Shown here piece by piece: positions 1-64,000 of a stretch of 64,000 bases of DNA. The stretch covers positions 1 to 64,000 of the forward strand of contig NYXK01000232.1 of assembly GCA_002685535.1 (NCBI GenBank), read 5' to 3'. The stretch comes from Deltaproteobacteria bacterium. GTDB lineage: Bacteria > SAR324 > NAC60-12. Positions within the stretch are counted from its first letter, which is position 1. Every line of letters begins with the position of its first letter. The notes under the pieces were generated by a model. That model was not told the origin of the DNA. It saw only the letters and a list, made by a program, of their open reading frames with translations, and ran no database searches. The position numbers and the translations under genes are program-made.

Positions 1-48
1 AAAATTTTTCCCCCGCCTTCAAGATTCTCTTCACTTCATAAGGATCAC

Positions 49-3000
49 TCAATGAACAAAAACACCCACGCCCACCAACCCAAGCACAACACAAAGACCC
101 CATCTCCGCCACCTTAGTCCCTCACCAGTGTTACTCAGCACAAACGTCTGATTCCCCCTTGAATATGAACTCCCATTCACAACAACCGCAACAGAAGCAG
201 AAGCATACTGCGGCGCCACACCAGTCACAGTCTGCACCCTAGCGTTCGTTATCACGGAAACAGATTTCGGGTGTTCGATGAGCGCAGCTGGTGAGATCGT
301 TGCTACAGCGGCTATAGAGATCTTCTGAATCGTGGTGATGAAAACTTGCACGTCGTTTTGGGTTGGGATGACTTTGAGTGCTGGAGCGGCGGAGGAGGTG
401 GGTGTTGGTGTGGATGTGGATGAGGCGCAAGGTACGGTGACGATCACGGTCCCGTCCATACCGCAGTCTGCGCAGATGCGCGTCATTGTCGTCATTGGGA
501 TCTCGTGAGCGGTTTTCAGGAGTGCGGGTGCGGTGCTGGTTTTGCAGCCGCAGTCGGTGTAGATTAGGGTGCTGGTTGTGGTGTAGACTTGGAGGGTCGA
601 GGCGGCGCAGGAGCAGAGATCGGTGTAAGTTGCTTTTTGGGGGTCAGCTGGTGCTTCTGCTTGCTTGTACACGGTACCACATCGGGAACGGAACGCTGAG
701 GGGTGAGAGAAATGAAGGGGGGAGTAACTTACTTGTCAATACGACTGTGATCGTAGTCTCCTGTGCCTGTGGGTCATCAGCACCTATTCCAATAGCTATC
801 AGCGACCCAAGAGAACTCACTCTACTCCCGCTGGTTCCGAGTGCAGTACTTGTGCCTACGGGCGCGAACTGCACACGTCCTAGATTTGATGTCGACGTTC
901 CGCTGTCAGTCTCACCGCCACCCATAGGCACACCAATGAGCGTGCTGACTGGGGTCAGGGAGATGCTAGGTGTTGGAATTCCGCCTGTCGAAGGAGAGAA
1001 GTGGACTTCTGAGGGATCAGCTGTTGGTGAAGATGAAGATACTGGAGAATCAGGAAGCAATAGAACGTTCTGATACACTGTCAGGAAGAATCCGGTACTT
1101 TGACGCTTCTCAAGCCCTGCTGGTTGATCGAGGTGCCTGTCCTGGTGTTGGAGGCCGCTTCTTCTGCTGATGCCAAGGTTGAATTGAAGACCGCCGCAAG
1201 CTTCTGATGGGCTACCTGGACAGGAGACTGAGCATGAAGAGTTCGATAGAGTGGTGGTACCGGTGATGTCACTGCCGCAGTAACAGGACGTTCCGAATGT
1301 TCCAAGGTAAGCAGAGGTGCTGCATGTTGATGCGCAGAGTGTGACTGTCATGTTCTCGTTCGTGGCGGAGAGAACGAATGTTGGGATATTGAGAGCGGAT
1401 GATGAGAGACAGCCGATGTATGTCCACCCTTGTATGAGAGGTGTCCGGAGAAGCGTGGCGTTCTGTGAACTGATGGGGAAAGGTGGAAAGGTAGCTGTTG
1501 GGGATAATGAGCCAGCGGTTATGGAATTTAGGGCTGTGTTTAGTGAGGAGATACTGCTAATGAGATGGGTGGAGGATTCAGACAGTAAAGTCGCGGGGGA
1601 TGGGATGTCTGTGATAATGCTATTGGAGGAGAGCTCACCCGATGATACGGAGCTAGGAAGAGTTGTTGGACTAGAACCTGGACCCAATGTGATGGCTGTC
1701 GATATTGATATCGTGGTAGCGATCGAGGTTCCGAGTATTGGTCTTGAAGTGGAGCTTGAAGCAGCCAGTGTTGACGTCGCTGTAGGTTCTTCGGCAAGTG
1801 TAAACACCTTCACATAGTTGATATCCCAGTACCTAGATTTCGTCAGCTAAACGCTGCTTCCATACTGAAGCAACTGGTTCGTATCTCAGTGTCCTGACAT
1901 AGAAGGATATACTTACGCATCCGCAAAAGCTGATGGATTGCCGGCTACATAGTCCACACAGGTGCTCGCTTTCAGGCTGCATACTGGATCACTACTCCAG
2001 ACGCTTCCCGCCCACTAGAATATCGATAGTCAGTATGAGGCACCGATTCAGGAGCCCACGAGGTTAAGCCCTTAAAGAGCCGACGGGCCCGAATTTGACA
2101 GAAAGGTTGACTTACATCTCCACAAAACGTCGTATCAAAAACAATTTGATGATTCGCGAAATTCTCATCGATATCACAACTTCCCTGAAAATTTCCGTCC
2201 GGCAAACCCCAATTGGCCGGATCGGGCTGTCCGCTTGTTATGTCAGCTGGGATCGAAGAGCGAGGGAAATACCAGATGCGGATGTAGTCTGAGGTCCATT
2301 GTGTGGCGTAGACGCCGCCATTGACGGAGTTGAAGGCGTCGCCGTAAGAAGTGGAGGAGCCAGATGATATACTGCAGCCATAGCCGTTGTTTTGGTTGCA
2401 GTCGTTTGTTTGGAGGGTTCCGAGGGATTGCGTGCCGGCGATGGTGCAAGTGTCGCCGCTGCGAGGAGAAAGTCAGTGTCGGTGATATGGCGTGTAATGT
2501 GTGGAGGGATCGGGTCATCGGTTACACTTACGTGTGGAGAGTCATTACGTTCGTTGCTTGAAGGCTGACTCCTGTGGCAAGTTAGTATTTTGAAGTGAGC
2601 GAGTGCGTGTGGGGTAGGGCTGCTGGTTCGAAGCACGAGGATTCTGTTGCATAGCAGAGTAGGCCATTAACCAGATTGCGGAAAGACTTGCCTTCGATTA
2701 TATCAATTTCGCCGCTATTTGGCCAGTTGGGGCCAAACATCCAGACTGCGTATCAAGGAATTGTCAGCTCCGTCCCATCATCCTATATTGAAGTAAACTC
2801 AAAGCTACGTCTACTTACAAGCCGGCCACTAGATCATCACACCACAGTCAGCTTATGTTTCCCTAAATCAAACCACTCCAGCTCAACTCAATCCTTGAAG
2901 AGTGAAGAGTCCTCAAACACTTCCAAACACAGTCTGTACCTCTAAAACAATCAAAAAGGATAAGTCAAAGGAAGTACTCACAACACCACACTCATTCCCA

Positions 3001-3474
3001 GGCATATGTTGCACGTCCGCTATAAATAACCCATGCGTAAACGTCTTCTTACTACTAATTCGCACACTCTCCCTCCCTCCAGCAAGCCCATCACTGCTCA
3101 GCACAGTGGTAGAATCGACACTCATGCGCGCTACATTGTTGTCTGTTGAGATGAGAGATTTGGAGAGGGAGGAGGATTGTGATTGGTAGGATACGAAGCC
3201 GTGCGTAGGGTCGGCGTCCTGCGTTGTGTTAGTGAGAGAGGAAAGGGGGATGATGAAGCACGGGAGGTGTGAAGAGAAGGGTAGGGCGGAGGTTTGGGGG
3301 AAGGGATAGAGATGAGGAAGACAATACCGTCCAGAACTCAAAACCATCGAAGAAAGTTGTGCCTGAGTATTCGATGTCAAGCGCGTATGTGCTGCTCACT
3401 ATCGCGTATACACTGGACGCGAACAGCACTGAAAAGAAGGCGAAAGCAAAGATCGCGGAAGTTAGAAGAGCCAT
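49..3474 (-). CDS. GH16 beta-glucanase-like protein with WSC domain and GPI-type tail
   Basis: Nine exons join in frame to about 878 aa: 3474-3328, 3218-2982, 2828-2819, 2745-2692, 2571-2532, 2458-2116, 2014-1917, 1832-733, 656-49. A hydrophobic signal peptide starts the protein (MALLTSAIFAFAFFSV). The N-terminal half is a GH16 fold: the catalytic motif EIDIIEG places Glu144, Asp146 and Glu149, preceded by WPAFWMFGPNWP. A Ser/Thr-rich linker follows, then a WSC carbohydrate-binding domain (about residues 445-527, with CYCG and SEACGG), another Ser/Thr-rich stretch, and a C-terminal hydrophobic segment ending in VLGLVGVGVFVH that fits a GPI signal. Known family role: endo-1,3(4)-beta-glucan hydrolysis at the wall. 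Exon 3 is only 10 nt and the intron after exon 4 has a GC donor. Exon joins are inferred from frame and splice consensus; substrate is not determined by sequence. Confidence 0.88.
2819..2828 (-). other. 10-nt microexon of the GH16 gene
   Basis: Ten bases flanked by CTAG on the 5' side and GTAAGT on the 3' side encode W-P-A plus the first base of F. They complete the conserved GH16 string NECGV-WPAF-WMFGPNW. Leaving them out breaks both frame and motif. Confidence 0.8.
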
Positions 3475-3870
3475 GTTCAAATCGTTTCTTCGTGAAAGTT
3501 TGTAAAGGTGAAATGTGTAAAGGGATGAGGATGGTAGGGAGAAGGGCAGAAGAGAGGAAGAGAGGAGTGGAATTGAGGAAAGAAAGGATATTTGCAGACA
3601 CATGTTAATGAAGCCGGAGAGGGTCACGGCAGGAATGCGTTGTAACAGCTTTTCGATAGTGGTCTAAAGTTTCATTCCTGTTCGGGGGTGATCACGGGAA
3701 TTCGTGGTTTTGAGACAATTGTTGACTCAGTCGGTAGTTTTCGCGAGAGGCTCGCTTGTGAAGTCAGGGGCTTCGGCTGGACAACCTGACATTCCAATGC
3801 GTATCAATTTTCCGAAGCGTCGTAATCGTAAGGACGCGGGCGAGCGGTGACTGTCACTCCAACCTCATGA
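3475..3870. other. Intergenic, no gene seen
   Basis: This stretch holds the 5' flank of the GH16 gene and the 3' flank of PPM1, both on the minus strand. I see no open frame with coding character or RNA gene. Confidence 0.6.
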
Positions 3871-5096
3871 TTACGCTCTTCGAAGTCCACTCCAGCCTTC
3901 CCATCCATTGCTGCCCCTCCAACCCCAAGCAACAGCATAATGCCTAGCTAACATTTGCCATTCTTCAACTTCGTCCAGTCCTTCCAACCTATCCACTCTC
4001 TCCTTTTCTGTACTCGGGACCCAGTTTTGCCAGATATTTTCGACAGTCTCGGCTTCCTGCCCTCCCGCTTTGCCATCTCCTTGGAATCCAAGATCCAGTA
4101 ACCGAGCCTTCTGATCGGCGAGTGTTTTGTACTGTTCTAATGTTGGCATGGCGATACCTCTGGAAGCTAGATTGGAGACCATAACTTGTCCGAACGCATC
4201 ATCGACACCGATGGGTTCGTATAAAACTATGCCAACCGAAGTTATCCTGTCTGTGAACCATCTTACCACATCCCGAGCAGTATCTAGGTCCAAGTAACAC
4301 AGGCAACATTCCGATATTATCAGTGTCGGTACATCCGTTTGTAGGCCTTGTATATCCTTTGCATCTTTCAAGTGAGGCACCTGTCGTAGATCTATAGGAT
4401 GACAGCAATATGTAACTTCTGGTTTTCCATCCCTCGATGAACTGATCCCCCAGTCTGTGTCTTGCTGTGGCATTCCAAATTCGGGGCTCTTAAATTCTGT
4501 GATGAGGACTTCGCTTTCGTTGTTCGATAACAGTCTATTGTTTAACACTGTCTTCGACTTTGTCGTCGTGACTGAAGGGAAGTCAAATTCGTGGTAAATG
4601 AGATTGTGGTGTTTGTTTTTCGATCGCAGGCGGAAGTATCGTGTGTCGGTTCCTGCACCTAATGATATTATTTGTTTCTTCTGTGGTGGAGCTGCGGATT
4701 CTGGCTCTGAGAGGAAAGCATTAATGAGGATGTCGAGAGCTGTCGTGCGGGTATAGGTTCCTGCAACGCATCTCAGTCATGGCCTGTTTAGCATTTCAAG
4801 ATGGAATTTTTACCTCGATTTATGATTGGCATACGGCGTGTGCCTTGTCCGGCGACAAAAAGAGACGCAAATGGGTCTTCAAGATATCCAAGGGAGACTG
4901 CGCTGAGCCTAGAGACTGCTGCATCTGTATCTGTAGACTGGATGGCTAGATCTTTGCGTTGGGCGCCAGGCCCGCTGGCTTCTCCTCTTCCTCCGAATCG
5001 AGCAGAACCCCTTCCACGGCCGCCTCGAGAACGAGGTCCTCCTCGCGAGGTCAAAAGATTTGGAATCTGTGGCGCAGACATGTTGTAAGTAGACAT
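3871..5096 (-). CDS. PPM1: Leucine carboxyl methyltransferase 1 (PP2A methyltransferase)
   Basis: Two exons (5096-4814 and 4760-3871) join in frame to 390 aa, the usual fungal length. The enzyme methylates the C-terminal leucine carboxyl of the PP2A catalytic subunit using S-adenosylmethionine. The SAM-binding motif [11 protein letters not shown] follows the intron. Further family marks are [14 protein letters not shown], the YEPIG segment and the C-terminal [15 protein letters not shown]. The first 40 residues are rich in Arg-Gly ([13 protein letters not shown]), an extension before the catalytic fold. A second Met (MSAPQ, at 5081) five residues downstream is an equally plausible start. The assignment is strong; the start is uncertain. 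Confidence 0.92.
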
Positions 5097-5501
5097 TTAG
5101 CTCGATGTGTGAATTTCACGGAATGGCACGGCTGAGGTTGGAGAAGCTCAAGGCTGCGGCTGCCAAGCTTTGAGAATGGAAGGCTGAACAACTCAGTTGC
5201 GGAATCACGCGTCGCGTCTTCTGTGGGGCTCGCATATGTCGAGTACCTAGGTAACAACAACATGGTTCTTCTAGACTGCTTGGACTTCATCTTCAATCAT
5301 ATACACATACAGTTATACACTCAGACTCTAGAAACGCTCCTATGAGGCTGTGCACAACTGTTTTAGCTTTCTGCACAATCCTTATCTTTATCACGTTAGT
5401 CACAACAACATTCCTGAATACGCGTACCAAGTATTAGTTGCCATTTTAAGCATAAACATATTGTGCAAAGATCTGCAAGCCACATACCGTCAGTGACGAG
5501 T

Positions 5502-5569
5502 TGATAAGGTTCTCAGAGTGATAAGATTCTCAGAGTGATAAGGTTCTCAGGGTGATAAGGTTCTCAAAG
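5502..5569. repeat. Four tandem copies of a 17-bp unit
   Basis: Units begin at 5502, 5519, 5536 and 5553 with the consensus TGATAAGGTTCTCAGAG. Copies differ at only one or two positions. The array lies in the PPM1/SUN intergenic region. Confidence 0.9.
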
Positions 5570-6884
5570 TCAGACAACCCTTCCATTGTGGCTGACATCA
5601 TTCCTGTCGCTTGATGATATTCAACAATTTTCATATGAGTTATGTCATGTATTTGTGCAGCACAAGAGCAGTACTTACCGCTCTGTGAATCATTCACGTT
5701 GCAGCAATGACATCTCCGCTTCATTTCGGTTGTTCTTTCTCCAAATTTCCCCTGTCTCTTTTCAGCGACGATGGGGTCTGGAAAGGAGAACATTTCCGCG
5801 TGGAAGACAGGGCCTTCTGTCGCTTCCTTCTTGCCCCAGGCCAGACGCGGGTCGAAGCGTCCGATCGAGATTCGAGATTCGAGACCCCAGATTTGGTTTG
5901 ATGAAGTAATCTCTTATCAATCGCCGTTTCTTCCTATGGGATCGAGGGCCGATAGATTGTTGCGACATCCATGGCCAGCTGTTTTATTATCAGAGCTGGA
6001 GTATTGGGAGGAGGAACGAAGTAATGAAGTGGAATGGAATGCAGCAGCCGGCTCGATATTGTCAACAATCACTGAACACGAGAACAATTGTTGATGAAGT
6101 GATCTGGATAATCGGGTGGAAGCACGCCAGGATCTCTGTAATCAACGAATCTACTTCTATTACGGAATGGAACGATGTCAATGGCCTTCAGCTGTCAGAA
6201 GTCTTGGCTGCGATGAAGAGATGCTTTTCACCAACGTTCACTCTCCATAAGGTAGGGACTTGCAAAGCCCTACGACGAATCCTACAAAGAACAAAGAAGC
6301 CCGACAACCATTCATATCACCTCGATGTCGCCCTCGCCGTTGTTCCTGCAGCTCCTCACACCTCCTGTCACACTGGTCACAGTCCGTCACATGAGGAGGC
6401 GACGAGCCTAGCGAGTAAGTTGAGTCGGCTAAGCCCAGGGCCCATGGAAAAATGACAGGGGGCCTCGATCAAGTTTAATTCCTCTGATCGCAATCTGAAG
6501 TTGTGATTCGCCCTCTTCCCCAACGCGGACAATTAAACAATTTCGATTATGCCCCTTTATGCATAGTGTCAGGTACGCGAGAGTGCTTTGGCGCTGCCGC
6601 AACTTCGGCAGAACATTGAGCGAAGCTGATTGGATGGCTTCCAACGCCCAGCCGTCAATCCCTGACCCGTCTAGAACTCATCCCAGTGGATCGACAAGGT
6701 CCTGAGATTGCTGGCAATCTCCCCCTTCTCTCCCGTTGCTGGCGACGACGAGCTCCGTGCGTGTGGTTGGCTGTGCAATTTGGGACAGTCGACGTCAATC
6801 TGGTTAGAACACGCCGGACGACATGCAGAGATGGGAAACATGGGGCCGGGCCCGCATGCGTGTCTGGCTGTGCTTTGCTGTGTC

Positions 6885-6910
6885 GTCTCGTCTCGTCTGG
6901 TCTGGTCTGG
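6885..6910. repeat. Five tandem GTCTS pentamers
   Basis: Two GTCTC and three GTCTG units run head to tail about 400 bp upstream of the SUN-family start codon. It is a microsatellite-like tract in probable promoter or leader sequence. Confidence 0.8.
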
Positions 6911-7312
6911 GAGGCGAGGAAAAGGCCCTGCGCTGCCTGAGCAGAGAGACGAGGGACGAGCTTGAAGCTTCTTCACTTGCCCGCTAACCCAGCCTCAGCC
7001 ATCCTTCTTCGCTCGACCACATCCCTCCTCTTCCTCTTGCTTGCGTGCTGCATCTTCTTGTTTTCCACCACACTCCTTTGGTTGAGTCTTCGCTGCTGTC
7101 ACTCCCTTCCTGCATTGCACTCTTACCACAAGTCGCTCATTCTGCACCCAGGATATGTTTGGATGTAGCGCTGGCCCCGTTCAATAACACTCGTTTCGAA
7201 ACCACGCGCGAAAACATCGACGACTGAGAGATCGGTTTGGATAGGCCTCGCGACTCGAATACATTACCACGGCATAATCTGGCCCCTAACAGATTCATTA
7301 AAGACATACACG

Positions 7313-8905
7313 ATGAAGTTCTTGGATATTCAGGCCGCAGTTGGCACCGCGATACTGTTGTTGTCATTGCCATGCGACGCAAAACCCGGTCATCGCTTGT
7401 CGCATTTGGATGTTTTGGAGAAGAGACATAGTCACAAGAGGTTACATGCGTCGCCACGGGCCGAGGGGAATGAGAGCGCTTTGCAGAAGCGCGCAACATG
7501 CGCCTTCCCAACTAACGCTGGTTTGGTCGCGGTCACACCAGGCTCGTCCAACGGAGGATGGGCAATGAGTCCGGATCAATCTTGCACAGCGGGCAGTTAT
7601 TGCCCGTACGCGTGCCCACCAGGAGAAGTAATGGCGCAATGGAACCCAAAGGCGACTTCATATACGTACCCATTGTCGATGGTAGGTCAAGGAATCGAAT
7701 AATGGAGATGTGATACTGACGGCGATAGGATGGCGGTCTGTATTGCGACTCAAACGGCAAAGTCAGCAAACCGTTCCCTAGCAAGCCGTATTGCGTATCT
7801 GGAGCCGGCTCCGTCGGTGTTCAGAACAATGCTGGGAAGGTTGTTTCATTTTGCCAGACTGTCTTGCCTGGTGGTGAGTCGATGCTTATTCCAACCAAGG
7901 TCGATAGCTGGGCAGGTATCGCAGTTCCGGATCCAAGTTACTGGTGCAGCACCGCAGCTCAGTATGTACCTCAGCAATTTAGTTTGAGGCTTCGCTAATC
8001 TGAACAGTTACTACGTAAATGCTCCCGGTATCGATACTGACGATGCTTGCATTTGGGGTGATGGATCTAAGCCACTTGGAAACTGGTCTCCATATGTCGC
8101 AGGTGCCAACCAGGACTCGTCTGGAAACACCTTCCTCAAACTCGGATGGAACCCCAAATTCACTGATTCTGACGCTACCTTCACTCAATCTAAGCCAACT
8201 TTCGGTATCAAGGTCGTGTGTTCTGGTTCTGGTTGCAACGGCACCCCTTGCTCCATCGACCCTTCGAAGAACGGCATCGGCGGCGTCACGAGCGCTGATC
8301 AAGCTTCAGGAGCAGGAGGAGCCAACTTCTGCCTTGTGACCATTCCCAAAGGAGAGACTGCCAACATTGTTGTTTTCAATACTGGTTCTAGCAGTTCTGG
8401 TGCATCTGACCTTCTCGGAGATTCTGCTGCAAAGGCTTCCTCCTCAAGCGAGACTCCTGAGCCTACGCCCACCCCAACACCCACGCCAACTCCGACTCCA
8501 ACTCCGACTCCGACTCCAAAGCCAACGACCACTTCGACCACTTCTACAAGCTCAACCACATCTAGCTCGGAGTCTTCAACGTCTTCTTCATTAACCAGTT
8601 CCAGCTCGTTCAGCGAGACTTCCACCTCGTCTTCGTCATCCGTCAACAAGACCTCATCCGCTTATCCCACAGCTGATAATTCACCTCACGTGCTCTTCGA
8701 GGAGAAGAACACAACGACAACATCCGGCGGCTCCTCTTCCACTGGAACCGGTAGTGGCTCCGGAACTGCGCTATCAGGAACCACAGCCGTCGAAAGTCCA
8801 ATCGCAAGCGCAACCAAGAAGTCAGGCGCACCAGAAACGATCGTCACCTCAAGCAGCATGTTCAGCCTGGTAATCATGTTCGCCGTCGCCGGCTACATGC
8901 TCTAG
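7313..8905 (+). CDS. SUN-family cell wall protein (GH132, Uth1/psu1-like)
   Basis: Three exons (7313-7681, 7729-7961, 8008-8905) join in frame to 499 aa. The protein starts with a signal peptide (LLLSLPCDA) and a Kex2-type KR (LQKRATCAFP). The cysteine-rich SUN domain follows, with PDQSCTAGSYCPYACPPGE, SKPYCVSG, YWCSTAAHYYVNAPGIDTD and KPTFGIKVVCSGSGC. A Pro-Thr repeat (PTPTPTPT, about 8459-8520) and a long Ser/Thr-rich spacer lead to a hydrophobic C-terminus (FSLVIMFAVAGYML) that fits a GPI or membrane anchor. Family members act on beta-1,3-glucan and in septation and wall remodelling. The name Uth1/psu1 is family level only; paralogue identity cannot be fixed from sequence alone. Confidence 0.92.
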
Positions 8906-10514
8906 AAGCTCGCTCCATCTGCAACTCGGGTTCCGGTCCCGCAGCAGGAGCGCGCTCAAATGTTACCTACATTCTACCCTGTTCAAATCTCACGCGGTCG
9001 AACACCGCCGAAAATCCCCAGTTTTGACATCACAACTGGCTCGCCTTCTTCGACATGCCATCGTACTTTATTAAATGGCCTTTGCTTTTACATATATTTT
9101 CTAATGCGTCTGGATATACGTAATACGCCTTGCTCGCTCGCTTGCCTCGTTTGCCATCGTACATACGCTCTACTCTTTACATTCGACGCATTTAACGTTA
9201 TATACACCATCTAGTCCACCGTCATCAATTTCCGCATCCAGATCCAGGTCCATATCCAGTCCAAATTGCATCGAACAGTCTGCGCCAACCATCGTTTTGC
9301 CATATATTCTTCATCTTGCACATATCGTTTTCTGCACCACATAACGTCTCACTATCCCATTATCCTCTCGCTGCGAGGTCTTCAGCAAAGAGCAGGCAGG
9401 ACTAGGGTGTATATCATGTCTTTTCACTACATTCTTGATTAGTTGAATATGACCATGAACGATCTTGTTGCGATGTCTTTTGGTTGTTGTTGTTGTTTTA
9501 TACCCCTTTCTGCAGTTTTGTGTATTTGGTGCTTTGTCGGCTGAGTAATGCCTCGGGGCATTTGGATGGGTTGTTGCTTTATACTTTTTGGTGGATACCC
9601 CTTCCCCTATCTTTTTGTTATATAGGTGGATATCTTCTTGTTGATGGGTTGGTTGGCTCTGACTGTTGTGTAATTTGGGACTTGGATTTGGATTTGGACT
9701 TTGGACTATCCTTAGGACTGGATGGAGGACGTGTGTGATTGGAAGCGATGGTTTGACGCGTTTGGAAAAAAAACCGAGGCAGCGAGCGATTGCGCAAGGC
9801 AAACAACAAAATACTGGGTTCACTTGAGCCGCTTTCTTTACGAAGTTCATGTGGGGTTGGTTGGATCCTTGGTTGGTTGACGGGTTGATGTATATTGGTC
9901 TTATGAACATATTGTTTCTTTGGACTGTCTTGTCTTGTTCTGTCTCATTTGCCTCTGTGATTTTTGGGTGCGTTGTGAATGTGTTGTGGCTTGGCAGATC
10001 AAGGACGTGGTTGGATGACAGTTGGCTGGCTACCTTGGATGGAGAAGGAGGTCGATAAGACAGGTGGATGGATGCAACGGAGTGTCGGGAGGTCTGTGGA
10101 TATACATAAAAGTCAGGACAGTCGGCTGGGGAAAAATCATTACCATACATGCTTCTTTCTCTGGTTTTGAGATCATACCTTGATTGAAGAAAGGATATCC
10201 TGTAGTCTGCTAAACATCCGCTGCTGCTACGTACACTACAATTGGGAAACAATAATCACCGAAGCACATGAAAACAAACAATACCAACAACCTTGAATCT
10301 CTATTCCTGCACCCCACATCTCCAACCCCCACATCAACCTCGCTTCCCACTTATGCACGTAATCACGTGTAAAGCTCGAGCCACCCCCCGCCCTTGCGCA
10401 AAAAGGCACCTCGAACGCGTCCACCACAGTCCAACCTCACATCACGGTACACCTCCAAACACAACTCCCCCAAACCACCTCCAGACGTCTGTTTGGTCGT
10501 GTAATGCCACCAAC
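8906..10514. other. 1.6-kb intergenic region
   Basis: This holds the SUN 3' flank and the promoter of the coiled-coil gene. A long minus-strand open frame (9311-10252) has no ATG at its start, no recognisable domain and low-complexity composition, so I do not call it. GT-rich plus-strand sequence from 9480 to 10080 may be a 3' UTR or noncoding transcript. Confidence 0.5.
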
Positions 10515-13500
10515 ATGGCTCAATCCTCGTCCGGCTCTGGCGCTAAATCTGGATCTCCTCCAGCAGGTGATCTCAATGTTGGCCCCTTAAACGCAACCTC
10601 ACATCCCGAGATCACCACACCTACGCCCTCATCCACCTCCTCAGTATCACGTTCTCTCCACCCATCCTCTCTTCCCCCTCCCACCCAACCAGCCATCCGC
10701 TCCCTCTCCAGCAACACGCACACGCGGTCCATCACCGTCAGCACGGCCCTCGGCCCAACCTCCACCTGCACAGAATACGAACGACTCGTCGGCAAGATCA
10801 TGCGCGACAATTTCTGGGATCTGGACCCTTTTACGGTGGGACTGAATCCTGGCTTGTTGAATTTCGACAAGCCATTTATTAGGAGTAAGGCGCCGCATAT
10901 TAGGGGGAAGATGAGGTTGCTGGAGAGGATTCTGGGGAGGATGGTTGAGGTGAGATTTGCGCTTACTTAGTTTACTTACTATCTTTCTTTTGACTCAGAC
11001 TTTGAATGGTGTTTTATGAGGTGTAAAGAAAATTGAGGTTTGGACTACAACTGATGCTTGGATGCTAGGACGAACATCTACTTCTGGTTTGCACGGAACC
11101 GAATATGTATAGGCCGCACCCGAATCGTTCGACTATTGATTACCTGGTTATTGGTGATGATCCGCCTTGGATCCCGCATTTCTTTAATGGCTCTTTGGCG
11201 TTTCCGCATGTTGAGGAAGCTATGAGGAGTATTGAGCGGTTTCTGGATAGTGAAAGTGGATCGCAACGTAAGCAAGCCTTGTTTCTCTTCCTTGCGCTTT
11301 CCTCTTTGGATGCAACTCAGCATTATGCCTGGAAGCTTTGTTTTGCTCAATGGATGTCGGGAATAAAGCTGATGGTTTACAGCTCCGTCTCGAGTTCCTA
11401 CAGTTGGTGTTTCGCGTGCCTCTTCCTCTGCTATCAACAGATTCAAGACCGAGGAATTGCCTTCTTGCGAGGAGTACATCGACTTCGTCCATGCAGTAGT
11501 CCAGTCCATCAGTAGCCCCGAATCAACAGGCACGATTCGTGAAGATCACTTCTTCCCAAGTATGGCTGTGACGCCTGTTGCGGAAGTGAGAAAAAGAGCC
11601 AATCTAGTAATGCGATTGATGGCACGGATGGTTGAGGTGATTCACTCCGTCATTGACTGGGACCCATTACTAACGATTGTAGGACGACGTTCTGACCAGA
11701 GTCTCGGCGGAAGAAGGCACTTACGTCTTGCATCCTGATTGCCGTCCTGCTGATTATACGGCTGATCGAGGCTTGACTGATATCTCCCATTGGGTTTGGA
11801 CTTTCAAGACTTGGGCAGTACTTGATCAGGTTGCGGAGAAGGCGGTGACGAATTTGGAGAAGTTCTTGAAGGATCTCAGTCCTGCCGAGCGATCAAGAGT
11901 CAAAGTAGAGGTAAGATGACAAGATTTAATTTTCAGGCATTCACTAACATCTTCCAGCGCAAAGATACTCCTCCTCCTTCGAAGGTTGAATCTAAGTTCG
12001 AAGATGATGATGTCGTTATTGTCAAGGTATGAAAGCGCACACAGGATGTTTACAGGGATAGCTAACGGGCGACCAAGCAAGAAAAAGCAGCTTCGTCGTC
12101 TATCAAAGCCCGGGCACCGAAGCTACAATCGAAGCCACAAGCAAAGCCCAGGCGGCAGAAACATAAACGAACTGACCCCACCCGAGAAGTAAGTTCCAGT
12201 TCTAGCGGATCAGATCAGTCCGAGATAATTCCTATTCTCACATTTCCGAAAAGTCCGCCTCCACATGAAATGTCTGCCCCACCACAAATCGTGCCAGCGG
12301 ATACTTTGATGCCATCCATCGAAACGCCTGACGAGAATTCAATATTTTTGATCCAACGCCGTGAGAGTAAGGTATGATACACTCGAGAAAAGAAATGTCT
12401 TGCGTAGCTAACAGACATAGACCCTTGCGGATTACTTTCGAACTACTCTACCTCTAATCCAGCACTTTGCGCCATCCGACGCTCTCGAATTTGATGAACT
12501 CCACATGAGTTATCCAAATGATGCATTTGAAGTCATCATTGAGGAGACAGTTTCGGGCCACATCTTCCAGGTTATTTGTCATGATTGTGATGGGCGGAGG
12601 GTTGCTACGAAATTCCAGGGCTCTATCGCAAAACTCCAGATTCACTTGAATGCAGAATCGCATGTTTCTAACGTCATGTCAAAGCTAGATCGGATGGGAG
12701 AGTTGCCAAGGGAGACTACAGAGACCAAGAGGAGAATGGGGGTTCTCAAAAGAATTGCAAGCCAAAGAGGCCATGATCAAAATCAATATGCACATCGCCA
12801 AAACCCTGCCGTATCCGTGGGAAAGGACTCGTCTTCGCATAGCACTCCTAGACGCTCAACGTCCCCTGGGTCGATGGAACTCCTACAGTCCATGTACGGA
12901 CTTCCTACAAAAGCTTTCAAATACAAGCCGCCCCGTCCTAGGACCAGAGATGCTCTCGCAGATCGGAATAGCCTCTCTGTCCATGATCCAGCTCCGCCTA
13001 TCCAAAACGGCCTTTCTCATCCCACCCCACCTTCTACAAACTCCCTACAAGCCCCTGATGACTTGTTCCGGACAGAGGTGTCCAAGAGATTCGAGGTTCT
13101 GGAAGAAAGCAATAGGAAAAAGAAGACGAAACTTGAGCATTATGGTACACTGCTTGGACAAACAAATAATAAGTATGTGAAGATCGAACAGGAAATCGCC
13201 AGCCTCAGATCCCGTGAAGCCCAGCATGCCGCCCACGTACAGTCTATGCGCGACGCCGTGATATCTGGCATGGACAATCTTGTCCAAATGTTCGCACGCT
13301 CACAGGCTATTCCTAGTGAAGTTAGCGATCAGCTAGAAGCCCTTCTGGGTAGAGATGAACAACACGAATCTCGTTGGGTGGAAGTGGAAAATTTCCGCAC
13401 CGATCTTTCAAGGCTTCTGCAGACTCTGGGTCAGAAACAAGACGGGTTGGAAGATAAGCTCGATGATCTTCTGAATCGTGAATATCCTACGGAGGCCAGC

Positions 13501-14607
13501 GGAGGTATCGCCGGCATCCATGAGAGGATTCAGGAGTTGGAATCGTCCAAGATTCAATTGCTTGAATCTCAGAACGAGTTGGAACGGGGGAATACTATCA
13601 TCAATGCTAGATTCGCACTCCTAGAGCGACATGACCATTCCTTGGAGGAAGCAACACAACTTATCACAAGTAATTCAGACCGCATCAAGACTTTGGAGAC
13701 TACTCGCGGCCATATTTTAGAAGCCAACGAGAGCTTTGCAAACTCCCTGAAGAAGCTCATCGCTCGGATTGAGGTCGTCGAAGAGGGTAACCAGAGCACG
13801 ACGAATCTGGTAGAGTCAGTGCGCAACTCCGTCGGTCCACTTAATGAATCTATCGACCTCCTCACCGAACGCTTTTCTGCACAAGACAAGCATATCGAGA
13901 GCCTCACGAAGAAGGTCAAAAAGTTCGATGAGTGGGTCAAATACTTTTCAGACGTTGTTGAGATCCAGAAGACCTGTATCGAGGATTTGCAGAACAAGCA
14001 GGTCAGCGAGATGAAGTCGAGGAAATCTTTTGAGCAGCGCATGGAGGAGATGATGAAGGTCAGCGCGGAGAGGGAGGAGAAGATGGCGGAGCGTATTAAG
14101 AGCTTGGAGAAGAAAGAGGAGAGATCTGCTGCGCAAATTGCGCTGCTCAAGACATACTCAACACCAAGGAGTGTGGCTGGAAGCGACCATGAACGTGGAT
14201 CGAGCACACCAAAGAGCTCTTCCCAAATGGCTGCTACCAATACAGCTTCAAGGGTTTCGCAACTCGCAACCGGTAGTGGTAGTGGTCCTTCAACACCAAT
14301 CAGACCACCTTTACGAACCAGCTTAGCTGGAAGTATAAGCAGACCTCCTTTTACGTCGACCTCGTCACCTGCCGCTGTTAGACCACCTGCTTCAAACAGC
14401 AATGCTTCGACTCCAATTCGGCCTCCCCCCTCTTCATTGACAGGTACAAGTGGCTCAAATAATCAAAGTGCTTCGAAGAATGCTCAGCCGGCAGCAGCTC
14501 CACCTAGAAACTCACAGCTGCCAAGTAGCTCTCAGCCTCCGAAGAGCTCGCAGCCTCCTAAGAGCTCACAACCGCTTATTCCAAACAGGAAGCCACGGAA
14601 GTTCTGA
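10515..14607 (+). CDS. Large coiled-coil protein with duplicated N-terminal module and Cys2His2-like finger
   Basis: Seven exons (10515-10949, 11069-11267, 11383-11636, 11683-11910, 11958-12026, 12078-12371, 12421-14607) join in frame to 1221 aa. I do not recognise the family. Two related modules lie at about residues 115-211 and 250-370: each has a helix ending RMVE at an exon boundary, then a motif with HP..R..DY, then a helix like EEAMRSIERFL / EKAVTNLEKFL. Residues 494-580 hold a finger, Cys546-X2-Cys549-X18-His568-X5-His574, in the context FQVICHDCDG. From about residue 680 to 1060 the protein is heptad-rich coiled coil; the tail is Ser/Pro-rich and basic, ending NRKPRKF. The ATG with context CAACATGGC was chosen over upstream codons. 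The adjacent downstream gene shares the finger and coiled coil, suggesting tandem duplication. A nuclear or structural role is possible but unproven. Confidence 0.82.
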
Positions 14608-15211
14608 AGCTGGATTGACGGCTGGATGATAAACTCTCGCACACAATTTGGAAGCAGGGGAGTGCATAACAGATGATGGTGATTGTCCTTGGTCAGAGCA
14701 TGACATGGGATGGCGTACGGGCTCAACACATTTTTGCAGCGAAATTAATACACTTGGTGGGAAGGCGTTTTCGAGCTTTTGAGCGTTTCATTGCATTGCA
14801 TGGCATGGTATGGTATGCATGGTATAGCAGGCGAAATGGTGTTGACCTGAATTGGTCTGGTTCGAAGTCTTTGTAGAATACATCGAGGCGCGAGAATGGA
14901 CAACTCATTGATGCCACTAAGGACATGATAGAGGATCGTAAAGTAATTCGCCGGAAGGCATAACCAACAGCTACTCCACAGACGCGGCAGGCAAACCTGA
15001 CTCCAAAACAAATGGAACTTTCAACCGAAAAGGAGATTTCTACTGAGAAGCCAATGATTTGAAGTGCCATCTCTTCAACTGGACAGGAGCAGTCAGCAAG
15101 ATTCAATTGAGCGCGCAGACGAGATCCGTATGCCATCCTTTTCCCCCAAAGGCATCACACCAGCTAAGCTAACCAATTCCTCCAGGTCGGCATACTGACG
15201 CATACAAGGCC
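14608..15211. other. Spacer between the tandem coiled-coil genes
   Basis: No gene is seen. A short GCATG/GTATG-rich repetitive tract lies at about 14790-14826. The last 100 bases are the likely promoter of the next gene. Confidence 0.55.
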
Positions 15212-17143
15212 ATGACAGCCAATGCCGTCCCTCTCATCCCTCCTCCGTCCGAACAACCCTTCATGCAGACCCCGTCGCGAAAGAGAACTCGCCCTTTCGA
15301 CAGAGCAGCTAGCGATGATAGCAGCAGTTTCGACCGTATCAGTCCTCATCGCTATGCAAACTCTACACCGAGACGCAGCGCGAAGAGAATACGATCTGGC
15401 ACACCATTGAGCGGATCTCGAAGGACAAGTGCACATGGGAGACTATTTGCTTCACCTAGAAAAGCTGGGAGTTTGTCTGGTTTCGAGAACTTGAACTTGA
15501 GCCAGGGTAATGATGAATGCTCTGGGACATTTGGACTTGAGGATATTCGATTCAAGGAGGAAAAGAGGAGAGATACTCCGGACGCGGGTGTCTATGAAAT
15601 TGTCCGAGATCTCTGCGATAAATACCCAGACAGCAGCTTCGAAACAGACAATGGGAACATTAAATGTCTCGACTGCGACAAGTCACCGAAGGCCAACTTT
15701 CATGGACTTGTTACCCACGAGAGGAGCAAAGCACATCAGAATGATATCAAGGAGAAGCTCGCCAATCCTGTTTCTAAGCAGGCCGCTTTCAAAGATACAA
15801 TGATGTTCCCTCCTCCAAAGGTCATGGATTTGGGGATCGATTTTAACATTTCGCAGCAGCCGCTGGCAGTGTATGCACAGAGAGCGACTCAGAATCTGGC
15901 GTCTACGAGAGAACAGTATTTAAAAGCTCTGGAAAATGAAAATCATATTGGCTCGATACGGATGCCGTTTTTGGAGTCACGGCAGGAGAAGGCTGAGAAG
16001 CTGAATACCGCGAAAATGGAGAAGCTGAAGGAGGATCTTGATGAAGTGGGAGAGAAATGCAAGAATTTATCGCACGAATTGACGGAGAAGCTGGACTGGT
16101 CGGAAGAGAAGACGAGGATACAGCTGCGGGAGGTCAAGGAGCGTCTTGATGTAAGCGAGGGGAAGAACAAATAGCAGTTGAAGAGCATGGGGTCTCGTAT
16201 CAAAGAGACTTCTGAGGACTGCGATGTCAAGCTCGATAAGATGTTGACCTCTCTGGCTAAATTCGACCACCGTAATATGGACCGTATCGATGATCTGAAA
16301 ACAGACCTGCGGAAGTTGGATGAGGGAATGGAAGAGCAATTATCTGCTCTGAAGTCCAAGATCATGGAACTAGAGGACTTGAACACCGAAACCCAGCGCG
16401 GAGACCTCGAAGCCAGCATCAGAGAACTCGAGTCTTCCGAGCTGGAGTCCCGTACCCTCCGCGCAAAAATGGAATCTCGACTCACCTCCATCGAAAACAG
16501 CATTAGGGAATCAGACAAACACAGGTTCTCTCTCGTAGCATAAATCCTCGACTTACAAACCTCACAGGAAGAATCGAAAGCCGCTACTTCAGGGTTGAAA
16601 TCTCGTCTTGAGGAACTAGAAAAGGCGAATTCGCTGAAGGAAGAGGAGCTGCATGATCTGGAAGCTAATTTGCAGATGTTGAGTGAAGATCTGCAGAGGC
16701 AGAGGGATTGGAATTTGCAGTATCAGATGACGGTTAAGGATCAAATCGAAGCGCTTTTTCAATTTACGGAGAAGAATGCAAGGAATGCGGAGAACGCGAC
16801 GGCTAAGCGCGAAGAGGAAGCGAGAGAGAGGGAACGAGCACTTGAGGAGAGGTTGACGGGGAGGAGGATGGAGCGAGTCGAGAAGGAGATTAGAGAAGAG
16901 AGGGAGTTGGATAGGAGGAAGATGGTGAGGTTGAAGGAGAAGAATAGGGAGTTGCAGGATGAGTTGGATGATCTTAAGGGTGATTTGCTGCCGTTGATTA
17001 TGGCTGATTTGGAAGGAGGGCTGGAAAGTGTTGTGGGGTTGAAAGAAAAGGTTGAGGTGCTGGAGGGGTTGGCGGTGCAGATGAGTGTGCCTCTAGATTC
17101 GAGGACAAGAGCCGTCAGTGAGAGGAGGGAGATTTCTGTTTGA
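15212..17143 (+). pseudogene. Finger plus coiled-coil paralogue interrupted by TAG and a frame mismatch
   Basis: An ATG at 15212 opens a frame of 320 codons ending in TAG at 16172-16174. The same frame then continues as heptad-rich coiled coil to 16524, and coiled coil resumes from 16568 to 17143. The N-terminal part has nuclear-type basic motifs (SRKRTRPFD, RRSAKRIRSG) and a finger, Cys152-X2-Cys155-X13-His169-X5-His175, in the context IKCLDCD. This resembles the finger of the upstream gene, including a preceding YP-x-x-x-F-E stretch. The likely second intron (GTTCTC...CTCACAG, 16525-16567) leaves the frame off by one base; a 33-nt alternative from 16535 would fit frame but is too short. Either the gene is recently broken, or TAG readthrough and unusual splicing operate. 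The homology is clear; functional status is open. Confidence 0.6.
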
Positions 17144-18272
17144 TAATTCTGTTCCGGGTCCGTGGACTTTTTTGTTTCCAGTGTTGTTGTTTGGATACCC
17201 TGTTTGGAAAGTAGTTTCGGGAGCTAGGCATGGCGTTGTTGGCAAAGTGAGCAGTATTGGATACTCTCCTGCATATCTCGTATCTTCAGCTTACAGAATA
17301 GACTGGGGGACGAACCCTGTTCGTTCATTGATTTCTGGCTCCCAGCTTACGAGCTCGATGGATGACATCTGTCCGAGAAATCGCCAGAGAATTCAAACTG
17401 ATCATCAACAAAATGGCTTTCGTCTCTTTCGTCTCACCGCTTTTCCAAACCTCACCGTCCATCTCTCTATTCTCAGGACCCGAACCCGACATCTCGTCCT
17501 CGTCCTCGCCGGCTGCGCCTCTCGCTTCACCAATCCCCAATAATCCTGAATTGAGCAAGCTTGTTTCTCTGCAGCCCCAAACTCCACAGTATCCACATCA
17601 CGTCAGCACTATCTCGTACACACTCCCTTATCGGAAAATGTTTATGAATGGTTGCTACGTTACTGGCTACAATTTCTCACGCCGGCGCGATGTTCGTCAG
17701 AGAATTGCAACAAGGTAGGGATTACTGAGTCGTGCAGTCGTGATAGACGCGATCGTAAGGACAGAGGAAGTGAAATCAGAGAGACTTATTACCGTGCAAA
17801 AATGGAGATGATTTTGGTGAGTACGAGTCCGTCTTATCGGTTGGCTGGCGAACTGCTATGCATGCGAGAGCTGGGGGACAGAGATGTGTGCGAGAGACTT
17901 GCAGTAGGTGTTCAGCTCGGTTCTCGGAACGTTGGGATAAAGTTCTTGGTCTTGCATTGGCATCGAATTGTCATCTTTCTTAAAGGAGGGTCGGACGCCA
18001 CTTGTAAGTGGAAAATTGCTAGCATTTTGTGATCTACGATCAGCGTGGCTCTCTGTCTGGTTTCTTCATTGCTACAACTGGAGCTCAGCAAGATCAATTG
18101 GACTTCGATTTTGGACTCGATTGTCACTTATATGTCCAAAGGGTCCAACGAATTTAGTGCGCGGTGCATTTTGATTGCAAGTTGATACTTGCTACTAGGA
18201 TACTCAGAGTTCAATTCTGGTCTACTTAGGAAGACAACTTATCGGCAATCCTCAGACGGGAAATCATTCATC
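17144..18272. other. Intergenic, no supported gene
   Basis: Several overlapping frames of 60-140 codons occur, for example 17362-17718 (+), but none shows a domain or clear codon bias. The last 300 bases are the probable promoter of the hemerythrin-like gene. Confidence 0.5.
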
Positions 18273-19250
18273 ATGTCGAACAAGCCATGGGTCGACGGCC
18301 CAATCCCATTGATATCGCCGCCCGAACAAACGCCCGAGGTAAGTCGCAACAATCACTTGGTTTAATATGTAAATTTGAGTGAGGATTCCTGGATTCCTCT
18401 GAACATCAGAGAGCATCGAGCTGAACTATATATTCCAGTACGCCCCCGAGACCATCAACGTCGCCACAGAAATGACTCTGGCACACAACGTTCTCATCCG
18501 CAGCCTCAACGCCATGTACCTCCAATGCGCATACATTAGCGCACCCACTGACATCGCCGACTTTCTGACCTTCTGCAAAGCCTTCTACCTGGCACTACAT
18601 CACCACCACTGGGGCGAAGAGCAATTCTTCTTCCCTGCTGTAGAAGCTTACACTAAAGTACCCGGCATCATGGAAGCGAACGTCAACGACCACCAAGCAT
18701 TCGATGCTGGGTTGGAGAAATTTCATGACTATGTCACGACCGTAAAAGCAGAGGAGTATGATGCTGTTAAGTTCAAGGCGTTACTGGATGGATTTTCGGT
18801 GGTGCTGGAAAGGCATTTGAGGGCGGAGATTGGGACGTTGTTGGCGTTGGACAAATATGGTGGAAAAGAATTGAAGAACGCGTGGGGTGTCTTGGAAGAG
18901 GCTGTGATGAAAAACATGAAGGATCAGGTGAGATTCAGAATTCCAATTTCCCTTGTGTAGGTCCATTGCATCTTGCGGCTTTTGCATGTGCTCAGGACAC
19001 ACCGTGTCATAAAAGAGGTTATTCTCAGTCCGTTGTTCTGACTACACAACAGGATTTGGTTCTGCCTATCAGTCTAGGAGCAAACGACACAAAATTTGAG
19101 GGAGGCGTTCATGCTTGGTGGCCTCCGTTCCCATTCTTTGTACCTTACTTGGTGAAGTACTGGTATATGCGTAAGTATAGGGGTGCGTGGAGGTTTTGTC
19201 CTTGTGATGTCTTTGGGAACCCGAGGGATTTGGAATTCTTGGATGGCTAG
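18273..19250 (+). CDS. Hemerythrin-like (HHE) domain protein
   Basis: Three exons (18273-18338, 18439-18927, 19053-19250) join in frame to 250 aa. The HHE cation-binding fold is seen as a four-helix pattern with metal-ligand candidates: EMTLAHNVLIRSLN, LALHHHHWGEEQFFFPAVE, NVNDHQAFDAGL and LERHLRAEIGTLLAL. The C-terminal part (WWPPFPFFVPYLVKYWYMR) is aromatic and hydrophobic and common in fungal members. Such proteins bind a di-iron centre; the physiological role in fungi is usually unknown. The first exon supplies only 22 residues but uses a good donor (GAG/GTAAGT) and keeps frame. Confidence 0.87.
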
Positions 19251-20137
19251 TAGATCAGCGCATGTTTTCAAGTAAATGTTAGAGGAGCTCGGCTGGACAT
19301 TGGTGTTATTGCCGCTGTTCTCACTTGATCGCCTGCAAACAAGTTGATCAATGCGCTGCAATCAGCACAGCATCTGATATGCCATGGAAGCAAGAGAAAT
19401 CAGGGGAGGTTTGTTTTCTGGTGTTAGTGCTTCTGTGATATGATTGCGATATTGCAAAAGATTAAGATAATTTTTTTTCCAAGTGTGGACCGCTGTATGG
19501 AACATCAGTCTATTGGACTCAGCGGACCACATCCCGTGTCGATTGGACTTTGATAGTAGGAGCACTTGCAGAGGTCTAGTAACTCCTATTACTGTTCTTC
19601 CTTCGAACAGTACTAAAGCTCATCTGTGCTTCCGTCTTTTCACACGCCGTTGTTGTACTGGATGCCATAAATTATCTGAAATTCTGACACTCCTAATTTT
19701 ACGTGTTTACGACCGGCTTAACTTTGTTGTTGGCTAAGGGGCAGTGTAAACAGTGTACGAAATAGGCTGAGCTTCAATGCTGCTACTATCACAATCAATT
19801 TGAAGGTATCCGTCAGATCAGCTTGTGTATTTTCTCACATATATGTAGTGAAGTTCTGTGGAAGCCTTATTGCCTGAATACTTTTCGAACAACATTCGGA
19901 CAGCGAAACTCTGACATTCCTGAATCCTGACCAGATGATTCGTCAACATGACGAGAAGGATCTGACTTTGCAACAACTCAGCAAGATCGTGAGAACAGAG
20001 ATGGTCTCAGGAGACAGGTTCCAAGTTCCCAGATATAAGCTCACCAATCTCCGCTGAAAGTCAGTTCAAACCAAACCAAATTTACAGGAGAAATCCGCAA
20101 ACCGACAATCAGTAGCCAACCAGCTACCAATCTCGGC
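19251..20137. other. Intergenic, no supported gene
   Basis: No open frame with family resemblance was found. A 40-codon ATG frame at 19934-20056 could be a remnant 5' end of the adjacent decayed 2EXR gene, but nothing links it firmly. Confidence 0.45.
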
Positions 20138-20837
20138 TACTTCGAGCCTCTGCCATTTGACTTCATCGACCTGGCAACTATCAACCTCAGCTTCTTCGAA
20201 GCTCTGCCATTCTACCAGACACTCGATTCTTTCGAGCTGTTCCCAAAGCTCCCCGGAGAGCTACAAGTCATGATTGGCAGGCAGCTGCTGCAGACCTCCC
20301 AGTCCGCACTTGCTCGATCCGGCAATCGCCTGGTCAGGCTCGACCCAACATTGCCAATCCCAAGTACTTGATCGGCTTCCAAGAGCGTTGGACCACTAGA
20401 TTCAGCCCGAATCGTTAGACACCCGTTCTTCTTAGCATCTGTTAGGACTCACGGAAATTTTGCAAGGAGCGTTACAAGCTATTCTTCGGCGGCATTGATG
20501 ACCGTCCCGTTTGGTTCGACTTCAAAAAAGACGTCCTGGACGTCCAGTGGAAGTTCTCATCGAGCTCAAGGGCGGCTCATCAACCTTCAATCACGTCATT
20601 ACCGACGAGAAATCGCTTCGAGCAGATTGTGCTCAAGTGGAATGGCTTGATGAATACCTCCTTGCTCTCCGATACCGCGAGTGTCCTTCCTCAGCTTGTC
20701 GCTTCAGACCTTTCCGAAGCCTCGAGAAGATCACAGAGATCTCCTTGAAGGAATACCATAACAATGCGTACTCGCACAAGCGTGCCCGCTATTTGGAGAT
20801 CCACCTCTTGACTTGGAAGGATCTGATGAATGAGTGA
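20138..20837 (+). pseudogene. Decayed 2EXR-domain gene
   Basis: Pieces of one 2EXR domain appear in order in different frames. FELFPKLPGELQVMIGRQLL (from 20231) matches the domain start. PVLLSIC-stop-DSRKFCKE and RYKLFFGGIDDRPVWFDF match its core. RPFRSLEKITEI near 20720 matches the later part. Two in-frame TAGs (about 20416 and 20452) and at least two frame changes separate them. The same pattern is intact in the 2EXR gene at 42745-45922 (PVLLRVNHEAREV, FYKLAFGAVDGKPKYFNF). The ends are approximate. Confidence 0.7.
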
Positions 20838-21567
20838 CATAATACGCATGATGAGAGTAAGAAGAACTACCGATCGTGCCCACTCCTAGCCTTTGAAGAG
20901 TCAAACGAGAGAGACGACTTTGATCGCAAGAGGGCGGGCTTGAGCTGTCCTTGGACGGAAAAGTCGGCCTCTCATCTTCCAGCCATCTTTGATCTGAGTG
21001 TTCCATCCCAACCGTAGAGTTTCTAGCATTGCATTATGCTCATTTCACCAGGATCTACACCATGTAGTGCGATGCCCGTTTATGATTTTTCCAGGCGGCG
21101 ACAAAAGAGAAGGGGAAAGAAAGATCATGAAGCAAAGATCAATACCGTCCGCAGGAGAGTAGAATCCATTCATAGTAGTACATTTTTTTGGCCGTCGGCC
21201 GTCGAGGCTGTAGTATCGAAACACAAAAATAAATTAATTACATATACAAATCAGTCCCAGGAGATCTGGCCACTATCCAGAGTGTGAACTGCCTAACACA
21301 TATCGAAGATTCAAAGTATCGCTACAACTTATGACATCCTGTAATAATCGCACGTCCATGTATCTTTAACAGCCAACTATTAGATTCTTGATATCCCGTT
21401 GGCTTCCATTTTGTTTAAGATGAATAACGTATACAAGCCGAACCGACTTGCACAATGACCTCGAAGCAATTCTAGCCGACTGACATGATTTGGATGGTTG
21501 GCTGAACAATGAATATCCAACGTCATCCTCTTCAGATATCTTACTAGTAGCTTGTTCTATGTTCTGA
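20838..21567. other. Intergenic, AT-rich, no gene seen
   Basis: I see no coding frame with support. Short repeats of A and T occur around 21180-21240. Confidence 0.5.
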
Positions 21568-21819
21568 CTAAACAGAGATTGAAAAAAGGAACCAGGTATG
21601 CACTTGCAGTACAGCACGAGTGTTCCATTCAACGAGCAAAAGAACGGCAAAGTGATAATAGAGGACCCAAAAGACAAAAATATTCATGTGTGTGATTTCA
21701 TTGAGGCGTGCGAGGTAGTGAGCAGCATCAACTCCTTGCTGGATGTGGACGCTCGACACATCGATGTAGTAAACACTGAGTCCGAAAGCAAGCAGGAACG
21801 ACTGGAGAGAGGCCATCAT
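21568..21819 (-). CDS. Possible 83-aa membrane protein
   Basis: An ATG-initiated frame encodes 83 residues with two hydrophobic stretches, SFLLAFGLSVYYIDV near the start and FVFWVLYYHFAVLLLVEW in the middle. Codons in the first third favour C in third position, as in real genes here. No family is recognised, and a splice into a neighbouring frame cannot be excluded. It points away from the Zn2Cys6 gene and would share its promoter region. Confidence 0.3.
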   Translation of the reverse strand: MMASLQSFLLAFGLSVYYIDVSSVHIQQGVDAAHYLARLNEITHMNIFVFWVLYYHFAVLLLVEWNTRAVLQVHTWFLFSISV

Positions 21820-22656
21820 GCTCCCGCGAGGCTTATTTGCCCATAACTATATTATGCCCTTTCCCCCCGTTTTGAGCCTTTCGACGTTTTCCTTTTCTTC
21901 ACGTGTTCTAGCTGGCCTTCATGGGGCAAAGCTATTCCTGAAATCACGTGTGATTATATAAGTTCGCGGTCTCTGGGCGAGTCTGTCCAGCTTCAAGATA
22001 TATTACCTATATAGGTTACACAATACACCCTCTCAAATTCGTAGCTGTCTTACTTTGCGGTTCCTGCTGGCGCAGCGTAAGCACGCAGATTGTAGGTAGG
22101 TAGCTGTTTGTACTCCTCTCCATCACGTGCAGCTCCCCGCTTTCCCTTTACATTCCATTGGTAGTGTTCATTTAGGTTTCCCCTTGTATTGAGATTCTAC
22201 AGTAGTCGCCTTTTAACTTTCTAAACAAAAGGTAATGCCGCCGCTTCTTCCGGTGTTGCGGGGTGTCCAGAGATAAAGGGGGCAGCTACGCTACCTATAT
22301 AGGGGGCGCGAGCTTTCGTCTCCACGGAGCTGGTGATTATGCGTGTGAATGAGAGAGAGCATGTGAGTGAGTGAGTGAAAGAGCCCTTTTCTCCCTCCAA
22401 TCCCTTATCATTGTCCTTGTCCTACTCTTTTTCCTGCACCGCGTCCGCAACAACTACATAGCTTCATCCCCTACACCCTGTGCCCTGGCTGCTAGCTGCA
22501 TTCATATAATTGCTCTAAGGAGCGGCTCTGCTATGCTCTACTTTACTCTGCACTACTCTGCTCCGCCCTGTCAACCATATTAGCCTCACTTTCTCCGGGC
22601 CGTTAGCAGTGTCTTGCCTCTCTCCAGGCCTGACTTGATCTTAGGTACGATTCGAG
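21820..22656. other. Upstream region of the Zn2Cys6 gene
   Basis: This 837-bp interval has no gene. It holds three TCACGTG E-boxes, a 12-bp palindrome ACCTATATAGGT at 22005-22016 with a near copy at about 22291, and pyrimidine-rich leader sequence just before the ATG. Confidence 0.6.
21899..22129. promoter_or_regulatory. Cluster of three TCACGTG E-box motifs
   Basis: TCACGTG occurs at 21899-21905, 21944-21950 and 22123-22129. CACGTG is the core bound by fungal bHLH factors (Cbf1, Pho4 or SREBP type). Function is inferred from the motif and its position about 530-760 bp upstream of the regulator gene. Confidence 0.45.
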
Positions 22657-24856
22657 ATGTCCGAAATACCCGCCGCCAGGTCAGCCCGAGCGTGCCAGGA
22701 GTGCAATCGCAAGAAGTCCAGATGTGACAAGCAGCGTCCAGTTTGTGGACTCTGCCAACGGACCGGCGCAGTCTGCGATTTCCCCAGCAAACGCAGGATC
22801 CCATTGTTTCGCAAGGCCGCCCCAGAGAGAACTAAGTCGCAAAAGATCAATGATAATCTGGGCAGGCTGTTAAACCTGCTTGACAGTATTTCCGAACCCG
22901 CCGAAAACCTGGTGATACCACGGGGAACAAGTTCAGTCATCGAAGCTCCTGAGTCAACGGACCAGATTGGACAACAGGATCGCCAGCTTCTTCGTGAGGA
23001 TACCACAGTAGAATCAGAGCGCGACCCGGTGGATATGCCCCTGGAAACTTCGCCCGCTCCGCCAAGCAACAATCCTAGCCTGGTGATGCAGAAATCAATA
23101 TACCCCACAGAGCGCCGGGATGCAGCCAAGGATGCACTGCAGTTCGATGAAATATCAGGAGAACTCGCGCTACATCTCATTGATCTTTATTTTGTTCATG
23201 TCCAACCTTGGTTACCACTCCTTCATAAACCTTCCTTTCTCTCCCATTACACGACGCAGCAAAGAGACGGACGATATGCACTGGACAATCTCTTGATTGA
23301 AGAACGACTCATTCTCTTGTGCGTGTTTGCTCTTGCAGCTCGGTACTCCAACTCCACAGCTCTGGTCAATATTGAACCTCTTTCTCGAGGGGAACGCTTC
23401 GGGAAAATGGCTAAGGCGATGTACGACCAAGCAAGAAATCTTGAGTCTCCATCTCTACCGTATTTGCAAGGATGCATCCTGCTTTCGGTCTACTGCTACA
23501 CGTCAGGCCTATCCACACAGGGCTGGATAGCTGTTGGCGTTTGTGTGCGTCTTGCCTATGAATTGGAACTTTCTGAGATGGACTACGATGACGAAGATGG
23601 CGGGTCGGAACACATCGACTGCCAGAATGGCTATCTTTCTGCGTCGTGGAAAAAGGAGGAAAAGCGCAGGGCCTGGTGGCTCGTCTGGGAGCTGGATACC
23701 TTTGGGTCCATCCTGAGCAGAAGACCTTTTGCTATTGATCGACGCCGCATGAAGGTGATGCTCCCCATCTCGGACGATGACTGGGTTTCGGGAAGGAATA
23801 CCCCATCTTCAATATTGAAGTCTAATGTTGGCGAGGCTTGGAAGTCTATTGATGGAACCGTCAACCAAGATGCTCGCGCATGGTTTCTCGTTGCAAACCA
23901 TATGGTCGGGTGCATTCACGAGCTCATTCAACGTCGAGAGGGAATCTCTGAGACAGATATGCTGCTCTTGAATAACGATTTGAGCTGCTTCAAATTATCG
24001 TTACCGTCCAGTTTGGATTTGAACTCAGTCCAGCCTGTACTGGGAGCAGAACCGTCGGCTCGAGATAACTGGGTTTTGGGAATGCATTTAATGCTGTCCA
24101 CTGCCTTTTTCATGCTTTCAAATGCTGTTGTTAAAAAGGAGCATTCCCAAAGCCCAGTCAGCACGAGGCTACACACTAGTGACGCATCCGACACACGTAT
24201 TCGGGATATCTCATCCATTGCATCTCGGTGGTCTGCGAGTCAGATCCAGATTGCACACCCGTTTCTTGTATGCATGTTACTGCCCGTATATTTCAGGAGC
24301 AGTTGCACTGCAAGCCCCGCCGTCTTGTCCTCACATCATGATCTGATAGGTCTCGTATTACGTACCTTTGCACAATATTGGGGACTAGGTTGTTCCATGT
24401 TGAGTAAGGCTACTGTATTCAAAGTTTTGGATAGTAAATACTGACGATCCTACAGAGCTTGCCGAAATAATCGAATCGAGGAAATCCTTGGGGGAGAAGG
24501 ACGTCGACCTAGCAGCTCGATATGCGACATTCTTCCCGCCATCAATCAAGGTCGCCACATCGTCGCCCAGAGAGGCCGAAATAAGAGCAAGCTCCACCAC
24601 AAGTATCAATCTACCCCCTCAACAACACCGTGAAGATCCTTCCGACGCAAACATAGCGACAAATCGAACTTACTCCTCAGCTCATGGAGACCTCCCCGGA
24701 ATATCCCTCAGCACAATGGGTATCGACTACGCTGACATTGGCTTTATGGGTTTCGAGGACACTGCAGGTCATGGTAGCGAGAGCCTCGAATTTTCGGATC
24801 TACATGATTCGAACTATTACTTCTCAAACATTGATCTGGGACAAAGGGGAGAATGA
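22657..24856 (+). CDS. Zn2Cys6 transcription factor with fungal_trans domain
   Basis: Two exons (22657-24403, 24456-24856) join in frame to 715 aa. The binuclear cluster has Cys13, Cys16, Cys23, Cys30, Cys33 and Cys40 (CQECNRKKSRCDKQRPVCGL). The fungal-specific regulatory domain follows from about residue 165 (LYFVHVQPWLPLLHKPSF, LQGCILLSVYCYTSGLS, RRAWWLVWELDTFGSILSRR). The C-terminal 110 residues are acidic and Ser-rich, fitting an activation region. It lies at the edge of a dioxygenase/monooxygenase block on the same strand, so it is the likely pathway-specific regulator; that link is inference from position. Its promoter carries three E-boxes. Confidence 0.93.
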
Positions 24857-24891
24857 ATTTAGTTTCTAGGCATTTGAATGTGTCTCGCTCC

Positions 24892-26150
24892 TCACAGCTT
24901 CCCCAGTAGGTTTTGGCCGGTGTTGCGTGCGCCAGCGCACTGATCTAGACATTCAGGATTCGCCGCAGCGCCTCCAACCGTCACCGCCTTACCATTGACC
25001 AGGTATCGTACAAGAATATCCATCTTCTTGCCATTCACCATGTAGGGAGTGTCATCGACCTGCAGCATATGTGTCGGCACATGCCATGCACTCAATCCTT
25101 CTCGTATCGCAGCAGCAAGCCTACTGCGAAGCCTTGTGTCTAGTGAGCCAGTACGCAACTTCAAGGAAAGCAGCACCTATTCATCGATGCTTCCATCTTG
25201 AAGGCGTAATTTTTGAGCAACCGCAATGCAGTCCTCAATCTCGGTAAAGCGGTCGAAAATGTCGTAGAGCTCTGCTGTACCAAATCGAACACCTGCACCG
25301 TTTGATGAGCCTCTTAAATATTGAGTACTGGAACGAGGCAATTTACATCCAGGGTTCAGCACTCCGTCGCTTCGACCCAGGACCTCATAGCCGCCTGTGG
25401 CCGGCGATCTCTTGATGAAGTCACCGCGGCACCAGATTCCAGGATATCTTTTGAAATTCGCCTTTCGATACATTTCTTCGTCGCCCTTACTCCAGAACAT
25501 CATCGGCATGCTGAAGAAAGGACTGACTAGCACGAGGTCGCCTGGCTCGCCAAGTTCCTCGATATTGCTACCCTTCTCGTCCCAAATCTGAACGTTCATC
25601 CCAAGAGAGGGGACAGAAATCTCGCACGGGTAGACGTCGACCATCGGAGATCCCACCGCAAATAGTAAGACGTTTCCATAAGCTAGCACCGTCACGATAT
25701 CGCCCGAAGGATTACTACATACTGCCCTCCATGAGATCTGTTCCGCCAGAGCCACTGAATAGCCCAACGCGACTTGGGAAACTCTGGTAAACCCAACGGT
25801 TTAGCTCCGCTGTGAGAGGCGAGCCAGCCGAGTTCATCGACTGCAGACTCTGGAATGGCAGCTTTGTACTCGATAGACCTGTCGCAGTGATCCAAGGAAC
25901 TTTGGGCTTGTCCCTCAATGTGTGATTCTTCAAGGGAAATCCTTTGTCAGAACGTGTTCTAACCTTCGGCTTTATATTCAAGGGGCAGCCTTACTTCTGT
26001 TGGCTGAGAAGCGCAAGCTGCAAGGTTGTATGGGGATACAGAGGGCTCCCGTCATAGAGAACGATACGGGAGCCGTAGGCTCCCACCAAAAAGTTTCACA
26101 TCATTCAGCCAGTCTAGAAGATGATGAGCTGGGTTGGCAGGGATGACTTG
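24892..26150 (-). pseudogene. Acetoacetyl-CoA synthetase remnant (C-terminal part)
   Basis: Adenylate-forming enzyme segments appear in order on the minus strand. RIVLYDGSPLYP lies near 26050, SPLTAELNRWVYQSFP and LFSGSGGTD near 25750-25830, ISVPSLGMNVQIWDE near 25590-25630, GYEVLGRSDGVLNPG near 25360-25390, FGTAELYDIF near 25270, and HVPTHMLQVDDTPYMVNGKK near 25040-25090. An in-frame TAG at 25177-25179 replaces the Arg expected in the DERVLL motif. Frames change between other segments, and the N-terminal third is absent. The family converts acetoacetate to acetoacetyl-CoA. The remnant is convergent with the Zn2Cys6 gene, 35 bp from its stop. The upstream boundary is approximate. Confidence 0.75.
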
Positions 26151-27021
26151 TGATGGTAATCATCTTGACGTACAGTCGTGAATTGATAGTAGACAGACTT
26201 GAATCCAAGATCACAGCTGAAAATCAGCTTCTTGTACTGTAAGAGAGCACCCTTTGCGGAATGGCATATGCCTCGAACGTAAAAGATCATCTGTTACAGC
26301 ATTGTTTTGGAGTATTCATCATATATTTCGGCGGTCCTGTTGTTTTGGAGCTACCGCACTGTCAATTTCAAGAAGTAGTGAAAGGCGGGAGTAATCTTAC
26401 GAGTACAAGATATAGGTTGGATGATCAAAGGGGAGCTATTCATAGACAGGCTCCGCCGTCGTCCCGTGCAGATCTTCGGATCGAGTCTTGCTATTCTGCG
26501 ATTCAGCAGATGACCTCAGTCGCACACGCCTCTTTGCCGATGATCAGATGGGATGCTCACATAATGTGACCCTCAAAGAGCGGTCCGTCGACAATTATTG
26601 TGCAAATAAAGCCCGAAACCTCGCGCGAGAGTCGTTGGCGCACGATCTCCCTGACGGACCAACTCATAGCGTCCGTACAAGAGCGTTGCTTCTCAGCTCC
26701 ATTCACGAGGGTGACATACCATCTCAATCTCAAAGCTTAGTAATGGTCATTCACGCTCAGGTTGCTCGTGGACGTCGCGGCCACGGCCCACGATGAGTGC
26801 CGTGTTTCGGTAACGCCGCCCCCGCTGATCACCGATGATTCTGTATTCACAACACCGTTCGCGTTGAGTTTCGCCAAGCCTGCTGGGACGGGCTTTGACT
26901 CCAATCAGATATATGTCGCTGTTCTTTTCCACTCTCCATCGGGTGTATCCAAAAGCAAGCATTTTTCTCAATCACCTGGTTCTTTCCTTCAATTCTACCT
27001 AGTATTTCTCGACGTCTTCCC
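26151..27021. other. Intergenic, no supported gene
   Basis: This lies between the synthetase remnant and the dioxygenase. A 102-codon plus-strand frame (26488-26796) has no recognisable domain. The last 200 bases are the probable dioxygenase promoter. Confidence 0.45.
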
Positions 27022-28188
27022 ATGTCTCAGTCAAGAGTTTGCGTCACGAGGCTGTCACATGTGCATTATCAGTATCCGAATCTTGAGAAGTCCTTGAGCT
27101 TTTTAAGTGATTTCGGCTTGGAGAGCAAGAGGAATGACGTCAGCCGGGTGTATTTGGGCGGCTACGGTCAGGACCCCTTTCTTGTGATAGCCGAGCAGTC
27201 GCCAGATTCCAAGCGGCACTTCATAGGGGGATTCTGGGTCGTTGACAGCTTTGAGGAATTGGAGAAGACGTCACAACTTCCATCAGCAACACCAATCGAG
27301 AATCTGGATGCTCCAGGAGGTGGCAAAGTTGTCAGAGTCACAGACCCGAATGGCTTCATTGTAGGCTTTGTTCACGGGCAGGTTCTGAAGAAGGAAGTTC
27401 AGGACGTGAGTTTGGAGGTACACGGAGAAAGCATGAACACTGCGACTGTCAAGACACGCCGAGGACAGACCCGCCGATTCATGCCAGGACCGAGTCCAGT
27501 TCATAAATTGGGCCACTACGGATACACGGTACCGAAAAGCAAATTCGAAAGTACTCTCGATTGGTACAAGACCACTTTGAATCTCAGCCCCACGGATTCG
27601 GTCTTTGATCCGGCGACAGGGAAAGACGAGACCACATTTTGTCATATTGACCTAGGTTCAGAGTATACGGACCACCATGTAAGATACTTAGTGTTTGGCC
27701 CTGTACCACTCCAACGGCTCTAACATTCACGGTAGTCATTTTTCATTAATAGTGGGCCAGAGTACGTCCCACCACACATACATCACTCCAGCTACGAGGT
27801 CAGTGACTTCGACACACAGTCCCTAGGACACGACTTTTTGGCCGAGAAGGGATGGGTCAACTGCTGGGGGATAGGCCGCCACGTACTTGGCAGTCAAATC
27901 TTTGATTACTGGTATGTTAAGGCACCGCTTTGGAGCATCCACGTGAGTTGACGCTCAGCACACAGGTTCGATGAAGCTGGGAATGTTGTGGAGCATTATT
28001 CTGATGGCGACCTTGTAAATAACTTGTCACCATATACGCGGGAGGCTGCAGCACCAAGCTCTCTGTATATTTGGGGTCCGAATATACCCCTTGCGTTTCT
28101 TACTGGTAATGTGGAAGATGCTGGCAAGGAGCCACCACTGCCACCAAACATAGTTGAGGGGAAGCCGGCGCAGCTTTCTCTAGGCTGA
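27022..28188 (+). CDS. Extradiol ring-cleavage dioxygenase-like protein (VOC/glyoxalase fold)
   Basis: Three exons (27022-27678, 27736-27911, 27966-28188) join in frame to 351 aa. Two VOC modules are visible: the N-terminal LSHVHYQYPNLEKSLSFL and the C-terminal KLGHYGYTVPKSKFESTL. The C-terminal module supplies a 2-His-1-carboxylate set: His165 in LGHYGY, His236 in HIHHSSYEV and Glu287 in AGNVVEHYSDGD. This matches type I extradiol dioxygenases, which cleave catechols beside the diol with Fe(II) or Mn(II). It lies on the same strand as two flavin hydroxylases, which fits a hydroxylate-then-cleave pathway. The exact substrate is unknown. A non-redox VOC function is possible but less likely given the complete ligand triad. 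Confidence 0.85.
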
Positions 28189-28759
28189 TGACTGTCTTGG
28201 TATTATAGCTTTGCTTTTTGACGTCACACCTAGTAGAGAATTATTAGATGTACGGGGATCTTGTTGGTTTGACTTAAAAGCTATCTGCTCTTTGTCTTTC
28301 AACCCATATAGTGAGCAGGGAGCAGGACCGGCCACTTTCATAGATATATATATGGCTCTTACCTATCAAATTCCTGAATCGACTTTTGGTATGTGATTTC
28401 CGACCTATCCAGTCACTCTTTTCTCTTTTGACGTGATTTTGAAGGGTTGCGCTCTGATCTCTGCAGGCATTAGAGAACCTGTCGGCGCCTGGGGAATGTC
28501 AGTGTAACTTCCGTCGAACTCTAAAGGAGGTCTGCCTGGCGTGCAATTGGTGAACAGCTGCCGGTATTGTAAGGCGGCCACCGGCATCTGCTACAACCAG
28601 GGCTTCAATACCGGGACAAGTTCCCGCAGGACCTGATTTATACGTAGCTTTCAGTCATTGCTCCTCAGACCACTTCCATAAAAACACGACTTACAGCCTG
28701 CTGAAAACAACGTATTGGTTGTCCCTAATTCCGTGAGATCGCTGAAACTCTTCATCATC
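28189..28759. other. Intergenic between dioxygenase and first monooxygenase
   Basis: No supported gene. A spliced 25-codon frame starting ATGGCTCTTACC (28352; donor GTATGT, acceptor CTGCAG) is possible but too short to call. Minus-strand frames around 28405-28587 have no family resemblance. Confidence 0.45.
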
Positions 28760-30398
28760 ATGACCTTCGAGACCGGGAAACTGGATGTTATCATTGTTGG
28801 GGCAGGACTTGGAGGTCTTGCTTGCGCGGTTGCATGTGGTCAGCAAGGTCTCAAGACTATCATTCTTGAGAAGGCCGAGACAATCAGTGCGGTGGGTCTC
28901 CAATCTCTTCGACAGATTCGATGGCAAATTTGAGCTGCGTCTGGAAATGTGCTCACACATTGAGCAGGTTGGGGCAGGTATTCAGGTCCCCCCAAATGCA
29001 ACGCGAGTAATGGACAGCTTTGGGCTGTTGGAAAATATGGCATTCAAGGCAACCACATTGGAACAGCTAGATGTGAGACGGTATGCGGACGGAGCATTGC
29101 TAGCCTCCAAGCCGTTAGGAGAGCATTGTCTTCGAAGCCTTGGCTATCCATGGATGTAAGGGTTCACACTTGATTCCCGAATAAGCTCTCTAATCAGTGT
29201 CTAGGGTGATACACCGAGAAGACTATCATGCGATCCTCCTCGAAGCGGCGCTGGCACATGGCGCTGACCTGAGGCTTGGCCAGCAGGTTTCCAAGGTTGA
29301 CGTGGAGCTGAACCAGATTTACTTGAGTGATGGAACGATCTTCACTGGAAACGTGATAGTTGGCGCTGATGGTTCGTCTCCCAACATGATAATCGCAAGA
29401 AACAGGCTTTGATGTGATACCTCTAGGACTCTGGTCATATGTGCGTCAAAGCATCTACGGACGGGCTATGGATCCGCAGGAGACGGGCGACCTGGCCTAT
29501 AGAGGCACATTCTCGAAAGAAAAACTACTCGGGCTGCACAATCCGCGAGTTGCCGATTTATGCTCCAGGAAATCTGTGACTGTGTGGCTAGGTCCAGACA
29601 AGCACGCTGTTTTCTATCCTGTCCGATCAGGACAGGAATTCAATATGGTTCTGGTGCGCCCTGATAACCTTTCGAAAAACGAGAGAACTTCTCCTGGAGA
29701 CATCGGGGAGATGCGGGAGTCATTTAAGGGATGGGACACCATGTAGGTCTCGGCCCACTCACGTCAGGAATCGTCTCCGCAACGTGAACTCCGTAATCCT
29801 AGCTAAAGATAATGACAGCTTGACAAAGATAATTTCCTGTATCCCGTCGGTCCTGAAGTGGAAGTTGTGTCATTTCAAGGAGCTGGAGACTTGGACAAGA
29901 GTAAGAAATCTTTGCCACAGACGCTCCGAAGTGACAGATTCATCGTCTAATTTCAATCATGTTTAGGGATATACTGTGCTTCTCGGCGACGCGTGCCATC
30001 CTACCCTCCCATACCAGGCTCAAGGAGCAGCTTTGGCTGTTGAAGATGGCGCTGTGCTTGGCTGGCTACTAGGAGAAACAAGCAAGAGACTTACTCAAGA
30101 AGCCGAACTGAACGCCTCTGATCGCATTCAAGGCGTCCTCAAGCTATATGAAAGCCTACGGAAAGTCCGCACCACGACCAATGTTCAGGGAGCTATTGCG
30201 AACAGAATGATGTATCATCTTCCTGATGGTCCTGATCAGGTGAAGCGAGACAAGGAACTACTGGACTTTGACTACGACCATGGCCGTAGCGATATCAAAT
30301 GGGCGGATACGGAGTACCAGAAGGATATGCTGGGTTTCGATGCCATAGGAGACGCGAAGCAGGCTTTTGGGAAATGGTGGAATTCAAGAGAGGCTTAG
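28760..30398 (+). CDS. FAD-dependent monooxygenase, salicylate hydroxylase-like
   Basis: Six exons (28760-28891, 28968-29155, 29205-29371, 29427-29742, 29819-29900, 29967-30398) join in frame to 438 aa, the usual size for group A flavin monooxygenases. Motifs in order are the FAD-binding GxGxxG (VIIVGAGLGGLACAVA), GIQVPPNATRV, VIHREDYHAILLEAAL, the DG motif (VIVGADG-LWSYVR, restored by splicing), and the GD motif (TVLLGDACHPTLPYQAQGAA). Known members hydroxylate, and may decarboxylate, salicylate-type aromatics using NAD(P)H. The intron after VGADG has an unusual donor (GTTCGT). Position between the dioxygenase and a second flavin hydroxylase supports a role in aromatic catabolism; the substrate is inferred only at class level. 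Confidence 0.9.
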
Positions 30399-30590
30399 TA
30401 TATTGGGCCTTTTTATTTATTTTGATTGCAGATTCAACGCCTTTTCTCTGCTACTCTACAAACAGTTTGCTAGGGAGGACGTACGTAGTACTGTTTCATC
30501 GCCTTTCAATGAGCACTATTCATTTCTTAAATTTGCGCTGCTTGAATTTTGTGTAATGCAATTTCCAATGTTCCCGTGACCAGAGCTCTC

Positions 30591-30650
30591 TACGTTGTCC
30601 TGAATTGTCCTACATTATCCTACGTTATCTTAAGTTGTCTTATGTAGTCG
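30591..30650. repeat. Six phased copies of a degenerate 10-bp unit
   Basis: Successive decamers read TACGTTGTCC, TGAATTGTCC, TACATTATCC, TACGTTATCT, TAAGTTGTCT and TATGTAGTCG. The exact 10-bp phase, one helical turn, is visible by eye. It lies just downstream of the first monooxygenase. Confidence 0.75.
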
Positions 30651-30766
30651 TGTCTACCAGTTCGAGGAGTAGAAGCACGCAAGCACGGTGGGGACGGTGA
30701 GGCGTACTGGCGAGCACGGTATCCAGGCCTTCTCCCAAACCCCGCCCCCACAACTCCGCACCGTGC

Positions 30767-30806
30767 CCGCCCGGGATCCGTCACAGCTTTCACGGGTCCC
30801 GGGCGG
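30767..30806. repeat. GC-rich inverted repeat (15-bp arms, 10-nt loop)
   Basis: The left arm 30767-30781 pairs with 30792-30806 at every position except one G-T wobble. Arms contain CGCCCGGGA and TCCCGGGCG. It sits in a GC-rich block (about 30660-30815) unlike the AT-richer flanks. It could be a terminator-like structure or part of a small inserted element. Confidence 0.75.
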
Positions 30807-31058
30807 CCTAGCATCCATTCCGGATATACCAAGTTTATTCCAGCTCAAACTAGTTGAAGAAAGGCTGTGCATCGCTTTCGATTGTCAGACATGGCTGCCG
30901 CATAATGGTCTTGTCTAATTGTGCATCTTGTTGTTATTGAAGGATTCTCGATCTTCCTTCCAAACAGCGGCCTCTTTTGTAGCAATCCAACCACCTCCGA
31001 TACCAGTACCCAAATAGTGGATGACATTCTATATTTAGTAAAGGGAAGGGATCCCATT

Positions 31059-33125
31059 ATGGCTGTGAGGTTTCCTCACTATATCAAGGCGCATCATTGA
31101 CAGCTTTCTCTTAGCAGAATCGTCACATCACTCCCGTTGTCGTTGTTGGAGCGGGGCCAGCAGGCCTTATCGCCGCACTACAACTTGCAAAGAATGGCGT
31201 TTCCTGCATTCTGGCCGAGCGTAACTTAGACACAACAAAATGGCCAAAGATGGATATAACCAATTGTCGTAGCATGGAACTTCTGCGAAGACTCGGTATC
31301 GATAAAGGCCTTCGCGACGTTGGTAAGTGGAATATTGATCGTTGACACGCACGGACGTGCCATCCCTCGAATTCTGGCTAATTTCTTGAATTTACATTCT
31401 AGGTGTGCCTGGAGAGTATTCTTTTGATGTGCTTTTCAGTACTGGCTTGGGCGACAAGAGCAAAATGGTCGCGAAATGGGTGAGACACCTTATTTCGTAG
31501 ATGATGGACCCAGGCTCCAGGACCTAATATTAGCCACAGTCTCTCGCTTCGCCGGACGAGTGGCGCGCGCGGATCAGACAGCAGAACGACGGTTCAATGC
31601 CTCGCGAGCCGTATCAGCGATGCTCGCAGTCCATTTTTGAAGCTTGGCTCAAGCCTCACATTCAGAAGGAACCACTTATCTCCTCCAAGTTTGGGTGGAA
31701 ATTCGTGGGCTTGACTGAAAGGGAACACAACGTCGAGTGCAAGTTTGTGGACCAAGATGGAGATGAGCACGTAGTGGCCACTCAATACGTGATCGGTGGT
31801 GATGGAGCTGGAAGTCGCGTTCGTAAGAATATTGACATTGATTTGACCGGTGGGCCTGTGTAGGTCGCTTCTTTCACGAATATCTCATCTTTGCCTTTTC
31901 ACTGATTCTGTCGGAAAGTCCAGCAGCACTATACCTTGTGCACTTCAAGTCACGGGATCTTTCGAAACTCCATCGCCACGGTCAATTCTGGCATATATTC
32001 TTCACGCAGGGAGGAGCATTAATATCACAGGACGAGAAGGACACTTGGACTGTCCACGTTCCAATCCCTCTGGATCTAGACTGTTCGACACTTGACCCAA
32101 AAGAAGCCGTCTGCAAGACGCTTGGCGGCCCTGAAGGCCCTGTTCACATCGACATTGATGAGGTCTTAGTCACAAGCAGCTGGCGACCGAATATCTGCTT
32201 GGCGGACGAGTACATATCGAAGGGTGGGCGGGTGTTTCTGTCGGGTGACTCTGCCCATCAGAACATCCCTACCGGTGGCTACGGGATGAACACTGCCGTT
32301 GGAGACAGCTTCGACATTGCTTGGAAGATTGCAGCGGTCGTGGCAGGGTATGGCGGCGATGCGCTCCTTCGCTCATACGAAGAGGAGCGACAACCTGTCG
32401 CCGCTCGTAATATCGACCAGTCTGGGGCGCACTGGTCTGTGCATGCCAAAGTCTGGGGCTTGAGCGCCGACGGTGATGCGCAGGCCGACGATTCGGCAGG
32501 CCAGGCGTTGCGAGCCCGGATTACGGAGACTGTACTTGAGAACGATGCGGAGAACAAAGCCCATGGCATGGAGTTGGGCTATCGCTATTATAAGTCCTCG
32601 GTCATCAATCGCGACTCTGAGGGCGGGCTGGAACCCGAGTGGAAGCTGTTCGACTACGTCCCGTCGACGTGGCCCGGTGTCCGCGCGCCACACGTCTTTC
32701 TGAAGGACGGCAAGACGAGCATCTTCGATTGTTTTGGTAGCGGTTCGCAGTACACACTGGTGGACTTTTCTGCTGATGGTCAGTACGCGAGCGTCTTTGA
32801 TGAAGTGGCCAGCCGCCTAGCGATGCCACTGAAGATTGTCCTGCTCCCTGAGGAGAAACATGCACGGCAGATCTGGGAAAGGGAGGCTGTCCTGATTAGG
32901 CCGGATGACCATGTGTGCTGGCGAAGCCCGTTACAAGGTGGTTTGGGCAACGTCGACGTGGAAAATGTGCTCCTCGTTTCGATAGGGCAACGGGTGGCTC
33001 AAGGACAAGCGCAGTCGCCTTACGGCGATGCTCTGCCGGGAGACGGAAAGCACAGAAGTTTCACAGCAACTATTGGAAATGTGAATCAGACCAAGGTGGA
33101 AAAGCTAGCTAGTTTCCAGCAATGA
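31059..33125 (+). CDS. FAD-dependent aromatic monooxygenase, phenol hydroxylase/PheA-TfdB-like
   Basis: Five exons (31059-31064, 31118-31322, 31403-31479, 31540-31859, 31919-33125) join in frame to 604 aa. Motifs are PVVVVGAGPAGLIAAL (FAD-binding GxGxxG), YVIGGDGAGSRVR (DG), and VFLSGDSAHQNIPTGGYGMN followed by AWKIAAVV (GD motif). The C-terminal 180 residues (from about FLKDGKTSIFDCF, ending near VLIRPDDHVCWRS) form the thioredoxin-like domain typical of this subfamily. These enzymes hydroxylate phenols or related aromatics with NAD(P)H. The first exon would encode only Met-Ala; without it there is no ATG before the FAD motif, so this start is tentative. It is the last gene of the 22.6-33.1 kb block. 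Confidence 0.88.
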
Positions 33126-34120
33126 GAATGGCTATGCGCGTTAAATTGTTCCATAGTGGGGTGATGGTCTGTCTGTATACCGCAGTCAATCCATAAAAAC
33201 CGAAATGTTTGTGGTTGGATAAGAAACAGCCCGCTAGAATTATCAACTATCATCCGACAATAGTTGCTGGTGGAAACTTAACGTGTTGAAGCTATAGCAA
33301 CAGCTGAATTTCTAACAATATTTCCAAACATGCAGGAGGTCTGATGACGATTGTCTTCCCGAGGAGCAATTTCTGCTATGCGGTCAAATCGATACTATCA
33401 TATGATCGAGTCCCTTATTGCCGCTGTCAATATTTTGGTCGAGCACCTCTTATAGGCACTTCTGTAAGATCAGATAGAGCAGGCTGGCGAAACAGACAAT
33501 ATGACATTTTCCGGAACACTTTCAAAAATATAACTTATATTGTAAAGTTTTTCTAGAAGAGCACAAGATCAACCGTAAGGGTGCTGACTCGCACATCACG
33601 GATGACAAACTACTCTGCATCAAGAAAAGACTTGAGAATCCTTAAATCGAATTAAAAAGCGTTTCCTAGTCTGCTTCCCAATACCTTTATTCAGAAGACA
33701 TCCAAAAGCGAACTCTTTGTGTACATGTCTCAGATCTGTTGGCAAGACAATGTTTCCATAGCGGACTACTGCACAGAGCATTCAGGAATCACTTGGATCT
33801 GAGCTAGGAGAGTGAGAAGTTTCACTATGCCCTAGTCATTGTGATCGGACGGATGTGCTACGCCCACTCGGCGAAGAACATAAAATGGTACACGGAAAAC
33901 ATCACTCTTTTGAGAATCGAAAATCATAACAGACAGTACCTGAAAAGTAAACATAGTCGCTTCACAAATATCAGAATGGCAACAACATGAATCGCAGTCA
34001 ATATTTCCCCTTCTTCTTCCAAATTGTCCACAGAAACTCCGCCTCTCAGTCAGTCAGTCAGTCTTCACTCATGCGCTCGGGACCGTTCCACCTCGTAGTC
34101 TCCTCATAGTCATCACATAA
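33126..34120. other. Intergenic, AT-rich, no gene seen
   Basis: This is the 3' flank of the second monooxygenase. No coding frame, RNA gene or obvious repeat was seen, apart from short AGTCAGTC and GATTCTC microrepeats near 34050 and 34195. Confidence 0.5.
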
Positions 34121-34459
34121 GTTCAGGTTCTAGGTAACCTCGGCCTCCTTGCCAGATTTCAATTCAAAACCCTCACTCGCCGAGCCGGTCTCAGATTCTC
34201 GGATTCTCAGATTCTCATTTCATCTACACAGCCGGAACAGGACAGCGCAGTACTGACTGCTCGCCCAGGAAAGTCTGAGCACTTCTTCACAAACAGAAAA
34301 GCGCAAATCTCGGCCCTGGAGCGGTATGCCTTACTCGAACTTTATTGTATCGAGGGTGCAGGCGAGCGTTTTGATTTTGAGAAGGACACGCTAGTCTTGA
34401 AATGCCATCCAGCGTGGGGGAGCTCTTCTTCCAACTTCAACCCTCCTTGTCAGCAATGA
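34121..34459 (+). other. ATG-less open frame of 113 codons, possible gene remnant
   Basis: The frame is open from a TAA at 34118 to a TGA at 34457 and reads like protein in its second half (SALERYALLELYCIEGAGER, FDFEKDTLVLKCHPAW). It lacks any Met codon, so it could be an exon or a relic. No family is recognised. Confidence 0.25.
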
Positions 34460-34522
34460 TAACCAAGAGAATCCCTTCGCGTATGTGTAGAGTCTCACAA
34501 TTCTACTTTTCAGGCACAGGAA

Positions 34523-34792
34523 TTATGCCTTCTCAATGTTGTTGCTGACTCCTTTCTCGAGTTTGCAGAAGTTGATCTTGGTGAGGAGGTCTGGGAGGGG
34601 GATCGAGAGGGTGGCGAGGAAGGCTGTTAAGGCGTTATAGAGGCAGAGGATTGATCCGTCGCAGACAGAGGCAGGGATGCATGCCACTGACCCGCCTGAT
34701 ACGACTTTGCGAGTTTGGACGAGGTATCGGCGATTGAAGAGAGATGCGGAGGGGTTAGATGGTTGCCTTAAGGTGTATCCAGAGCTTATAAG
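34523..34792 (-). other. ATG-less open frame of about 90 codons, possible last exon or remnant
   Basis: The minus frame is open from 34792 to a TAA at 34523-34525. It encodes a plausible folded stretch (SLFNRRYLVQTRKVVSGGSV, IPASVCDGSILCLYNALTAF, LLTKINFCKLEKGV). No start codon is present and no upstream exon is evident. It is convergent with the frame at 34121-34459. Confidence 0.25.
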
Positions 34793-34931
34793 CTATCCCA
34801 AAAGGCGATATTGTATCCCAAACCTTACCGGAGTCCACCAGGTCCCTTAACGTACGGTCGATCGATAGACTATGTTCGATTTGGTAACTCCTGACGCCAT
34901 CGCTAATATCAAATTCTCCATTTCCCGATCT

Positions 34932-35642
34932 TCACTTCTTCGAAGTCCCGAACCCAGTGATTCCCATACTAGCCATCATATCATCCTCATCATGCTCACC
35001 CTCCACCCTAACATCCTCCCCATACTCCCTTTTCACCTTAACACCCTCCTCCCTCTCCGCCTTCTGCCTCTCCACCATTTCCCTTCTCTTTTCCCTCCTC
35101 TCCTCCCTCCTCTTCTCCTCCTCCTCCTTCCTGACCTCCAACCTCTCCCCAAGCGTCTTAACATCCCCCCTCTTCTCCTCCACCATCCTCTCCCAGATCG
35201 CCGCAATCCTCTCATGCACCTCCTCAACCGTCGCGCGCTTCACCTCCCCCGTCTGCCCAATCGCCCTCAGATGCTGCATACTATTCTCATGCTCCACCCA
35301 CTGCAAATTATCCTTAAACGTCAAATCACAATCCTTGCAGTAAAACCCCGCGCCACGACCTCTCTTGCCTGTCGCCGCCCCCGCGGGCATCAGAGTGACT
35401 TTGCCTACATTGGCGGAGACGTCGAGACGCGAGGCGCGGGCTTGAGTAAGAGTTTCTTCGCCCGTGAGGGGAGCGTAGTATTTCTTGCCGGCGACCTTGG
35501 CTTCGTAGCGGGCTTTGGATTCTTCTTTTTCTTTGGCTTCGCGATCGGCGGCTTTTTGCGCGTATTCGGCGCGGTCGTATTTCTTGCGGAAGTCGGTATC
35601 TTTGGCGGCGGTGTCGTAGGCGCCTTTCTTTGGGGCGGACAT
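34932..35642 (-). CDS. SNU23: U4/U6.U5 tri-snRNP protein Snu23 (ZMAT2 homologue)
   Basis: A single exon encodes 236 aa. Snu23 is a component of the spliceosomal tri-snRNP and B complex. The U1-type zinc finger is Cys102-X2-Cys105-X12-His118-X5-His124 (YCKDCDLTFKDNLQWVEHEN). It is preceded by the conserved N-terminal helix (FRKKYDRAEYAQKAADREAK) and the segment YYAPLTGEETLTQARASRLD. A long Glu/Arg-rich helix follows and the protein ends MASMGITGFGTSKK, as in homologues. The gene is divergent from DPH5, with 258 bp between start codons. Confidence 0.95.
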   Translation of the reverse strand: MSAPKKGAYDTAAKDTDFRKKYDRAEYAQKAADREAKEKEESKARYEAKVAGKKYYAPLTGEETLTQARASRLDVSANVGKVTLMPAGAATGKRGRGAGFYCKDCDLTFKDNLQWVEHENSMQHLRAIGQTGEVKRATVEEVHERIAAIWERMVEEKRGDVKTLGERLEVRKEEEEKRREERREKRREMVERQKAEREEGVKVKREYGEDVRVEGEHDEDDMMASMGITGFGTSKK

Positions 35643-35900
35643 GGTTGCGATTATATTCGATGGGCGTATGATTGATAGGTAATTCCTTCGTGAAGCGGGG
35701 TGTATGTACGGGTAATCGAGCTCGTGGGTGGTGATTGCGAAGCTTGGGATGTTCGTGATGGTTAGAACTTGGTGTTGATGTCTGGGAACTTTTTAGACCC
35801 ACATTCAAAGCAAACTGAGCAAACACGCGGGGTCAAAATTTAAATTTCACCCCTCCATCAACAACAATCACCCTTTCATTCACGAAGCCCCGACTCCAAA
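35643..35900. promoter_or_regulatory. Short shared promoter region of SNU23 and DPH5
   Basis: Two divergent housekeeping genes have start codons 258 bp apart with nothing else between them, so their promoters must overlap or abut. No TATA-like box is clear. Confidence 0.5.
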
Positions 35901-36901
35901 ATGCTCTACCTAATCGGCCTCGGTCTTTCCGACGAAACGGATATAACGGTCAAAGGACTCGAAACCGTCAAGAAATGCTCGCGCGTCTACCTCGAAGCCT
36001 ACACCAGCATTCTGCTTGTTGACAAGCCTGTTCTCGTGAGTCTGGCACCGCGGGGACGGCTAGGATGTAGCTGACGCTGATGGGTAGTAGGAGAAGTACT
36101 ATGGCCGGGAAGTTATAATTGCGGATCGAGAGATGGTAGAGAGTGCTAGCGATGAGATCTTGAGGGATGCGCAGAATGTGGATGTAGCGTTCTTGGTTGT
36201 TGGAGATCCCTTTGGGTATATTCCCCTCTTCCCTTCACTTATGCAAATCCTCAAATATATCGCAATTTCTAACGTACGTGTACAGGGCAACAACACACAC
36301 CGACCTCGTCCTCCGCGCCCGCGAACTCTCCATCCCTATCTCCAGCATTCCTAATGCCTCAATCATGTCCGCCATTGGTGCTACCGGGTTACAACTGTAC
36401 AATTTTGGGCAGACTGTATCCATGGTCTTCTTCACGGACTCCTGGAAACCAGCTTCGTTTTACGACCGTATCCGCGAGAACCGCTCCATCGGTTTGCATA
36501 CGCTGGTGCTACTGGATATCAAGGTTAAGGAGCAGAGTCTGGAGAATATGGCGCGGGGAAGGAAAATCTATGAGCCACCGAGGTATATGACTGTGGGGCA
36601 GTGCGCGGGACAGATGTTGGAGATTGAGGGGTTGAAGAAGGAGGTTGGTGAGGGAGGGGTGTATAATGAGGAGTCTCTTGCAGTAGGAGCTGCGAGGGTG
36701 GGTGGGAAGAGTGAGAGGTTTGTTAGTGGGACACTGAAACAGCTTTGCGAGGCGGATGAGGTCCTTGGTGGACCATTACATAGTATGGTTCTGCTGGGAC
36801 GGAGGACGCATGAATTGGAGAGTGATTATGTGAGGGAGTTTGCGGTGGACAAGGAGCTTTGGGATAGGATTTGGAAGAGGGATTATGAGGGGAAGCAATA
36901 A
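35901..36901 (+). CDS. DPH5: Diphthine methyl ester synthase
   Basis: Three exons (35901-36035, 36091-36215, 36286-36901) join in frame to 291 aa, the expected size. Dph5 uses S-adenosylmethionine to methylate the modified histidine of translation elongation factor 2 during diphthamide synthesis in the cytosol. The N-terminus [20 protein letters not shown] and the segments [44 protein letters not shown] and [20 protein letters not shown] are characteristic. The coding strand is C-rich in the first half and markedly G-rich in the second. It is convergent with the flbE-like gene, 120 bp away. Confidence 0.96.
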
Positions 36902-37021
36902 GCAGAAATTGAAATAGAAAGATAGGTGACTTCGTGACATTATTTACATTAATTCGGGTATTCCTACTTTTGACACTCACAGGCAGACGCAGACCAAAAC
37001 ACCACGCTAATCAACATTACA

Positions 37022-37999
37022 TTACTCCTGCTGCACGCTCTTCTTCTTCCCAAAGAATCCCCTGATCAAACCTGCACTCCTAGGCGGCTTCTCTACCTCC
37101 TCGCTCCCAGTACTCTCCCCCTCTTCTGTAATAGTCACACTCGGCGCCCTCCTCTCCTCATCCCCACAAACAACCACAAACCACCCGATATCCTCACCCT
37201 TCTGCAGCCCATCCCTCAATTTCTCAAACCAACCCAGTCGTCGACTCCTCCTCCTGATCTCCCTCGCACTCAGCGGAGGCGTGCTCAACCCTCCACTGCC
37301 TTTCTCATTCCCCGTAGCTGTGCCTGCATTTGCATTTGTACCGTCAACAGGCGTCCCCGGCGTACTAGGCACACTCAACTGCGCCTCCTCCTCCTGCTTC
37401 TTCGCTTCATACTTAGCTATTTCCTCCGTAATGGAAACACCCAACGGGACTTCAATCATATAATCTGCGACGTAGGCGTATGGTTGGCTGACGGAGCCTA
37501 GGTCGTCGGGGTCGTGTTGCTCGACTAGTTTTACGGCGCTCCAGTCGTTGAAGCTGGGTTTCTTGCCCGATTTGCCATTCGGCTTTGTGGCTGTTCCTCT
37601 GGATATACTGGAGGTTGTGGAGATAGGTGTAGGTTTGTGGTTTTCTTTTCCTGGCTCGTTATTCGCGTCTTTGTATTTCCCTCCACCCATGGGTCGTCGC
37701 ACTAATTCTCGCAAAGACCCAATACTCCCCTTCTTCGCATCCTTCAGCGTCCTAGTCCCACTGTCTGCGCCATCGTCTACTACCACTCTATCAGCCGCAG
37801 ATGCGAGTGGGTATGATGCTGGCGGCGGGTTTGAAGGAGGCAGGAAGTCGAAGAGCGTGTAGAAGGAATTGAGGAGTGTGACGGAGGTTGCGGGCGCGAC
37901 TATCCATTCTGGCGCCGCGTCTTCGAGGTTGTGGACTACGATGTGCACGCGAATGCTTACGCGATCCCAGCGAAAGCCGTGGAGGAGGTAGGTTGGCAT
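37022..37999 (-). CDS. flbE: FlbE-like developmental protein
   Basis: A single exon encodes 325 aa. The N-terminus (MPTYLLHGFRWDRVSIRVHI, then NLEDAAPEWIVAPATS) matches what I recall of the fungus-specific family that includes Aspergillus FlbE, which acts upstream of conidiation at hyphal tips. A middle block (YVADYMIEVPLGVSITEEI) is also conserved-looking. The rest is Ser/Thr/Gly-rich and probably disordered, with a basic stretch (REIRRRSRRLGWFEKLRDGL). The protein is longer than A. nidulans FlbE (about 200 aa by memory). The start was placed at the ATG of MPTYLL because upstream codons in frame are not ATG. Family assignment rests on motif memory. Confidence 0.7.
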   Translation of the reverse strand: MPTYLLHGFRWDRVSIRVHIVVHNLEDAAPEWIVAPATSVTLLNSFYTLFDFLPPSNPPPASYPLASAADRVVVDDGADSGTRTLKDAKKGSIGSLRELVRRPMGGGKYKDANNEPGKENHKPTPISTTSSISRGTATKPNGKSGKKPSFNDWSAVKLVEQHDPDDLGSVSQPYAYVADYMIEVPLGVSITEEIAKYEAKKQEEEAQLSVPSTPGTPVDGTNANAGTATGNEKGSGGLSTPPLSAREIRRRSRRLGWFEKLRDGLQKGEDIGWFVVVCGDEERRAPSVTITEEGESTGSEEVEKPPRSAGLIRGFFGKKKSVQQE

Positions 38000-39600
38000 T
38001 TTGCGTGCTGATTGTTGAGCGACTATCAATTGTTCGAGGCAATTGAGGTGCGAATGATCGGGGATTGAAAGTGTGGTGCCGAGGAGCTGAGCTGCAGGAC
38101 TGGTGTATGAGGCTGCTATGCGATGGTACGAGGTGAGGCTTCAGCCTTCTTGGAATCGAACGTCGGTTGTTTTGCAGCAAGTGCAGGGAAGGGGGGCAAC
38201 GGTCGAGTTACCTGCAAGTGTTGTGCTACTGTACCTTCTCTCCGATCTTATACCACGCGAGCGTGCCTGTCCCTGTCAAATCTGCATGTCAGGATGGAAA
38301 CGATCCCAAAAGATCGTCATCTGAGGGATGCGAGGGATTTATGTTTCGTCTCGTGTTGTTTCTGCTAGTGTGGTGGGTGTCACTTGTGCGTGTGGTGTCG
38401 ATTGGATTGTTGACGCTGTCGATCAATCTGATAATTCAAATGAAATGGCGGGGGGTTCGTGCTCAACGGCTCCACCACTGAGCCAGACCTCGCAAGAACG
38501 GACGTCATGCTGGATGCGGAATGGTTGCCGCTGTCAATGCAAGGGGAACTTTATTCGAAGGGACAAACCGGGTAAGGTGATGTTTCTTTTTTTTTTTTTT
38601 CATGTAGCTACTCTTAAACAAAGAGCAGATGAGGAAACTCGTTGCTGTCTGTTTTCCTACCCAGACTATCACTCGTTGAGAATTTCAACTACTGTCAAAT
38701 TTTCAGGCTGAGAATGTCGAGAAGATGCATTTCTCCGTGGTCATTCAATCGCTTTGTTTTGTTTAAATGTTCTTGTTCTCGTTGTTCTCGTTTCCCGCAA
38801 GAAGAGTTCAAAGCGTCGAGACAATCAAATCAATGCTTTCGGCTCTCAGACCTCGATGCTGGGGAAACGGCACGCAGCCGCTATCACCATCATCTCAATC
38901 AAGACCCTGCACGCATCGACCGATGCGAGGTCTGAGTTTTCCCTCCATTGAGGGGGAAAATTTAGTAAGTGATGGCAAGGGATGATCAGAATCTGTATCG
39001 TTATGTTTTCTTGTGTCTCGCATGCAGTAGTTTCGCCAAAATGTTTCACGTGTCTGAATTATAGCAGGTTTTCGCGAGGTTTAATACTGTCATTTATTAT
39101 AGATCGAACCTACCCGACGGTTGTCAATTTTTCCCTCCCTGCTGGAAGACTCAGTGAGAGCGAGTGATAATCAGAATCTGTACCGCTATGCTCCAGTCGC
39201 CTCGCCCGCAACTTATTCGTCGCCCACAAATGTTTCACAGAATTACTGTTCCAATGTCTGCAACCATTGATTAGATTTTGCATCACACTCAGTGTATCGC
39301 GAATCGCAAATGGTTACAGTAGTACTACATTTGGAGATGTGATTTTTTGATGGATAGCTCTACTACGCAGCTTGATGTTGACCTTGTATAAAGAGACCCG
39401 GCAGAATGTTATCCCGACAGTTACCTGCCTCGATAATGCATGTGGTCACCAATAGTGACTCCCCCTTCTTCCATAATCCATCTCATCCTTTCACCAATGT
39501 CGCCTCATGTTATCCGCACATCTGAAATCAACTTAACTACATGGCAAGACCTCCGCCTCACAAAATTCATACATCCAATTCCTGTCCAAAAGCAACAAGC
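38000..39600. other. 1.6-kb intergenic region
   Basis: No gene is supported. A run of T residues ends at about 38600, and two diverged copies of a ~120-bp segment occur at 38936-39060 and 39127-39245 (listed separately). Confidence 0.55.
38936..39245. repeat. Diverged direct duplication of ~120 bp
   Basis: Both copies begin TTTTCCCTCC, contain ATCAGAATCTGTA followed by YCGYTATG, and end AAATGTTTCAC with a short tail to GAATT. Copy 1 covers about 38936-39060 and copy 2 about 39127-39245. Identity looks roughly 65-70% by eye, with small gaps. Confidence 0.6.
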
Positions 39601-40158
39601 ATGAACCTCATCATCCGCCCAGCCGCCCTCCCAGACGCAGCAGCCATAGCCAGCGTCCACATCACCGCACGACAAGAAACCTACCGCGGCATCCTCCCCG
39701 ACTCCCGCCTCGACGCCGAGCTCGATATCAGCGCACGTGAAGCATCATGGACATCAATCCTTACAGCTCCCAACTCTCTCGTATTCGTAGCTCTCCTAGA
39801 TGGCGAAATCTGTGGATTCGTTAGTGGGGGGATGACAAGCGACAGTGACCTTGATAATTTCCCTAAATCTGAGAGCGAAAGTAAAAATGCTAAAGGGGAG
39901 ATCTTTGCTATTTATCTCTTGAGACGCGTGCAAGGGAAGGGGATTGGGAAGGAGTTGGTAAGGGTTATGGCGGAGAGGCTTGGTAAGGAGGGATGTGAGA
40001 GTGTGGTTGTTTGGGGGTTGGAGAGGAATGAGGGGGCAAGGGGTTTTTATGAGAGCTTGGGAGGTAGGGAGGTGGGGAGGAAGATGATGGTTATAGCTGA
40101 TGTTTCTTTTGAGGAGGTAGCGTATGGGTGGGAGGATATAAGGACTTTGGTTAAGTAG
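39601..40158 (+). CDS. GNAT-family N-acetyltransferase
   Basis: A single exon encodes 185 aa from the ATG at 39601; an in-frame ATG at 39541 would add 20 residues without domain character. The GNAT fold is seen as MNLIIRPAALPDAAAIASVH, ETYRGILPDSRL, the beta4-alpha3 acetyl-CoA loop IYLLRRVQGKGIGKELVRVM (R/Q-x-x-G-x-G/A) and ERNEGARGFYESLGG. The enzyme should transfer acetyl from acetyl-CoA to an amine, with unknown acceptor. Third positions are C-rich early and switch to G-rich after about 39890. The compact intron-free form resembles bacterial homologues, but transfer is not shown. Confidence 0.88.
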   Translation: MNLIIRPAALPDAAAIASVHITARQETYRGILPDSRLDAELDISAREASWTSILTAPNSLVFVALLDGEICGFVSGGMTSDSDLDNFPKSESESKNAKGEIFAIYLLRRVQGKGIGKELVRVMAERLGKEGCESVVVWGLERNEGARGFYESLGGREVGRKMMVIADVSFEEVAYGWEDIRTLVK

Positions 40159-40707
40159 GGATCATAGGGTGAACTAGAGCTAGAACTAGCTACGTACTAC
40201 CTAGATTATGAGCGAAATGATAGAACATCTTATACAATATTCAGTCTTAATTGAGCAGACGCCGGGGCTGCGACCTTAGCGAAAGAGGATCGCAGAGCCG
40301 GTCTTGGTAGGTTGCAGGGTAAATCATTCTTTCTTGGTTGTCACAGATCATTTCACTACACAAGGGAAAGCATTTCTGGCGCAATGCAAGATGGGTAAGA
40401 CATTTCTATTTCTGGTGTTTATTTACTGTTCGCCGTGGGGATGGGTGCGAGTTGCTGCAAAGTCAACGCAAGATTAATGTTCTCGTCCATTGAAAGAGAC
40501 AATTGTGGTGTACCTACGGAAGGACACCTGAGAGCATGTGCGATAGGGTGCTGATGAGTGCAGGAGAAGAAAGACAGGGGATAGTTGTCGCTAAATCAAT
40601 TCCACTGTCTCATCAAGTACAAGACAGCCATGAGATTCTTTCTCAGATAGAACTACTTGCTCACAGGTCAGAGTCTTACGAAAGGAAGAGACGAGAGAGG
40701 GCAAGCC
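40159..40707. other. Intergenic, no gene seen
   Basis: This is the shared 3' flank of the convergent GNAT and 2EXR genes. No coding frame of note. Confidence 0.55.
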
Positions 40708-41232
40708 CTACTTGAGCCAAAGGAGAGGACGGTTGCCCTTTTTCTCACCCAGTCTCTCGAGCTTCAAGAAGATCTTGTATCGACGATCTTGTCTATTCTG
40801 GAGCATACGGTGATATCCGGCATGCTCAGAGTACTCGACCACTTGCTCAACATGCGCAAAGTCCCGCATCAAGGAGTTTTGATTGAAGAGCTTGATTTCA
40901 AGAGGGTTTCTGAAGTTTGGCAGTTCGATATCGAAGAGCAGATCGCGAGGAGCCGCCAAGATGTCGGTCTGGAAGTTGAACCAGATGGGCTTGTTATCGA
41001 CACCTGCGAAGGCCAGCTTGAAGTACTTCAAAGCGATGCTGCGTGAGTTCTTGCAGACGCTCAGCATGCCTGGTGCACGTGTTCCTCTTGAATTGTGTTC
41101 GGTCGACCATCTTGCGTTCCAGGGCTTGTGCTCGTTATGTTTGTCCAAGATGGAACGAATCTTGACTGTGAGAGGCTCATAGTTCTTGATAGCAGCTTCC
41201 CAGATGAGATCTTGAAGCTCGTTGGTTGCCAT
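40708..41232 (-). CDS. 2EXR-domain protein (short form)
   Basis: A single exon encodes 174 aa. The domain core is visible: LQDLIWEAAIKNYEPL, then PGMLSVCKNSRSIALKYFKL and AFAGVDNKPIWFNFQTDIL, followed by a Leu-rich C-terminal part. The usual N-terminal F-x-x-LP-x-E-L-R stretch is mostly missing, so the protein may be N-terminally shortened or the domain is atypical. The ATG in ATAATGGCAACC was chosen because the longer frame has no upstream ATG. 2EXR proteins are abundant in leotiomycetes and have no assigned function. A TATA-like box lies about 90 bp upstream. Confidence 0.75.
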   Translation of the reverse strand: MATNELQDLIWEAAIKNYEPLTVKIRSILDKHNEHKPWNARWSTEHNSRGTRAPGMLSVCKNSRSIALKYFKLAFAGVDNKPIWFNFQTDILAAPRDLLFDIELPNFRNPLEIKLFNQNSLMRDFAHVEQVVEYSEHAGYHRMLQNRQDRRYKIFLKLERLGEKKGNRPLLWLK

Positions 41233-41319
41233 TATGGATTTTGTCTTGTGTAGAAACAGTAGAATTGTGGTAGATTCTTGGGGAAGAGGGAATGTTGAAC
41301 TCACAAGTGGAGCTTGGGC

Positions 41320-41330
41320 TTATATAAGTA
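41320..41330 (-). promoter_or_regulatory. TATA-like box of the short 2EXR gene
   Basis: The minus strand reads TACTTATATAA, about 88-98 bp upstream of the ATG at 41232. Spacing fits a fungal TATA box. Confidence 0.45.
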
Positions 41331-42744
41331 TCAGGGAAAAAGTATTCTTGGGGGTGTTATCAACGTGGAATGACTTGTTTCCCTAGCCATCCATCGCTGG
41401 CTGATTTTTTAGTGACTGTCCGCGCCTGCTCGCATGTCTGAAATCCGAATGAACACCTTGCTTTCGGTCGCTCGAGACTGGTCGCGATGATAGCCGCAGG
41501 CTATTTTTTTCGTACATGCTGAATCAAACACTGTGACGTAAGCTGTAGAGTTGAGAATAAAACCTGGAGGTGGGTAGGGCCATCAGAGCAAACAGCGCTG
41601 TTGACTGTTCAGTGTCATGGCGGCCATAATTAAGCGAGCCACATCAAAACAAAAAGCTCCAAGGCACGAAACACATGACTAATTCGGGAGGATTGGTAGG
41701 AAATTGCAGGTGGTAGAATGATATTACCTGTGCAGCTTCAATGTTCTATTATGACCTTTAAACACGATTATGGCAGGGCGAGCCCTAAACCGGATGCCCG
41801 CCTCTTTGTTGCGCCGTGCTTTCTCAATCTCAAACATCAATCGTAGCCTCTCGTCCCGCACTTTAATTTTGGCAAATCTCAATTACTCAACCATTGCAAA
41901 CTATGGCCACGGGCATCACAGTCAGTGAAAATGCCACCACGTCAGATATCACCGATGCCAAAGCCCGGGAGATTGGCAACCACTTTTGTGATCCGAAATT
42001 TCGCTCCATACCACATGGAGAGCATACTAAAACAATTCTTGCTTAGAGTTTCTGCACAGTCTATGCCTATCTGACTCGAAACCTGGCTACGGCCCGATTC
42101 CGTAAGACCTAGTTGCATGCCCCTTTGCAGGTAATTGGTTTGATTTTTCCCCGTCGAATTCCGAGACTTAATACTACATGGATATTATCACGATCACACT
42201 TTTCGGAAAGTGAAATACCAACCTTGGCCGAACTCTCGGGATGAACCTCTCATAAGTTCAATGAATTTATTACCAATCGACGTTGTTTAGATGAGGCCTT
42301 CACTCCGTAAATGTGAGTGGTCCTGGATTTATTGAACTGGGTTACTGAATCGCTTATCGAACTCATTTGAGGCTAGTGGCATGCGAGCTTGTTTACAATC
42401 GGAACAGGCCCACTGATCGTCAGAACAGTTCCTCCTCAGACTAAGTGAAGCGAAAACCCGATTTTCTCGGATGATCCCGTACCTACCGCTAATCGAGTTG
42501 GACGGCGATGCTCACGCGGACCACTGGTTGTTTTGATTGACATCTGTTGGTATTGGCTGCGGGATCAGAACGAGATGGAGTCGTTGGCTCTGCAATCCTT
42601 CACAAACGTACGCTGCTGCCCTGAATGACCATGTATCGACAGATCATAAAATGCCATTGATTCCATATGCTAGTGCCGTTGAAGCCCCCAGTTCCCGAAA
42701 AACGCTGAGCACAATTCAGTATTTCTGCTCATTGAGGATAGAAC
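41331..42744. other. 1.4-kb intergenic region with one doubtful small ORF
   Basis: An ATG frame of 47 codons (41903-42046, start MATGITVSENATT) has a good start context but no homology I recognise. Nothing else shows coding character. Confidence 0.45.
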
Positions 42745-45700
42745 TTATAAGATCTCCTCTTCAGTATCAGTATCATCATCAGCAGCAAACGCGGTAGAGC
42801 CATGACCAATGCTTCCCTGATTTGAGCCAGCAACGACTTCAGCAAAGCCGCCACGAGGAGCGCTCGAGCTATCTCTAGCAGCCAGTCCACCACGATCTCT
42901 GCTAGCCTCCTGGGAGGATTTCGAGACATAGTAAGCAGTACCTCCACCAGTATTGCCCATAGCCTTTGGCGTATACCGAGGTGTAGGGATGAGTCCAGCG
43001 ACAGGTCCCCTATTATCACCATTCGACGAACCCCCAGCACTACCGCTACGACCGTGATTGCCCAGACGAATGACTCCAAAGCTTCCTCCTGTGCCACTTG
43101 CATATGGTGGTCCGTATGGCGAGACATATCGAATAGGATCAGGCCCATCAAGGTTATAGGTACCAGAGACAACAGAGGCGACAGAAGCATATGGAGAAAT
43201 GTATGGCGCTGGAGGTTGGGAAAAGCCTCTCTGGTTATTTCCAACGGGGCCAGATTCGGTGAAGGGAGAATTTCTGCAAATATTGTTTCCGCCGGCATTT
43301 CCCGCGAAAGCATTGCTTTGCATTGTCCGTGGAGCTATGCGACGAGAGGCTCCTCCACCAAGATGTTCTGTAGGTGGAGGAGCAATGTTTTGGGTCGTAG
43401 CTGAAGACTTGTATGGAGATATGTATTGGCTTGGGTTGATAGCATTGGTGATGATGGCGTTGACTGCAGTCTTTACTTCGGCAGGTGCGAGATGGCCGAC
43501 AGGAAGATAGTCGCCATCAGAGCCTTGGAGAGGACCAACGGGAGAAGTAGCATTGTTCGAAGCTTCCGGAACACGGGTTACGCATGTACAGCAGAGGGAG
43601 CTGCTGGCAGCCTCCCGAAGGCGTCGGACTGCGAGAGGGTTGTTTAGTTCGGCGGCGGCTCGTGCGGCGGCAGAGCGCGGAGAAAGAGGGGGAGCAGGTA
43701 CTTCGAATGAAAACGGAGGTCGGGGACCATAGTCGTTCGGAATTTGGTTGCTGTAGACACCTGTACCCCAGATATCGTCGGCTCTACGCTTCGCCATATT
43801 CCACTTCCACTATGAAAAGTGCAATCAGTATTTGATCAGTAGCTCAGATGCAAGATAGACAATGACTTGGACCGAATAGAAAGCGTTGAAAAGGAAACTT
43901 ACGAATTTCTTGGCCTTGTTGACTCGCTTTGGCCACTGCGAAGGCATAATGGCAATTTCCAAAACATCCTCGGCTTTCTGCCAGACAACCACAAAAGGTC
44001 CATGATTAACAGCCCCTTCCACCTCGTTCGCAAGAGCGTCTGTCAATTCAGCGGCAGAAAGCTCTTTACGATGAGACTTGACGTCTCCCTTCTCCTTCAC
44101 TGGTACAGCAAGGGCATGATCGCTGGCAGTGCCGGCGTCGCCAATGCTTGAGGCTGCGAAAGTGTTATTATTATCGCTATCAAGATGGATGGTAGAATTA
44201 GCGCTGAGAATGGACTCGCCGGCTGATTTTCCAGTATCTGAAAGAATGGTGTTATTGATTGGTCTCTTGATCTTGGAGCAAGTATACATGAATGTACGGA
44301 AGTCGATGACCAATTCAGTGGTCGCTTGCTCGTTAACTACCTTGGCAGGCTGGACGTGAACAGCATCCGCAAATGATATATCGACCATGGCCTCGTCAAT
44401 CAAAGTGTCGACATCCATGGATATATCAGCGATAGCCTGGTCGATCAACGTTTCAACTTCTGGCAGCTCTACTATGCTGTCGTCTGGAGCTGCAGCTTCA
44501 ACAGTACTCTTTTCAGAGAGAGTAGCACTGTTGACCGAGTCGGCCTTTGGTACTTCGTCGACCAGCGAGCTTCCATTGATGTCCTCAACTGTCAAACTAG
44601 ACCGTGTCGAGGCGGTGGCTTGAGCCTGTTGTGTTGAGATCTGGGTAGCCAGCTGACTGGCAGCAAATTTAAACTTGTCGTAGAACTTGTCCTTGGCAGC
44701 AGTATCGATATGGTCGTGTGGCTTCTCGATCAAAAGAGTCTTCAAGCTGGTGAAGTGGCAAATACGAGCATACTGATCTCCATCAGTCATAAGACCTGCG
44801 CCGTGAATGCCAAGCTTCTGAATCTTAGCCAAGTCGTCCTTGATGAAGGGCATCCTCTCAATGAAATCAGGATCGACGCCCCAGAGGTGCAACGCATCGA
44901 GGCTGAAGTTGAAATACTTTGGCTTGCCATCAACAGCACCGAAAGCCAGCTTGTAGAATCTCTTCGCGACTTCACGGGCCTCATGATTGACGCGCAAGAG
45001 AACAGGTCTCTTCCCTCCAAATCCTTGAGTGGTATAGATATCCGATCCGGCACACTTAACGTAGGCTCCACTGTGCTGATAGATGGCCACGACACGGGAC
45101 TCTTGTGGTAGAGCGTACTCCCAGATCTTTTCTCGGATATTGTCTGGAAGCTCGAGGAAGTCTTCAAACAGCATCGGGCAGGAGGCTTCCTTCTTGATAA
45201 CGAAGGGTATGGCGTATGGGCAAGGGTTGATCTTCTTTCTGAGCCGCTCTGGAGCCATATCTCTGTTCAGAGCATGGAAAGCCTTGAAGTTATTGGCCAT
45301 CCTCGATCCGTCGAGATCGTTCCAGAGGAACCATGGGTCGAAAGCTAGGGAGACGCGTTAGATCTGATCAATGATGGATCGGAATGTATATACCGTTCCA
45401 TCCTTCTGAATCCTCCGACTCGTAATCTTCGTCATCATACTCGTCCTTGTACTCTTCATCGTAGTCCTCATAGTCGTCGTATCCGTCCCAGTCTTCTTCA
45501 TACCCCTCGTCGCCCTCATATCCCTCCTCATCTTCGTCATAGTCATACCCTTCGTCATCCCCTTCGTCATCCCCATCCTCGCCCTCATCATCTTCGTACT
45601 GACCTTCACCTTCGTATTCAACATAGTCAGAGATGGTCACTCTCTTGCTCATCCTGCCCATCTTGTCATCTGGGGAGGAATCAGGGGTTCCTGATGATCC

Positions 45701-45922
45701 TCCTTGTGGAGCAGCCATTGCAGACTTCAACGTGGCAGCTTTCATTGATTCACCCTCTGTAGGATCAGTCAGATGGTCTGAGGATGCAAGATCGTAGATC
45801 TTTGTCGTTGTCAAAGCTGATCTCCTGGTTGTTCCAGGTGGCGATTTCATTGAAGGCTTCGATCCAGGGTTCGTCTCTGACACAGTGGCCGAAACCTCTT
45901 TTCTCGAAGCTGTGATCATCAT
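42745..45922 (-). CDS. Large 2EXR-domain protein with acidic Tyr/Asp/Glu-rich N-terminus
   Basis: Three exons (45922-45394, 45344-43903, 43809-42745) join in frame to 1011 aa. Splicing restores the strings SEGWN-AFDPWFLWNDLDG and KAKKF-WKWNMAKRRADDIWG. From about residue 95 a 70-residue run is almost only Asp, Glu, Tyr and Gly (YDDYEDYDEEYKDEYDDEDY). The 2EXR domain follows (FEDFLELPDNIREKIWEYAL, PVLLRVNHEAREVAKRFYKL, AFGAVDGKPKYFNFSLDAL), then a Thr/Ser/Asp-rich region and a Gly/Pro/Ser-rich tail with repeated YISPY and YVSPY motifs. The start at MMITASRKEV is tentative because no ATG lies further upstream in the open frame. Function unknown. Confidence 0.8.
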
Positions 45923-46423
45923 CTGACGTGATTGTTGTAGTTGTAATCTCCAGGTGATGAAGGACTTGAGGTTTCGTTTACGCCACGAAAAGACCCTACT
46001 TGAAGCTACGGTGGTGGTCTCGCTTGTTTCGATCTCGTTTCCATTGTTGATGCCTAGCGAGATTTTGCGCACCCAGGGGCGCTAGTAAATTCAAGCTAGA
46101 TCTCAACGCTCACACTCACGAATAGAACAAGCCAAATTAAGGTTGCAAAGAGTACCCATCATTTGGGTAGTCATTACTATGACTTCCTCGCTCAGCCAAG
46201 CTCGACAGTCTAGCAGGAAACGTTTGGCCACTGAGGTGTCACCATTGTACAGACATTGTATTATACATCATCTAACCTCGTTGGGTTGCTTCAATACTAC
46301 ATTGAGACAAGGTTCATGAGGTGGATCGATACAGAGAGAAGCCAGATTTTGGTATTATCTTATCAGTCAACCATGACCTTGCAGCTGCAAGTGAAGGAGA
46401 TGCATAATGGTAAAGAATCTCAT
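45923..46423. other. Intergenic, no gene seen
   Basis: This is the 5' flank of the large 2EXR gene. An in-frame open stretch continues to about 46072 without an ATG and could be a 5' UTR or a missed first exon. Confidence 0.45.
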
Positions 46424-46865
46424 TCAAACCTGTAGATCAGCAGCCGCAGAAAGTGCAGCATCATATGCCGCATTCAACTCTGCAGCTTTGTCCTCCGCAT
46501 CCTTGGTTCTGGCATCTCTCCAACGTCTGCGACACTCCCCCACGCTGAAATCGGCCAGATCCTTCTCTGGGAGACGACACTTGAACGCTGGACTGTAGAT
46601 ACCTTGTCCGTTCATAACTTTCAACCTAATACCTGTCCTTGAGTTCCTCCAGATACCCTTCATGTTATCTCCGAACAAGGTATTCGCTCTATCATTATCC
46701 TCGAACTCGTACTTGAAAGGTATGTGGTAGTCGGATAACATGACCAAAGCCTGAAGGTTGAGAAAATGCTTGAACCAGGCGTCATTCTCTCGTTCGCTGG
46801 TGTAGGTTTTCAGCCAAGGTTCTACAAGAGCTGGAAAATTGCAAACCTCGACGGGGCCAAAGTTT
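46424..46865 (-). CDS. Hypothetical coding fragment, partial
   Basis: A minus frame open from about 46865 to 46424 reads as protein: NFPALVEPWLKTYTSEREND, AWFKHFLNLQALVMLSDYHI, PFKYEFEDNDRANTLFG, then a charged helix ending ECRRRWRDARTKDAED and an Ala-rich tail. An internal ATG at 46747 would give 107 aa. No family is recognised, and no upstream exon or good acceptor was found. It may be an incomplete gene model or relic. Confidence 0.35.
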
Positions 46866-47687
46866 GCTCTTTAGATGCCGCATATGTAAAGAGATAGAAT
46901 TTTCGATCGGTCAAACTTTCTTGATTCTAGTGATTACGTGTGCGACAATTCGAGGTCGCGATTCCCACCTGCGGTGTCGTCTGATCTAAGTCACTGTCAT
47001 TATCCTGATCCAGCTCCGCGTCTTTAGCATGCTGGTCTAGATAAGCCAGCAGCGTAACTCAGCAGCACGGCAGATAGTTCAGCTTTGCGAAATTGAAGCT
47101 AATCCTTACAAAACTCCAGTGAAGGGTTTTCTTCGGTGTGAGACGAGATGCAAGAACAATGTGCTAGATTTTATGTGAATCACCTTCGACACCTTCACAA
47201 ATCTGCCAGAACAGAGAGACTTTCCAAATACACAAACATTACTCAAATCCGATTGAGATCAAGCAAAGACGGCCTGATTGAAAGTACATATTCACACCAG
47301 CCCGGTCTTTGCAAAGCATGGCCTGAGGCTAGCGCTAAAATGTCTTGAGCTGAGCCAAACAAATACGGGGCATCTTGATTTACCCCACCTTAAACCTTTC
47401 TTCTATTTTTTAATCAATTTCAGAGATTCAAGACTAGGTTCTGTTAATCATAGTGCCTTCTGCGTGCAGTGAATCTCGCAAACTCGTACCGACTTTCGCT
47501 TACTGCCTGCTGCGCAAGCGACTTTTGCAAGCTTGCAAAATTGTAAGCCTCTTATTGAAGTTCATCCGCACAAGGCAACACCGCCCACGGCCAGTTTATA
47601 AGATATTCAAATCTCCCTTCGTAGCTAAAAATTCTTGGAAACCTCCAAAATTATCAATCGTTCGGGTACTTCGCGTCGATATCCATC
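46866..47687. other. Intergenic, no supported gene
   Basis: No domain-bearing frame was seen. The lost 5' third of the methyltransferase gene would be expected here, but I could not recognise it. Confidence 0.45.
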
Positions 47688-48267
47688 ATGTCTACGATAG
47701 CTCAAGCCGGCTCCGATGGCTGCTGTTTCGGTCAAGAGATCCGCAAACTCGCATACGACGGAGCTGTTCAGTCGAATCTCTACGGTTGCGATCCCCGCTC
47801 TGAGTTCTTCAACCTCGGGTACCGTCTCTTTCGTGATCGGGATACTCTGAAGAGTACGTTCATCGAAGCTGATATTTTCGACTCTGAGTCTGCGTTGTTT
47901 GAATTGGCTGGGAAGGTGGATGTTATTTGGAGGGCTTCGTTTTTGCATTTATTTGGGTCTGAGATGCAGGTTGAGGTTTGTAAGAGGTTGGTGGGGTTGT
48001 TGAGTGAGAGGGGAGGAAGTTTGGTATTGGGGAGACAGGTTGGGAATGTGGTTGCGGGGGAATATGTTCAGGTGGTTAATGAGGGAGGTATGGCGTATAG
48101 ACATAATGCGGAGAGCTTTGGGAAGATGTGGGATAGGGTTGGGAAGGAGACGGGGATGAGGTGGAGGGTTGAGTGAATTAGGGGGCTTTGAGTGGTTGAG
48201 TGAGGAGGAGAGGGAAAAGAGGGAGAGGGGTTTAAGAATGTTGAGATTCTCTGTACTGAGAGAATGA
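47688..48267 (+). pseudogene. Truncated, frameshifted SAM methyltransferase
   Basis: The frame from ATG 47688 contains the motif I region GCCFGQEIRKLAYDGA, then NLYGCDPRSEFFNLGYRLFR, FIEADIFDSESALFELAGKV, SLVLGRQVGNVVAGEY and ESFGKMWDRVGKETG. It stops at 48174-48176. In the +1 frame the expected C-terminus continues at once (ELGGFEWLSEEEREKRERG, then LRFSVLRE) to a TGA at 48265, so a one-base indel near 48173 explains the stop. The N-terminal ~90 residues usual for this fungal methyltransferase group, often found in secondary-metabolite clusters, are missing. It is probably a pseudogene. Confidence 0.7.
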
Positions 48268-48430
48268 ACAGTCATTTGATGCGTTCAATTCTTTTAGACG
48301 ACTGAGGTATGATAGATCGTTTTCATTGCTAGACACACGCACAAACACCACACCTTCCCAGCCCCCGAAAGCGCGTTTTCAACTACAAAGAACATGCGTA
48401 CCACTCCACCGATTTCGGAGTAATACCTCC

Positions 48431-49354
48431 TCAAAATCCATCCCCTCGATACCCGGATCCAAGGAGGTAACCAAATCCGTATTCAGGTATCCGCTCCCGC
48501 GGATCCCCTGCCACAGGCACAACATTCCCACCTGTTCCTACACACCATGTGATGGGTTCTCCAGCTCCATACGGGTTCCCAAACCGGTCAGCCTGTGTTG
48601 ATCCTTGCCGTGTTATACCTTGACAATCGGAGCAAGGTACATCGAGATAAATATCATCAATTTGAGGGGCTACCACGTATTGTGAAGTAGGATAGGGGCT
48701 CGAAAGGGTGGTGTAAGCGTTGGAATTGCGAGGTGGGAAGTTGGTGGAGGGCAGAGCAGGAATGCTCATGGGGTGGTCAAGAGGGTAGGCGTACGGAGGT
48801 CTTGCGTAGAGCTGAGCATTTCTCGTGACATTTGGATTCTTGGAAGAATGGCGAGTCGCTGCGTGAGCAGAGCGTCTTCTAGTTGTTGGTTCAGAGTTGT
48901 CGTACTCGGTAGAGTCCTTGCTGGAGGAATAGTGTATGCTGGAATCAGAGTCGTCATCTGAGCTCTCCGTGGTTGATGAGCGGGACCAGTTATTGTGGCG
49001 TCGACGGCGATCTTGGCGGCGCTTTTGGTGGTATTTGGAAGACTGGTTGCGAGATGGCTTGTGGGATTTAGATTCTGCGTTAGGATATTGGATGGACATG
49101 TTTCCCATGGCGATTAAAGCATCTGGAAAGTTGTCAGTACTCATTAAATCCCCAGGTGTATTGACTGGCATACCATTATATCCAAGTTGATAGGCTTGGT
49201 CTTGTTCTGACTGAAATTGCAGCGCAGAAGAATATACTGTAGATACAGATGCGTCCCTGAGAATTTGCGGTTGGTATGCAGGAAGACGGACTGTTGGTTT
49301 GAGGCAGAAGAGCAGAGCCCGGAGGCACAGCATGAGTTTTAAAGCATATTTCAT
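48431..49354 (-). CDS. Hypothetical Ser/Arg-rich protein with N-terminal hydrophobic segment
   Basis: A single ATG-initiated exon encodes 307 aa. The first 20 residues are hydrophobic and basic (MKYALKLMLCLRALLFCL), like a signal peptide or anchor. The middle is highly charged and Ser-rich (HQKRRQDRRRRHNNWSRSST), and the C-terminal 90 residues are Tyr/Pro/Gly-rich with CSDCQGITR. I recognise no family. The length and a clean ATG support a gene, but lack of a domain leaves doubt. Confidence 0.5.
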   Translation of the reverse strand: MKYALKLMLCLRALLFCLKPTVRLPAYQPQILRDASVSTVYSSALQFQSEQDQAYQLGYNGMPVNTPGDLMSTDNFPDALIAMGNMSIQYPNAESKSHKPSRNQSSKYHQKRRQDRRRRHNNWSRSSTTESSDDDSDSSIHYSSSKDSTEYDNSEPTTRRRSAHAATRHSSKNPNVTRNAQLYARPPYAYPLDHPMSIPALPSTNFPPRNSNAYTTLSSPYPTSQYVVAPQIDDIYLDVPCSDCQGITRQGSTQADRFGNPYGAGEPITWCVGTGGNVVPVAGDPRERIPEYGFGYLLGSGYRGDGF

Positions 49355-50248
49355 ATAAGGTAAAAATATCTACGAGGCTAACTAAAGTATACTAGTAATA
49401 AAAGGAGATGTTGAAATGGATGAGATATTGCCGCTTGGTTCCCCGGAATGAAGAATGCTGATGAAAAAGAGGAACACGTCTGAAAGTCATTGAGCTGTTA
49501 AATAGTCCCAACTTGGTGACGACGATGTCACGGATTTTTTGAGATTTTGAATCACTGAATGGGAGGAAAAAGAGATATCCATTCCCACTGCCAGGAAGAA
49601 GATCGTAAGTGATTCACTACGGTTAAAGCGCGAGCGTATCAAAAACCCCATCAGAACCACCAGCGAGCAGGAAAGTATCCTAATTTCTTAACGGTATGGT
49701 ACATCTCTATTCAAAGATACGGCCGTATGCAGTCTCGAGTGTACTTGAGATGTGTCGACCACACAGAACCTTCGCATCAATCACCGCATGCTCCAAAGCG
49801 CCAGTCACTTGACACGGCACACCTTCAACATCGCTCGGAGAGTATCAAGGTCCATATCGTGATATTGCCAAGCAGAAAGTCCTTCAAGACTGCTGCTTTG
49901 TCAAATGGAGGGATTCAGAGGAGATGACATGATTCGTCATTCTAGCACTCCCCTCCAGATTGTCAGAAAGTGTCAGAAACTAGCGTCGGTTGTGGGAACG
50001 TGCAAGAAAGTGAACGTCAGAACTGCGTGTACAGTGATGACAAGGATGCGCATGTATGAAAGTACAATTGAACTGAGATAGAATTTTGGATCATGACCAA
50101 GCATGGGACGGAGAGACAATGTGCCCGTTCCCTGGCAGCTGGTCACTTAATAAATAGCTGCGATGCTTGCGAATCAATGTATCAAACATTCAATTCCTAC
50201 CCGTCCGCTCTGAGAAGTCATAAAGGATTCGAATCTCTCCTCACAGCC
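49355..50248. other. Intergenic between divergent genes, no gene seen
   Basis: No supported coding frame. An open frame continues upstream of the SDR start (50093-50248), but the conserved SDR N-terminus begins at 50249. Confidence 0.5.
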
Positions 50249-51107
50249 ATGACTTCAACCATTGTTCTGATCAGTGGTGCGAATAGAGGAATTGGAAAAG
50301 GTCTTCTTGAGCTCTACCTCGCCAAGCCCAACCACACTGTCATCGCCGCAAACCGCGACCCCGAGAATGCAGCATCAAAAGCACTTGCTAGCCTACCTAC
50401 TGGCTCGGGAAGTCGTCTTATCGTCGTCAAAGTCGATGCATCAATCGATACAGACGCTCTCGCGGCCGTCAACACTCTCACATCTCAAGGCATCGACCAT
50501 ATCGACATCGTGATCGCCAATGCTGGTGTCTCTTACATATGGCCGAAAGTGTCGGATCTGAAGATTGAGGATTTACAGGGCCATTTTGTGCCGAACGTGT
50601 TTGGTGTTGTTTGGTTGTATCAGGCTACTTTGCCGTTGCTATTGGAAGCTGAACAGCCGAAGTTTGCGACCATTGGATCTATCGCAGGATGTCTTGAGGT
50701 GAGTTTACCCTTCCTCGGGGTTATACTAGGTGTTGTTCATGGTGACTGACTAGTGCATAGTAAGGCACAAACCTTGTTTGCGTGGTATACAGAAATGTTT
50801 GTTGACTGCTATTTGTAGGACCCAACCACCGATTCCCAACGCTGCCTACGGAACATCTAAAGCTGCAGTACATTGGCTTACCAAAAGAATGGATGCGGAA
50901 GAGGAGAAGTTGACTGCTTTCGTGATCAATCCAGGCTTCGCCAAGACTGAGCTGGGCAATGCGGGTGCTCAATTCTTTGGTATGCAAGAGGCGATTGTGG
51001 AAGTAGAAGATTCATGCCGCGGAGTGGTGGAGTTGATTGATGTTGCTACCAAAAAGTCGCACGGTGGGAAGTTGTTTGACTTCAAGGACGGACTTTTGCC
51101 TTGGTAG
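50249..51107 (+). CDS. Short-chain dehydrogenase/reductase (sniffer/nor-1-like ketoreductase)
   Basis: Exon 1 is 50249-50698; exon 2 is best placed at 50793-51107, giving 254 aa. The Rossmann motif TIVLISGANRGIGKGLLELY (TGxxxGxG type), IDIVIANAGVS (NAG motif), ATIGSIAG and the catalytic YGTSKAAVHWLTKRM (Tyr-x-x-x-Lys) are present. These enzymes reduce carbonyls with NADPH; substrate unknown. The acceptor at 50791-50792 keeps frame but adds KCLLTAICRTQ, which is not family-like. The stronger-looking acceptor at TTTGTAG is out of frame by one, so either the splice is unusual or there is a small indel. Confidence 0.85.
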
Positions 51108-51385
51108 TCTGGTGTACCATCTGCATCTAAGAAGGAAGTGATGCATCGTAAAGTTGATAGAAGAGTTTGATTGTCTAGATGACATTCAAAAGATGGAGAT
51201 GAAAGAATACAAAAAGGGTCAGATATCAAAAATGACATTGCCAAGTCTCGTGTCTGATTGGCTGAATGATGACCCTTGTCCACGTCCAATGTCCCCTCCC
51301 GTTCTCGGACTTTCAAGCTTCAAAAAGTTCCAGCCCCTCCATCGAAACAACAACATCTTGAACAATTCCTCAGCACCACCTCAAA

Positions 51386-52729
51386 ATGCCTGGAGTAAAG
51401 TCCCCATTCAACTTGCAGACATGTGCTCGTCCAAATATCCTTGCACTGGAACCATATCGCTGCGCAAGAGAGTGAGAATCAATTTCCAATTCGTAGCATT
51501 GATTGAGCACTGACTCACCCCGCAGTGACTACAAAGACGATGGAACGAATATCCTCCTCGATGCCAACGAAAACGCCTTTGGACCAGCTATTCCGCTACC
51601 GATTAGCAAGAATAGGAAGGATACGAGCGATGCGCAAGTTGACCTTTACGGTCTGAACCGGTATCCAGATCCCCACCAGCACCCTTTGAAGCAGCTGCTA
51701 TGCAACCTACGAAATACTCACGCCCACACACCCAAGACCATCACACCCGAGAACCTGTTTGTAGGAGTTGGAAGCGACGAGGCAATTGATGCGCTGCTGC
51801 GCTGTTTCTGCGTGCCTGGAAAAGATAAAATTCTGGTATGTCCGCCGACATATGGAATGTACTCTGTATCTGCGCAAGTGAACGATATTGGACTGGTCAA
51901 AGTCCCCCTCCTCCCTGCTCCAGAATTCGCGGTCGACGTACCGGCAATCACATCTACACTCTCCTCTCCTGAAGCCACGAATATCAAGATCATATATATT
52001 TGCTCGCCGGGTAACCCCACGGGGTCTTTGATCAAGAAGGAGGATTTACAGCAGGTGCTTGAGCATCCAACGTGGAATGGAGTTGTTGTTCTGGATGAGG
52101 CATATATTGACTTTGCGCCGGAAGGTTCGTCACTGGCGGAATGGGTAGCGGAATGGCCGAACCTGGTCGTGATGCAAACACTTTCTAAGGCATTCGGGCT
52201 GGCTGGTATTCGGTTGGGTGCTGCATTTACGTCGCCTCCGATTGCTTCGTTACTGAACAATTTAAAGGCGCCGTATAACATCAGCAACCCAACGAGTGAG
52301 ATTGCTATGTCAGCGTTGTCGCCACAAAATCTACGGATCATGACATCCAAGAAGGAGCAGATTATCGAGCAGAGAGATAGGCTGCTGCAGGAGCTCCCAA
52401 AGATTGAGGGTATAGGGAGATTTCGTGGCGGAACAGCAAGCAATTTCTTGTTGGTCGAGATCCTGGATTCGAAAGGAAATCCTAGCAATGCAACTGCATT
52501 GAAGGTGTACGAGACGCTGGCACAGACTAGAGGTGTAGTGGTTAGATTTAGAGGGAAAGAGCACGGTTGCTTGGGCTGTGTGAGAATCACAGTTGGAACT
52601 AAAGAGGAGGTCACGAGGTTCCTAGAAGAGATAAGGGATGTTCTAAAGCACGTTCACTCACAGTCAGACATTACAAATGGGAGTCTAGAAGAAAAGAAAG
52701 AGAATGAAGCGAATGCGGTGGTTTCATAG
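51386..52729 (+). CDS. HIS5: Histidinol-phosphate aminotransferase
   Basis: Two exons (51386-51471, 51526-52729) join in frame to 429 aa. This PLP enzyme carries out the transamination step of histidine biosynthesis (imidazole acetol phosphate to histidinol phosphate). Seen are the N-terminal FNLQTCARPNILALEPYRCA, DDGTNILLDANENAFGP, YICSPGNPTG, VVLDEAYIDFAP and the PLP-binding TLSKAFGLAGIRLG with Lys250. The C-terminal CVRITVGTKEEVTRFLEEI is also typical. Length and motif order match fungal homologues. The symbol follows budding yeast. No unusual feature beyond G-rich codons in the second half. Confidence 0.96.
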
Positions 52730-53252
52730 AAAAGAGTCCGAAGATAGAGCAATATAAGAGATGATTCCCATTGTCCTTAGTTGGGAGTGTCTTCAACGAC
52801 ATCCAAACATAAAACATTCGAAAATGGATCAGAATTGAATATCCATCTTTCCGATTGATTCCTCCCTTGAGTTAGTTACGCCACATATGCAAGAAGCCGT
52901 GAGATGGACCCTCCAGATATGTGATGTGTGACAAGGCAGACTTCCGTTTGCTCTTCACATGGTTTCACCGTGGTCCGCAACTTTCTATGTAAGCACCTCA
53001 AAACCCACGACGACAAGCAAGATGGACCACCCCTCCCAAAATATTCGCCCGTGGGTTCGATATATCCAATTCGCCTACTTGAACATCACAACTAGACCGT
53101 CAGTCAACTCAAACAAGAAAAAGCACAACCGCCTCGCTTAGCTGCCTATCTTGGAACTCCCTCCCTCCCTCCTTCCCTCAAAAACTCCACAACAGCATTC
53201 ACTCACTTGAACCTCCATCTGTATCGTCTCAAGATCGAATTTCCACCAGAAC
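52730..53252. other. Intergenic, no gene seen
   Basis: This lies between the aminotransferase stop and the zinc-knuckle gene ATG. Pyrimidine-rich sequence (CCCTCCCTCCCTCC near 53160) immediately upstream of 53253 fits a promoter or leader. Confidence 0.55.
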
Positions 53253-55645
53253 ATGTCATCTTCAGGGCAACATCCCCGAAAAATGGCACCCAGTCGGGAA
53301 GATCTCATCACAGACCCAGACCATGTATCAAACAGCGCACTATTCAACCTCTCGCAGCGCGAACTCTCAAAGCGTCTCCCAGCATCCACATCAACACGTG
53401 CAATGTTCTCAATCTACTTACGCTGGCTGGAGGTTCACCGCCAGAAACCGTCGAGTAGGACGGAGCATTGGAGTAATACGGTTATGCATTGGTGCCAGAG
53501 TTTGGCTTCGAAGGGGTTTGGTGTTAGGCAGGTTGTGGAGGAGGTGAGGAGGTGGAAGAGAGATAGGGAGAGGTGGAAGACGGAGGTGGAGATGGAGAGG
53601 GAGATGAAGAGGGGGAGGTTGATGCCGTCGGAAAGTGAGGTCAGGAAGGCGTTTGAGGACGATCCGAAGGCGCTAGGGGAGAGGAAATCGTACAGAAACA
53701 GGGAGAAGGAGAGGGATAGGATTGGGGACTTGTATAGGCCTGAGTCGAGCTCGAGACGGGATGCTGATCCGAGGGAAAGACATAGGAGAGAGGACAGGGA
53801 GAGGGATTCGTGGAGCGAGATGTGGGAGGATTCGCGGCAAGAGAGTCCTAGAAGCAGGAAGTTTGACGAGCAGGCGAAGTTTGATGGTCCACCACCGCGA
53901 AACTATGTGTGTAATCGGTGTGAATTACCGAGTATGTTTTCAAGACCCCCAAGATTTGCTTCGAAATTTAATTTCAATCAAATGCCATAACTCGAAGTCA
54001 CAGACTGATTTAATTTACAGGGCATTACCTCCAAGTCTGTCCAACCAATCTAGATCTAAGCTACGATAAGCCTCCAGACGAGAACTATACGTGCGAGATT
54101 TGCCGCAAGAGAGGAGATCATTTCAAGTCGCTTTGCCCTCAAAACACCGATCCTTACTCAATTATCCAAAAGCGCAAGGCAAGAGGTATCACAACACCCC
54201 CAAAAGGAGGCACTTCGCGACAAGACGAGTGGGAGAGGGAAGGCAAAGCCCAACGAGAAAGAGAGCGCGAGAGGCACGAAAGGCGAATAGAAGGCCGATC
54301 AACAGCATACTCGTCAAGTAGCTCCGCCATGAATACTCCAACCTCAACAAAGAAGAAAGAGTTGATCGATAAGGTGCAAGAACTCGAAGACGAGAAGAGA
54401 AGGCTCTTCCATGAACAGTCAGACGATATTGGCGATATGATTCGAGAGAGCACCGCGCAACGCAGCAGTGATCGCAAGAGAGGTCTTCCAAATTACGATG
54501 CTACCTCATTTGACAGCCCGACTTCGAGAACAATTCATGCACAAAAGAAGGCACGACGAGAGAGCCAGGAATCGGGTCCAGAGATTCAGAACCGGGAGAG
54601 ATACGACCGCATCAGAAGTCCACACCGGCACTACACCCATAGCGACGAGGACATGGAGCAAGGCAATGAGACAGGGATGAATGGATACGCGGATCACATT
54701 TCTCACCAACCACGGAAGTCTACACCATCCATGGGCTTCGCACTTCGACCGATCGGATTATCGCCTGGGTCAATGATATCTGACAACGAAAGCATTGACG
54801 ACATGGACATCGACGAACCGTTTTCCAGACCCCGCAAGGAATATTCACCTTTCGTCCAGAACCTTATGCGAAAACACCCAGAGATGAACGAGGTGGTGAA
54901 TGTTATCAAGAGCCGCAAAACTGCTCAAGAGATGTGGAGAGAGGCCGATAAAGTGCGCAGACAGCAGTTTAAGACGGGGTGAGTGCGTCCCGACACCACG
55001 GGAGACTGCCTGCTCACTATTGCTAGGTCACCATCAGAACTGGAGTTTGGTCGACTTACACCAGTAGCCTACGACGAAGAAATGACGATGCAATATGATG
55101 GCGCTTGTGACTACGACCAGACCAAGACCAACGAAATGACGTCTGACGAAGAAGAAAGATTTCGCAGCCATCTCTCCAGCTTCACACGCACAAACAATCC
55201 TCTTCAAACTTCCAGCCCACTCCAGTCCCAAGGAGACGCAATGGCCTCCAATAACACAGACACAAACATGAACTCAGATTCCGAAAACACGACGCCCGCC
55301 CCTTCCACTACACGAACGGTCCACTTCAATTCACGGCAAGAAACCGATCGCAGAGATGTAGCCAGCGCTTTCCAAGGCTTCGCCGCCCAGCAGCGACGCA
55401 ATGCCGAATCAGTCCGAATGAGCAGAGCACGAGGAGAGCGCGACCCTGCGGAAGTCCAAGCTTTGAAGAGCTTCTCGACGAATTTCAAGCTTTCTACGCC
55501 TGTTCCTCAAGATCTTGTTAAGATTCTTGCGAAGGATGCAGAGAAGCAGAAGGAGATCAAGGAGAAGTCAGAGCGCGATGTGAAGGAGCTGAGAGGAGAG
55601 AGTGACAATGCGAATGGGGGATCTGGAGATGCGGCAATAGCATAA
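53253..55645 (+). CDS. Nuclear-type protein with two CCHC zinc knuckles
   Basis: Three exons (53253-53931, 54021-54978, 55027-55645) join in frame to 751 aa. Two knuckles sit at about residues 220-260: CNRCELPRHYLQVC (C-X2-C-X4-H-X4-C, formed across the first intron) and CEICRKRGDHFKSLC. The N-terminal 90 residues form a helical domain (LFNLSQRELSKRL, RWLEVHRQKPSSRTEHWSN), followed by a long Arg/Glu-rich region; the C-terminal half is low complexity with a helix ending VQNLMRKHPEMNEVVNVI. Knuckles of this kind bind RNA or single-stranded nucleic acid and occur in mRNA-processing proteins such as Mpe1, but no DWNN domain is seen here. Function is inferred only at class level. A second Met (MAPSRED) lies 10 residues downstream. 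Confidence 0.85.
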
Positions 55646-56468
55646 CTAGGGGATGATTCGCAGCAGGACGGTCGTAGGACAGTGTGAAGCAATGGGAATC
55701 AGAACATGCGAGCGCGGATATGACCAGCGAGGCTTCAATTCCAATCGAATAAAACGCTTCTGAATGCATGCATACGAGAGAAATGGCGGATTTACCAGGA
55801 TGGAGGAGAATATGTCTGAGTCGTTTAGTGTGTGGCGCATGGAGTTCAATGGTGTTTGCTTCTGCACGTACTCCAGCGCCCAATCAGGTCGACATCGTTG
55901 CATTTTTGCCACAGCAGGAGTTCTTAGCATGGCATATCTTTGCGCCGGCGAATTCGGATCATTCGCTGCCCTTCCGTGTCTTCCGTACATACCTTTGTCG
56001 CTGACCTGCTGTGAGCTGGAAGGACGACTTGAAGCCAGTGAGTGTATGGAAGAGAAGTCCTGGGAAGTAAAGGACTTGTCATGCCCTTCGATGATTGCCT
56101 TGCTATGTCAGCATTGCTGAAATTGCTGTTACGAAGTCCTGCCTCCTGTTTCCTGCTCTGACGCCGTACTCCGTCATATGCTATGCCACGCCCGTGTAAT
56201 TCTGCTCCTGATTCCTGGATAGCCGCCTAACTGCCCAGCCCTATCGTGTCTTTCCCATTCCACCTCATCTCTGCTCTTTTCTCCCATCAGCCACTTTGCC
56301 CTTCGCCCATTCAGATCTTCTCATTCGTTCCATGTAAATGCCCTTTCGCAAGTATCGCGGCTCTAGGAATAAGGCTTGGAAGCCAAGCCAATCAATCTTC
56401 CCCCAACTCTCTTCTTGTGCGTCTGTCTCTTTCCTTCCTGGTTGTCCGTGTTGAGATATTTGGTGGTA
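55646..56468. other. Intergenic between convergent genes, no gene seen
   Basis: Overlapping short frames on both strands between 55646 and 56250 lack domain or codon support. Confidence 0.5.
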
Positions 56469-57281
56469 TCATTCTAGTTTATCGAGGTGCTCTAATCGTG
56501 TAAGCACGACTTGTTTGCTCGTCTCTTCGATTTCGCCCGCGAGGAAGACTTCGTCGAGGATGGCGTAGACCTGTAGTTGTTGGATATGTTAGCCTGGCTG
56601 TGCCGTTCTCAACGCCCCTTTTCCCCCATAACTTCCAGTCCAGCTACTGCACTCCTTTATTCCGAGCTTTCTGCCCACCCCCAAGATCCAACTCCCACCA
56701 AAACATACTCACATACCTTGTAGAAATTAAACACCAAATCCAGCTCACACACATTCCCAAAGAAGCTATCCAGGACCTCAACGAAGAAGTGTATAGCCTC
56801 CAGATACGCCAGCTCGTTATCATTGGCGTCGACGCAGACGCAGAAGAAGAGGCCTGCGTAGCGCCGGTAGACGATCTTGTTGTTGCGGAACTCGACGAAG
56901 TTGGATTGGTATTTTTGATCGCGGGGTGCGACGAGGCGGTGGACCTGGGAGAGTGAGAGTTAGCTGTGTTGAAAGCACTTGCTGGGGGAAGGGTTAAGTA
57001 CCTCGCCCTTAAGCTTGATCTTCTCTTCGTCGTTGTATGGCGCGTACCATTTTGCTAGGCGGGTTTTACCTCTGTTCAATTCTGTCAGTGATCACTTCTT
57101 GTGCTGTATCAGCAGAATTCGGAATGGTTTCAATGCTCTTCCGAAGCTGGACTTCGAAGCTGTGGCTACCCGGACAAGGGCATTTGTTTGCAATGTGATA
57201 GATATCCAGCATGCAGGCCCAAGGCAATGGGAATGGAGACACGTACTGCCGATTCTGGATCAATATGAAAGAGAGGACCAT
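56469..57281 (-). CDS. APS2: AP-2 complex subunit sigma
   Basis: Four exons (57281-57247, 57071-57002, 56944-56717, 56570-56469) join in frame to 144 aa, the expected length. The small sigma subunit belongs to the clathrin adaptor AP-2 at the plasma membrane and helps recognise dileucine cargo signals. The order [89 protein letters not shown] and [20 protein letters not shown] follows the family closely. The protein ends HLDKLE. Exon 1 encodes only 11 residues plus two bases. The gene was not visible as one open frame because four introns split it. Confidence 0.96.
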
Positions 57282-58089
57282 CTTGACTGGTTATGGTGCC
57301 GTAAATTGCTGTGGAGGCTGGACACTGAGGGGTTTCTAAGCCGTATCGTGAGATGTGGAATGAGCGATGTTGAATATTACGGTGGGCTGGCAAGACCTGG
57401 ATAGCAGAACTTCCCCTTCGCTGCCGACAGGAAGGGGAGCTGGGGAGATGCAGGGGTCCGCTTCATCACGGGTTCTCGTGTCCTTGGTCCCACGGGTTAT
57501 TTCCACGACGCGTCAACCTGGCCTTATATTCTGAAGTGCATCTCTCTCTTTGCACAAATTTCGAATCTCATCTCAAGGAAAGGTTGATTTATTTTAGAGT
57601 TTGGACGAGTTTCGAAAATGCCTTCACACTTTACGCCTGCCCAATTGGTCATTGTAGAGAGTGCATATGCTGAATATATGAGTTGGAGCTGAAATGATCC
57701 GTGCATGCCGGTGGACAAGAATCAGACAAGGAGAATTACTTTGCGGTGCTGGGATGTTGGACCGAGGCTGAGGTTTTTTTTTAACCTTTTTCATTTTCGT
57801 TTTCTGGTCGAGGACTTTTGAATCTGGATAAAAATCCGACTTTGGCTTGGGCTTGTTTGGAGCGACTTTGTGAAAATGATCTGTTTCTTGAGACAGCAGT
57901 AGGTAGGCATTGTAAATCTTAAGTTGCTGACTTGGTGACTAGTTCCATCCTACCGCTGTTGGCCAGTATGTCTATCTCAACTCCTACATATGTCATAGCC
58001 ATCACCAACCTTTCATTTCGTGGGTCACTCATGTGTTCTACGCTGTTCTATCTCCCCTTGTTCAGCCTCATAAACACACAGATACTTGG
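57282..58089. other. Intergenic, no gene seen
   Basis: This is the promoter side of APS2 and upstream sequence of the homeodomain remnant. No coding frame of note; a run of T occurs at about 57775. Confidence 0.5.
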
Positions 58090-58548
58090 CCAACCGCAAC
58101 TGTTCAAGCACTTATCGCCTCCGCGCAACGCGCAAAGCGCAAATCGCCCCAGTAACTCTCTCTCCTGCGTTCCAGCTTTTCCTCAGATCCATACCCAAAA
58201 CCAGGCGAAAGCATTCTGCTTGCACATGCAACAGGTCTGGAACTGAAACAGGTGAAGCAGTGGTTTGATAATGAGAGAAAGAAAGTTGCTGCAAGTAGTC
58301 AGGCCTTATATACGCGAAATGGAGATGCAGATGCAGGTGCTTCGGCGAAGCTGACGAGGCTGTATAAGACGGATCCCGAGTCTACGGTTAGGGCATGTGT
58401 GGAGGGGATAATTGACGGCGTCACAGGGAATGTGGTTCGTGTCTGCTCCGAGGGACGTATGGAGAGATCCTGGGAAGGAGGAGAAGTATGCAGCTCTCCC
58501 TTCTCAAGGTTTTCGGAACAGAGGCAATTAATATTGCTGTATTCGTAG
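58090..58548 (+). pseudogene. Homeodomain (TALE/KN-type) gene remnant
   Basis: From 58193 the plus strand encodes DPYPKPGESILLAHATGLEL followed by KQVKQWFDNERKKVAA, the turn and recognition helix of a KN-type homeodomain (WF-x-N-x-R). The upstream helix appears one frame over (TLSPAFQLFLR, about 58155-58187), so a one-base indel near 58188 splits the domain. No start codon or complete N-terminus was found. After the domain the frame runs to a stop at 58548. It could be a pseudogene, or an intron-bearing gene with a splice I have missed. Confidence 0.5.
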
Positions 58549-58689
58549 ACCCGCTTCGACAGCGACATACCACTGGATGGCCGTCAGTTGTCTGGACATT
58601 GAAATTAAGACATGGCAAGCATAACGATTTACATGCGGCATTTCCACTAGGATTTTCCTATGCCTGGCGCCTATCTTCAACCCTCCCAT

Positions 58690-59910
58690 CTAAAGCAACG
58701 CCTCCAGAACCTTTGCAGTATCTAAAACACTCTTTTCGAAATCAATATACTTCAATCCCGTCACGCCCTCCGCCTTCCCCCCGTCAACCCTCGATTTCCC
58801 CTCCTCATATTCCAACTCCACAATCCTCCCGGTACTCTCATCGTACCCTTGATATCCCTTCCCTGGCTCTCCCACAGGGATCTTCGCTCCAATACTCGTT
58901 CCCTTATATTCCCTCCTCAGAATATCCGCCACAGCCTGCAACGGACCGAAGCCCTGACAAGCACAGAACCGCTCGCCGTCTGCTTTGGAAGCGTTCTCGT
59001 ACGCCCAGATATGCAGGGTTGACACGTCACGGACGTCGACGAAACCGCCGCTGCCGATGTTGGGACCGACTTCTTTGGCGGAGCCGGAGAGGATGGAGAA
59101 CAGTGGTTTGAGGGTTTCGTTTAGCTGGGTTCCGGAGCTGGGGACGTAGACCGGGGGCCCAATTACCACGGAGGGATTGATTGTTGAGATGGCGAAGGTA
59201 GGCTGGAATAAATGTGAGCTTCTTGGTCACAGAAATAGGAGACTGATGAGATTTACCTTGTGTTCGTCTCTCCATCGCCAAACCTCCTTCTCCGCCGCCG
59301 CCTTACTCGCACTATATAACACCCCGGGTGGCGTCTTCAGGCCTTCAGCCTTGTCCTTCTCCGCTCTCTCCAATGCCGAAGTCGCGAAGTCGGATTCTGT
59401 GAATACGGTTCCAACTGGCTTACTGGCGTCGAATACAGCTGCTGCTGAGGAGGTGATGACGACGGATGAGAGTTGTGGACCGGTTTTGAGAGCTGAATCT
59501 AGGATTACTTGATTACCTCGTTTGGCTGGCGTGATGAAATGTGAGTAGTCTGTTAACGAAAAGTTGATCGGTGATGCGGTATGGAATATGCCATCGACGC
59601 CTAGAGATATGAATTAGCGCGTGCTTCGATATCTGGAATTTGAGGGTATGGGTTGAGTCTGAGATATGATACCTTTCGCAGCTTCGTCGAAGGCGCCATC
59701 TATCGTCATGTCTGGCACTTCAAAGATCGTGACACGATCTGCATAAGGTGCGAATGGTCCTTGGAGGAGAGATGCAGCTGAAGCTGCTCGTCGTGATGTT
59801 CCGCGAAGGCTGTAGCCTTTTGAGAGAAGGTCCAGACCGAGGACACTCGCGATGTAGCCGTTGATTCCTGTGACCAGGATGGTCTTACCGTTACTTTCTG
59901 GAAGCGACAT
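58690..59910 (-). CDS. NAD(P)-dependent epimerase/reductase, GRE2/dihydroflavonol reductase-like
   Basis: Three exons (59910-59673, 59600-59257, 59202-58690) join in frame to 364 aa. The extended SDR fold is seen in KTILVTGINGYIASVLGLDL (TGxxGxxA), GVDGIFHTASPINF, VVITSSAAAVFDASKP, the catalytic YSASKAAAEKEVWRW (Tyr-x-x-x-Lys) and STINPSVVIGPPVYVP. The later GFVDVRDVSTLHIWAYENAS is typical of fungal Gre2-like ketoreductases. These reduce aldehydes or ketones with NADPH; the natural substrate is unknown. The coding strand is C-rich early and becomes G-rich in the last 250 bases. Confidence 0.92.
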
Positions 59911-62900
59911 ATTCGCGATTGATATGAAGTATGGAAGGGGATATCGTGCTGTCGAGTATTGAGACGAGACGGGAAGCAAGAGTGGGACGGAAAGCCACGA
60001 ATTATTGGGAGGGCATGCACTAGAGATATGAAAGAAATTGAATCGCAAGATCACTCAAATATTGCAGCGCAATCACTCTTTATATTATCTCCACCACAAG
60101 TAGTATTACGTATAAGTTCTTCCCATCGCTGTACTTCGTTTCGGAGTTTGCAGTTCGCAGAGACAACTCAAAGAAACAAATGTGGATCTGATTTCTAAGC
60201 ATGAACCCTGTTCCTCACACACTTAGCAGGAACATAGAAATCTCTCCTGGATCAGTAAACACCTTTTACCAGACCAGGTAGTTCTGTACGATATCCATGC
60301 CATGTCTGAATGCCGCTAGGACCCAAGGACTTGTGTGGTTGAGTGTGCTGATTTGTGTGGTGGTGATGTGGCTCGGTAACAACACAGACTTGGCCGTTTC
60401 GGGTTACCGTTCCGAGGTTGTCGGTAGTCGCGATGCTCCAGGTGGCTGTTTACTCATCAGTAGAAACCCATTCTCCCCAAGAACTCCGATGGGATTGAAA
60501 CTTTGAAATCGAACGTGGCGGTTTTAACAACTTACGAGATTCTAGGGGACGTCTTTTCAGTTGACTCTGGTCACATGCACTTCACGTGAACATCTGCAAA
60601 ACGGAAGATCCCCAATTGAGCGAAGTCATCTCTGATATGTTTGATTTGGGCGGAGGAATAGAGTCTGAGGTAGATTGAGGTGCGAATAATGTGCCCGTGC
60701 TTCTAAACGTCGAGCCTCGCATGATAAGCATGCTACATGCCCCGGTACGATATCAGTCTACGGTTTGGGGAGGCTCTGTTAATACTTGCTTTTGCCTCGA
60801 GACAGAACCTCTGATACATTAAAATGTCTTCCTTACTCCTCTTCTAGCAACCTTCTCGTTGTGAAGGATCATCTGGGAAGAGAGCATTTCTTGGGCCTAT
60901 GTTGTCTTCTTGGCAATTAAGCGAGATTCATTGTTTTGGTATGCTCAATCCAGCGTCTCCACACAAGACAGGTCTCCTTCCCCAAAATGGTACCCAAACA
61001 GTCAGATCGAGAAGATCGTGTCTTTAGGCCTGTCAAATAGAATATTTAAAGACTCTTTGGCGGTGCACAAGGCCGGATCACGGCATGATAGAACTAGTAG
61101 CTCGCTGGTCTTGGAACATTCCTTCTAAAAAGATCAGGGTGAAGTTCAATGGCACTATAAATCAATTTCCCAAAGAGCATTATAGCATCAAGTCATGTAC
61201 CACGGCACTCATATCTTACAATCCAACCATGATTTCTCCTTCCTACCGAAGTGTTCTGCTTCGCCAAGTGGAAGGACCCAACGACCGTGAACGCCCATGT
61301 GGCAAGGCATTACATCAACACTGGACCGGCCACAGCACTGACCAGTCGTTGGTACTCGTACTCTGCTTCAGAGAAATTCACTACAGGCAAACTCAGGCTC
61401 GGCCTTCCCAAGCTCAGAAGCCAGAATCTGCCAGATATATCCACGTGATGAAGAGAAAGTTCTAGATTGGGGAGTATCAGCCCTAGCAAGCATCTATAGA
61501 CGATGAAGAGGATGAGTTGGAGTAGATTAGTCATACTCAAATTTTTCTCTCCTTCAAGCTCTTTGTTTCACCCCTGTCTGGTGGAAAGAATATCGCGGCA
61601 GGGGTGGTCATGACGAGCTTCTCACACTCAGCCTTGTCACTCCAGCCAAACAGAAAGCAGCAATCAAGCGAGAAAAGTCTTTCCAAAAGATAAGATCAGA
61701 TAAGCCACACTAGCGCGGTGATCGCGATTCTCAGAGCTCCTTCGCAGGGAGATAAATTGTGAGCTTCTTTTCCACCAGACCTCCTCCTCCCCGCAACTCC
61801 AACTTCCTCCATCACCACCCCAACCTCGCATCACAAGTATACCGTGGGTCTCTTGAAGCATTACATGTTGAGGTATGTAAAGTATCAATTGAACTTTCTT
61901 CTGTCTTCCCTGCACGCATTACATCCCTTGGAGGCCAGTATCAACGCGTCAATCGCGTCTGGTTTGAAGCGGTGGTCGCGTCTGTTGGCTCCCCTTCCAC
62001 CTCCTCCACAGCATCACCTTCAATTTAGCATGGTCCCACCAAACTACAAGCCATAATTGGTTCTCCCATCTGTCCGTATTGCTTTCCACTACCTTCTTTT
62101 CAACTGTATACCATCTTGATCTTCAACTTCAACTTTCATCCATACTAACGATGATTGTTCTCTTAGTCTACTGTCACGAACAACCTTCCCTCCATGTACT
62201 CAGACGTATAACCAACACACGAGCAACTGCGATTACTAGCCTGACCTCTGTAAGCGTGAATATGACCACCAGGCGGAATTTGCAGAGCGTTGTCCACTTC
62301 AAAGACCATGGGAGCTTTCCTGCTCTGTTGCTCTCCAGCTTCGTGCGAGCAACGTGCTTCCTGCTCGTTCGTGTTCCATACTGCACTTCTATAATTCTGC
62401 AGCGCATCACTGGGACATCTTGAAGTGTCTTCATCTTCGTGCTTGGGAGGTTGAGACTTCATGTTCTGCTTTCATCATAGCTGTCATGTGATTTGATGTC
62501 ATGTAGGTCTTGCTCTTCCACCTTGATGTTGTGCTCATGGCCTAACTTAAATATAGATCAAGGTCCATCCTTCAAGAGATGGACCAACATCTCTCCATCC
62601 ATGACCAAGCTTACACAAGTGATGAGTGCTGGATGAGTTCATGATGTGTAAAGCTCACCTGTTCTTTCATCCCTTGAACTTGGCCTGACCCTGTACCAGA
62701 TCAACGCGTCCCACCATTATGCTCTCCAGCTTCTATCCAAGCTTCACCATCAAGCTTCAACCTCAAGCTCGTATGAGTCATAAATTGAAGATGACTTCAT
62801 GTCATGTAAGTCCTTCCTCTTCCTCTTACCTTGGGCTGTGTCTAACACTCTCAAAGTCCACCACGTCTCTCTCAACAAGTGCTCCGTATCTAAACTCCGA

Positions 62901-64000
62901 GTCTCAGAAGCAATGCTTTTCTGGTAAGTTGTGAGCATGCCTCTACCTTGATAGCTCTGTTCATTCACTGGCAACATCTAAGGACAGAGTGCCTTCACCG
63001 GAGGCATCCCTTCTGTCACCTGACCAGTGCTCGTTCGTCTCAAGTTCAGATGAAACATCCACTCACAACGCCATAGCCACTTTGCAACAATCATCCTCTA
63101 CGACATCAAGTTGGCAATGGTCTTCGAATCAGGATTGAATGGTCAATGTACCCACCCACAACTATTCCCTTCCCACATCATTACACTAACTTCTCGCAGT
63201 CTCTTCTTGCCTCATGCCAGCCATGCACATCCACCCACCTCGCTTAGCTCATCCTCAAAGTCAATATCCGACTCCGAGTTTTCTGTCAGCACCCACACCA
63301 TCACACTCTGGAATTTTTGACATCTTTCAAGCCTTGGTCATGATCAAATGAGGGGCTGGCCACCCCTTGTCCAATTGTGACTGAGGCGAGAATGATGGAT
63401 AGAAGGAAGGAGCCGGGATCAAGAGAATCACAGGTGCTTGAATTAGCCATCTTCGCACTTCGTCATCTTCTCTCAGCATGCTTCTCAGTCAAAGAGAGTA
63501 CGCATCGCTTCTACATCATTCTCCACGGCACGCATTGACTGCCCACTGTCACTGAGCCCAGAAGTCAGACTGCCCTTCATCACATGTGGAACTTGACATT
63601 CAGAGTGCCGATGCCTGCCATCACAACATGTAGTCCGCGCCAACATACAAACAAACATTCATCTATGCACCACATCGAACAATTTGGGATGTGGTCATGG
63701 ATTGAGCGCTGCACAACTGCATCACACAGCAGGTGCCGCAACTTCCATGTAGGCGATACCCCCAAGCCAGGACTTACTCAGGCGGCGCTCTCTGGCAACT
63801 TCGTGGGAAGTCGTGCTTCAAGGCTGTGCCTCTAGATGTGCACTCACTTCCCTGTTCGATCTTTCTCTTGTTGTTTGTTTGGTAAGTTCCCGGCTCCACC
63901 ATCCCCTCCCAACATTTCATTTGCCCAAGTACTTGCTGACCCCGCATCCAGATACAAGGTCGTACTTCCATGCTTTGAGACAGGGATTTGGTGTTTTTGG
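59911..64000. other. 4.1-kb region without a recognisable gene
   Basis: Many short open frames occur but none carries a domain. A stretch at about 61240-61450 reads somewhat like protein (EVFCFAKWKDPTTVNAHVAR, then TSRWYSYSASEKFTTGKLRL) and may be a gene relic. A small hairpin (62562-62585) and a weak ~55-bp direct repeat (62491-62546 and 62789-62846) are present. The right end is pyrimidine-rich and could hold UTR or an intron-rich gene that continues outside the window. Confidence 0.45.
62562..62585. repeat. Perfect 8-bp inverted repeat, 8-nt loop
   Basis: GGTCCATC at 62562-62569 pairs exactly with GATGGACC at 62578-62585. It stands alone in noncoding sequence. Confidence 0.6.

Follow-up and report, generated by a model that had tools for sequence, protein, structure and literature searches.

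The finger common to two neighboring genes of the window (the 64,000-nucleotide stretch of contig NYXK01000232.1, assembly GCA_002685535.1, that was analyzed as a whole) is, on sequence grounds, not wholly new: it is an unnamed domain of Snf5, probably in its filamentous-fungal form, in a new setting on coiled-coil proteins. The first-pass annotation had placed it in no described family, which is right insofar as Pfam holds no model of it and wrong insofar as the same finger forms the tail of the Snf5 in PDB entry 23fj. Through this comparison an unnamed finger gains a definite location, the Snf5 tail, and a domain missing from Pfam is delineated. We further propose, with a probability of about 0.6, that genes 1 and 2 encode nuclear scaffold-type proteins of a filamentous ascomycete that reuse the Snf5-tail finger as a chromatin docking module.

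As first described, both proteins carry YP-x-x-x-F-E and then C-X2-C, separated by 18 or 13 residues from H-X5-H. In the gene 1 protein the signature reads YPNDAFE from residue 524, CHDC from residue 546 and, after 18 residues, H-LNAES-H; its counterpart in the gene 2 protein is YPDSSFE at residue 138, CLDC at residue 152 and, 13 residues further, H-ERSKA-H (Table 1). The fingers align with 31% identity over 64 residues (BLASTP E=2e-4 in a single comparison), a score reached by none of 1,000 shuffles with Cys and His held fixed (Z=5.3). The likeness extends beyond chance and beyond the common zinc ligands, and the original view that they are of one type is borne out: the two are one domain. 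The N-terminal parts of the proteins showed no likeness in pairwise comparison. A common origin of the coiled coils was not accepted: only 3 of 300 block shuffles reach their score, but the reversed sequence scores high as well. Since the genes are adjacent and have only the finger clearly in common, the module is likely to have spread either through domain shuffling or through a tandem duplication long ago, after which the copies diverged.

Table 1. Features of the window (all coordinates refer to the 64,000-nucleotide stretch).
Feature	Position	Strand	Remarks
Gene 1, 7 exons, 1221 aa	10515-14607	+	Open spliced frame, six introns all GT-AG
Gene 1 exons	10515-10949, 11069-11267, 11383-11636, 11683-11910, 11958-12026, 12078-12371, 12421-14607	+	
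Unnamed domain at the gene 1 N-terminus, copy 1 (intron inside)	10767-11254	+	Aligns with copy 2, BLASTP E=1e-10
Unnamed domain at the gene 1 N-terminus, copy 2 (intron inside)	11466-11877	+	Alignment with copy 1; MCM6_C hint
Finger domain 1: helix-YPNDAFE-beta hairpin-C-X2-C-X18-H-X5-H	12478-12705	+	Motif Y..H 12511-12663
Gene 1 coiled-coil region	13060-14160	+	Heptad periodicity
Gene 2, open part with finger, 320 aa	15212-16171	+	
Finger domain 2: YPDSSFE-C-X2-C-X13-H-X5-H	15593-15778	+	Motif Y..H 15623-15736
Gene 2 in-frame TAG	16172-16174	+	Context AAA TAG CAG TTG
Gene 2 downstream coiled-coil coding sequence, same frame	16175-17143	+	Second in-frame stop TAA at 16541-16543
ZMAT2/Snu23-like spliceosomal protein	34932-35792	-	jaz/zf-met finger; positive control
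2EXR-family gene (PF20150)	40711-41319	-	Neighbor of the next
2EXR-family gene (PF20150)	43828-45357	-	

The link to Snf5 emerged from searches of the PDB. The top phmmer match of finger 1 among all PDB chains was Snf5 of 23fj, with E=0.059 and both halves of the motif collinear. A profile built from the two window fingers only, used in place of one that included Snf5 itself and was dropped as circular, gave a single significant match among 177,635 PDB sequences: Snf5 again (23fj_S, E=6.7e-5), at the C-terminal end of the protein (residues 674-767 of 785) and with both halves collinear. In the full alignment, whose query had an artificial middle part so that only the target letters count as evidence, this segment reads LNELSKSYPNDSFEAIM ... 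IRCRDCPGKSYTAGPDTTVQNFEVHLTWKGHREKVAARLAK. The Snf5 segment scored 22.3 bits with finger 1 alone and 31.9 bits once finger 2 was added; with finger 2 shuffled and its ligands kept, the mean was 16.4 (SD, 3.6; maximum, 27.3), and none of 150 shuffles reached 31.9. Finger 1 resembles the Snf5 finger with Z=9.7, against control values near zero for Snu23 (Z=1.2) and ZNF593 (Z=0.3), and finger 2 alone fails to find Snf5 (6.4 bits). Because the joint profile finds Snf5 alone and the gain in score is lost when finger 2 is shuffled, finger 1, finger 2 and the Snf5 tail finger, the last represented by one sequence, are a single homologous domain.

SYPNDxFE and C-X2-C-X18-H-X5-H are identical in finger 1 and the Snf5 tail (PDB 23fj chain S; 23il), whereas finger 2 has an X13 spacer instead of X18, and the loop between YPxxxFE and CxxC is shorter in the window proteins than in Snf5. 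The Snf5 finger ends its protein, whereas coiled coils lie downstream of the finger in the window proteins. Since the SNF5 core domain of Snf5 (PF04855) has no match at E<=10 in either protein, and none in the whole bin, the gene 1 and gene 2 products are not Snf5. The Snf5 finger itself likewise has no Pfam model, and a query with an artificial middle part matched no other PDB chain at E<=10. Yeast Snf5 and human SMARCB1 are among the PDB chains, which suggests that both lack this finger, and the Snf5 that bears it is probably from filamentous fungi (molds). A literature search returned no description of the tail finger. Matches to it on three other contigs (C224, C11 and C234) were weak, and their translations contained no finger. 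A zinc finger has also been reported on an SNF5-domain protein of the filamentous fungus Aspergillus oryzae (PMC8055810), but it is of the four-cysteine GATA type (C-X2-C-X20-C-X2-C), whereas the window fingers are C2H2, and the GATA reading was set aside.

Gene 1 is intact. Four of its introns measure 46 to 51 nucleotides and have CTAAC-like branch sites; the least secure boundary is the acceptor at 12077 (AAG). Two tandem copies of a domain of about 120 residues, with the pattern RMVED..L..V..E...Y..HP....DY, precede the finger. Searches of Pfam and the PDB gave no match to this domain; a hint below the Pfam cut-off for copy 2 (MCM6_C, E=0.025) points weakly to a winged helix, possibly the fold of the duplicated domain. 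The heptad periodicity of the coil is clear, its a/d hydrophobic score being reached by none of 200 shuffles. The sequences also show low-complexity Ser/Pro ends and basic Lys/Arg-rich stretches upstream of the finger.

In the scheme that we favor, that of nuclear scaffold-type proteins, the four Cys/His ligands of the finger would bind zinc, and the finger would attach its protein to a partner in chromatin, be it DNA, a nucleosome or a remodeler subunit, in the manner presumed for the tail of Snf5. The coiled coil may dimerize, oligomerize or join partners; the duplicated N-terminal domain of the gene 1 protein would supply a second contact, and both proteins would be nuclear. In Magnaporthe, Snf5 is fully functional only with its C-terminal region (residues 412 to 771), which binds Taf14 (PMC9861326); by analogy, Taf14-type or nucleosomal partners would be reasonable candidates for the finger proteins. 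Filamentous fungi also have remodeler subunits of their own, Fif1-4 (PDE_08093, PDE_01580, PDE_04776 and PDE_00988), and the bait masses of Fif1-3 (33.1, 77.8 and 92.2 kDa) do not suggest a match to the 1221-residue gene 1 protein (PMC13221647). Should the finger serve for docking, the coiled-coil proteins would rank as candidate chromatin factors peculiar to filamentous fungi. A bolder version, which we consider unlikely, has a lineage-specific remodeler finger spreading into a coiled-coil family of unrecognized SWI/SNF partners or regulators in filamentous fungi, with UAG readthrough in gene 2 possibly yielding, in addition, a short and a long form.

The window might instead encode two ordinary U1-type or matrin-like C2H2 fingers, as in ZNF593/Bud20 and ZMAT2/Snu23, recruited separately to bind dsRNA or pre-ribosomes, YPxxxFE being coincidental. 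H-X5-H and an LxxHxxSKxH helix are indeed U1-type traits; finger 2 has C-X2-C ... H-X5-H and the LxTHxRSKxH helix in common with ZNF593/Bud20 (1zr9, 6lss), it weakly resembles ZNF593 with phmmer E=0.22 and Z=4.7, and it gave a weak partial jaz match in Pfam (E=0.34). CKDCD and H-X5-H of the ZMAT2/Snu23 jaz/zf-met finger also recur in the window fingers. Finger 1, however, shows no likeness beyond chance to either family at the Z scores given above, so significant U1-type homology, a relation that had been suggested for checking, does not hold for both fingers; ZNF593/Bud20 is, moreover, a pre-ribosomal factor without a coiled coil. Neither finger reaches any Pfam cut-off for classical C2H2, zf-met or jaz, whereas the true ZMAT2/Snu23-like finger of the same window was recognized at once (PF12171/PF12874), in keeping with the earlier distinction from ordinary C2H2 fingers. 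The BED relation also raised at that stage found no Pfam match to either finger up to E=10. The joint profile finds Snf5 only; the two fingers align with each other and together point to the Snf5 tail, finger 2 leaning toward ZNF593/Bud20 when taken alone, and separate U1-type origins therefore seem improbable to us. Structure prediction, as had been advised, returned a helix, a beta hairpin to C-X2-C and an H-X5-H helix for both fingers, in AlphaFold models of low confidence (pLDDT 65 and 56 from two-row alignments) built from the same two sequences. Foldseek found nothing significant with them; the matches below significance include one of 43 columns at 1.5 Å to a 42-residue U11 snRNP chain (8r7n_E, E=2.9). 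Less probable still is a cytoskeletal or septal role for the coiled-coil proteins, unconnected with chromatin, the finger serving just to aid folding or to cap the dimer. The long coil of gene 1 and the Ser/Pro ends would suit such proteins, and the nuclear role is itself deduced, but the only relative found for the finger lies in a chromatin remodeler subunit, and the basic stretches upstream of the finger also count against this reading.

Gene 2 had been read as one open gene to 17143, which its two in-frame stops do not bear out: as assembled, the product ends after 320 residues and includes no more than roughly 100 residues of weak coil. The coiled coil of several hundred residues first ascribed to both proteins thus stands for gene 1, whereas in gene 2, where heptad periodicity is weaker, the long coil is unproven because no convincing intron removes the TAG and TAA. 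In a scan of donors and acceptors, neither stop could be spliced out by a canonical intron that had a branch point. The sole good donor near the TAG, GTAAGC at 16151, has its nearest AGs at 24, 27 or 33 nucleotides and lacks any acceptor that is in frame and has a branch point, longer options finishing at unlikely acceptors; no donor with at least four of six consensus bases removes the TAA. A 33-nucleotide stretch visible by eye (GTAGCA...CACAG, with CTTAC) was rejected as below the usual size of fungal introns. Gene 2 may therefore be a pseudogene, a product of sequencing or assembly error, or a case of readthrough. That it is a decaying or mis-assembled copy, the tandem pair being one working gene and a pseudogene, we rate a serious possibility somewhat short of even, and one compatible with the Snf5-finger explanation. 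The stops argue for it; on the other side, the interval 15212-17143 is a single frame whose three stop-delimited pieces share codon bias with no frameshift, the finger is intact, and single-base stops could arise from errors in a metagenome contig. The context of the first stop, UAG CAG UUG, is near, not equal to, CAR-YYA, the readthrough context of tobacco mosaic virus.

The combination of the finger with a long coil, first described as an architecture of no known family, was absent from the collections searched, which include no fungal genome or protein collection. Neither protein turned up in the genomes of 84,980 prokaryote species, the expected outcome for a gene of a fungus, and viral contigs and plasmids held no relative of either. 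The sole weak match in bins of the same family, order and phylum (in G007) has stops inside and was judged a chance hit.

Introns of the window genes are GT-AG and 46 to 119 nucleotides long, CTAAC-like branch sites marking the short ones, and Pfam identified the fungal families SUN, Zn2Cys6/Fungal_trans, 2EXR and WSC among the encoded proteins. From these traits we infer that the window, which comes from a contig of 64,512 bases (C231), is filamentous-ascomycete DNA placed in a prokaryote bin. That bin measures 7.28 Mb, two to five times its same-genus relatives (1.3 to 3.3 Mb); given its size and the fungal contig within it, much of it may be eukaryotic contamination. The two 2EXR genes of the window form a neighboring pair, and the family is expanded in Leotiomycetes.

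Follow-up and report, generated by a model that had tools for sequence, protein, structure and literature searches.

Stop codons inside an otherwise continuous coding frame have been described in several settings, of which three are close to the locus analysed here. In readthrough of the tobacco mosaic virus (TMV) type, the leaky stop is followed by the hexamer CARYYA. According to the available portions of PMC4132726, all six bases of the motif appear to matter in a mammalian OPRL1 reporter, where the motif works far less efficiently with UAA than with UAG or UGA; a CARNBA motif, which likewise ends in A, is mentioned as well.

In sexual tissue of Fusarium graminearum and its relatives, editing converts in-frame UAG codons to UGG; annotation conceals these stops by false introns (parts of PMC4817773 and PMC7306014). 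Among the natural stops of F. graminearum, 175 UAA codons are edited to UGA and five to UAG, and all remain stops; the location of the edited adenine in a hairpin loop is a preference (62.4% of sites) and no strict rule (parts of PMC4817773). A third route is intronisation, the excision of a former coding stretch in frame. The scenario has been proposed in PMC2586383; in Cryptococcus it was found to be rare, a survey of 28,256 introns having yielded five cases (PMC2740785; both sources in part).

Two in-frame stops in a fungal coiled-coil gene

The stretch of DNA analysed, hereafter the window, comprises 64,000 of the 64,512 bases of its contig, which belongs to an assembly of 7.28 Mb and 244 contigs. 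The DNA of the window is fungal, in an assembly classed as a prokaryote genome: at 22651–24441 it encodes a Zn2Cys6 cluster together with a Fungal_trans domain, and it contains short GT...CTRAY...AG introns. Across the assembly there are 38 Zn_clus and 14 Fungal_trans matches, and Fungal_trans is found in none of 51 other genomes of the phylum. Since these fungal-domain matches go together with a size of 7.28 Mb versus 1.3–3.3 Mb (rounded) in 16 relatives of the genus, a large part of the assembly is probably fungal. The listed contamination of 4.35% does not reveal this fraction, which the present analysis brings to light. For comparisons within this DNA we used 41 sources (836,703 bases), namely the window and 40 stretches from 24 contigs bearing Zn_clus matches.

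The gene of interest and its parts are as follows:

15212–17143, plus strand: interrupted gene; a single frame of 643 codons runs from a presumed start ATG to TGA, with two internal in-frame stops
15665–15736, plus strand: C-x2-C-x13-H-x5-H motif, read from the sequence
16172–16174, plus strand: first in-frame stop, TAG, codon 321; the next six bases are CAGTTG
16175–16540, plus strand: segment between the stops, 122 sense codons; +0.126 bits per codon
16541–16543, plus strand: second in-frame stop, TAA, codon 444; the next bases are ATCCTC
16544–17140, plus strand: segment after the second stop, 199 sense codons; +0.274 bits per codon
12421–14607, plus strand: upstream neighbour, open from stop to stop over 728 codons; it has a C-x2-C-x18-H-x5-H motif and a coiled coil

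The open reading frames (ORFs) 15173–16174 and 16175–16543 share the same frame, and the terminal TGA (17141–17143) directly abuts a TAA, giving a tandem TGA-TAA. Between 15212 and 17140 the coding frame holds two stops, compared with 29 and 43 in frames +1 and +2, and it is free of frameshifts over all 643 codons. Coding scores come from a dicodon model whose training set comprised 148 ORFs from this assembly and excluded the interrupted gene; the median of the training ORFs is 0.18 bits per codon. The segment before the TAG (15212–16171) scores +0.117, the highest of the three segment scores is found beyond both stops, and the five other frames of each segment are all negative. Two stops, coding scores in all segments and a continuous frame together make this one interrupted coding frame: TAG and TAA interrupt what is, or lately was, a single coding frame. 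The preliminary description had placed the TAG inside one frame with coding sequence on both sides and CAGTTG directly behind it, and both points are borne out; it had missed the second stop and the splice donor GTAAGC at 16151, and had not considered A-to-I editing.

In the scanned part 16001–17000, the 20-codon interval at 16511, which spans the TAA, scores −0.8 and that at 16031 scores −0.7. Such low values are not unusual, since 79 of 1535 intervals in ORFs of at least 500 amino acids score −0.8 or less, in a control that treats the first codon and the stops slightly differently. An antisense frame of 259 codons (15943–16722, minus strand) spans both stops and is probably a by-product of the codon composition of the coiled coil. 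Antisense coding was rejected: although this minus-strand ORF is open, each of the three segments has negative scores in its minus frames.

The encoded protein has a zinc-finger-like motif near its N-terminus, followed by a long coiled coil. We take the motif to resemble a zinc finger of the U1/matrin type. Pfam searches up to E 0.01 returned no match for the segments before the TAG and after the TAA, the zinc-finger-like motif included, and the segment between the stops gave a weak match, below the cutoff, to a spectrin-like repeat (E 0.009). PDB sequence matches of the first segment to seven cathepsin L2/V entries (E 0.044–0.082) were disregarded. The hydrophobic heptad phase, taken over 35 residues on each side, is similar across the TAA (2.97 versus 2.57 of 3.5) and about half a turn apart on either side of the TAG (2.00 versus 0.22 of 3.5), both as uncontrolled values; sliding windows around the TAG show a gradual drift of the phase.

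A two-sequence BLASTP comparison of the upstream neighbour with the interrupted gene gives E 0.004 for the best segment, which lies in the coils, and E 0.008 for the finger region. Adjacent and on the same strand, the two genes are possibly old tandem paralogues, judging from their sequences. When the whole assembly was searched, the finger region of the interrupted gene (to E 10) and the neighbour (to E 1) each matched nothing but itself, and queries of 319 and of 87 residues of the protein revealed no second copy of the gene there. No relatives were found in the genome contigs of a non-fungal collection, with the interrupted gene and the downstream hemerythrin gene as queries, nor in viral contigs or 40 other genomes of the host order.

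Splice candidates around the stops

Splice-site matrices were derived from 106 training introns of this fungus, 40–80 nt in length. Their branch sites are CTGAC (36), CTAAC (24), CTAAT (19), CTGAT (17) and others (10), and the branch starts 12–27 nt from the acceptor end in all 106, though the selection admitted 11. Their scores have a median of 22.05 and a 5th percentile of 18.0; these percentiles are the training set's own, the set having been self-selected by motif and coding flanks in a way that favours consensus introns up to 160 nt. Among 193 looser candidates, drawn from introns of no more than 160 nt, the commonest length is 44–55 nt (67 of 193), and a branch spacing of 11 nt occurs once.

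The best in-frame GT...AG candidate of up to 200 nt that removes the TAG alone scores 9.2, and the best that removes the TAA alone, 141 nt long, scores 12.1. Both values are far under 18.0, and thus no short intron explains either stop. A 42-nt intron at 16133–16174 (plus strand) had been suggested previously as a way to remove the TAG, with the caveat of a poor donor. Its ends and the weakness of its donor (−7.2) stand; with this donor, and with TTGAT as its best branch-like site (score 0.7, 29 nt from the acceptor), we reject it as an intron. Around the TAA, two further candidates were rejected, one of 43 nt (16525–16567) that is not a multiple of three and has a donor score of −6.5, and one of 33 nt (16535–16567) that scores 6.2.

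A good in-frame donor, GTAAGC, lies at 16151, 21 nt 5' of the TAG, and can be paired with either of two acceptors:

16151–16675, plus strand: candidate 525-nt in-frame intron, GTAAGC...CTAAT, 11 nt...TTGCAG; removes both stops; score 21.3
16151–16567, plus strand: candidate 417-nt in-frame intron with the same donor, CTTAC, 16 nt...TCACAG; removes both stops; score 15.5

Both candidates are GT...AG stretches with a length divisible by three, and their excision creates no new stop. As a control, two points separated by 369 nt were placed at random in 82 real ORFs; in 9 of 2460 placements they were spanned by a pair whose score matched or bettered that of the 525-nt pair, and the same held for 25 of 2000 shuffles made from the codons of this gene. 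Smaller runs gave 1/656 and 11/1000, and 3/664 and 1/600; the ORF set of the 3/664 run held one extra ORF, and the counts of 9/2460 and 25/2000, from the clean set, are the main ones. The 525-nt candidate amounts to 175 codons, exactly 25 heptads; were it excised, this divisibility by seven would make it easier for the shortened coil to keep its register. The phases that flank it, 1.78 (residues 273–307) and 2.89 (residues 483–517) of 3.5, agree only roughly.

Elsewhere in the window, at 54980, an in-frame TGA separates the ORFs 54014–54982 and 54983–55645. An in-frame splice candidate of 189 nt at this position scores 22.2 and is perhaps a normal longer intron.

Decay weighed against other explanations

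We consider it probable, at about 0.62, that this is a fungal coiled-coil gene truncated by two separate nonsense changes, with a loss of the full-length protein that was probably recent. Translation from the ATG at 15212 would then stop at the TAG at 16172 and yield a protein of at most 320 residues, made up of the N-terminus with its zinc-finger-like motif and the first part of the coil; this short product may or may not still have a function. The 321 sense codons past the TAG would be remnants of a frame that was under coding constraint until recently, because no frameshift has accumulated. Presumably nothing at the level of decoding, editing or splicing repairs the frame, and the loss of the full-length protein appears to be recent. 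The premature stop lies in frame with coding-looking sequence on both sides, as is expected of a pseudogene. A broken gene of this kind is an ordinary finding, and interrupted frames are not exceptional in this fungal DNA: the 41 sources contain 37 in-frame stops with coding-like flanks (raw counts: TGA 20, TAG 10, TAA 7), and 29 of the 37, the TAG at 16172 among them, have no candidate intron of up to 200 nt scoring at least 17, although some of these 29 will be due to chance. The scan undercounts, for it does not list the TAA at 16541, whose 60 preceding codons score too low (3.6). What argues against plain decay is that the frame is without frameshifts and has its top coding score past both stops, which suggests either a very recent loss or some remedy, and that the 525-nt in-frame intron candidate scores near the training median.

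Repeat-induced point mutation was considered and rejected. The gene has a TpA/ApT of 0.47 and a (CpA+TpG)/(ApC+GpT) of 1.46, compared with source means of 0.63 and 1.31, and both indices lie away from the direction given by this process; its GC content (0.489–0.495) is not low either. Other stretches contain more in-frame stops that have coding-like flanks and lack a good short intron, among them L014:11733 (+), L038:14019 (−) and L032:9133 (+); these are candidates for other interrupted genes, or chance.

The strongest rival to decay, albeit an unlikely one, is intronisation, by which a former coding stretch would be excised in frame from 16151 to 16675 or 16567, as in exitrons, leaving a shorter coiled coil. 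A single donor clears both stops in frame with either acceptor, and the 525-nt pair is close in score to the training introns of this fungus (21.3 versus a median of 22.05). Nevertheless, 11 nt separate its branch site from the acceptor end, a shorter spacing than any of the 106 training introns shows. When a spacing of at least 12 nt is required, only the 417-nt version remains; its 15.5 is under the 5th percentile of 18.0 and is equalled or exceeded in 219 of the 2460 placements in ORFs and in 312 of the 2000 shuffles. Both versions are also far longer than the commonest 44–55 nt, and the stretch to be excised itself scores as coding. That intronisation is still in progress, with the stops tolerated through a latent splice pair 16151/16675 that removes 175 codons, seems more doubtful again. 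About as improbable is that one or both stops stem from sequence error or strain mixture in the metagenome consensus and that the living gene is intact. The assembly of this contig does mix fungal and prokaryote DNA, and the stops come without a frameshift, but two independent substitution errors that both yield stops in one gene would be an unlikely coincidence.

Explanations that act on the TAG alone face a common difficulty, since with the TAA in place neither readthrough nor editing of the TAG can restore the protein: reading through the TAG would lengthen the product by only 123 residues, with the final 199 still missing. A lone in-frame stop should therefore not be interpreted by itself, as the second stop 122 codons on discounts either event as sufficient. 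The preliminary description had offered decay or programmed readthrough as alternatives and had called CAGTTG close to CARYYA. Decay is the better supported of the two, and the likeness of the hexamer holds at five of six positions. Yet the final A is replaced by G, so the complete hexamer is not present, and CAGTTG is one of 11 codon pairs, out of 642 in the gene, that reach at least five matches (one pair reaches all six). The predicted fold of bases 16172–16260 has a slight edge over shuffled sequences, 15 of 200 of which do equally well or better; the difference is not significant. The frame behind the supposed leaky stop does not stay open to a natural end but meets the TAA after 122 codons, in a context (ATCCTC) that matches CARYYA at two of six positions. 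We regard programmed readthrough of the TAG, aided by this context and a downstream stem-loop, as hardly credible. No Rfam match was found in the window at gathering thresholds; ARAGORN with bacterial settings found no tRNA in the window and one unclassified tRNA in 40 loci, which says little on suppressors. A stage-specific change of UAG to UGG by A-to-I editing, of the kind described for the PUK1-like genes of Fusarium and Neurospora, is scarcely more probable. UAG and UAA are preferred triplets for editing, and edited genes resemble pseudogenes that annotation bridges with false introns (parts of PMC4817773 and PMC11156358). Here, however, the premature stops are not all of the UAG-to-UGG kind, the second being TAA. 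Editing of UAA yields UGA or, rarely, UAG, both of them stops, so that the TAA at 16541 would persist, and the available portions of PMC4817773 and PMC11156358 do not describe editing of both adenines of one UAA. The TAA is predicted to lie in a small hairpin loop, the favoured structure, but shuffled sequences fold at least as well (z 0.64). For the TAG with 30 nt on each side, the minimum-energy structure places the TAG adenine in an interior loop instead of a hairpin loop, and this fold is weaker than shuffles (z 1.13). TAG is also not the commonest interrupting stop in this DNA (10 of 37, as a raw count), and editing has been reported in Sordariomycetes and one Pezizomycete (parts of PMC11156358), classes to which this fungus may or may not belong.

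Comparison with known systems

With TMV-type readthrough (PMC4132726, in part) the locus shares a UAG followed by CAG and two pyrimidines, but it differs in the last base of the hexamer, G for A, and in the second stop downstream. The PUK1-like genes of Fusarium and Neurospora (PMC4817773 and PMC11156358, in part) likewise have an in-frame UAG that false introns could bridge; the differences are a second stop, UAA, which described editing does not rescue, and a TAG outside any predicted hairpin loop. Intronised exons (PMC2586383, in part) and exitrons are also former coding stretches divisible by three with splice-like bounds and premature stops. The evidence here is from DNA, and either the branch site is too close or the splice score too low. 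If the splice pair were used, the locus would be an example of an intron that arises from coding sequence after stop mutations. Nonsense-interrupted pseudogenes, the products of unitary gene decay, provide the remaining comparison. Although the present gene differs from them in that it has no frameshift yet and no intact relative was found in the searches described above, it has in common with them a continuous coding frame cut by stops.
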